From assembly GCA_021162545.1 (NCBI GenBank), contig JAGGYM010000036.1, positions 1 through 38,970 on the forward strand: a DNA stretch of 38,970 nt, written 5' to 3'. Below the pieces are notes generated by a model. That model was not told the DNA's origin and ran no database searches. It was given only the letters and a program-made list of their open reading frames with translations. The position numbers and the translations under genes are program-made. This DNA is from Dehalococcoidia bacterium. Its GTDB lineage: Bacteria > Chloroflexota > Dehalococcoidia > GIF9 > AB-539-J10. The first letter of the stretch is position 1, and the number at the start of each line of letters is the position of its first letter. This document shows positions 1 through 38,970 of this stretch, one piece after another.

Positions 1-89
1 CACAAACCGGGCAGCGCGGGGGCGATTTTTGGAGGTCTCAGCTATCAGGCAAGCTCATCCAGCGCAGGTAGTACTCCATCAGCACCAGG

Positions 90-491
90 TCAGGATCTTC
101 GCCGAACCTCTATCCCGTCGCCAGGGAACCGCTTATCCAGGGAGTAGACTACCCGACTGCCAGCGGACCGTGCCGCTGCCCATACCATGGCGTCAGCAAA
201 TGACACCCTTCCCGAGGGACGACACAGAAGCAGAGCGAGGAGCACCAGGCTTTTGTCCAGGGCGAAAGGTGAGATATTCTCCTTCTGCAAGAAGGCTATC
301 AAGTGATCCACCACTATTTCTCGAGGCACCTGATATACTGACGTCAGGACATACGCCGTCTCGGTTAGCACCACATCTGTTATCAGGAGGTCATCCACTC
401 CGTCTATAATCTTAGCAGCTTGTTCCGCTGATTCGGGAGGATCGCCCGTAAGGTAACGAACTACAACGCTGGTGTCCAGGAAGCCGCTCAA
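90..491 (-). CDS. PIN-domain (VapC-like) ribonuclease toxin
   Basis: 133 aa ORF; N-terminal 'MSGFLDTSVVVRYL', central acidic 'TETAYVL', C-terminal 'SFADAMVWAAA' typical of PIN domains; overlaps the upstream antitoxin by 4 nt. Confidence 0.87.
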   Translation of the reverse strand: MSGFLDTSVVVRYLTGDPPESAEQAAKIIDGVDDLLITDVVLTETAYVLTSVYQVPREIVVDHLIAFLQKENISPFALDKSLVLLALLLCRPSGRVSFADAMVWAAARSAGSRVVYSLDKRFPGDGIEVRRRS

Positions 492-766
492 GATAGCTGC
501 TCCTCCGCACCCACTTTTTGCTTTGCTGCTTTATCCCAGGCCCTATCGCGGGCTTCATCCCACTCCTGTCCAGGGGCTACGCGCACTCTGACGTGCTTTG
601 CCAGACTCCCTTTGAGGGATTTTCTGTGTTCCGGTGGCAGGAAATAGACCTCCACATGGTCATTCACTATACGCTGGAGGGTTAACCACCCGGGCTCCAC
701 ACCGAGTTGGTCACGGATCTCCTTCGCTATGACGACTTGCCCCTTAAAGCCTACCACATGTGCCAC
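488..766 (-). CDS. AbrB/MazE-type antitoxin (VapB-like)
   Basis: 92 aa; 'FKGQVVIAKEIRDQLGVEPGWL' swapped-hairpin AbrB motif; immediately upstream of the PIN toxin. Confidence 0.8.
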   Translation of the reverse strand: MAHVVGFKGQVVIAKEIRDQLGVEPGWLTLQRIVNDHVEVYFLPPEHRKSLKGSLAKHVRVRVAPGQEWDEARDRAWDKAAKQKVGAEEQLS

Positions 767-891
767 AGTATAACCTCCCAGCTCCCTGTATAACTCAGGT
801 TAACACAAGTGTAGTTGGCGGTCAAGAGTGAGAGCAACAAGCCAAACAGCAAAGGCAAACGGCGTTCCCTTCTACAGGGGGTAAGCGCCCC

Positions 892-1482
892 CTATCCCTC
901 GATGACCTCTTTGGTGCTGGGCACGCGCCCGACGAGCCGCTCATCGACGCGGGTAGCCGCATCCAGAGCGCGGCCCAGGGCTTTAAACAAAGCCTCGGCC
1001 TTGTGGTGGTCATTCACGCCGCCGAGTATGCTGGCGTGGAGATTTATCCTGGCTTCGGTGGCAAAGGAAACCAGGAAATGGCGCACCAAATCGGCGCACA
1101 GGTCGCCTATCTTGTCCCGGGTGAAAGTGACCTCTACCACACTGTAAGCTCTCCCGCAGATATCCACTGTCACCATGACCAATGCTTCATCCATAGGGAC
1201 AACGGCGTGCGCCATTCTCACTATGCCCCTCTTCTCTCCCAGAGCCCGGTTAAAGGCCTTGCCCAGCGAGATGGCCACATCTTCCACTACATGATGCTGG
1301 TCATCCCCCGTGGCCGAGAGTTTTATGTCAAACAAACCGTGCTGCGCCAGTTGCGCCAGGAAGTGGTCGAACATCCTTACCCCCGTGGTAATCTCGAATT
1401 GTCCCGTGCCATCGATCCCCAACTCCACCTTGATGGTCGTTTCCGCGGTATCGCGGATAACCTTTGCTTTTCTTTCAGCCAT
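892..1482 (-). CDS. hisB: Imidazoleglycerol-phosphate dehydratase
   Basis: '[16 protein letters not shown]', '[18 protein letters not shown]', '[17 protein letters not shown]' motifs; start taken at internal Met (MAERKAK). Confidence 0.95.
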
Positions 1483-1504
1483 TTCTAAACCTCCGCCATT
1501 ATTT

Positions 1505-2650
1505 TCACTTGCCAGAAGCGCGCCGCGTCTGCTCCTCCCCGGCAGCAGCAACGGGCAGGGCCTTCAGCGCCTCAACCACGGTATCGGTATCCTCCGGTCT
1601 GCCCACACTTATCCTGAGGCAATCCACCAGGACAGGATTATCAAAGTAGCGGATGAAAATGCCTCTTTGCCGCAGATGCCCCCATATCTCCCCGGCATTT
1701 CCTCGAAGCACCAGGTTGAGAATGAAATTCCCCCGGGAGGGATAGGGATGCAACCACTCGATTTCCCCCAGTTTCTCGAACAGCCTGTCTCTCTCCGCAA
1801 TTATCATGGCCACGTTGTGGCGAAGATAATTCACATCGGAGAGGGAAGCCAGCACCGCTGCCTGGGCTGCGACATTGATATTGTACGGTTGCTTGATCTT
1901 CATCAGGCAGGCGGCGATTTCCGGAGAGAAAAAGCCATAGCCGACTCTCAAACCTGCCAGCCCGGCCCACTTGCTGAAGGTGCGCAGCACTGCCAGATTG
2001 GGATGGGCAGGCACCAGGTCAGCCACGCTGGCATCAGCGAACTCAAAATAGGCCTCATCCACCACCAGTATCCTCCCCGTATCGAGCAACTCCAGAACCT
2101 CCTGCCGAGAGATGAGATTCCCCGTGGGATTATTGGGAGAGGTAACGAAGATAACCTTGGTCTTCCGGGTCAAAGCCTTTTTCACACCCGCCACATCCAG
2201 GGTGAAGTCCTCGTTCCTGGGCACGCTAACCAGCCTGCCACCACAAACCTCAGTGAGAAAAGGATACATCCCGAACGTCGGAGGACAACTGATAACCTCA
2301 TCTCCAGCTTCGAGGAAGAGCTTCAGGATAAGCTCGATCAGCTCATCGCTGCCACTGCCACAAACTATATGCCGCCGGCTCATGCCGGTGTACTCTTCCA
2401 AAGCCTGCTTCAAGACCCTTTGCTCTGGGTCGGGATAGATATGATAGCGGGGATAATCAGCCAGGGCCCGATACACCTGCGGAGAGCAACCATACGGGTT
2501 TTCATTGCCGTCGAGTTTGATTATCTTCGCCGGCGGCAACTCCGTTCGCTGACCCAGGATTTCAACGGGTTCGATGGGGGTATAGCCGGTTATAGCAGCC
2601 AGATCGGGCCTCATCAATTCTCTGACTTCCACACTTTTTCTTTCACCCAT
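1505..2650 (-). CDS. hisC: Histidinol-phosphate aminotransferase
   Basis: PLP-aminotransferase fold type I: '[12 protein letters not shown]', 'SPNNPTGN', 'VVDEAYFEF', '[16 protein letters not shown]'; start overlaps the hisD end. Confidence 0.95.
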
Positions 2651-3983
2651 TGTTCTCTCCCTGCAACCTCGCTTCCACCGCCCGTGCATGACCCTCCAAC
2701 CCCTCAGCTTCAGCTATCACCACAGCCGCCTGGCCCAGCTCCCGCATAGCAGTTTCATCCAGAGCAATGACGTTGCTCACCTTGAGAAAATCGCCGATGC
2801 CCAGAGGAGAAGCAAAACGAGCACTGCCTCCCGTGGGCAGCACGTGGCTGGGGCCGGCAATGTAATCCCCCAGAACTATGGGAGAGTTTTCCCCAACGAA
2901 AATACAGCCCGCGTTGCGAATCTTGCCAACCAGGGAAGCTGCCCGCGGAACCATAAGAGAAAGATGCTCCGGAGCAAAGAGGTTAACCAGCTCAATAGCT
3001 TCCTCAAGGTTTTCCACTACCAGCAGCATTCCAGCATCCGCAGCCTGAGCAGCGATAGAGCGACGCTTCATCCCGGCCAGCTGCTTTGCCACTTCCCTCT
3101 CGACCTCATCAGCCAGCTCCGGCGAGGTGGTAATCAAAATAACCGAGGCCAGGGAATCGTGTTCCGCCTGCGCCAGCAGGTCAGCAGCGCAAAGCGCAGG
3201 GTTAGCGCTTTCATCAGCCACAATCACCGCTTCGCTCGGTCCCTCAAGGCCATCGATAGCTACTGCACCATAAACCATCTTCTTGGCCAGCGTGACGAAG
3301 ATGTTGCCCGGCCCGCAAATTTTATCCACCCGGGGCACAGAAGCGGTGCCGAAAGCCAGCGCGGCCACAGCCTGAGCACCACCAACCTTAAAAATGCGGT
3401 CAACGCCGGCGATAGCAGCAGCAGCCAGCGCAGCTGCTGGAATTTCGCCATTTTCTGCCGACGGTGGCGAGACCATGATAATTTCCCGCACTCCTGCTAC
3501 TCTGGCCGGCACCGCCATCATCAAAACCGTAGAAGGGTAAGCAGCGGTACCTCCGGGAACGTACAAACCCACCCTGTCCAGAGGACGCACCTGCTGTCCC
3601 AGGTGCTCGCCGGTAATGAAGGGTCGCTCTTCCGTGCCCGACACCGCGCGGTAAACGGCGGAATGAAAATCGCGTATTCTTCCAGCCGCCAGCTCCAGTG
3701 CTTCAAGGAGCTTCCCGTCCACGGCATCGCGAGCCGCGACAATTTTTTCCCTGCTCACCTCCAGCGAGTCGAGCTCGACGCCATCCAGTTTTCTGGAATA
3801 ATCGCGGAGAGCTTCATCGCCCCTGAAGCGAACATCAGCAACGATTTGCTGCACCACTTCCCAGGCAGAAGCCTCCTTCGAGGATGCTTGTCCTGCCCCC
3901 CCAGGGGAAGAAGTAAATGACTCCCAGTAATTCTTCCGGGAAAGCAGTTTCCTGGCTTCAGTGAAACCGGTAACTCTTCTCAT
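2643..3983 (-). CDS. hisD: Histidinol dehydrogenase
   Basis: 'LYVPGGTAAYPSTVLMMAVPARVAGV', 'DKICGPGNIFVTLAKK', 'IDGLEGPSEAVIVAD', 'LAQAEHD'; start could also be 4001. Confidence 0.96.
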   Translation of the reverse strand: MRRVTGFTEARKLLSRKNYWESFTSSPGGAGQASSKEASAWEVVQQIVADVRFRGDEALRDYSRKLDGVELDSLEVSREKIVAARDAVDGKLLEALELAAGRIRDFHSAVYRAVSGTEERPFITGEHLGQQVRPLDRVGLYVPGGTAAYPSTVLMMAVPARVAGVREIIMVSPPSAENGEIPAAALAAAAIAGVDRIFKVGGAQAVAALAFGTASVPRVDKICGPGNIFVTLAKKMVYGAVAIDGLEGPSEAVIVADESANPALCAADLLAQAEHDSLASVILITTSPELADEVEREVAKQLAGMKRRSIAAQAADAGMLLVVENLEEAIELVNLFAPEHLSLMVPRAASLVGKIRNAGCIFVGENSPIVLGDYIAGPSHVLPTGGSARFASPLGIGDFLKVSNVIALDETAMRELGQAAVVIAEAEGLEGHARAVEARLQGENNG

Positions 3984-4007
3984 ATGTAACCTCGCCTGCA
4001 AGCGCTA

Positions 4008-5438
4008 TTATTGAAGCACAGCTCCGCGGAAAGCCGCAAGAAAAAACTCTATCTTCTCCTCCTTCCCAAGCTGGATGATACTGTCTTTATTCCCGATGAG
4101 GCAGGCGGAAGAGCGAAACAGCACATCTATTACCTTCAACCTGTGTTGCTCCAGCGTCTTCCCCGTTTCAGTATTATCGATTAGCAGGTCGGCATCGTCA
4201 GGCAGGAATGCTTCACTCGCTCCCCAGGTAGGTATCAATTTATAAGGGTCGATGCGATTATCCCGGAGATATTTATCGGCCAGGTTGACGTACTCCGATG
4301 CCACTCTGATGGGCGCAAGTTTGCCCTCCTGAACGAGCGACCTCAAATCATCAACGTTGTCCGCGGGGACATCCTGGCTGATGGCCACCACAATTCTAAC
4401 TCCGCCAAAGCCAAGGCCGAGCAACTTCTCTACCGGGCTGGAGGGGAAACGGGAAAGGTGTTCCCTCAGCCAGTCTTCTCCCGTAATGGCCAGGTCGAAA
4501 TTACCGTTGGCCACCTGAAGCGGCATATCCTGTGGCCTGATCATCTTGATGCCAAGCCAGTCCAGATCGCTGACGGGGCGGCGACTTATCCTCCTCCCTG
4601 AATATCCCCGAAAATTGAGCCCTGCCCGTTCCAGAAGCTGTGTGGTGGGCCCGTGCTGATGACCGTCGGGCAAAGCCAGTTTGATTTCCTTTGCCTGCCA
4701 GCCAGTGAGCACCGGCTTCAGGGCTGTCCGGTCCCTCCGAAAAAATTCCCGCGCCGCCCTGGAGGTATCCTCTCTGGCAACGAACCGTGGACTCAAGCGT
4801 CCCAGTATCTGGCTCAGGTCCTTGTTCTCCAGGCTCTTCCTGTTGGCAATGAGATAAGCCATCACGGGAAACAACTCCGCCAGGGAAACCAGTCTCTGTG
4901 CCTTAAGCTCCGTTTCACCCTCGTGCCACAGGACAGCCAGATCGGCATTCTCGGGGGGATAGGCTTCCGCCGCTCCCCACACGGGGATAATCCTGAACTC
5001 TCCCAGGCGGAAATCCAGGGCCATGCCCTCAGCGAGGTTGGGATACTCGCTCACGATGCGATAAGCACCCCCTCCGGGGAGCTCATCGAGACGGGACAGG
5101 CCCAATTTCTCACTGGCAGCCACGCACACGTTGCCATCGCCGTAGCCCAGGTTGGCCACGCTCACCAGCGCGCTCGCAGGATACCTCGTTTGCAACTCCT
5201 CGATCCAGTCTAGACCGCATATACCGAAGTCATAGTTTCCTACAGCCACCTGCACGGGAATATCTTTCGCCTGAAACACCTTGGCCGAAAGGTAAGGAAA
5301 CTCGGCCGACTCAAGGCAATATTGCCTCGTCTTCGCGTCGTAACCCGAAAAACTCAAGCCGACCTCCTTCAGAAACTCCGCCGTGGATGAAAGAAATCTG
5401 CCCTTGGGCAAGGCAAATCTGACAGGTTGGTATTCCAT
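4008..5438 (-). CDS. hisG: Tandem-duplicated (fused) ATP phosphoribosyltransferase HisG-like protein
   Basis: 476 aa, about twice the ~210-230 aa length of short-form HisG. N half: 'FALPKGRFL...KDIPVQVAVGNYDFGICGLDWI...YPNLAEG...WGAAEAYPPENADLAVLWHEGETEL'. C half: 'LALPDG...RPQDMPLQVANGNFDLAITGEDWL...LGLGFGGVRIVVA...WGASEAFLPDDADLLIDNTETGKTL'. Confidence 0.88.
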   Translation of the reverse strand: MEYQPVRFALPKGRFLSSTAEFLKEVGLSFSGYDAKTRQYCLESAEFPYLSAKVFQAKDIPVQVAVGNYDFGICGLDWIEELQTRYPASALVSVANLGYGDGNVCVAASEKLGLSRLDELPGGGAYRIVSEYPNLAEGMALDFRLGEFRIIPVWGAAEAYPPENADLAVLWHEGETELKAQRLVSLAELFPVMAYLIANRKSLENKDLSQILGRLSPRFVAREDTSRAAREFFRRDRTALKPVLTGWQAKEIKLALPDGHQHGPTTQLLERAGLNFRGYSGRRISRRPVSDLDWLGIKMIRPQDMPLQVANGNFDLAITGEDWLREHLSRFPSSPVEKLLGLGFGGVRIVVAISQDVPADNVDDLRSLVQEGKLAPIRVASEYVNLADKYLRDNRIDPYKLIPTWGASEAFLPDDADLLIDNTETGKTLEQHRLKVIDVLFRSSACLIGNKDSIIQLGKEEKIEFFLAAFRGAVLQ

Positions 5439-5446
5439 AAACAGCT

Positions 5447-6679
5447 TTACCCGCTTATCGCAGCCAGGACCTCTTCTTCAGAATTCACTCGCAATCTCTG
5501 TTTACCTTCACAGTCCTCGAGCACAAATGGCCCTTCGCCGGAAATCGAGATAACCCAGCGGTAGCCGGCTTCTTTGCGCTCCTCAAAGCCAAGCTCCGCC
5601 GTGTACCCGGCACCGCGAAGTGATTTCGCCAGAGCGAAACATTTGTTCACCACCCCTGCGTCCAGCTCTTCACCCCTGACCAGTATCCTCTCAACGCCAT
5701 TTCCCCTCTCCCCCGGCAGCAACTCCATTATGGGATCGGCATAGAGGGCAAAGCCACAGGCAGGCACCTTCTTGCCTCCCATGAGAGGAATAAGGTCGTC
5801 GTATCTTCCTCCTCCCCCCACTCTATTCACTCCAGAGAGGAACTGAAAACACACTCCGGTATAATACTCAAAGCCACTTATGGCTTTGACGTCGATGCTG
5901 TAATCACAATCCAGGTCATCCAGCGAGGTGGTAATGTTGATGAAATTATCCAGGGCCGACCTGAAAGCGGGGGAGGCCTCACGAGAGATGGCCCTGATAT
6001 TCTGCAGGAAGTTGCTCGACCTGCCCTTGAGATTCAGGAGCCCGTTCAAGAGATTATCGAGCCAGGGATTGCTCCCCTCCATCTTCTCCAGTATGCTCCA
6101 GTCTCCTTCCAGAATGCAGTTCAGTACTCTGGCCTCCTCCCCGGAATCGAGCCCAAACTCCCTGACCAGCTCCTTGACCAGGCCGGCATGTGATAGCTGC
6201 AATTCGACCTCACCCAGACCCATCTGGCACATCGTCTCCCTGGCCAGCAAAATCGCCTCGACATCGGCGGTAAATTCAGTGCCCCCCAAAAACTCGGTGC
6301 CATACTGCCAGCGCTCTCTTTTCTCCCTGCCCGTTCTTTCAAAAGCAAATATGTTGGTCACGTAGAAGAGCCTGGCGACCTCCTGGTCGCTGAGGTTATC
6401 GATATAGAGCCTGGCTATGGGGATGGTGCCGTCGGGCTTCAAGACCACCCTCTCGCCACTCCAGCCATCCCAATCGAGGAAGGAATAAACCCGGCGCAGC
6501 ATTCCGGGAGTAAGCGTCCCGGTAGAGGTGAAAAGGTGCAGGTACTCCAGCGTTGGCGTTCGCACCTCACGGTATCCCCACCTCTGGCAGCAGTTCCTGA
6601 ACACGTCCACCACGTGACGGAAGCGCAACATATCTCCCGGCAACATATCCTGCATTCCTTTACACTTCTGGTTTTCCAT
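5447..6679 (-). CDS. hisZ: HisZ (HisRS-like regulatory subunit of ATP phosphoribosyltransferase) with a C-terminal anticodon-binding-like domain
   Basis: Class II synthetase-like fold: 'GMQDMLPGD', 'LKPDGTIPIARLY', 'GFEYYTGVCFQF', 'GGGRYDDLIPLMGG'; the HisRS 'RGLDYYTG' arginine is absent (SGFEYYTG); adjacent to short-form HisG. Confidence 0.82.
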   Translation of the reverse strand: MENQKCKGMQDMLPGDMLRFRHVVDVFRNCCQRWGYREVRTPTLEYLHLFTSTGTLTPGMLRRVYSFLDWDGWSGERVVLKPDGTIPIARLYIDNLSDQEVARLFYVTNIFAFERTGREKRERWQYGTEFLGGTEFTADVEAILLARETMCQMGLGEVELQLSHAGLVKELVREFGLDSGEEARVLNCILEGDWSILEKMEGSNPWLDNLLNGLLNLKGRSSNFLQNIRAISREASPAFRSALDNFINITTSLDDLDCDYSIDVKAISGFEYYTGVCFQFLSGVNRVGGGGRYDDLIPLMGGKKVPACGFALYADPIMELLPGERGNGVERILVRGEELDAGVVNKCFALAKSLRGAGYTAELGFEERKEAGYRWVISISGEGPFVLEDCEGKQRLRVNSEEEVLAAISG

Positions 6680-6753
6680 TTTTCCTATTCTACACTATGT
6701 CACTCTGGCTCTCAATAAAGAGTGCCCCCTTCAGCATATTGTTTTCCCTCTTT

Positions 6754-6960
6754 GTCATGGCGAATCGAGCTTATCCGTCATTGCGAGCCTTCATCAGACT
6801 GTCGTTGCGAGCCTTCCTTTTCTGGTCTTTGCGAAGAGCCGCAGGCGACGTGGCAATCTCGTCCCTCTTCGTCTTTGCGAGGCAGCATCGCTGCCGTGGC
6901 AATCTCATGCAAATCTCTTCCCCTCAGATTGCTTCGTCGCTACGTTCCTGGCAATGACGG
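6754..6960. repeat. Cluster of dispersed-repeat units in the hisZ/nfeD intergenic region
   Basis: gtcattgcgagcc (6777), gtcgttgcgagcc (6801), gtctttgcgaagagccgcaggcgacgtggcaatctc (6825), gtctttgcgaggcagcatcgctgccgtggcaatctc (6871), and inverted agattgcttcgtcgctacgttcctggcaatgac (6927). Confidence 0.87.
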
Positions 6961-6970
6961 AAACGGGGAA

Positions 6971-7034
6971 AACTGCCCACATCGTACGCTCCCGCTATGG
7001 GCAGTTTGTTACTTTGCCCCACTTACCCTATAAT
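6971..7034 (+). promoter_or_regulatory. Promoter upstream of the NfeD-protease operon with an overlapping inverted repeat
   Basis: TTGTTA (7006-7011) - 17 nt - TATAAT (7029-7034); inverted repeat AACTGCCCA (6971-6979) / TGGGCAGTT (6998-7006). Confidence 0.65.
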
Positions 7035-7066
7035 TAACACTGTAACCAGAATGGGGTTGTAGATAG

Positions 7067-8410
7067 ATGCGCAGGGCCATTAAAATTTTCAAACTGTTTG
7101 TCTTCGCGTTGCTCATGCTCCCTATGGCCCTGGGCCCTGTAAGCAACGCGGTCGATGCCTCTACCTCCAGAATCGAAGTGCTCCACGTGGAGGGAACTAT
7201 AGTGCCGGTGGTATCCGATTACATAAACAGGGGCATCCGCCAGGCCGAGGAGGAAAACGCCTCCGCCTGCATCATTGAGCTGAACACGCCGGGAGGGCTC
7301 CTCGGCTCCACGGAGAAGATAGTGGGAACAATCATGAACGCCGATGTCCCCATCGTCGTCTTCGTCGCCCCTAAAGGCGCCTGGGCCGCTTCGGCGGGGA
7401 CCTTTATTACTCTGTCCGCTCATGTAGCCGCCATGACACCGGGCACCACCATCGGCGCAGCGCATCCCGTTAGCGGAGGAGGAGAGGAAATACCGGAAGA
7501 CCAGATGAAAAAGATAACCGAATTTTCCGCCAAGTGGATGAAAACCATCGCACAGGAACGCGGCCGCAACATGGAAGAGGCCGAGCTGGCGGTGACGGGA
7601 AGCAAATCCTTTACCGACGTCGATGCCCTCGAGCTTAACCTGATCGACCTGAGGGCTGATAACCTGGAAGACCTCATCTCCAAAATCAACGGCACAAAGG
7701 TCACGCTGGCCAGCGGCAAAGAGGTCACCATAGATACCACGAGCTACGGAATGGAAGAAAACGAGATGAATGCCATCGAACGCTTCCTGCTCACGATAAG
7801 CGACCCCAACATCGCCTATATCCTGATGACGCTGGCCACGATAGGGTTGATCACGGAGATATCCAACCCGGGGATGATATTTCCCGGAGTAGCCGGCGGC
7901 ATCAGTTTGCTGCTGGCTTTCTACTCGCTGGGGGTACTCAATGCCTATTGGGGAGGTGTGGCACTCATTTTGCTTGGCATTGGCCTCCTTATCACGGAGC
8001 TTTTCACCTCCAGCTTCGGATTGCTGACCGGCGGGGGTGTAATCGCCCTGGTCATGGGATCACTGGTGCTCTTCAGTCACAGCCCGGGGATAGAAATCAA
8101 CCGCGGCTTGATTGCCGGGGTAACAGCCGTCATCGCCGCTTTCTGCATCTTCGCCGTTGGTGCTATCATTAGAGGGCAGAAACGCCGCAAGGCTACTGGC
8201 GCCGAGGGCATGGTGGGAGAAGTGGCCATAACCAGGACTCCCCTCGACCCCGAAGGCAAAGTTCTCGCTGAAGGTGAACTCTGGAGCGCCATAACCGATG
8301 GCGAAAGGATAGAGCCCAGGGAAGAAGTAATAATAACCAGGATAGAAGAATTGCGACTGCGGGTAAAGAGAAAATCCAAAGAGGAAAAGAGTAAAAAAGG
8401 GGCTGATTAA
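7067..8410 (+). CDS. NfeD-family membrane-bound serine protease (ClpP-class) with C-terminal NfeD OB domain
   Basis: Signal peptide, 'IIELNTPGGLL', 'KGAWAASAGTFI', 'MTPGTTIGAAHPV', multiple TM segments, C-terminal OB-like domain. Confidence 0.93.
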   Translation: MRRAIKIFKLFVFALLMLPMALGPVSNAVDASTSRIEVLHVEGTIVPVVSDYINRGIRQAEEENASACIIELNTPGGLLGSTEKIVGTIMNADVPIVVFVAPKGAWAASAGTFITLSAHVAAMTPGTTIGAAHPVSGGGEEIPEDQMKKITEFSAKWMKTIAQERGRNMEEAELAVTGSKSFTDVDALELNLIDLRADNLEDLISKINGTKVTLASGKEVTIDTTSYGMEENEMNAIERFLLTISDPNIAYILMTLATIGLITEISNPGMIFPGVAGGISLLLAFYSLGVLNAYWGGVALILLGIGLLITELFTSSFGLLTGGGVIALVMGSLVLFSHSPGIEINRGLIAGVTAVIAAFCIFAVGAIIRGQKRRKATGAEGMVGEVAITRTPLDPEGKVLAEGELWSAITDGERIEPREEVIITRIEELRLRVKRKSKEEKSKKGAD

Positions 8411-8412
8411 CT

Positions 8413-8727
8413 ATGGAAATGTCTGGTGCGGTTATCACAGCTATAATTTGTGGTGTCATTTGTCTTGGTCTTATTATCTATGCCATTATCAGAGCGCAGA
8501 GACGGAAGCTTTCCACGGGCATAGAGGAGATGATCGGTAAAACGGCCATAGCGCAAACGACACTCAATCCCAAAGGCACAGTTTTCGTTGAAGGCGAAGG
8601 AGAGGTATGGACTGCCATCCTGGAGGGAAATAGCAGCGATACCGTAGAACCTGAAGAGGAGGTGACTATAACCAGAGTAGCAGGATTGAAATTGTGGGTA
8701 ACTAAGAAAGAGAAGGAGGAGAAATGA
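8413..8727 (+). CDS. Short NfeD-like protein (single TM plus OB domain)
   Basis: 104 aa; resembles the C-terminus of the preceding ORF ('IIRAQRRKLSTGIEEMIGKTAIAQTTLNPKGTVFVEGE'). Confidence 0.78.
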   Translation: MEMSGAVITAIICGVICLGLIIYAIIRAQRRKLSTGIEEMIGKTAIAQTTLNPKGTVFVEGEGEVWTAILEGNSSDTVEPEEEVTITRVAGLKLWVTKKEKEEK

Positions 8728-9491
8728 ATGATTTCATTCTTTATTTTGTCATCGCCATAGTGGTGATAATACTGCTGTCAAATGCCATCAAGGTCGTTCA
8801 AGAGTATGAAAGGGGCGGCGTTTTCCGTCTGGGACGGTTCGTCGGGCTCAGGGGTCCGGGACTGATATTCCTTATTCCTTTCATCGAGCGCATGAGGAAA
8901 GTTGACCTGCGCGTAATTACCATGGATGTACCATCGCAGGAATGCATGACGGTGGACAACGTTACCGTTACCGTTGATGCCGTAATCTACTTCCGCGTGG
9001 TCGACGCCGCAGAAGCCATCCTCAAGGTGCTGGACTACATAAAGGCCACTTCGCTGCTGGCACAGACCACCCTGCGAAACGTGGTGGGACAATCCGAACT
9101 GGACGACGTGTTGTCTCACAGAGACCAGCTTAACGAAAAGATACAGACAATCGTGGACGAAGGCACGAATCCCTGGGGAATAAAGGTGAGCATGGTTGAA
9201 ATCAAGGACGTAGAACTACCACAGGTGATGCAGCGAGCCATGGCAGCTCAGGCTGAAGCGGAAAGAGACCGCCGGGCCAAGGTCGTCCACGCCGAAGGTG
9301 AATACCAGGCAGCGGAAAAGCTGGCACTAGCAGCCCAAGTTATTGCGACCCAGCCCTCAGCCATGCAATTGCGTTACCTGCAAACGCTGACCCAAATTGC
9401 TGAGGAGAAAAGCAGCACCATCCTGTTCCCCCTCCCCATGGAGCTGATAACTCCCTTCCTCGAGAGAGCGAAGAAACCCGATAAGGAGTAA
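8724..9491 (+). CDS. SPFH/stomatin-prohibitin family membrane protein
   Basis: 'VVQEYERGGVFRLGRFVGLRGPGLIFLIPFIERM' and 'QAMAAQAEAERDRRAKVVHAEGEYQAAEKL'; overlaps the NfeD gene by 4 nt. Confidence 0.95.
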   Translation: MNDFILYFVIAIVVIILLSNAIKVVQEYERGGVFRLGRFVGLRGPGLIFLIPFIERMRKVDLRVITMDVPSQECMTVDNVTVTVDAVIYFRVVDAAEAILKVLDYIKATSLLAQTTLRNVVGQSELDDVLSHRDQLNEKIQTIVDEGTNPWGIKVSMVEIKDVELPQVMQRAMAAQAEAERDRRAKVVHAEGEYQAAEKLALAAQVIATQPSAMQLRYLQTLTQIAEEKSSTILFPLPMELITPFLERAKKPDKE

Positions 9492-9500
9492 CTGTCCAGG

Positions 9501-10091
9501 GTGACAAACCCGAAGCCACTGGTTTTGGGCATAGCGGGCAGCCCGCGCTGCGGTGGCAACACCGACCTGCTCCTGGAGCAGGCGCTGTCAGGAGCTGACG
9601 GAGCAGGAGCCCGAACGAGGAGAATTAACAGCAGGGAGCTTAAGATAGCTCCCTGCTGTCACTGCGATAAATGCCTTCCGGAGGGCATCTGCGCCACGGA
9701 GGACGACATGCAGTGGCTCTACAGGGAATTGCGCCGGGCCGACCACCTCATTCTATCTTCCCCCATTTTCTTCATGGGGCTGCCGGCGCAGGTAAAAGCC
9801 ATGATCGACCGCTGCCAGGCGTTGTGGGTCATGAAATACCTGCTCAAGGTTCCCGTAGCCCTCGCATCGCAGAGCAAGCGAAGGGGACTGTTCCTCTCCG
9901 CGGCGGGCAACAACCGCCCCAACACCTTCCAGCCAGCTATAGCCACAGTGAAAGCGTGGTTCGCCACACTGGATGTTGACTACTCGGCCGAACTGCTTTT
10001 CGGGGGCATGGACGGAAGGGAAGCCATCACCGCTCATCCCACAGCGCTGCGGGATGCTTTCCTTGCCGGGGGAAAACTGGTCCGGGGATGA
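9501..10091 (+). CDS. NADPH-dependent FMN reductase / flavodoxin-family protein
   Basis: 'LGIAGSPRCGGNTDLLLEQAL', 'CCHCDKCLPEGICATEDDM', 'SSPIFFMGLPAQVKAMIDRCQALW'. Confidence 0.88.
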   Translation: MTNPKPLVLGIAGSPRCGGNTDLLLEQALSGADGAGARTRRINSRELKIAPCCHCDKCLPEGICATEDDMQWLYRELRRADHLILSSPIFFMGLPAQVKAMIDRCQALWVMKYLLKVPVALASQSKRRGLFLSAAGNNRPNTFQPAIATVKAWFATLDVDYSAELLFGGMDGREAITAHPTALRDAFLAGGKLVRG

Positions 10092-10195
10092 AGGTACCCT
10101 TCCCGCAGGTTGTGCCACCACCGCTCTCCCGCAGAGAAACGGAGAAAAACCCCACCACCACGGCGAGGCTGCTCCAAAGACAGAGAGGAAGGAAT

Positions 10196-11128
10196 TTAAT
10201 GAGCCAAGCCGGCGAGGTCAGTCAGCCTCTCTACCTTTTTCTCCCGCATGAATTCCTCTATCCCTTTCACTATAGTAAGGCCAATGCCGGGATCGGTAAA
10301 ATTGGCAGTGCCAACCTGTACAGCGCTAGCTCCACACATGATGAACTCCAGAGCATCGCTGGCTGACGCGATGCCACCACAACCAACTACCGGAACGCGC
10401 ACAACTTCAGCCACCTCGTAAACCATGCGCAGCGCCACTGGCTTGATAGCGGGGCCTGAAAGCCCGCCGGTTATATTTCCCAGGCGGGGCTTCCCTTTAT
10501 CAACAGCGAAAGCCATTCCCTTCAGCGTATTGATTAGAGAAATGGCATCGGCACCCGCCTCCTGCACCGCCAGGGCAATTGCCCTGATATCCGTCACGTT
10601 GGGGCTCAGCTTGACCATCAGCGGCAAGCTGCTGGCACCTTTGACTGCCGCAGTCACCCGTGCAGCGATTTCCGGGTTCATCCCAAATTCCGCTCCACCC
10701 GCGGAAACGTTGGGACAACTGATATTTAGCTCGATGCCGCTTATTCCCTGCACACCCTCCAACCTGGTCACCACCTCAACATATTCCTCTATCGTTTCTC
10801 CGGCGACGTTGACGATCACCGGGACCTGCCATGATGCCCATTTGGGAGCTTCCTCCCTGATTAAAGCCTCAACCCCAATGTTTTCCAGCCCCACGGAGTT
10901 AAGCAGACCGGATGCAGTCTCTACCAAACGCGGTTGAGGATTGCCACGACGGGGCGCAAGAGTGGTTCCCTTGCAGACAACAGCTCCCAGTTTTTGTATC
11001 TCGACGAGTTGCGCATACTCCTCCCCATAGCCAAAGATGCCCGACGCTATCATCACGGGATTCGAAAGAGATAATCCCGCGGAATGGCCTGGTGCCAGCT
11101 GAACGCACAGATTCGGGGAATTGTCCAT
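10196..11128 (-). CDS. pyrD: Dihydroorotate dehydrogenase (type 1B catalytic subunit-like)
   Basis: 'NPVMIASGIFGYGEEYAQL', 'GLLNSVGLENIGVEAL', 'ELNISCPNVSAGGAEFG', 'VKLSPNVTDI', 'GCGGIASASDALEFIMCGASAVQVGTANF'. Confidence 0.93.
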   Translation of the reverse strand: MDNSPNLCVQLAPGHSAGLSLSNPVMIASGIFGYGEEYAQLVEIQKLGAVVCKGTTLAPRRGNPQPRLVETASGLLNSVGLENIGVEALIREEAPKWASWQVPVIVNVAGETIEEYVEVVTRLEGVQGISGIELNISCPNVSAGGAEFGMNPEIAARVTAAVKGASSLPLMVKLSPNVTDIRAIALAVQEAGADAISLINTLKGMAFAVDKGKPRLGNITGGLSGPAIKPVALRMVYEVAEVVRVPVVGCGGIASASDALEFIMCGASAVQVGTANFTDPGIGLTIVKGIEEFMREKKVERLTDLAGLAH

Positions 11129-11236
11129 ATCCTGAATCTTAATTATATCCCAGGAAGTAGAGAAAGAATACCACTATATATAAATCAAAACTTCTGTCAT
11201 AATGGATGAAATACCATTCCAGGGCCAGAATCCAAC

Positions 11237-11911
11237 GTGCAGGAGCTTTGGAAGATGCAGGAGCCAACATACACAGTCCGCCTCATGAAGGAAGACGATG
11301 TTCATCAGGTGACAGAAATCGACCGTGAGGTCTTTCCCACCGAGTGGATGTTCCGACTTTCATCTTCCTATCAGAAGGAATTCAAAAACCCCCTGGCGCA
11401 CTATCTGGTAGCCTCCACCTGCAGCGATATATTTCCCGAACCGTGCCCGGCAATTGCCACCCAGCTACCCCTCTTCAGGAACTTCTTCAATAGCATGCAT
11501 CATGCCGCCCGGGGAGGAAAGGAAACGCAAAGCCCCTACATTGTTGGATTTGCCGGCCTGTGGATGATGGCACATAATGCTCACATCATGTCTCTCGCCG
11601 TGAGAGACAGATATCGTGGCGAAGGCATTGGTGAAGCGTTACTGATATCCATCATTGAGCTCGCAATCAGGCTAGATGCCAATATGCTCACCCTGGAGGT
11701 GCGCGCCTCCAACGACATCGCCCAGGCGCTTTACGAAAAACACGGGTTCAGGGCAGCAGGCTACCGTCCCCGGTACTATTCCGATAACGGAGAAGACGCC
11801 GTTATAATGAACACGAACAGCATTACTTCAGATTCGTTTCAGTCGTTTTTCCGGAGTTTGAAGGAAGAACATCTCCAGAGATACAACCACATCACTTTGA
11901 AAATTTCCTGA
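11237..11911 (+). CDS. GNAT-family N-acetyltransferase, RimI-like
   Basis: 'IMSLAVRDRYRGEGIGEALL' acetyl-CoA motif, 'LTLEVRASNDIAQALYEKHGFRAAGYRPRYYSDNGEDAVIM'. Confidence 0.88.
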   Translation: MQELWKMQEPTYTVRLMKEDDVHQVTEIDREVFPTEWMFRLSSSYQKEFKNPLAHYLVASTCSDIFPEPCPAIATQLPLFRNFFNSMHHAARGGKETQSPYIVGFAGLWMMAHNAHIMSLAVRDRYRGEGIGEALLISIIELAIRLDANMLTLEVRASNDIAQALYEKHGFRAAGYRPRYYSDNGEDAVIMNTNSITSDSFQSFFRSLKEEHLQRYNHITLKIS

Positions 11912-11954
11912 TACCAACCAATGCCCTTTTTCAAAACTTACTTTTGAAATGCCT

Positions 11955-11975
11955 TCTGCTACAATTGTAAGCAGA
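11955..11975. promoter_or_regulatory. Near-perfect 21-nt palindrome overlapping an extended -10-like element (TGCTACAAT) upstream of hemW
   Basis: TCTGCT-ACAATTGTA-AGCAGA; 40 nt before the hemW start. Confidence 0.5.
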
Positions 11976-12014
11976 GGGACCGGTGAGGCTGAGGGAAGGG
12001 AGGCTTTCGATTAA

Positions 12015-13181
12015 ATGCTCAAGGAAACAGAAAGGCAAACTGCAGGCAGCCAGGACATAGCGCTCTACGTTCACGTTCCCTTCTGCCGTCACAAATGCAA
12101 CTACTGTTCCTTCGTATCATATTCTCACCGTGAGTCCGACATACCCGCATACGTCAGCGCGCTTCAGGAAGAGCTGGCTCTGAGTGCCGCCGGACAGCGA
12201 GTATCCAGCCTGTACTTCGGAGGAGGAACACCAAGCCTGCTTTCCCCCCAGCAGGTCGGGGACATACTGTCCACCATCCGCTCACTCTTCAAGATAGACG
12301 AAGCAGCAGAAACAACCCTCGAAGCCAACCCGGGAACGGTGGATAGGCCATACCTGGCAGCCATCAGCGCCTCAGGTGTCAACCGGCTGAGCCTGGGTGT
12401 GCAGAGCCTGCACGACGACGAACTCAAGTTGCTGGGCCGCATCCACACCTCGGTAGAAGCCAAAAATGCCATGCGCTGTGCCAGGAGAGCCGGTTTCAGC
12501 AACCTGAATCTGGACCTCATCTACGGATTGCCGGGGCAAACTCTCTCAAGCTGGCAGAACACGTTGAACGAGGCCATCGAACTGGGAGCAGAGCATCTTT
12601 CCCTCTATGCGCTCAAGCTCGAGGGCGACGAGCCCCTCTACGAAGCAATTGAACGGGGAGAAGTACCACCTCCAGACCCCGACCTGAGCGCCGACCAGTA
12701 CGAACTGGCGGAGGAGTTGCTGGCGGCACACAGCTACCAGCATTACGAGATATCGAACTGGGCCAGGGAAGGAAGGGAGTGCCGGCATAACCTGGTCTAC
12801 TGGCACAACATGCCTTACCTGGGTATAGGCGTTGCCGCGCACTCTTACCTCGATGGCCACCGCTTCGCCAACACGAGAGACCTGGACAGATACCTTAAAG
12901 CCCTTTCACACGACGTACCACTGATAAGGGAGATGAGTGAGGAAATCGGGCCGAAAATGAAACTTGCCGAAACGGTTATCCTGGGGTTGAGGTTAAATTC
13001 AGGAGTGAGGCTGGATGACATACGTGCCCGATTTAGCGTAGACTTACGGGACAGATACCATCAAGAAATCGACGAGTTAACCTGTCTGGGACTTCTGGAA
13101 AATGATGCCGGAGGCATTCGCCTCACGAGTCGGGGCAGGCTACTGGCAAATGAGGCCTTCTGGCGATTCCTTCCAGAATAG
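12015..13181 (+). CDS. hemW: HemW-like radical SAM protein (coproporphyrinogen III oxidase-like)
   Basis: 'YVHVPFCRHKCNYCSF' CxxxCxxC cluster motif, 'SLYFGGGTPSLL', 'SLGVQSLHDDELKLLGRIH', 'NLDLIYGLPGQT'. Confidence 0.92.
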   Translation: MLKETERQTAGSQDIALYVHVPFCRHKCNYCSFVSYSHRESDIPAYVSALQEELALSAAGQRVSSLYFGGGTPSLLSPQQVGDILSTIRSLFKIDEAAETTLEANPGTVDRPYLAAISASGVNRLSLGVQSLHDDELKLLGRIHTSVEAKNAMRCARRAGFSNLNLDLIYGLPGQTLSSWQNTLNEAIELGAEHLSLYALKLEGDEPLYEAIERGEVPPPDPDLSADQYELAEELLAAHSYQHYEISNWAREGRECRHNLVYWHNMPYLGIGVAAHSYLDGHRFANTRDLDRYLKALSHDVPLIREMSEEIGPKMKLAETVILGLRLNSGVRLDDIRARFSVDLRDRYHQEIDELTCLGLLENDAGGIRLTSRGRLLANEAFWRFLPE

Positions 13182-13259
13182 AAAAAACAGGAAGGTCAAG
13201 TGGTATCAGGACAACAGAATATAAGGTAGATTTCGACCGAGGATATGAAGATTTAAACG

Positions 13260-15080
13260 ATGGATCAATCAATCACGAGAAACTTCTGCATTATCGCCCA
13301 TATCGACCACGGCAAGTCAACCCTGGCTGACCGACTGATTGAGATGACGGGCGCCATGCGCAGCGAGGACATACGCGAGCAGGTGCTGGACAGCATGGAC
13401 CTGGAAAGGGAGCGAGGCATCACCATCAAAGCGAAGGCTATCCGCCTCAACTACCAGGCCAGAGACGGCAAGAGCTACAGGCTAAACCTGGTAGATACAC
13501 CCGGCCACGTGGATTTCTCCTACGAGGTCTCGCGCACCATCGCCTCCTGCGAAGGAGCAGTGCTGGTGATAGATGCCACCCAGGGCATTCAGGCACAAAC
13601 ACTGGCAAATATCTACCTGGCCATGGAACACAAGCTGGAAGTCATTCCTGCGATAAACAAGATAGACCTGCCCGGCAGCGAACCCGAGCGCGTCCTGGAT
13701 GAGATAGAGAGCGTCCTGGGATATGACAGAGAAAGCGTGCTCTTTATAAGCGCCAAGACCGGCCAGGGAGTGCCCCTGCTGCTGGAGGAAATAGTCAGGC
13801 GCATCCCCCCTCCCAGGGGCAGTCCCGACATGCCACTGCGGGCACTCATCTTTGACTCGCATTATGATTCCTACAAGGGCGTGGTCGCCTATCTCCGCGT
13901 GGCGGATGGACAGATAGCAAAGGGAGACGACCTGCGCCTGATGGGTCAGGGCACGGAGATGGAAACACTGGAGGTCGGCTACTTCGCCCCGGGCCCGTGT
14001 CCCACCGACGGGCTTTCGGCGGGCGACGTCGGTTATATCGCCACAGGGTTAAAGTACGTGGGAGAATGTCGCGTGGGCGATACCGTAACCTCTCTGATCA
14101 ATGGCGCCACGGAACCCCTGATAGGCTACCGCCCGGCAAAGCCAATGGTGTTTGCCGGCATATACCCCGCGGTGGCAGATGACTACCGCGACCTTCGCGA
14201 GGCCATGGAAAAGCTCAGCCTCAACGACGCCTCGCTGTCATACGAACCGGAGTCCAGCCCACTCCTGGGACATGGATTCCGTTGTGGATTTCTTGGCTTG
14301 CTGCACCTGGACATCGTATGCGAAAGATTGGAACGCGAGTTTTCCCTGTCGCTGGTGGTCACAACGCCAGGCGTCAGCTTCCTCGTCACCAAAAGCAACG
14401 GGGAAAAGCTGACCATCATCAACCCGACCGACATGCCCTCGCCGGCAGAAATAGAGAAGCTGGAAGAGCCCTGGGTCGCCATATCCATCATCACGCCCTC
14501 GAAGTTCATCGGCTCCCTGATGGAGCTCATCATGGAATGTGGCGGCAGCTACAAGCGCACGGAGTACCTGGGACAGGCAAAAACGCTGGGGGAGCTGGGG
14601 CAGCGGGTACAGCTGGAATACGAAATACCACTGCGCTCAATGCTGACCACCTTCTATGACCAGTTGAAAAGCCGCAGCCGCGGTTATGCCTCACTAGACT
14701 ACGAGTTCCTCGGCTACAGAAAAGCCAACCTGGTTAAACTTGACGTGCTGGTAAACGAAGTACTGGCGGACGCCTTCAGCCGCATCATTCCCCCCGATAA
14801 GGCCCACGAAGTAGGCAAGGCAATGGTCTTCAATCTGAAAAAGGACATTCCCCGCCAGTTGTTCAAGGTACCTCTCCAGGCAGCAGTGGGAGGTCGCATC
14901 GTAGCCCGCGCCGACATACCGGCCAAGCGCAAGGACGTCCTGGCCAAGTGCTATGGAGGCGATATAACCCGCAAGCGCAAGCTGCTGGAGAAACAGAAAG
15001 AGGGCAAGAAGAAGATGAAGATCATAGGCCACGTTGAGATACCCCGGGAGGCCTTCATGAACGTTCTCAAGCTCAATTAA
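13260..15080 (+). CDS. lepA: Elongation factor 4 (LepA)
   Basis: 'NFCIIAHIDHGKSTLADRLIE', 'ERERGITIKAKAIRL', 'LVDTPGHVDFSYEVSR', 'GFRCGFLGLLHLDIV', C-terminal 'RKRKLLEKQKEGKKKMK'. Confidence 0.98.
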   Translation: MDQSITRNFCIIAHIDHGKSTLADRLIEMTGAMRSEDIREQVLDSMDLERERGITIKAKAIRLNYQARDGKSYRLNLVDTPGHVDFSYEVSRTIASCEGAVLVIDATQGIQAQTLANIYLAMEHKLEVIPAINKIDLPGSEPERVLDEIESVLGYDRESVLFISAKTGQGVPLLLEEIVRRIPPPRGSPDMPLRALIFDSHYDSYKGVVAYLRVADGQIAKGDDLRLMGQGTEMETLEVGYFAPGPCPTDGLSAGDVGYIATGLKYVGECRVGDTVTSLINGATEPLIGYRPAKPMVFAGIYPAVADDYRDLREAMEKLSLNDASLSYEPESSPLLGHGFRCGFLGLLHLDIVCERLEREFSLSLVVTTPGVSFLVTKSNGEKLTIINPTDMPSPAEIEKLEEPWVAISIITPSKFIGSLMELIMECGGSYKRTEYLGQAKTLGELGQRVQLEYEIPLRSMLTTFYDQLKSRSRGYASLDYEFLGYRKANLVKLDVLVNEVLADAFSRIIPPDKAHEVGKAMVFNLKKDIPRQLFKVPLQAAVGGRIVARADIPAKRKDVLAKCYGGDITRKRKLLEKQKEGKKKMKIIGHVEIPREAFMNVLKLN

Positions 15081-15086
15081 CAGGCC

Positions 15087-15533
15087 TCATTCGCCCGCTT
15101 CAAGAAGCACAAAGCCGCTTTGCTCATCTTTGAGCCGCGCCGCATTCGTACCCACGATTTCATAGAGGATAACCTCTCCCACCAGCCAGGTCTCCACACC
15201 ATGGCGCAGGCAGCCGGTCATGGTCTGCCCCGACCGCCCCAGCGCGGCGTGTATGTGCAGGATAGGCTTCCCCTCCTCCCCGGGGGCGAGCACGCCCACA
15301 CCCAGCACCTCATGCGCACCGTCTACGGGCAACAGCATCGGCTCAGGAGGCATTCCCTCCGAACGGCGCGGACCAACAACCACCCTGCCGCTTCCAACTC
15401 CTCCCACCAGGATGACATGCCCCACGGACACTCCCTTCTCCCCGGCGAAGCGCTCGATACATCCGGGCACCATATCACCATCATCAAGACGAATAACGAA
15501 AACCCGTCCTATTCTCCCTTCACTTGCCTTCAT
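15087..15533 (-). CDS. PCC/DUF296-domain (AT-hook-like) protein
   Basis: 'RVFVIRLDDGDMVPGCIERFAGEKGVSVGHVILVGGVGSGRVVVGPR', 'HIHAALGRSGQTMTGCLRHGVETWLVGEVILYEIVG'. Confidence 0.86.
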   Translation of the reverse strand: MKASEGRIGRVFVIRLDDGDMVPGCIERFAGEKGVSVGHVILVGGVGSGRVVVGPRRSEGMPPEPMLLPVDGAHEVLGVGVLAPGEEGKPILHIHAALGRSGQTMTGCLRHGVETWLVGEVILYEIVGTNAARLKDEQSGFVLLEAGE

Positions 15534-15630
15534 GGTAAACCTCCTTGACCGTCTCATGCACAATTGTAGCACTTGCCCAGACACTGGAGGCACCCTCAAT
15601 GCCAAGAAGGCAATACTTACTACTGGCAGT

Positions 15631-15831
15631 CTATCTGCCAGTAAGCCTTTTCAAGGCATAAGCTGCCATGTGACAAAATCCACCTACCAGAAGCCAGATC
15701 CCCAAAACGAGCAAATTTACCTGTGGCGGAGTAACGTCGTATAGCCACACACTCATCAATATAAGCCCGGTCCAAATAAACAAGTGGCTTGTTAACCATT
15801 CTTTGGTAGTTAGGACTTTTATACTTTTCAT
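15631..15831 (-). CDS. Small two-TM membrane protein
   Basis: 66 aa, two hydrophobic segments; start MKSIKVLTTKEWL. Confidence 0.5.
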   Translation of the reverse strand: MKSIKVLTTKEWLTSHLFIWTGLILMSVWLYDVTPPQVNLLVLGIWLLVGGFCHMAAYALKRLTGR

Positions 15832-15990
15832 TTGCTCTACCCTCCTTGTCCCATATATAACCAAATTATAAGGACTGGCAGGAGAGGAAAAACCTCACGG
15901 ATCAAAAGCCTCCCCGTATGCATATGGATGATTGAACAAAATGCTACAAAGTCCACTGGTCAGGGGTTCACTTCAGGCATTGTCATTGTT

Positions 15991-16314
15991 CTACATTACC
16001 TTGCTAGCACCCCAGAAAAGCAGCATGCCCAAAATCACGGTGCCGCTCAGGGATTTCGTCTTTAAGGCGAAGAGAAGGGTTGGAATGGCTACCAGCAGCT
16101 CAGGCCGAAACAGCTCAATATGCCTTGGTTCACCCGTCGTTACCAGTAATGGCAAGAGAAGGGCACTAAGTATAGCCACCGGAGTCAAATCAAGCCCTTC
16201 GACAAGCCAGTTTGGCAGGTTACGCCTTGCCAGAGCAAGTAGTGGAATACACCTTGGCAGATAAGTAACCAGACTCATGCCAAGAACGATAATAATGTAT
16301 TCATTCTCAAACAT
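15991..16314 (-). CDS. azlD: AzlD-family branched-chain amino acid transport protein
   Basis: 'VTYLPRCIPLLALARRNLPNWLVEGLDLTPVAILSALLLPLL'; directly follows azlC. Confidence 0.87.
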   Translation of the reverse strand: MFENEYIIIVLGMSLVTYLPRCIPLLALARRNLPNWLVEGLDLTPVAILSALLLPLLVTTGEPRHIELFRPELLVAIPTLLFALKTKSLSGTVILGMLLFWGASKVM

Positions 16315-16324
16315 TGTCCTAAAC

Positions 16325-17032
16325 TCATTTAACTCTTTTGGTTAATAAAACACCTAATGTTGCCGCCATAATTGACGCCAGAACAACGTATAAATTGCCT
16401 GGTAGTATCAGGGACAAGACTATTGCCATAGCCCCGGCAATACCCGCTGTCATCACGTATTTACGTCCTTTGAACTGAAATACCAGAAGGCCAATAAACA
16501 TGGCAATGAGGGCGTAGTCAATGCCAAAGGCTTTTGCCGGTATGAACTGCCCACAGTATCCACCTATTACCGTGCTTGCGATCCACGTAATGTTTGCTGC
16601 GTGATTTACGACGAATCCTCGCCTTATGTCCCAATCCCCACTCTTGAACTTGGAAAGATTGACCGCAAAGCTTTCATCGGTAACCCCATAGGCAAACAGG
16701 GGCAGGATTCTCTTTCTGACACTACCCAAGTGGAGAGCCAATGATGAACTCATCAGGAAGTGCCTTAAATTAACGGTGAATGTGGCAAATATAATCGAGG
16801 CCGCTCCTGCCCCACTCGCTAGCATTGATACAGCAATAAACTGTGAACTGCCCGCAAAAACTAAAAGAGACATGAAGCCAATTTCGAGCGGATATAAACC
16901 AGCTTTCTGAGCAATTACACCAAAGGCCAGACCCAAGGGAATATATCCAAGACAAATAGGCCAGGCGGCGATGAGCCCCTGCATGATTTCCGACCTGGTA
17001 TTTGCCCCGTCTTTATCTGCCATAGTACTCAT
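16325..17032 (-). CDS. azlC: AzlC-family branched-chain amino acid exporter
   Basis: 'GLIAAWPICLGYIPLGLAFGVIAQKAGL', 'VFAGSSQFIAVSML', 'NLRHFLMSSSLALHL'; start may be 17050. Confidence 0.9.
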   Translation of the reverse strand: MSTMADKDGANTRSEIMQGLIAAWPICLGYIPLGLAFGVIAQKAGLYPLEIGFMSLLVFAGSSQFIAVSMLASGAGAASIIFATFTVNLRHFLMSSSLALHLGSVRKRILPLFAYGVTDESFAVNLSKFKSGDWDIRRGFVVNHAANITWIASTVIGGYCGQFIPAKAFGIDYALIAMFIGLLVFQFKGRKYVMTAGIAGAMAIVLSLILPGNLYVVLASIMAATLGVLLTKRVK

Positions 17033-17073
17033 AAATGCTGGCCCTGCCACATCGGGACAACCAATTAATGAAC

Positions 17074-17102
17074 ACTTTAGGCAGTCGAGTTGCCTATGTC
17101 AA
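17074..17102 (-). promoter_or_regulatory. Sigma-70-like promoter for azlCD with an inverted repeat in the spacer
   Basis: Minus strand TTGACA - 17 nt - TAAAGT; spacer region carries AGGCA-N7-TGCCT. Confidence 0.7.
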
Positions 17103-17347
17103 CAGCCAACTGCTTATTTCACCAAATATTAGAGGCTGCAATGGCACCACAACCTACCTGATATCGAAAGCCCTGGTGGCTGAGACAACAAGCGACATAG
17201 CCCACAGCTCCAAGCAGTATACGTATACCAACGCCTTTACCTTTCGCTTGAAACCTTGTGTCAAACGAGGTCACGCCGATGTTCTTAAGAGCACTTGAGG
17301 GGATTTTGCCATCGAAGTACAGTATCAGGATTCAGTATTAGATGATT

Positions 17348-17644
17348 TTAGTATCTTCGCTGTTTTCCTCCACCAAACCCACCACCGCCACTTCTATCGT
17401 CAGTACGGGGGCGAGCCGCATTAACAACGATCTCTCGATCCATTAGCGATTTCCCGTTCAGGCTATTAATTGCAGCCTGACCTTCAGACACTGATGGCAT
17501 TTCAACAAACCCGAATCCCCTGACGCGCCCTGTATATTTGTCTTTTATAACATCCACAGATGCCACTTCTCCGAAAGCTGCAAATTCCTGTCGTAAGTCT
17601 TCCTCAGTTATATCGTATGACAGGTTACCCACATAGATTTTCAT
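17348..17644 (-). CDS. RRM RNA-binding protein (glycine-rich)
   Basis: 'KIYVGNLSYDITEEDLRQEFAAFGEV' RNP2, 'VRGFGFVEM' RNP1, Gly-rich tail 'SGGGGFGGGKQRRY'. Confidence 0.95.
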   Translation of the reverse strand: MKIYVGNLSYDITEEDLRQEFAAFGEVASVDVIKDKYTGRVRGFGFVEMPSVSEGQAAINSLNGKSLMDREIVVNAARPRTDDRSGGGGFGGGKQRRY

Positions 17645-17796
17645 ATTACTCTCCTCCTTGTTAAATTCCCAGGTGCTTCACTTGCTGTTTGCCGATTGTG
17701 TGCCAAACGACAGATGCCATAGCGCACCAGCACATCCCCAGGACACGCACAGACCAAACATTGCCGGCCTGTGCAGTCCTTAAGTTCAAGCCCGCG

Positions 17797-18108
17797 CTAC
17801 CTGCTCAGGCTAAGCTTATTGTAGCAATCGCGACAATAAACCGGTCTATCTTCGTGGGGTTCAAAAGGCACTTCAGTTTCACAGCCACACGCAGCGCATA
17901 TTGCGGGGAACATCTGGCGTCGTGACCCTGAACCATAGCCACCATCCCCATTGCGCTCCGACTTCCTTGCCTGGCGGCAGGAAGGACAACGCTTGGGCTC
18001 GTTGGTGTAACCTTTTGAGGCGAAGAATTCTTGTTCCCCAGCACTAAATGTAAACGTTGATCCACAATCAACACACTGGAGAGATTTGTCCTCAAAGCTC
18101 ATAGACAA
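17797..18108 (-). CDS. CxxC-type zinc-ribbon protein
   Basis: 'LQCVDCGSTFTFSAGEQEFFASKGYTNEPKRCPSCRQARK' and 'AICAACGCETEVPFEPHEDRPVYCRDCYNKLS', four CxxC pairs. Confidence 0.9.
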   Translation of the reverse strand: MSMSFEDKSLQCVDCGSTFTFSAGEQEFFASKGYTNEPKRCPSCRQARKSERNGDGGYGSGSRRQMFPAICAACGCETEVPFEPHEDRPVYCRDCYNKLSLSR

Positions 18109-18213
18109 CCTCCTCTTATAAATTAGTTAGTTCGAGTTGGCCATCCGCCGCTTGAGTAAACCTGAATAGTTCCACTAAAATGTCCGATAACCGAAACTAA
18201 AACCACCATAAAC

Positions 18214-18242
18214 ACTATACACTAAAGATTCCTCATTTGCAA
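18214..18242 (-). promoter_or_regulatory. Sigma-70-like promoter for the zinc-ribbon gene
   Basis: Minus strand TTGCAA - 17 nt - TATAGT; predicted start ~100 nt upstream of the ATG. Confidence 0.55.
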
Positions 18243-18446
18243 AAGCAAGGCAAACTTCCCGGGAAGAAAGACTTTGTTTCCCAACCGATAACCCGCCCGA
18301 TTAGTATAATCACGCCCAGGGGAACGGCTTTACGCCAATAAGTGTGAATTTTTGACCTCGTCAGGGGCACACTGTATGCTATTGATAAAGAGCGAGAGGC
18401 CAACCCAAATTACCTCACTCCATGGCCATCCGGAGAAGCAGGAGCT

Positions 18447-19148
18447 ATGTTAAAGATGACAATCATGCCCAATTACTCCGAGAAGTTTTACCAGCATCAT
18501 GCCCGGCGCTACGCCGAAGTTGCCCAACAATTCCTACAGTCGGTGTACGTCAGTTCATCTCATCCAGGGCTGAAAAACGACTGGGACCTGCTGGAGCGAT
18601 TGAAAGAACTGACACCGGGCAAGCGGGGCCTGGATGCCGGCTGCGGCGCCGGCGCGCGAGACGTGCACGCCCTCTGGTTATGCGGATACGACATGCAGGG
18701 AATAGATGCCGTCGCTGAGAACATCAAGATAGCCTCCGAGATGCACTCGGAAATAGCCGGCCGCGTCTCAGTTGCTGACCTGCGAGAGCGTTTGAGCTTC
18801 CCCGGAGCCTCATTTGACTTCGTTACCTGCAACGCTGTCATCCAGCACATCGCTCCTGATACAGTTAAGAGCGTTACCCTTCCTGAGTTGGCCAGAGTGC
18901 TCAGGCCCGGGGGCGTCCTGCAACTGATGTTCAAGAATGGCAGCGGCCTGCTAAGCCTCTTCGACAGGGATTACAAGGCAGAACGGACATTCCAGCTTTA
19001 CGATGAGCAGGAGGTGCTTTCCGTTCTAAAGATGCACGGCCTGGAGCTCATTGAGACGGAGTCACCGGACAAGCTGGGCGGCGTCATGTATTTCACCGAC
19101 CCCAAGCAAGCCAAGCACTGCGTCTTTTTTGCCCGTAAGGTCAGCTAA
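18447..19148 (+). CDS. SAM-dependent class I methyltransferase
   Basis: 'GKRGLDAGCGAGARDVHAL' motif I, 'FDFVTCNAVIQHI', 'LARVLRPGGVLQLMF'. Confidence 0.9.
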   Translation: MLKMTIMPNYSEKFYQHHARRYAEVAQQFLQSVYVSSSHPGLKNDWDLLERLKELTPGKRGLDAGCGAGARDVHALWLCGYDMQGIDAVAENIKIASEMHSEIAGRVSVADLRERLSFPGASFDFVTCNAVIQHIAPDTVKSVTLPELARVLRPGGVLQLMFKNGSGLLSLFDRDYKAERTFQLYDEQEVLSVLKMHGLELIETESPDKLGGVMYFTDPKQAKHCVFFARKVS

Positions 19149-19219
19149 GTATTCCCGGAGGCCCTTTCGGGAGAGTGTCGTTAAGAGCACAAGGCAAACT
19201 TCGCCTCCATTCACGGGAA

Positions 19220-19252
19220 ATTGCCACGTTGCCTGCGGCTCCTCACAATGAC
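19220..19252 (-). repeat. Copy of the 'GTCATTGCGAGGAGC...GTGGCAAT' dispersed repeat
   Basis: Minus strand gtcattgtgaggagccgcaggcaacgtggcaat, nearly identical to 6825-6857 and related to copies in wecC. Confidence 0.8.
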
Positions 19253-19417
19253 AAAAGGAGGAATGCTCTACACAACGACAGAGGGATACCCTCCTTCAGA
19301 TAAGACTCCTCTCCCTTGACTCTCATCGCGGCATCCTGTAGCCTAAGGGCAGTCACCCGGAATTTTTTTGCTAGAGAGCAGGAAGGTATCGTAAACACCA
19401 GGGCTAGAGGAGCAAAC

Positions 19418-19873
19418 GTGAAGAAAGACAGCGCAATAATCTACTGCGATGGAGCCTGCTCGGGAAACCAGTTCAAGAACAACAAAGGGGGCTGGGGCGC
19501 CGTCCTGCAATACCAGGGCAGCACAAAAGAGATATATGGTGGCCAGCGAAACACGACAAACCAGAGAATGGAGCTAACGGCCTGCATAAAGGCATTAGAA
19601 GAGATTAAAGAGAAGAACACCGTCATAGAAATACATTCCGACAGCGCTTATCTGATAAACTGCCTGAACCAGAAGTGGTACGAAAGATGGCAGAAGAACG
19701 GCTGGCTAAACTACAAGAAAAAACCCGTTGAGAACAAGGATTTGTGGGTGAAACTTCTGGACCTGGTAAGCAAACGCGCTGTAACTTTTTACAAGGTAAG
19801 CGGGCACTCGGGGATAGAATTGAACGAACTGTCTGACAGTCTGGCCAGACAGGGCATGAGCGAACTGGACTGA
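19418..19873 (+). CDS. rnhA: Ribonuclease HI
   Basis: 'IIYCDGACSGNQFKNNKGGWGAVLQY', 'NQRMELTACIKAL', 'IHSDSAYLINCL', 'VSGHSGIELNELSDSLAR'; GTG start inferred at 19418. Confidence 0.92.
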   Translation: MKKDSAIIYCDGACSGNQFKNNKGGWGAVLQYQGSTKEIYGGQRNTTNQRMELTACIKALEEIKEKNTVIEIHSDSAYLINCLNQKWYERWQKNGWLNYKKKPVENKDLWVKLLDLVSKRAVTFYKVSGHSGIELNELSDSLARQGMSELD

Positions 19874-19903
19874 GCGGCAAAATCAAGGTCAGGAAAAGGC
19901 AGG

Positions 19904-20182
19904 ATGTTTCAGGTCACAGCCAGAGTCATATCACAGAAGGGCACCTGCGAAGCCGGGCATAAGGTTGGCGATGAATTCACTATCGACCAGAAGACGCCCC
20001 GCGGTATGTGCTCCTGGGCCTTTTGTACCCTTTTCCCCTTCGCCGAAGTGCTGCAGTTCGGCAGCTCGTTTCCATGGGAAGAAGACCCCGACAAGGCTAT
20101 CGTTGCCTGCCCCGACCCGGCAAACCCCGTGGTCTTCGAACTGAGGCGCAACTTGCCACAAGAAGAAGAAGGCGAACCATAA
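19904..20182 (+). CDS. TIGR04076-like small protein
   Basis: 'CEAGHKVGDEFTI...TPRGMCSWAFCTLFPFAEVLQFGSSFPWEEDPDKAIVACPDPANPVVFEL'. Confidence 0.75.
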   Translation: MFQVTARVISQKGTCEAGHKVGDEFTIDQKTPRGMCSWAFCTLFPFAEVLQFGSSFPWEEDPDKAIVACPDPANPVVFELRRNLPQEEEGEP

Positions 20183-20309
20183 TTGCTCCCTGCTACTCCT
20201 ACCGGTCAGTCAGACCAACCTGCCAGTTTTCTATACTGCGTCTCCACGAAGACAGGGAACATCAATTCCACATCCATGCCCCCCACCAGGAGATGCTTAC
20301 ACCAGTCAG

Positions 20310-20660
20310 TTAACCCACGAACTTCTTGTACCACGTTCCTGTTAAGGCAAGGATTGCCATACCCACAAGCATCGCGATGATGGGATTCTTGAGCCCCGGA
20401 ATATCATGTATCACCGTCCACAGTCCATACCAGACCAGCACCACGCCGAAGAACACCAGCGTTCCGTAAATCACCTTATGATGTGTCCTGAATTTCTCCT
20501 GGAACTTCTCCACATCCGCCAGCATGGTCTTCTCCGTGAGGTGTTTCGTCTTCAGCTGTCGAGATACCTCTTCCCCGATTTGCGCTGAGATTTCTTTTTC
20601 CCCCATGCGCTCCCCCTCCTGATTTTTTTGAGAGCCATTGTCTTTCTGTTTTACCTCCAT
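20310..20660 (-). CDS. Hypothetical protein with two C-terminal TM segments
   Basis: Start MEVKQKDNGSQ; hydrophobic 'VIYGTLVFFGVVLVWYGLW' and 'IIAMLVGMAILALTGTWY'. Confidence 0.6.
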   Translation of the reverse strand: MEVKQKDNGSQKNQEGERMGEKEISAQIGEEVSRQLKTKHLTEKTMLADVEKFQEKFRTHHKVIYGTLVFFGVVLVWYGLWTVIHDIPGLKNPIIAMLVGMAILALTGTWYKKFVG

Positions 20661-20889
20661 CTTGCCTCCTTGTCCAAGCATTGCAAAAACATCATGCCCT
20701 TTCCCCCTTCCCCAATACGATACACCGAATGATATACGCCCACCTTCCCAATTACAACATCCAAACCAGTGCCTCACAGCCGGCAGCAAAAACCTGAACG
20801 GAAGGAAACCTCCTCCGCTTCGGCCAATGACGAACCCAGGAATATGTGCTATCCTTTCCCTCACGACCAAAAGGGACGGCGATAGAATT

Positions 20890-21108
20890 ATGTCAATTAA
20901 CAACAGGGAAAGAAAATTTCACCTCTGGGGCTGGATTCTCTTTATAGTATGTGCCGCTTTCTTCATTGCCGCCAGCATCAAGGGCGACAACACGCTGACC
21001 CTCATCGGCAGCGTTATTTTTCTGGTCGCCTGCGTGGTCTTTCTCATTCCACTGGTAACTGGAGAGGACAAGAACAAGAATAGCGGAGAAAGGATAAATA
21101 AAGAATGA
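20890..21108 (+). CDS. Small two-TM membrane protein
   Basis: MSINNRERKFHLWGWILFIVCAAFFIAASIKGDNTLTLIGSVIFLVACVVFLIPLV; overlaps the next ORF start by 4 nt. Confidence 0.6.
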   Translation: MSINNRERKFHLWGWILFIVCAAFFIAASIKGDNTLTLIGSVIFLVACVVFLIPLVTGEDKNKNSGERINKE

Positions 21109-21503
21109 CGCTACTAATAGCTTTCGCTACGGATGATGGAGATACACTAAAGGGTGACGAGCATTTCGGCATGGCAAAATTCTTCGACGTCTACGAGTTC
21201 TACAACAACGAGGAAAGATTCATCGAAAGGAGAGGCAACGTCAAATTTAAGGGAGATGAATCGATAAAGCACGGTGACCCCGAGAAAGCTAAAGCTACTT
21301 CTTCCGCTTTGGACAACGTTGACATCATTGTAGGCGGAAGATTCGGCCCCAACATTACTAAGCTATCAAAGAGATATGTTTGCGCGCTGGTCAGAACGGA
21401 TACCGTGAAAAATGCAATCAAGATAGTACATAGCAACATCAGCAAACTAGAGGAAGAGAAGGACAAAGGGGAAGACAGGAAACATCTTGTGCTGACGCCA
21501 TAA
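21105..21503 (+). CDS. NifX/NifB-like dinitrogenase iron-molybdenum cofactor-family protein
   Basis: 'LLIAFATDDGDTLKGDEHFGMAKFFDVYEF', 'DNVDIIVGGRFGPNITKL'. Confidence 0.75.
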   Translation: MTLLIAFATDDGDTLKGDEHFGMAKFFDVYEFYNNEERFIERRGNVKFKGDESIKHGDPEKAKATSSALDNVDIIVGGRFGPNITKLSKRYVCALVRTDTVKNAIKIVHSNISKLEEEKDKGEDRKHLVLTP

Positions 21504-21564
21504 GTGAAAACCTCTCTTGCTCCACCAGCAATCCGATTTGACAAAAGTGGGGCAAGTATTTAGA

Positions 21565-22011
21565 ATGTGCCTGAGAATGAGAGGCATTCGCAAAGATAGC
21601 AACCAACTGAAGGGCCACCCCCTGACGGCACAACGATGCTTGCTTCTGGACATCATCCATAACAGCAGTGAGCCTATAGATGCCAGAGAACTGTATCGCC
21701 GTGCCAGTAGCAAGGACAGGTCCGTCAGCATGGCTACCATCTACCGGAGCTTGCGCCTGTTCAAAGAACTGGGCCTAATAGACAAAATGCGTCTGGGGCT
21801 GATGCATAGCTGCTATGAGATAAGTCATTCGATGGAGCACCAGCACATAATATGCCAGTGCTGCGGCAAGGTCATAGAGTTCGAAAGCCCTCTGCTCACG
21901 GAGCTCATACGCAACCTTCAGCGCGAACACAACTTCAATGTGACCAGAGCTGAGCTGTGCCTGGAAGGATACTGCCAGCAATGCAAAGAGGAGGCGGAGA
22001 GAAACCGCTAA
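21565..22011 (+). CDS. Fur-family metal/peroxide-responsive regulator
   Basis: 'LTAQRCLLLDIIHNSSEPIDARELYRRA...VSMATIYRSLRLFKELGLI', 'HQHIICQCCGKVIEFE', 'CLEGYCQQCKEE'. Confidence 0.93.
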   Translation: MCLRMRGIRKDSNQLKGHPLTAQRCLLLDIIHNSSEPIDARELYRRASSKDRSVSMATIYRSLRLFKELGLIDKMRLGLMHSCYEISHSMEHQHIICQCCGKVIEFESPLLTELIRNLQREHNFNVTRAELCLEGYCQQCKEEAERNR

Positions 22012-22016
22012 CGATC

Positions 22017-23108
22017 ATGGAAAACAGCCCGAGCAAGCAAAAATTTGGCTTCGTTCAAAACTTTACCCCCGTCTGGTTTGCCACCGTGCTTGGTTTTGGC
22101 GGAATCGCTCTAACTTCCAGCTTGATTGCCAAAGCATTTGGTGCTACCTGGCTCAACCCCGTAGCAATCATTCTGGCCTACTTCAATTTCGGGCTGTTCA
22201 TATTCCTGTTTGTCACCTGGTTATCAAAGCTGATTTTCTACTTCCCGAGCCTCCTGAAAGAGCTACAGCATCCGGTAGTAGCTGGATTTCACTCCCTTAT
22301 GCCAGCTGCGATGATAATGATATCTATCGTTTTCTCCAGAATTGGCGCAACGTTCTCCCTATGGCAATACAGGGAAATTTCAATTTCCTTCTGGACTGCA
22401 GGAGCCATTTTCGAAATCCTTCTCTTAACTGTCACAATCTACTTCTTAATCATTAACGAGAAGATGAATATAAATTCTATGAATGGAGGGTGGCTGGTCC
22501 CACCGGTAGCAGCTTTACTAACACCCGTTGCTGGAGTAAAACTGACAGAATTTATCTCTAATGAAGCTATATCCGCAAACGTCCTGTGGGTCAACTACTT
22601 CTTCTTTGGGATAGGAGCTTTCGTTTTCCTTCTAATGGCGGTGGCTTTATTCAGCAAAATTTTCTTCTTCGAAAAACTAGATCCAAAACTTATGCCCTCA
22701 CTGTGGATCATATTAGTTCCCTTTTCTCTGATGGCTATTTCTCTGACGCTTTTCGCAAGCAAGACTGGAGCCTACTTGCAATCGGGTTTAGGAAGCAGCT
22801 TAGTAGGCTTAATTCCCATGATAAACCCTATGTTAATTGGAATCGGGGTATGGCTTCTTATCCTCTTGATCGCCCTGACTATTTATTATTTGAGGAAGCT
22901 CAGCCTTCCTTATGGAGCAGGGTGGTGGGCATTCATCTTCCCCACAGGCTCAGTTTGCTTAGCCTCTCTAACCCAGGGATCTCTCACCAACCAGACATTC
23001 TTTAGCTGGACAGGATTAGGCATTTACATTTTCCTGATAGCACTTACATTAATTGTCCTGTATCGGACTATAAAAGGACTGGTTCAAAGCATATCTCACC
23101 ATGCTTGA
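22017..23108 (+). CDS. TDT-family (SLAC1/TehA-like) transporter
   Basis: ~10 TM segments; 'FTPVWFATVLGFGGIALTSSLIAKAFG', 'LLKELQHPVVAGFHSLMPAAMIMISIVF', 'WWAFIFPTGSVCLASL'. Confidence 0.85.
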   Translation: MENSPSKQKFGFVQNFTPVWFATVLGFGGIALTSSLIAKAFGATWLNPVAIILAYFNFGLFIFLFVTWLSKLIFYFPSLLKELQHPVVAGFHSLMPAAMIMISIVFSRIGATFSLWQYREISISFWTAGAIFEILLLTVTIYFLIINEKMNINSMNGGWLVPPVAALLTPVAGVKLTEFISNEAISANVLWVNYFFFGIGAFVFLLMAVALFSKIFFFEKLDPKLMPSLWIILVPFSLMAISLTLFASKTGAYLQSGLGSSLVGLIPMINPMLIGIGVWLLILLIALTIYYLRKLSLPYGAGWWAFIFPTGSVCLASLTQGSLTNQTFFSWTGLGIYIFLIALTLIVLYRTIKGLVQSISHHA

Positions 23109-23426
23109 TGTGGAGCAGACATATACAACTTCTCTCCCATACCAGGGGGGGAAGAACGATGAGCCAGTTATGGGTATACCGGACATTACCTGCTTCAAAC
23201 TCGGTGGCGACCAGGCAGCATGGCATCTGAATAAATTTAAGGAGGTTTATGTGAATTACAAGATTACCGGGAGGGTGCGCTGGTTATGATGCTCGCAAGG
23301 CAGCCAGCAGAAGTTGTTGCACCAATCCAGCCCACACGGAAAGTAGAGCGATACTGCTTGCCGGGCAGCACGGATTACACCCGGGCGAAATTCCAGTATC
23401 CGTCTAAATTGTAGGAGGCAGGCACA

Positions 23427-24344
23427 ATGAAGAAATACGACGTAATTATAATTGGAGGTGGGCCAGCGGGACTCACCGCAGGGATTTACACCTCGCGAGC
23501 AGGGCTCAAAAGCCTGCTGGTGGAGCGCGGGATGTTTGGAGGACAGATAGTGAACGCCACTCTGATAGAGAACTATCCTGGTTTCCCCGACGGCATCTCG
23601 GGGTATGAGCTGGGCTCGCGCATGCACCAGCAGGCAGTTAAATTCGGTCTGGAAGTTACCACTGCCGAGATGACAGACATCACTCAAACACAACCCTATG
23701 AGGTTTCTACCACCGAAGGCAACTTCGAAGCAACAACCATCATTATCGCTGCTGGCTCAGAGTACCGCAAATTGGATGTCCCCGGAGAGGAAAGATTATC
23801 GGGCCATGGAGTTTCTTACTGTGCTACATGCGATGGTTTCCTTTTCCGTGGCCGCGACGTAGCAGTCGTCGGAGGAGGGAACACTGCTATCACCGATGCT
23901 CTGGAGTTGAGCCAGCATGCCAGCAAGGTATATGTAATACACCGGCGTGACCAGCTTCGGGCAGGAGAGATTCTCCGACAACGAGCTTTCGCCCAACCAA
24001 AGCTAGAATTCATCTGGAACTCGGTGGTGGAGGAAGCCCAGGGAGAGGAAATGTTGAGTGGTCTTAAGCTGCGCGACGTAAAAACAGGACGACAATCTAC
24101 TTTGGAAGTGGCTGGAGCTTTCATTGCCACAGGATTTATGCCCAACAGCCAGCGCTTTTTCAATCTCCTGGAAATTGATGATGCCGGCCACATCGTCACC
24201 GATGAAGTGATGGCTACTTCAGCTCCCGGTATTTTCGCCGCCGGTGACATCCGCAGGAGTTCAGCGCGCCAGATTGCCTCCGCAGTTGGCGACGGCGTCA
24301 CTGCCGCCACGGCCGCTTTCAAGTACATCCAGGAGACAGGCTAA
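23427..24344 (+). CDS. trxB: Thioredoxin reductase
   Basis: 'YDVIIIGGGPAGLTAGIYTSRAG', 'VSYCATCDGFLFRGRDVAVVGGGNTAITDAL', 'GIFAAGDIR'. Confidence 0.96.
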   Translation: MKKYDVIIIGGGPAGLTAGIYTSRAGLKSLLVERGMFGGQIVNATLIENYPGFPDGISGYELGSRMHQQAVKFGLEVTTAEMTDITQTQPYEVSTTEGNFEATTIIIAAGSEYRKLDVPGEERLSGHGVSYCATCDGFLFRGRDVAVVGGGNTAITDALELSQHASKVYVIHRRDQLRAGEILRQRAFAQPKLEFIWNSVVEEAQGEEMLSGLKLRDVKTGRQSTLEVAGAFIATGFMPNSQRFFNLLEIDDAGHIVTDEVMATSAPGIFAAGDIRRSSARQIASAVGDGVTAATAAFKYIQETG

Positions 24345-24378
24345 CAGCCAAATTAACAGGAAAGGAGATAATTACAAG

Positions 24379-24903
24379 ATGAGTAAAGTAATAGAAGTCA
24401 CGGACAAGAACTTCGAAGAGGAAGTGTTAAAATCAGATATCCCTGTAGAGGTCGATTTTTGGGCCCCATGGTGCGGTCCATGCCGCATGGTTACCCCGAT
24501 ATACGAGAAACTGGCGGGAGAATACGACGGCAAATTCAAGTTCTGCAAACTCAACGTGGACGAAAGCCAGCAAATGGCGGTGAAGTATCAAGTTATGAGC
24601 ATCCCTCTGCAGATATACTTCGGCAACGGTCAGAAAGTTGACGAAATCCTTGGCGCAGTTCCTGAGAAAGTAATTCGAGCCAAGGTCGAGGAAATCACCA
24701 AAAAATTTCCAAGTGATGAAAAGGGAAAACTCAAAATGATCCTAACCTCATGGATTGAGAACAACAAAGAGTCCAGTGAAAAACTCGGAAAGTGGATGGA
24801 GAGAAATCAAAACACAGAAGGAATTGCAAATTACGCTGGTCTGAAGGAAGCAGCGCTGCAGATAGAAAAGGCGAACGAAAAGCTATCCCAGGCATTGACA
24901 TAG
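24379..24903 (+). CDS. Thioredoxin with ~65-aa C-terminal extension
   Basis: 'VEVDFWAPWCGPCRMVTPIYEKLAGEY' WCGPC site, cis-Pro 'MSIPLQIYFGNGQKVDEILG'; extension 'KGKLKMILTSWIENNKESSEKLGKWMERNQ...'. Confidence 0.92.
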   Translation: MSKVIEVTDKNFEEEVLKSDIPVEVDFWAPWCGPCRMVTPIYEKLAGEYDGKFKFCKLNVDESQQMAVKYQVMSIPLQIYFGNGQKVDEILGAVPEKVIRAKVEEITKKFPSDEKGKLKMILTSWIENNKESSEKLGKWMERNQNTEGIANYAGLKEAALQIEKANEKLSQALT

Positions 24904-24998
24904 CTGCAGACAGGAGAGAATAAGCAAGGCAGATTTAGCTATTCTCAAGAGTTCCAGTTTATAGTGAACTCTTTGAAGCTTTTAAAATCATTGGAAAT

Positions 24999-25661
24999 AT
25001 GGCGAACCTCTCTTCCTTCCGGGAATATGCTATAGTCGCTTGTGGGACGCTGTCCCTAGAGCTCAATTTGCTCAGGGACAGCGGCTTTCTGGATGCAGCG
25101 AAGGTTCTATACACAAAGCCAGGGAGGCATGAGAGGCCCGCAGAACTTGAAAGTCAACTGGTAAAACAAATAAGTGCCGCAAGGAGATACGCCAGGCGAA
25201 TTATCGTCGTTTATGGAGGAGAATTCTGCTACATCAACGTTGATAATCCTTACAGGACAATAGACACGATAATCAAAGAACAGGAAGACTCAGAAACCAG
25301 TATCTCCCGGATAAAGGCCAGCGATTGCATCGACATGCTAGCCAGTGTTAAGCAAAGGGAGGAAATCAGCCAGGGTGAAGACGTTTACTGGCTAACTCCT
25401 GGATGGCTGAAATACCGCCGTTACATATACCAGGATTGGGACACAGGCAAAGCCAATGAGAATTTTCCTCAACACAGCGGAGGAGCAATCATGCTGGACG
25501 CTGTAGAATACTATGATAAACTCATAGAAAAGGACCCTGATAAAATTCTTGCCTTTTCCGACTGGATGGGAATCTCTCTCGATGCGCACAAAGTTTCTCT
25601 GGATCGCTTGAAAAATCTCCTCATAAATGAGAAAAGCAGATATGACCTGCCCGGGGGCTAA
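24999..25661 (+). CDS. DUF1638-like protein
   Basis: 'YAIVACGTLSLELNLLRD...IIVVYGGEFCYINVD...YWLTPGWLKYRRYIYQDWD'. Confidence 0.6.
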   Translation: MANLSSFREYAIVACGTLSLELNLLRDSGFLDAAKVLYTKPGRHERPAELESQLVKQISAARRYARRIIVVYGGEFCYINVDNPYRTIDTIIKEQEDSETSISRIKASDCIDMLASVKQREEISQGEDVYWLTPGWLKYRRYIYQDWDTGKANENFPQHSGGAIMLDAVEYYDKLIEKDPDKILAFSDWMGISLDAHKVSLDRLKNLLINEKSRYDLPGG

Positions 25662-25808
25662 GCAAAGACCAGCTATACACTTGTGGCATAAAAAATCCCC
25701 TGAAACTAGCACCTGTATTACCTCAGCCTGGCAAACAGGTTTGAGCAACAAGGTTGCCATTCCGTGCAAAGAGAGTTGACCCGCCAGTCGTTACAGCCAG
25801 TTACAGAA

Positions 25809-27215
25809 TCAGGCCAGGGCAACCTCGTCGCCATATTCCGGAACCGATATATTCCAGCCAGTTCTGTTCCCCAGGAAACCGGCGAATTGGAGGGCTGCTT
25901 CTGTTTCCCCGTGGACGATGAATAAATGTCTGGGTGGGCTCTGCAGCGATGAAAGCCAGCGAAACAGTTCTTCCCGGTCGGCATGGGCGGAAAAGCCGTG
26001 TATCTGCACAATGTTTGCCCTGACGGGATACTCCTGTCCCAGTATCCTCACCTCTCCGGCTCCACTGGCTATGTGCCTCCCCAGTGTTCCCTCAGCCTGA
26101 TATCCCACGAAGAGAACCGTGTTCTCCGGTCCGGAAATGTTTTTCGCCAGGTGATGCTTTATCCTGCCCCCCGTGCACATGCCGGAGCCGGCGATTATCA
26201 TGGCAGTTCCATTGATGTAGTTCAGGGCCTTGGACTGGTCTGCCGTCCTGGTCATGGTAAGGGTGGGAAAATCGAAAGGCGAATTTCCCTCGCGGATGAG
26301 CTTTAACATCTCCCGGTCAAAGAGCTCGGGATGGTGTTGAAACACTTCCGTGACGCTTATCGCCATGGGGCTGTCAACAAAAACCATGATGTGCGGTATG
26401 CGATCCTCTGCCAGCAGCTTAACCATGTAGTAGAGAACCTCCTGAGACCTCTCCAGGGCAAAACTGGGGACATATATATTCCCTCCTGCAGCCACGGTCT
26501 GATTTATCACCCCTGCGAGCTCGTCGCCGATGGCGCTCTGGACTTCATGTATTCTGTTACCATAGGTGGACTCCACCAGCACATAATCCGCCTGATCGAA
26601 AAGGGTGGGGTCCCACAGTATGGGCTTGTTCCAGCGCCCAACGTCTCCAGAGAAGAGAAGCGTTTTTCTTTCTTCTCCCTGTTCTACGGCCACCTTTATC
26701 ATGGAAGAACCCAGTATATGGCCGGCGTCGTGGAACGCAGCAACAACTCCAGGGCCTATTTGAACCGATTCCCCATAGCGCACCGGCGAGAACAAGGGAA
26801 AACAAGCGCTGGCGTCGTCCGTCGTGTATAGGGGAAGATAGGGATGAGGCCCCACCTTTCCCTCTCGCTGATGCCTCTGCTTTTTGAACTCCATGTCGCT
26901 CTGCTGGATGCGCGCGCTATCCATGAGTACGATTTGCGCTATCTCGGCAGTGGCCGCGGTGCAGTAGATGCGTCCGCGAAAGCCCTCACGCACCAGCCTG
27001 GGCAAGAAGCCACAATGGTCAAGGTGAGCATGCGTTAAAAGCACGGCATCGATGGAATTCGGCGCAACGGGAAAAGGTTCCCAGTCTCTCCACTTGAACT
27101 GCCTCTCCTGATGCATTCCGCAATCCACCAGGAACCTGACGCCGCTGGTCTCCACCAGATGCCGTGAGCCGGTAACGTTCCGGGCCGCGCCCAGAAACTT
27201 CAGCTTAATGTGCAC
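25809..27215 (-). CDS. MBL-fold beta-CASP (RNA-processing type) metallohydrolase
   Basis: 'LTHAHLDHCGFLPRLVREGF', 'LLFSGDVGRWNKPIL', 'VESTYGNRIHE', 'IIAGSGMCTGGRIKHHLA', 'VQIHGFSAHADREEL'. Confidence 0.95.
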   Translation of the reverse strand: MHIKLKFLGAARNVTGSRHLVETSGVRFLVDCGMHQERQFKWRDWEPFPVAPNSIDAVLLTHAHLDHCGFLPRLVREGFRGRIYCTAATAEIAQIVLMDSARIQQSDMEFKKQRHQREGKVGPHPYLPLYTTDDASACFPLFSPVRYGESVQIGPGVVAAFHDAGHILGSSMIKVAVEQGEERKTLLFSGDVGRWNKPILWDPTLFDQADYVLVESTYGNRIHEVQSAIGDELAGVINQTVAAGGNIYVPSFALERSQEVLYYMVKLLAEDRIPHIMVFVDSPMAISVTEVFQHHPELFDREMLKLIREGNSPFDFPTLTMTRTADQSKALNYINGTAMIIAGSGMCTGGRIKHHLAKNISGPENTVLFVGYQAEGTLGRHIASGAGEVRILGQEYPVRANIVQIHGFSAHADREELFRWLSSLQSPPRHLFIVHGETEAALQFAGFLGNRTGWNISVPEYGDEVALA

Positions 27216-27648
27216 AGTTCCGCCTCCTGGTCATATCGTCCCGGCTAGCGGGACAGATTTCATATTCCTGTAGAATAGTCATTTCTGCCAGGAACAACTG
27301 AAGGAAATTCTAACACCATTCGCACCAATAACCAATAGCGCCAACCCCGGCGCTTCCCACCGGCAACACACTACCCTTCAACCTGCCACACAAGAACATC
27401 TCTCCAACCAAGCTCTCATCCGTAAAACCCAAAGCAAAATAAGCGCACGCTTTACTGCTACAGCCTCACCTGAGCCATTTTGCTGGTCAATCCACGGGGA
27501 GCATTGCGCTGCTAACGTGCACCTGTCGACGCGCGTTTTCAGACCGTCTTGACGTCATTCAGAAACATTCAGAAAGAGGAGCAGTAGCCAAAAAGGCTTT
27601 CTGCTATACTACTTCAGGTTGTCGCACAAGCGCGGGAGGAGAACGACC

Positions 27649-28326
27649 ATGAAGGAAAAAATCGAGTGCGCCAGGTGCACAAAGACAGTATGCAACTCTG
27701 AACGATCCGACCAGGGGCCGGCAAATTGCCCCACCAGAACCAGGCAGGAGGCAATCCAGAAAGCGTTGACTGAATATGACCAGCCAGAGATAAGAGAATT
27801 CGCCCGGCAGGCATCCATTCAGGAGTTCGAGTGCTACATGAACCTGCCCGAGGGCCGGACCACGCGCAATCCCAGGGTGGAGGAAGTGGCCCAGTTCGCC
27901 AAAAAGATGGGCTACAAAAAACTCGGCATTGCCTTTTGCTCTGGTTTAATGGAAGAAGCCGGGCTGCTGACCACAATTCTGGAAAACAGGGGCTTCGATG
28001 TCGTTTCCGTTTGCTGTAAAGTGGGAGGCACGCCGAAGGAAAGAATTGGAATAACAGCAGAGCAGAAAATAGCAGGCCCAGGCGTCTGGGAAACGATGTG
28101 CAGCCCCATAGCCCAGGCAGAGATACTGAACGAGGAGGGAACAGAGTTCAACATAGTTGTCGGACTTTGCGTCGGCCACGATTCTCTCTTCTTCAAGCAC
28201 TCCCGGGCACCCGTTACCGTCTTGATAGCCAAGGATAGGGTCTTCGGCCACAACCCGGCAGCCGCTTTATACCTATCCCATTCCTACTACCGCAAGCTGC
28301 TGCGGCAGGAGACCCCCTCTGAATAA
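27649..28326 (+). CDS. DUF1847 cysteine-rich protein
   Basis: 'IECARCTKTVCNSERSDQGPANCPT', 'GIAFCSGLMEEAGLL', 'VGLCVGHDSLFFKHSRAPVTVLIAKDRVFGHNPAAALY'. Confidence 0.85.
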   Translation: MKEKIECARCTKTVCNSERSDQGPANCPTRTRQEAIQKALTEYDQPEIREFARQASIQEFECYMNLPEGRTTRNPRVEEVAQFAKKMGYKKLGIAFCSGLMEEAGLLTTILENRGFDVVSVCCKVGGTPKERIGITAEQKIAGPGVWETMCSPIAQAEILNEEGTEFNIVVGLCVGHDSLFFKHSRAPVTVLIAKDRVFGHNPAAALYLSHSYYRKLLRQETPSE

Positions 28327-28426
28327 GAGAACTGTCAGCAGAGCGGAAAAACGGAGGCAGGCGCTTCCAGCACCTGGGCAGGAGGAGAAATTGTCCGGGC
28401 TTCAAGCGCAAAAACAGCTACGGCAC

Positions 28427-29110
28427 TCACCTGAGCAGCGCTTTTCTGCCAACAACCTCCTGCTTTATATACCACTTCTGAACGACCTCTACCACCTCTT
28501 CAGGATGGTCGCAAACCCTCAACAGGTTAAAATCCTCCTCTGAGATATACTCCTCTTCCATCGTATAGTTCTGCAGCCAGTCCAGAAATCCCTTCCAGTA
28601 TTTGCTGTTGAACAACACCACCGGGAATGGCCTTATCTTGTGAGTCTGTATCATGGTCAATACTTCGCTCAGCTCATCCAGCGTGCCCATGCCCCCAGGC
28701 ATGATGACAAAGGCAATGGCGTACTTCACCAGCATAACCTTGCGAGCAAAGAAATGGCTAAAGGATAGTGTTTTCGTGGCATAAACGTTGCTAACCTGTT
28801 CCTCGGGCAATTCAATGCTCAGACCCACTGAAGTGACTCCGGCTTCGCGCGCACCCTTGTTGGCCGCCTCCATCACGCCGGGCCCCCCACCGGTTATGAT
28901 GGAAAATCCCAGCTCCCCCAGCCTGCGCGCTATTTCCTCCGTCACGGCATACATCTCGTGCTCAGGGCCAATTCGCGCCGAGCCGTATATGGTGACCGCC
29001 GGTTCTACACCACAAAGCTTGTCAAAACCCTCCACCAACTCTCCCAGTATGCGAAACATGCGCCAGGAATCCCCCCTGGCCAGGTCGTTTATTTCATATC
29101 TGTATGCCAT
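28427..29110 (-). CDS. LOG-family (TIGR00730) protein
   Basis: 'FSIITGGGPGVMEAANKGAREAG', 'FVIMPGGMGTLDELSEVLTMIQTHKI'. Confidence 0.92.
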   Translation of the reverse strand: MAYRYEINDLARGDSWRMFRILGELVEGFDKLCGVEPAVTIYGSARIGPEHEMYAVTEEIARRLGELGFSIITGGGPGVMEAANKGAREAGVTSVGLSIELPEEQVSNVYATKTLSFSHFFARKVMLVKYAIAFVIMPGGMGTLDELSEVLTMIQTHKIRPFPVVLFNSKYWKGFLDWLQNYTMEEEYISEEDFNLLRVCDHPEEVVEVVQKWYIKQEVVGRKALLR

Positions 29111-29203
29111 ATATCCCTCCTCGAGAGGCAAATAGTATCTATTTCACCGACAAAGAAGCCAGTCCACAAGAGTTATCAGGGAATCGCCGGACCTCCCCAA
29201 AAC

Positions 29204-29590
29204 CTACTGCAACAGGTACTCCATCAGGATATTATGGGCACGGTGAGCTTTATCGCCGCCCCGGAACTCAAATTCCTTTGGTTCACTTCCCATGGAGCAG
29301 ATGGTGAGAGTATCGCTGACGAAGAAACCCTTTTTAATGAAAAAACCCTTGTTGTCCTCACTGGCTACCGAGGCAATGCGGCTATGGGGTATGCTGACAA
29401 GGGCCTTTTTACTCCTCAAAAACTCCTTGTCGTAATAGATAATGCGCTTGTCCGTGATGCCGAGAAACCCGGTGCCCCGCCCCTTCAGGTCAAAAACAGC
29501 CCGAATGAGCTCTTCCGGCAGGCAAATGCCCTCAATTTTCTCCAGCTGGTCTTTCTTATCCACCATCATATCTTCCGCATGTTTTGCCAT
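29204..29590 (-). CDS. Bacterial PH-domain-like protein
   Basis: 'GTGFLGITDKRIIYYDKEFLRSKKALVSIPHSRIASVASEDNKGFFIKKGF'. Confidence 0.72.
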   Translation of the reverse strand: MAKHAEDMMVDKKDQLEKIEGICLPEELIRAVFDLKGRGTGFLGITDKRIIYYDKEFLRSKKALVSIPHSRIASVASEDNKGFFIKKGFFVSDTLTICSMGSEPKEFEFRGGDKAHRAHNILMEYLLQ

Positions 29591-29691
29591 TAACTCGCGC
29601 CTCCTTCCAGGATAATCTCAACACCATAATATGCGCTGACTAATTTACTGTCAACATTAACCAAATTACTCAGTCCATTACCTTTTAGCTA

Positions 29692-29720
29692 TTTACAGAG
29701 ATAAAGTGGAAGCATACACT
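29692..29720 (+). promoter_or_regulatory. Sigma-70-like promoter upstream of the chagasin-like gene
   Basis: TTTACA - 17 nt - TACACT. Confidence 0.5.
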
Positions 29721-29751
29721 ATAAACATATGAACAAAGGAGGGACAATATC

Positions 29752-30150
29752 GTGAAGTCAAAGTTAATCCTGGTTTGTACCCTGGCAGCCCTTTCCCTGT
29801 GCCTTTTCTCCTGTTCCCCGTCTCCTGTATCCATAGATGCCTCATCCTCAGGACAGCAGGTTGAGATTGCAAATGGTGGTACCCTGACGGTCACACTGCA
29901 GTCCAACTCCTCGACGGGTTTCGCCTGGCCGGAAACGGTAGAACTCAGCGACAGTTCCGTGCTGAACCAGACAAAGCACGAACTCGTACCTCCCGCGGAC
30001 ACCAGCGCCGTCGGTGCTCCCGGCGAAGAGGTATGGACATTCAAGGCGCTCAAGAAGGGCACCTGCGCCATCAACATGGAATACAGTCAACCCTGGGCAG
30101 GTGGAACAAAATCAGCGGAGACCTTCAACCTGACCGTAGTTGTTAAGTAG
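29752..30150 (+). CDS. Chagasin-like (MEROPS I42) cysteine protease inhibitor lipoprotein
   Basis: Lipobox 'LFSC'; I42-like loops 'NSSTGFAW', 'GAPGEEVWTF', 'QPWAGG'. Confidence 0.83.
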   Translation: MKSKLILVCTLAALSLCLFSCSPSPVSIDASSSGQQVEIANGGTLTVTLQSNSSTGFAWPETVELSDSSVLNQTKHELVPPADTSAVGAPGEEVWTFKALKKGTCAINMEYSQPWAGGTKSAETFNLTVVVK

Positions 30151-30173
30151 GGCACCGTTGCAGGTAAGGGAAG

Positions 30174-30203
30174 AAAATTTATTTGCTCCGCTGCATAAAT
30201 TTT
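30174..30203. other. Perfect 9-bp inverted repeat between the chagasin-like gene and the repeat lipoprotein
   Basis: AAAATTTAT - ttgctccgctgc - ATAAATTTT. Confidence 0.6.
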
Positions 30204-30223
30204 AATTTCAGGAGGTAAGGCTG

Positions 30224-31915
30224 ATGAAAAAATATGTACTGATGCTGCTGGTGGCAGCTCTGACACTGTTCTCCTTTGCAGGATGTTCTCTGATACCCAC
30301 TAATCCCCCTCAGGTTGCTCTGCAATCCCCGTCAAACGGTAGCTCCGTTTCCTCGCTAACACCCATACTGGCCTGGAACTGCAACGAGACAAATGTCTCT
30401 TTCCGCATCCAGGTGGCCAGCGACAGCAACTTCCAGAACCTGGTCATCGACCAGTCGGTTCTGCCCAACCCAAGCTATACCATGCCTTCGGGCAAGCTAA
30501 GCGACAACCAGACCTATTACTGGAAGGTAAATGTCAGCAAGTCGGGGCAGACCACCGAATGGACACCATACTGGTCCTTCAATACCCCCTCAGAAGCGGG
30601 CACCGCAACGGTAAAAGCTACCCTCGACGGCAATCCATGGTCGGGGAACGTCGGTTACACCCTGAGCGGACCAACGCAGCAAACCGGGACCTCCGTGGCC
30701 CAGAACCTCAGCGGACTGACACCGGGAAGCTACACCCTCGGCTACAACTCCGGCGGCCCCTCCGGAGCCTCGCTGGATAAAATCACCCCCTCGGCAACCC
30801 AGAACCTGCCCGCAGGCAGCGCCGTTACCTTCACCATCAACTTCGTTTCCCCGTCACCCAGCACCGTAGTGGTCAATGCCACCCTAGACGGTAATTCCTG
30901 GTCGGGCAAGGTTCACTACAATATAAGCGGACCTCACACCGCTTCTCTCTCCTCCATACCCCAGACCTTCGACAACATGTCTGCGGGAACTTATGCCGTG
31001 GGCTTCCGTTCCGGCGGCCCCAACGGCGCAACCCTGGCTGAAATCTCACCTTCTGCCCAGCAGACCTTATCCAGCGGCGGAACCATTACCTTCACCCTGA
31101 ATTTCCACTCACAAACCTCCAGCACTATAAAGGTCAACGCCACGCTGGATGGCAGAAACTGGTCGGGGAACATCAACTACACCATAAACGGCCCATACGA
31201 CGATTCCAGCTCCTACGTTCCCGACAGCTTCGGCGGCCTGCCCCGTGGAACCTACAGCGTAAACTACCGCTCCGGCGGCCCCAACGGCGCAACCCTGGCG
31301 GGCATCTCACCATCACCATCGCAGACCGTAGGCCACAACGGCACCATAACCTTCACCTTCAACTTCCAGTCGCACTCCAACTGCGCCATCATGGTCAATG
31401 CCACCCTCGATGGCCGGCCGTGGTCCGGCGAGGTCAATTATGTCGTACACGGAACTTATGACGGCTCAGGCTCCAATGTCCCCAACACCCTTGGCAGTGT
31501 ACCTCCCGGGAGTTACTCCCTGCATTACCTCTCAGGAGGTCCCCAGGGAGCGGAACTGGGCAACATTTCACCAGAACCGAACCAGTACGTGAACCCCGGT
31601 GGCACTATCTCTTTCACCATGAACTTCCACTCGCAGGGCGGCGGCGGAGTCATACGCGTCACGGCCACCATCGATGGCGAACCCTGGCAGGGAGAAGTTC
31701 ACTACACCATAAACGGGCCCATCACCGATTCCAGTTCCTCTGTGCCCGACGAGTTCAACGGGCCAGCCGGAACTTACACCATCTCCTACACCTCCGGCGG
31801 GCCTCACCAGTGCGTGCTGGAAAGCATTTCGCCTTCGCCAACACAGCATCTGGGCAACAACGGCATCATAGAATTCACCCTTAACTTCCACTTCCAGAGC
31901 GGCGTCCTTCCCTGA
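30224..31915 (+). CDS. Lipoprotein with N-terminal FN3-like domain and five ~87-aa tandem repeats
   Basis: Lipobox 'FAGC'; repeats each begin '[KNT]AT[LI]DG..W.G.V.Y...G' and contain '..SGGP.G..L..ISPSP.Q......G.I.FT.NF'; spacing 87/87/87/88 aa. Confidence 0.9.
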   Translation: MKKYVLMLLVAALTLFSFAGCSLIPTNPPQVALQSPSNGSSVSSLTPILAWNCNETNVSFRIQVASDSNFQNLVIDQSVLPNPSYTMPSGKLSDNQTYYWKVNVSKSGQTTEWTPYWSFNTPSEAGTATVKATLDGNPWSGNVGYTLSGPTQQTGTSVAQNLSGLTPGSYTLGYNSGGPSGASLDKITPSATQNLPAGSAVTFTINFVSPSPSTVVVNATLDGNSWSGKVHYNISGPHTASLSSIPQTFDNMSAGTYAVGFRSGGPNGATLAEISPSAQQTLSSGGTITFTLNFHSQTSSTIKVNATLDGRNWSGNINYTINGPYDDSSSYVPDSFGGLPRGTYSVNYRSGGPNGATLAGISPSPSQTVGHNGTITFTFNFQSHSNCAIMVNATLDGRPWSGEVNYVVHGTYDGSGSNVPNTLGSVPPGSYSLHYLSGGPQGAELGNISPEPNQYVNPGGTISFTMNFHSQGGGGVIRVTATIDGEPWQGEVHYTINGPITDSSSSVPDEFNGPAGTYTISYTSGGPHQCVLESISPSPTQHLGNNGIIEFTLNFHFQSGVLP

Positions 31916-31926
31916 TAAGGTTGGCG

Positions 31927-31980
31927 TCCCTCCGGATGACAGTCCGTAGGGAGGAGGAGGAACCAGATTCTTCCTCCTCC
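31927..31980 (+). terminator. Two consecutive hairpins after the repeat lipoprotein gene
   Basis: TCCCTcCGGA-tgacag-TCCGtAGGGA, then GGAGGAGGAA-ccagattc-TTCCTCCTCC; weak T tract. Confidence 0.5.
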
Positions 31981-32088
31981 CTCTCTTGCTCCCGTGTCCG
32001 GTGCATGCAGCCGCCGGCGCGATAATGCACCCGGGAGAAAACCCGTGACCTTTGTGCTACAATAAAATCCACGAGGGCAAAGTCCATC

Positions 32089-32874
32089 ATGAAAGAGACG
32101 AAGATACTGTGCTGGAACGTCAATGGCATCAGGTCGGCACAGAAAAAAGGCTTCCTGGAGTGGCTGCACAGCGAGTCCCCGGATGTTCTCTGCATCCAGG
32201 AAACCAAAGCCCACCCCGAGCAGCTCGACGAAGGTCTGCGACAGCCACCGGGCTACCACGCATACTGGAACTACCCCGCTGAGAAAAAAGGGTACAGCGG
32301 TGTCGTCACCTTCAGCAGGGAAGCGCCGCTCAGGGTCCAGCAGGGACTGGGCATAGAGGAATTCGACAGCGAGGGAAGAGTCATTATCTCGCAGCACTCC
32401 GAATTTACCATCTTCAACGTCTATTTCCCCAACGGCAAGAGGGATGAAGAGCGGCTGAGGTACAAGCTGGATTTCTACGAGGCTTTTTTCCAGTTCACAG
32501 AACCCCTGCGGCAAAAAGGCGAGAAGCTAATAATATGCGGCGATGTCAACACGGCCCACCAGGAAATAGACCTGGCCAGGCCAAAGGAGAACGAAAAGGT
32601 CTCGGGCTTCCTGCCCGTAGAGAGGGCCTGGATAGACAGATTAGTTGGCCGCGGATATGTGGACGCCTTCCGCCACTTCAACAAGGAACCAAGCCACTAC
32701 ACCTGGTGGGACATGAAGTCGCGGGCCAGGGAGAGGAACGTCGGCTGGAGAATCGACTATTTCTTCGTCACGGAGAACCTCCTGGATTCGGTCACGGAAG
32801 CGTTCATCATGTCCGGTGTCACCGGCTCCGACCATTGTCCCATCGGAATCACGCTCGAGATACCATCAAGTTAG
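32089..32874 (+). CDS. xth: Exodeoxyribonuclease III
   Basis: 'LCWNVNGIRSAQKKGFLEWL', 'CIQETKA', 'KGYSGVVTFS', 'CGDVNTAHQEIDLARPKEN', 'GWRIDYFFVT', 'SDHCPIGI'. Confidence 0.96.
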   Translation: MKETKILCWNVNGIRSAQKKGFLEWLHSESPDVLCIQETKAHPEQLDEGLRQPPGYHAYWNYPAEKKGYSGVVTFSREAPLRVQQGLGIEEFDSEGRVIISQHSEFTIFNVYFPNGKRDEERLRYKLDFYEAFFQFTEPLRQKGEKLIICGDVNTAHQEIDLARPKENEKVSGFLPVERAWIDRLVGRGYVDAFRHFNKEPSHYTWWDMKSRARERNVGWRIDYFFVTENLLDSVTEAFIMSGVTGSDHCPIGITLEIPSS

Positions 32875-33012
32875 CTGCGGGATGGCGCGGCGCCCTGCCC
32901 CGGTGCGGGCACCGAGCGCTTAGCAAAATTAGCCATTGCTGTTATACTAAAAGGAACTTTTTGATAATATGAAATCAGTTACAATCCAGATGGACAGGAG
33001 AGAAGCAGCAGG

Positions 33013-33693
33013 ATGCCGGACGTAAGCTTTCCCGTGGCCTTCCTTGCCGGCCTGCTTTCCTTCCTGTCACCCTGCGTCCTGCCGCTGGTGCCGATCTATC
33101 TGGCCAACATAGCCGGTGCCTCGGTGCTCACCGATACCCCGCCATCGAGAAAGCACATCCTCATGCACACGGTATTCTTCATCGCCGGTTTCTCCCTAAT
33201 TTTCATCATCCTGGGAGCCGCCGTGGGCCTGCTGGGTGCCATGTTGCCTTTCAACCTGCTAAACAACATAGCCGGCGCGCTGCTCATCGCATTCGGAGTA
33301 TTCCTGCTGGCCTCGAGGAAAATACCGTGGCTCAACTACGAAACGCGCCTCAACCTGACGGCGGCCAGGGGCTCGGGCTACCTCAGGTCCCTCTCGATAG
33401 GAGCAATATTTGCCCTGGGCTGGACGCCCTGCGTCGGGCCGATACTGGCGGGCGTGCTGGCCCTGGCCTGGAATTCACAAACGGTCTGGCAGGGAATTTA
33501 CCTTCTGCTGGCCTACTGCATAGGGCTGGGATTGCCCTTCATCATTATCGGACTGGCGATAGGAGCGGCTTCCCGCCCCATCAAGTGGCTCAGCCGCCAC
33601 TCCTTCATCACGCTGATAGTAAGCGCAGCGCTCTTGATTATCATAGGAATTCTCATGCTGACCGGCAACCTGGGATATCTCAGCAGTATATAA
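33013..33693 (+). CDS. ccdA: CcdA-family cytochrome c biogenesis/thiol-disulfide transmembrane protein
   Basis: 'FLAGLLSFLSPCVLPLVPIYLA', 'IFALGWTPCVGPILAGVLALA', multiple TMs. Confidence 0.93.
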   Translation: MPDVSFPVAFLAGLLSFLSPCVLPLVPIYLANIAGASVLTDTPPSRKHILMHTVFFIAGFSLIFIILGAAVGLLGAMLPFNLLNNIAGALLIAFGVFLLASRKIPWLNYETRLNLTAARGSGYLRSLSIGAIFALGWTPCVGPILAGVLALAWNSQTVWQGIYLLLAYCIGLGLPFIIIGLAIGAASRPIKWLSRHSFITLIVSAALLIIIGILMLTGNLGYLSSI

Positions 33694-33709
33694 AAGGGAG
33701 ATAGATAAC

Positions 33710-34306
33710 ATGGCTAAAAAACAATTGAAGATATGGCTCTCAAGGGCAAGTTTATGCCTGCTGGCCTGCGCCCTTGTCGCGGGCATGGCAGGCTGCGGCA
33801 ACTCTCCCTCACCAACGCCCACTCCCTCTCCTTCCCCAACCCCTTCACCACTGCCGGCTCAGTCCCCGGAGGAGCTGGGGCTGGCAGCCCAGGATATAGC
33901 AGCGCCGGCCTTCACCCTGCCCACCCTGGAAGGAGGAGAAATCACGCTGTCGGACCTTAAGGGAACGCCGGTGGTGCTCAACTTCTGGGCCATCCGCTGC
34001 CCACCCTGCAAGAGGGAATTACCCTATCTCAACGCCGCAGCCAGCAAATATGAAGGACAGGTACCCTTCATCCTCATCAACACGGAGGACAGCGCGGGCA
34101 AGGTGCAGGACTTCTTCAGCGACACCACACTGAACTTCACCGTGGCCATAGACGAGAACTGGCGCATAACTTCGGGTTACCAGACAGGGTATATCCCCAA
34201 CACCTTCCTCATCGACGCGGATGGCATCGTTCGCTACCTGAAGTTGGGAGAATTTGCCAGCGAGGAGCAGGTGCTGGCAAGCGTAAACCTGCTGCTGAAC
34301 AGCTAA
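33710..34306 (+). CDS. TlpA/ResA-like thioredoxin-fold lipoprotein
   Basis: Lipobox 'MAGC', Pro/Ser/Thr linker, 'APAFTLPTLEGGEITLSDLKGTPVVLNFWAIRCPPCKRELP' CPPC site. Confidence 0.92.
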   Translation: MAKKQLKIWLSRASLCLLACALVAGMAGCGNSPSPTPTPSPSPTPSPLPAQSPEELGLAAQDIAAPAFTLPTLEGGEITLSDLKGTPVVLNFWAIRCPPCKRELPYLNAAASKYEGQVPFILINTEDSAGKVQDFFSDTTLNFTVAIDENWRITSGYQTGYIPNTFLIDADGIVRYLKLGEFASEEQVLASVNLLLNS

Positions 34307-34322
34307 GCGAAAGGGGAAAGGA

Positions 34323-35267
34323 GTGCAAATGCTGAAGGCAATAGTCACCGGGGGCGCCGGCTTCATCGGCTCACACATAGCCAGGGAGCTGGCGGAGAGG
34401 GGTTATGACGTCGTGATTCTGGACAACCTCTCCACGGGAAAGAGAGAAAACATCGAGCCGCTGCTCGGTAGGGATTATGTCAACTTCGTCCAAGGCAGCG
34501 TTACCGACCTGCCGTTGCTGCAGGAGCTTTTCACTGGCACCAGCTACGTCTTTCACCAGGCGGCCATCCCCAGCGTGCCGCGCAGCATAAAGGACCCGCT
34601 CTCATCCCACGAAGCCAACATCACCGGCACGCTCAACGTGCTCCTGGCCGCGAGGGACAGCGGCGTCAAGAAGGTGGTTTACGCCTCGTCCTCCTCGGTC
34701 TATGGCGACACGCCAACCCTCCCCAAGCGCGAGGATATGACTCCCAGCCCTCTCTCCCCCTACGCCGTGACCAAGCTTGCCGGAGAACATTATTGCCGCG
34801 TCTTCCAGGAGGTGTACGGGCTGCCCACCTCCTGCCTGAGGTATTTCAACGTCTACGGACCGAGGCAGGACCCCGGTTCCCAATACGCCGCGGTGATTCC
34901 CCTCTTCATCCAGAAGGCCTCCCGGGGCGAGCCGCCCGTCATCTTCGGCGACGGCGAGCAGAGCAGGGACTTCACCTTCGTCAGGGACGTGGTGGAAGCC
35001 AACATACTGGCGGCTGAAAGCGATGCCTGCGGCGCGTTCAACGTCGGCAGGGGCGAGAGAACTACGATAAACGGGCTGGCCGAGCTCATCATCGAGCTTA
35101 CCGGAAGCAAGGTAAAGGCGGTTCACGAGAACCCGAGAGCCGGAGATATAAAGCACAGCCTGGCAGATATTTCCAGAGCCACTGGTTTCGGCTATGCGCC
35201 GAAGTACAAGCTGGAGGCAGGACTGAAGGAGACCATCAGCGCACTGCACGAAGAGCAAGACAAATAG
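34323..35267 (+). CDS. NAD-dependent nucleotide-sugar 4-epimerase (WbpP/GalE-like SDR)
   Basis: 'VTGGAGFIGSHIARELAERG', 'ASSSSVYGDTPTLPKREDMTPSPLSPYAVTK', 'RYFNVYGPRQDPGSQYAAVIP'. Confidence 0.92.
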   Translation: MQMLKAIVTGGAGFIGSHIARELAERGYDVVILDNLSTGKRENIEPLLGRDYVNFVQGSVTDLPLLQELFTGTSYVFHQAAIPSVPRSIKDPLSSHEANITGTLNVLLAARDSGVKKVVYASSSSVYGDTPTLPKREDMTPSPLSPYAVTKLAGEHYCRVFQEVYGLPTSCLRYFNVYGPRQDPGSQYAAVIPLFIQKASRGEPPVIFGDGEQSRDFTFVRDVVEANILAAESDACGAFNVGRGERTTINGLAELIIELTGSKVKAVHENPRAGDIKHSLADISRATGFGYAPKYKLEAGLKETISALHEEQDK

Positions 35268-35447
35268 CTTTGTGCCGTCAGAATGTACTTTCGAATCGTG
35301 TTACGGGCCACACAGGTTGACCGCGTTATTTCTCGGATGCCACGACCTGCCTGCCATTGCCTTGCTACTATTGCCCCTATCCTGTCCTAACAATGGGGTC
35401 CACCATATTCCCTCTCAATGAGTTCTCTGGCTTTCCTTGTGATTTTA

Positions 35448-35718
35448 TCAAGGTAATTTATAGATATCTCTTCGGTGTCCAACCAGATGAATGGTGATGA
35501 TGTGCTCCTCTTGATCGAAGCTGTAGATCACTCGCCAGTCCCCAACCCTCAGTTTATAAGTTCTTGAGAGAGTACCCTTAAGCGGCGAAGGGGTTATGTC
35601 GTCAAAATTCTCCGAGAGCCAGGATAACCTGTTCAAAATCCTCTTGGCGGTAGAGTTATCCAGTATCCAGAGATTCTAAGGCATCGAGTGCCTTTGGCAG
35701 AATTACCAGCCGATACAC
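35448..35718 (-). pseudogene. RelE/ParE-type toxin, frameshifted
   Basis: Frame A: 'VYRLVILPKALDALESLD'; frame B: 'DNSTAKRILNRLSWLSENFDDITPSPLKGTLSRTYKLRVGDWRVIYSFDQEEHIITIHLVGHRRDIYKLP*'; joined by an exact 7-bp duplication; 271 nt minus 7 = 88 codons. Confidence 0.87.
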
Positions 35719-35939
35719 TATTTAAGCCCCAATCTATCTTGGGCTTCTTCCAGCGATATCCCCTCCCCTCTGGCTTTCTGTTCAAAGGATTCTCGTAATG
35801 CCTCTGTCGCCTCATCACGCAACTCGAGTCTGTAATCGGGGTCGATAGTTTCGAGGATAGTCTCTCTAATCAGCTTCTTCAGATCACTGAGTGTAATATC
35901 TGTCACCTTTTTATCTGCGGTTATGCCCATTAAAGTCAA
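35718..35939 (-). CDS. Antitoxin-like partner of the frameshifted RelE
   Basis: 73 aa, 'TLSDLKKLIRETILETIDPDYRLELRDEATEALRES'; stop codon overlaps the inferred GTG of the toxin (TAGTG). Confidence 0.68.
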   Translation of the reverse strand: MTLMGITADKKVTDITLSDLKKLIRETILETIDPDYRLELRDEATEALRESFEQKARGEGISLEEAQDRLGLK

Positions 35940-36011
35940 CCTCTTTTTCTCAACTCAGCATCCTGAAAGTTATCAGTGCCAAGTTCAGTATATCATATTT
36001 ACATTACCGCC

Positions 36012-36281
36012 TCATCCATTGCCACCCAAGCAGCTTGAGGTGGACCCCCTATGCTCGAAGTGATAAGACCGAATACCTCTTAAGGATCCCATTAGCTCAT
36101 CATATCGGTGGGGATCTTCTGACAGCAACTTTGTCTTCTCTTTAATCTTCTGTTGCAAGGGCGGATCGAACTTCTTGTATCTTCTGTGGGCAGAGGGAGC
36201 CATGAAACCAACGAAAGCCCGGCCACTAACCTTTAGCCTTCCGAGTTCCTCTATTTTATGCCCGTTTATAGGCTTTATCAA
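36012..36281 (-). pseudogene. Second RelE-like toxin remnant with degenerate C-terminus
   Basis: 'APSAHRRYKKFDPPLQQKIKEKTKLLSEDPHRYDELMGSLRGIRSYHFEHRG' then non-homologous 'STSSCLGGNG*'. Confidence 0.6.
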
Positions 36282-36532
36282 TCAGCCCTTTTATTTCATA
36301 TACGATGCGGTTAGCATCGGGATAATAAGCCTTCTCCTGGGCAGGACTGGCTGGAGCGGAAGCGTCGGGTAGTGAGACTCATACAACCAGCCGGAAAGAG
36401 ATTGAGCAGCTTTTTGCTGTATTTGAGCGTGACATAGCGGATGCCAAGGCAGAAGCCCTTCTATTTTGCCTGTTCGTGGGTTATACTTAGCGACAGGCAG
36501 ATTGAGCATTGGCAGAAGAGAGCACTTCCCAC

Positions 36533-37975
36533 ATGAAAGATAAGCTGGATGGCGTTACCGTCTGCGTGGTGGGGCTGGGCTATGTCGGCCTGCCCCTGGC
36601 AGAGGCCTTTGCCGAACACTTCAAGGTCATCGGCTTCGACACCAACCCTGCCGTCATTGCGAGGAGCGCAACAGAGCGAAGCGACGCGGCAATCTCTCGC
36701 CCCTCGACCAACCTGGCTTTCACCTCCAACGCTGAAGATATAAGACAGGCCGACTTCGTTATCATCGCCGTTCCCACGCCGGTAACCAAATCCAGGGAGC
36801 CGGACCTCTCCTGCGTCAAGAGCGCCGCCGGGACTATCGGACAGAACATGAAGGAAGGCTCCGTCGTCATACTGGAATCCACGGTTTACCCCGGCGTCAC
36901 CGAAGAGGTAGTAAAGCCCATTCTGGAGAAGGAATCGGGCCTCAAGTGCGGCCAGGACTTCAAAGTTGCCTACTCTCCCGAAAGGATAAACCCCGGCGAT
37001 GAAGCTCATGCCATCGGCAGGATAACCAAGGTGGTCGCCGGCATGGACGAGGAAACAACAGGCCTCGTGGCTGAGCTCTATGGCAGAGTCACCGCCAGAA
37101 CTTTCAAGGCCAGAGATATAAAGACCGCCGAGGCCGCCAAGGTGATAGAAAACGTGCAGCGCGATTTGAACATCGCCCTGATGAACGAGCTTTCGCTCAT
37201 CTTCGAAAAGATGGGACTCTGCACAAAAGATGTCCTTGATGCCGCTGCCACCAAGTGGAACTTCCACAGGTATTCACCCGGCCTTGTCGGCGGGCACTGT
37301 ATCCCCGTTGACCCCTACTACCTGGTGTACAAGGCCAAAGAGCTGGGCCACCACCCGCAGGTAATCCTGGCGGGCAGGGCCACGAATGACTACATGCCCA
37401 AACACGTGGCTGAGATGACCATCAAGGCATTGAACGACGTCGGCAAGGTGATAAAAGGCTCGAAAGTTCTCATCATGGGCCTGACTTACAAGGAGAACGT
37501 GGCCGACACCAGGGAGACTCCGGTGAAGGGCATCATCAGGGAACTCAAGGAGTATGGCGTCGATATATACGGCTGCGACCCCCTGCTGGATAACATTGAG
37601 AGCGAATTCGGCATCACTCCCTATGACTTTGGGCTCCTGCCCGCCGGCTCTTTTTCTGTCATTGCGAGAGGCGAAGCCCCGCGGCAATCTGAGGAGGCGT
37701 GGTCATTGCGAGCGAAGCGTGGCAATCTGGAGAGGCATGGTCACCGCGAGGAGAAGCCGAAGCTGCGAGCCGAAGGCGTGGCAGGCAGCAACGAAGCGAT
37801 CTCAACAAGCCGTCTCGACGCGGTAATCCTGGCTGTCGCCCACGACGTCTTCAAGGAAATAACGCTGGACGATATCAAAGACATCATGAAAGGCAATCCC
37901 ATCCTGATAGACATACGCGGCTTCTTCAACCCCGCCGCAGCGGAGGAGCATGGATTTCACTACCGGAGCTTATGA
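36533..37975 (+). CDS. wecC: UDP-N-acetyl-D-mannosamine dehydrogenase-like nucleotide-sugar dehydrogenase with two in-frame repeat-derived segments
   Basis: 'VCVVGLGYVGLPLAEAFAEHF', 'ESTVYPGVTEEV', 'YSPERINPGDEAH', 'GLVGGHCIPVDPYYL', 'LGLTYKENVADTRETP'; foreign-looking 'VIARSATERSDAAIS' and 'SVIARGEAPRQSEEAWSLRAKRGNLERH...'. Confidence 0.92.
   Translation: MKDKLDGVTVCVVGLGYVGLPLAEAFAEHFKVIGFDTNPAVIARSATERSDAAISRPSTNLAFTSNAEDIRQADFVIIAVPTPVTKSREPDLSCVKSAAGTIGQNMKEGSVVILESTVYPGVTEEVVKPILEKESGLKCGQDFKVAYSPERINPGDEAHAIGRITKVVAGMDEETTGLVAELYGRVTARTFKARDIKTAEAAKVIENVQRDLNIALMNELSLIFEKMGLCTKDVLDAAATKWNFHRYSPGLVGGHCIPVDPYYLVYKAKELGHHPQVILAGRATNDYMPKHVAEMTIKALNDVGKVIKGSKVLIMGLTYKENVADTRETPVKGIIRELKEYGVDIYGCDPLLDNIESEFGITPYDFGLLPAGSFSVIARGEAPRQSEEAWSLRAKRGNLERHGHREEKPKLRAEGVAGSNEAISTSRLDAVILAVAHDVFKEITLDDIKDIMKGNPILIDIRGFFNPAAAEEHGFHYRSL
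36653..36697 (+). repeat. Dispersed repeat copy inside wecC (first, N-terminal)
   Basis: gtcattgcgaggagcgcaacagagcgaagcgacgcggcaatctct, read in frame as VIARSATERSDAAIS. Confidence 0.87.
37658..37806 (+). repeat. Tandem dispersed-repeat copies inside wecC (second, C-terminal)
   Basis: Units starting gtcattgcgagaggcg (37658), gtcattgcgagcgaagcgtggcaatctgg (37702) and gtcaccgcgaggagaagccgaag (~37739). Confidence 0.87.
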
Positions 37976-38046
37976 ACCAGGAGAATATGGTGTTAGAATA
38001 AGATAGATATCAGAAATACAGCTTTCTAAGGGAGGTGGTTCGGTAC

Positions 38047-38162
38047 ATGCCCAGGGTAGAATTAGAGTTAAGAGTAGAACAAATAGCTAAAATGCTGGAA
38101 GCACTTAGCCCTCAGGAACTAGAGAAAGACTCTACGAAGCTTTGAAACGACGGGCTAAGTAA
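38047..38162 (+). pseudogene. Small antitoxin-like gene remnant, frameshifted
   Basis: 'MPRVELELRVEQIAKMLEALSPQELEK' followed in another frame by 'LYEALKRRAK*'. Confidence 0.5.
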
Positions 38163-38200
38163 CTATAGAAACCTTATTGATGGGAAGGGGCCCTTAACAG

Positions 38201-38265
38201 GCAGGTAAGCGAGAGAAGGATTTGTTACCTGCTTTTATGAGAGGCTGGCAAGCGGTAGTTGCCAG
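38201..38265 (+). terminator. Two hairpins between the wecC and wecB regions
   Basis: GCAGGTAA...TTACCTGC followed by TTTT (38201-38236), then CTGGCAA-gcggtag-TTGCCAG (38245-38265). Confidence 0.45.
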
Positions 38266-38316
38266 AGCAATAACAAAGTGGAATTTCTTCAGGACGGATG
38301 ACCGGAGACTAACGCA

Positions 38317-38970
38317 GTGAAGATAATCAGCGTTGTCGGTGCCAGGCCCAATTTCATGAAGATTGCCCCGCTGATACGGGCGATACAAAAACACAACGAA
38401 GAAGTTGCAACTACCGGCTCAAGGCACATTGACCATCTCCTCGTCCACACCGGCCAGCACTATGACTACGAGATGTCCCAGGTCTTCTTCCAGGACCTGG
38501 AAATCCCCGTGCCCGACTTCCACCTCGACGTCGGCTCGGGAACTCATGCCGAGCAGACGGGCAAGGTCATGATTGAATTCGAGAAGCTGCTTTTCCAGGA
38601 AAAGCCCGACCTCGTGGTCGTGGTAGGCGATGTCAATTCCACCATAGCGGCTGCCCTGGCAGCGGTGAAGGTCCATATCCCCACAGCTCACGTCGAGGCA
38701 GGGCTCAGGTCTTTTGACAGGGCCATGCCCGAGGAGATAAACCGGCTCCTCACCGATGTCATCTCCGATTACCTGTTCACTCCTTCCCCCGACGCGAATG
38801 AGAACCTGCTTCGAGAGGGCATCCCCAAAGAGAAGATTTTTCTGGTCGGAGACGTGATGGTGGATAGCCTGCTGTACAACAGGGCCAGGGCTGGAAAATC
38901 CGACATATTGCAAAGGTTGGGCCTGGCAGGGAGCGGCGAATCAGCAACCGCTCCCTACGCACTATTGACC
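38317..38970 (+). CDS. wecB: UDP-N-acetylglucosamine 2-epimerase (truncated by window end)
   Basis: My translation from GTG: 'VKIISVVGARPNFMKIAPLIRAI...LLVHTGQHYDYEMSQVFFQDLEIP...VVVVGDVNSTIAAALAAVKVHIPTAHVEAGLRSFDRAMPEEINRLLTDVISDYLFTPS', no stop before the window end; not in the ORF track. Confidence 0.95.
   Translation, partial: MKIISVVGARPNFMKIAPLIRAIQKHNEEVATTGSRHIDHLLVHTGQHYDYEMSQVFFQDLEIPVPDFHLDVGSGTHAEQTGKVMIEFEKLLFQEKPDLVVVVGDVNSTIAAALAAVKVHIPTAHVEAGLRSFDRAMPEEINRLLTDVISDYLFTPSPDANENLLREGIPKEKIFLVGDVMVDSLLYNRARAGKSDILQRLGLAGSGESATAPYALLT

Follow-up and report, generated by a model that had tools for sequence, protein, structure and literature searches.

A short palindromic repeat has entered the reading frame of a wecC-like gene at two sites. 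On the explanation we favour overall, with a probability of roughly 0.8, the copies are RPE-like REPs (RPE, Rickettsia palindromic element) that are near-neutral and have been filtered by selection. The gene lies in the window, the 38,970-nucleotide stretch analysed here (Dehalococcoidia bacterium, assembly GCA_021162545.1, contig JAGGYM010000036.1). Repeat DNA is probably turned into extra protein segments in this lineage, much as in Rickettsia, and in related genomes the repeat lies in frame within many basic enzymes as well.

Repeat units in a wecC-like gene

The preliminary description held that two segments of the gene match a dispersed repeat while the reading frame stays open, and that the window also holds an intergenic family of the same repeat. 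Both statements stand. When we searched the window with the pattern GTCATTGCGAG-N{2,32}-GGCAATCT, the only three matches fell within wecC, against none in 100 dinucleotide shuffles, and diverged copies were present in two intergenic regions. The features are as follows.

36509..37975, + strand: wecC-like ORF, 488 aa, likely start ATG at 36533
36653..36695, + strand: repeat unit 1, exact pattern match; frame VIAR..., codons for about residues 49-63; forms most of helix alphaB in the model
37658..37690, + strand: repeat unit 2a, exact pattern match; frame VIARGEAPRQS; segment missing in orthologs
37702..37728, + strand: repeat unit 2b, exact pattern match; frame SLRAKRGNL; segment missing in orthologs
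37740..37803, + strand: repeat unit 2c, degenerate; a 20-nt core is nested in it at 37764-37783
about 6801..6958, both orientations: array between genes, diverged copies of the wecC repeat
19218..19252, - strand: single diverged copy between ORFs, two mismatches

An example of a predicted repeat-encoded peptide is GEAPRQSEEAWSLR. The C-terminal domain had been described as carrying three tandem units; two are intact, and the third is degenerate. The 20-nt core nested in this third unit recurs, letter for letter, as the core of GTCATTGCGAGCCGAAGGCGTGGCAATCT copies in other parts of the genome and is therefore probably a fourth unit of the C-terminal array.

The product is a predicted member of the UDP-ManNAc/UDP-glucose dehydrogenase family: Pfam matched UDPG_MGDP_dh_N together with the central and C domains, and the three-domain fold and the catalytic Cys (GGHCIP), Lys and Asn motifs of UDP-sugar dehydrogenases are present, with conserved K211, N215 and C264 retained in an alignment with orthologs. 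Its PDB relatives include 4r16, 3g79 and 3ojl, and Foldseek searches with the structure model returned solved UDP-sugar dehydrogenases. Coding scores are good on both sides of every repeat unit. A scan of genome contigs returned only a 29% identical relative. In one related genome (G020, contigs C65, C29 and C86), wecC-like sequence occurs as several short pieces with small open frames, which may be copies that were truncated or frameshifted.

Across the window genome, a 1.39-Mb draft in 67 contigs, the near-identical pattern occurs 25 times (27 with a slightly looser core), and the reversed pattern, used as a control, has no match. Repeats are commonly misassembled and the genome is a draft, so an assembly artefact or a chance similarity has to be weighed. 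Either is highly improbable: the shuffled windows yielded no match, the four wecC units differ from one another and from other genomic copies, and many other assemblies show the same arrangement.

Orthologs without the inserts and a structure model

Alignment with orthologs from relatives, which the preliminary description had proposed, showed the conserved WecC blocks before, between and after the inserts to be in frame. The orthologs (63-75% identity) come from G002 and genus g14, genomes with no strict match to the repeat pattern, and every one of them lacks the C-terminal segment (about residues 379-434), with conserved blocks resuming after it. At site 1, the g14 orthologs (L023-L028) are about 7 aa shorter, whereas the repeat there spans about 15 codons; native residues have therefore been lost. 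The closest ortholog (L022, in G002) has its own unrelated and even longer segment at this position, after beta2, and thus site 1 tolerates change or insertion in two lineages. No ortholog or closer strain among the genomes compared shares the wecC inserts, and many relatives have no wecC ortholog.

When the inserts are left aside, wecC differs from its G002 ortholog at 51, 45 and 197 first, second and third codon positions, and 148 of 229 differing codons are synonymous. The third-position excess shows that selection has acted on the enzyme over the long term, but not that it has done so since the insertion.

We modelled the protein with AlphaFold2 (alignment of 21 sequences, mean pLDDT 81.7), obtaining the expected fold, intact outside the array. 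The C-terminal array (379-433) is modelled as disordered (pLDDT ~34) between confident strands, in line with the earlier proposal that the inserts form surface loops. Unit 1 departs from that proposal: the model builds most of helix alphaB (47-59) from it, and confidence drops below 50 at residues 58-64. In the model, site 1 is thus not simply an added loop but occupies the place of the native helix alphaB, and replacement of part of this NAD-domain helix could have impaired the enzyme.

This raises an alternative reading in which wecC is a pseudogene in the making, already inactivated by its inserts, with the frame still open because the repeat has few sense stops and the inactivation is recent. 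In its favour are the four units at two sites, one of which takes the place of helix alphaB in the NAD-binding domain, and the dispensability of the gene in many relatives. We nevertheless consider it unlikely, since the remaining ORF is intact with conserved catalytic residues and good coding scores around every unit, degenerate unit 2c has accumulated changes without gaining a stop codon, and relatives retain such inserts in PheT, SecA and TilS. We infer instead that WecC is made with its inserts and is active, and that the inserts are near-neutral.

Distribution and form of the repeat

Within the family, 38 of 52 genomes carry the repeat, with a maximum of 96 copies, as do 48 of 301 genomes sampled over the phylum. 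The same or a near-identical sequence occurs on alphaproteobacterial plasmids, with at least 40 matches in one Novosphingobium resinovorum plasmid record; no Rickettsia record was among the plasmid matches. Among 255 copies, the core ranges from 24 to 45 nt, the tag is TGTC in 212 and CGTC in 27, and the commonest tails are CTCA (83), CTCG (52), CTCT (26) and CTCC (20). Continuous pairing of the outer stem (ATTGC/GCAAT) extends over 5 bp, beyond which come mismatches and an inner stem that varies. Units begin with GTCAT, the reverse complement of ATGAC.

Several other repeat-associated loci stood out. Many predicted viral contigs carry the repeat (L079-L158 at least), among them L137, a four-fold tandem with 33-nt spacing, and a phage portal-like gene (L335, G010:C41) contains four copies, three in sense and one in antisense orientation. 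Antisense copies in two genera (L073, G000:C51; L235, G018:C6) are followed directly by a DegV-like protein that has its C-terminal half but lacks the N-terminal one; the L073 ORF, which lies beside an array, was considered as a clean insert and proved instead to be a C-terminal remnant. We also rejected as genes the other long ORFs over repeats in the window genome (209-367 aa), whose coding scores are low or negative; they look like non-coding arrays that are open since the repeat has few stops. Apart from wecC, the gene set of this genome has almost no intragenic copies, which counts against the explanation we favour.

In-frame copies in relatives and their orientation

In relatives, the repeat lies in frame in a broad set of hosts whose Pfam families were confirmed (names finer than the Pfam family are our reading): PheT, LytB/IspH, PurC, HisG, CobU, Mfd, SecA, PGI, MnmA, HypF, ThiD2/ThiE, an aconitase-family enzyme, TilS, an aminotransferase, a dihydroorotase-like amidohydrolase, CarA, NadC and a DHODB electron-transfer subunit, with PheT and Mfd found repeatedly. 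The RPE-like effect suggested in the preliminary description, new peptide segments arising from a palindrome, therefore extends well beyond wecC. Other repeat-like peptides, such as SGEILRFAQNDSSA and RDSSVAEFTLSEAEVLPQNDKK, occur in Mfd (L222 in G027; L316 in G010) and in the DHODB subunit (L269/L331), which suggests a putative second repeat family likewise translated in frame.

We then quantified orientation in fetched regions of seven draft genomes, calling genes with a simple home-made codon-usage gene finder, so that the calls are approximate. Of 263 non-redundant copies, 53 were intragenic, 47 in sense and 6 in antisense orientation, as against a 63:49 split for copies lying between co-directional genes (p = 2e-5, Fisher test). 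After shared insertions had been merged manually, about 33 sense and 3 antisense events remained (p = 5e-5), in an approximate list whose events are not all independent. Nearly all sense events (32 of 33; p = 6e-5) used one of two frames, VIAsEAKQS and SLRAkRSNL, with MnmA the lone exception; the wecC units use exactly these two.

The share of stop-free copies is 84-92% per sense frame and 43-79% per antisense frame, a gap too small to give the orientation bias. Intergenic copies show no comparable bias, and the pattern therefore points to selection purging bad insertions rather than to a directional insertion process.

Age, decay and mobility

Orthologs in relatives share insertion sites in PheT, NadC, PurC, PGI, adenine deaminase and Mfd. 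PheT carries repeats at three different sites. Thirteen of the aligned genomes have a repeat at site B, across several genera, with sequences ranging from LSLRAQRSNL to the decayed LSPTARQSNL and the frame always kept. Two species of one genus, G020 and G027 (compared at L354 and L355), have identical flanks at this site around 18 bp in the one and a 33-bp repeat in the other, and gain or loss there has therefore proceeded by replacement, not by plain insertion. Genomes G007 and G027 share insertions in four genes, in which the repeat codons are nearly unchanged while synonymous codon differences have accumulated in the flanks (PGI 69/106, adenine deaminase 39/56, PurC 19/34, Mfd 59/128). Repeat-bearing genes of relatives show purifying selection.

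Such persistence invites the reading that the repeats have been truly domesticated, recruited as a beneficial loop or linker or as an RNA or DNA signal within the gene; some insertions, those at sites B and C of PheT and the one in NadC, have long been retained across genera, and insertions recur at the same sites. We regard recruitment of this kind as rather improbable. The host proteins are many and unrelated, old copies decay, the AlphaFold2 model leaves the wecC array disordered, and wecC itself shows no sign of benefit. A role in RNA structure is likewise unsupported for the wecC units, which fold no better than shuffled sequence.

As a source of mobility, we considered RAYT transposases and rejected them: Y1_Tnp (PF01797) has no match in the window genome or in the repeat-rich G010 and G005, and the RAYT-like loci of relatives almost always lack adjoining repeats (1 of 14 has a copy nearby).

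Relation to known repeat systems

Published repeat classes invite comparison. In the R. japonica study, ATGAC is characteristic of RPE-4/6/7, which lie in frame at shared, solvent-exposed sites, including in PheT (PMC3767692; the RPE class is also treated in PMC2229807). RPE-6 and RPE-4 of R. conorii have been equated with CGTC-1 and CGTC-4 REPs (Di Nocera et al. 2013, PMC3733652), a group that includes intragenic units, has no dedicated transposase, and is defined by an unpaired CGTC (or TGTC, CCTC) tag at one end, a stem of 8-9 bp, a loop of 4-5 nt and a 3-nt tail fitting CCA (PMC3733652).

Like RPE-4/6/7, the wecC repeat is palindromic, lies in frame in solvent-exposed parts of conserved proteins, occupies ortholog-shared sites, exists in decayed forms and has PheT among its hosts; the ATGAC motif is also common to both (as GTCAT in the wecC repeat), although five nucleotides are weak evidence. 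This motif and the T/CGTC tag make doubtful the earlier statement that the repeat is unrelated in sequence to RPEs. It differs in that its units are shorter and often singletons, in its host set, and in its lineage, since it resides in family, order and phylum relatives of the window genome, with no Rickettsia record among the plasmid matches. With CGTC REPs it shares the terminal tag, AT at the ends of the stem, a length of 20-45 bp, and dispersed, often paired copies with intragenic units and no dedicated transposase. In contrast to them, it has a 5-bp outer stem with a variable inner stem and a tail that is mostly CTCA or CTCG, and its host phylum is, as far as can be told, not listed for CGTC in PMC3733652. 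GTAG REPs mobilised by RAYT transposases are also small palindromic repeats with some intragenic copies, but the wecC repeat has no GTAG tag and, apart from the one nearby copy, no RAYT association.

The repeat is thus RPE-like and CGTC-like, likened by tag, motif and behaviour rather than by alignment, and kinship with RPEs is plausible; it is not a proven CGTC member, because neither stem nor tail agrees with the definition in print. The phenomenon itself is known. In a literature search that was incomplete, we did not find this lineage, the clarity of its empty and decayed sites, or a measured frame rule, and the only texts matching the repeat sequence itself were primers.

Discussion

Under the explanation we favour, in which RPE-like REP copies entered wecC as near-neutral inserts, a dispersed palindromic REP of about 27-45 bp, with a T/CGTC tag and resembling RPE-4/6/7, would have entered the wecC frame at two sites, having spread by some process for which no dedicated transposase was found. 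In most copies the sense frames of the repeat are free of stops, and they would encode short hydrophilic peptides. Sense copies in the VIAsEAKQS or SLRAkRSNL frame, landing within a tolerant loop or exposed helix, would leave a working enzyme. Tolerated copies would be retained and then decay slowly by in-frame substitution, and intragenic copies in other orientations or positions would be purged by selection.

The case for protein-coding palindromes has drawn mainly on Rickettsia, a genus in which genome decay and an intracellular lifestyle make interpretation harder. In the present family, many sequenced relatives provide empty, shared and decayed sites together with a measurable rule of orientation and frame, so that the origin and neutrality of repeat-born protein segments become testable by comparison and simple enzyme assays. 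A bolder view, which we hold only tentatively, is that the repeat, perhaps itself moulded to do no harm once translated, might be a recurrent source of new core-enzyme segments in this family, entering in sense and in two frames, persisting at the level of genera and being gradually rewritten, such that some loops and helices, WecC alphaB for example, would be repeat-born and functional.
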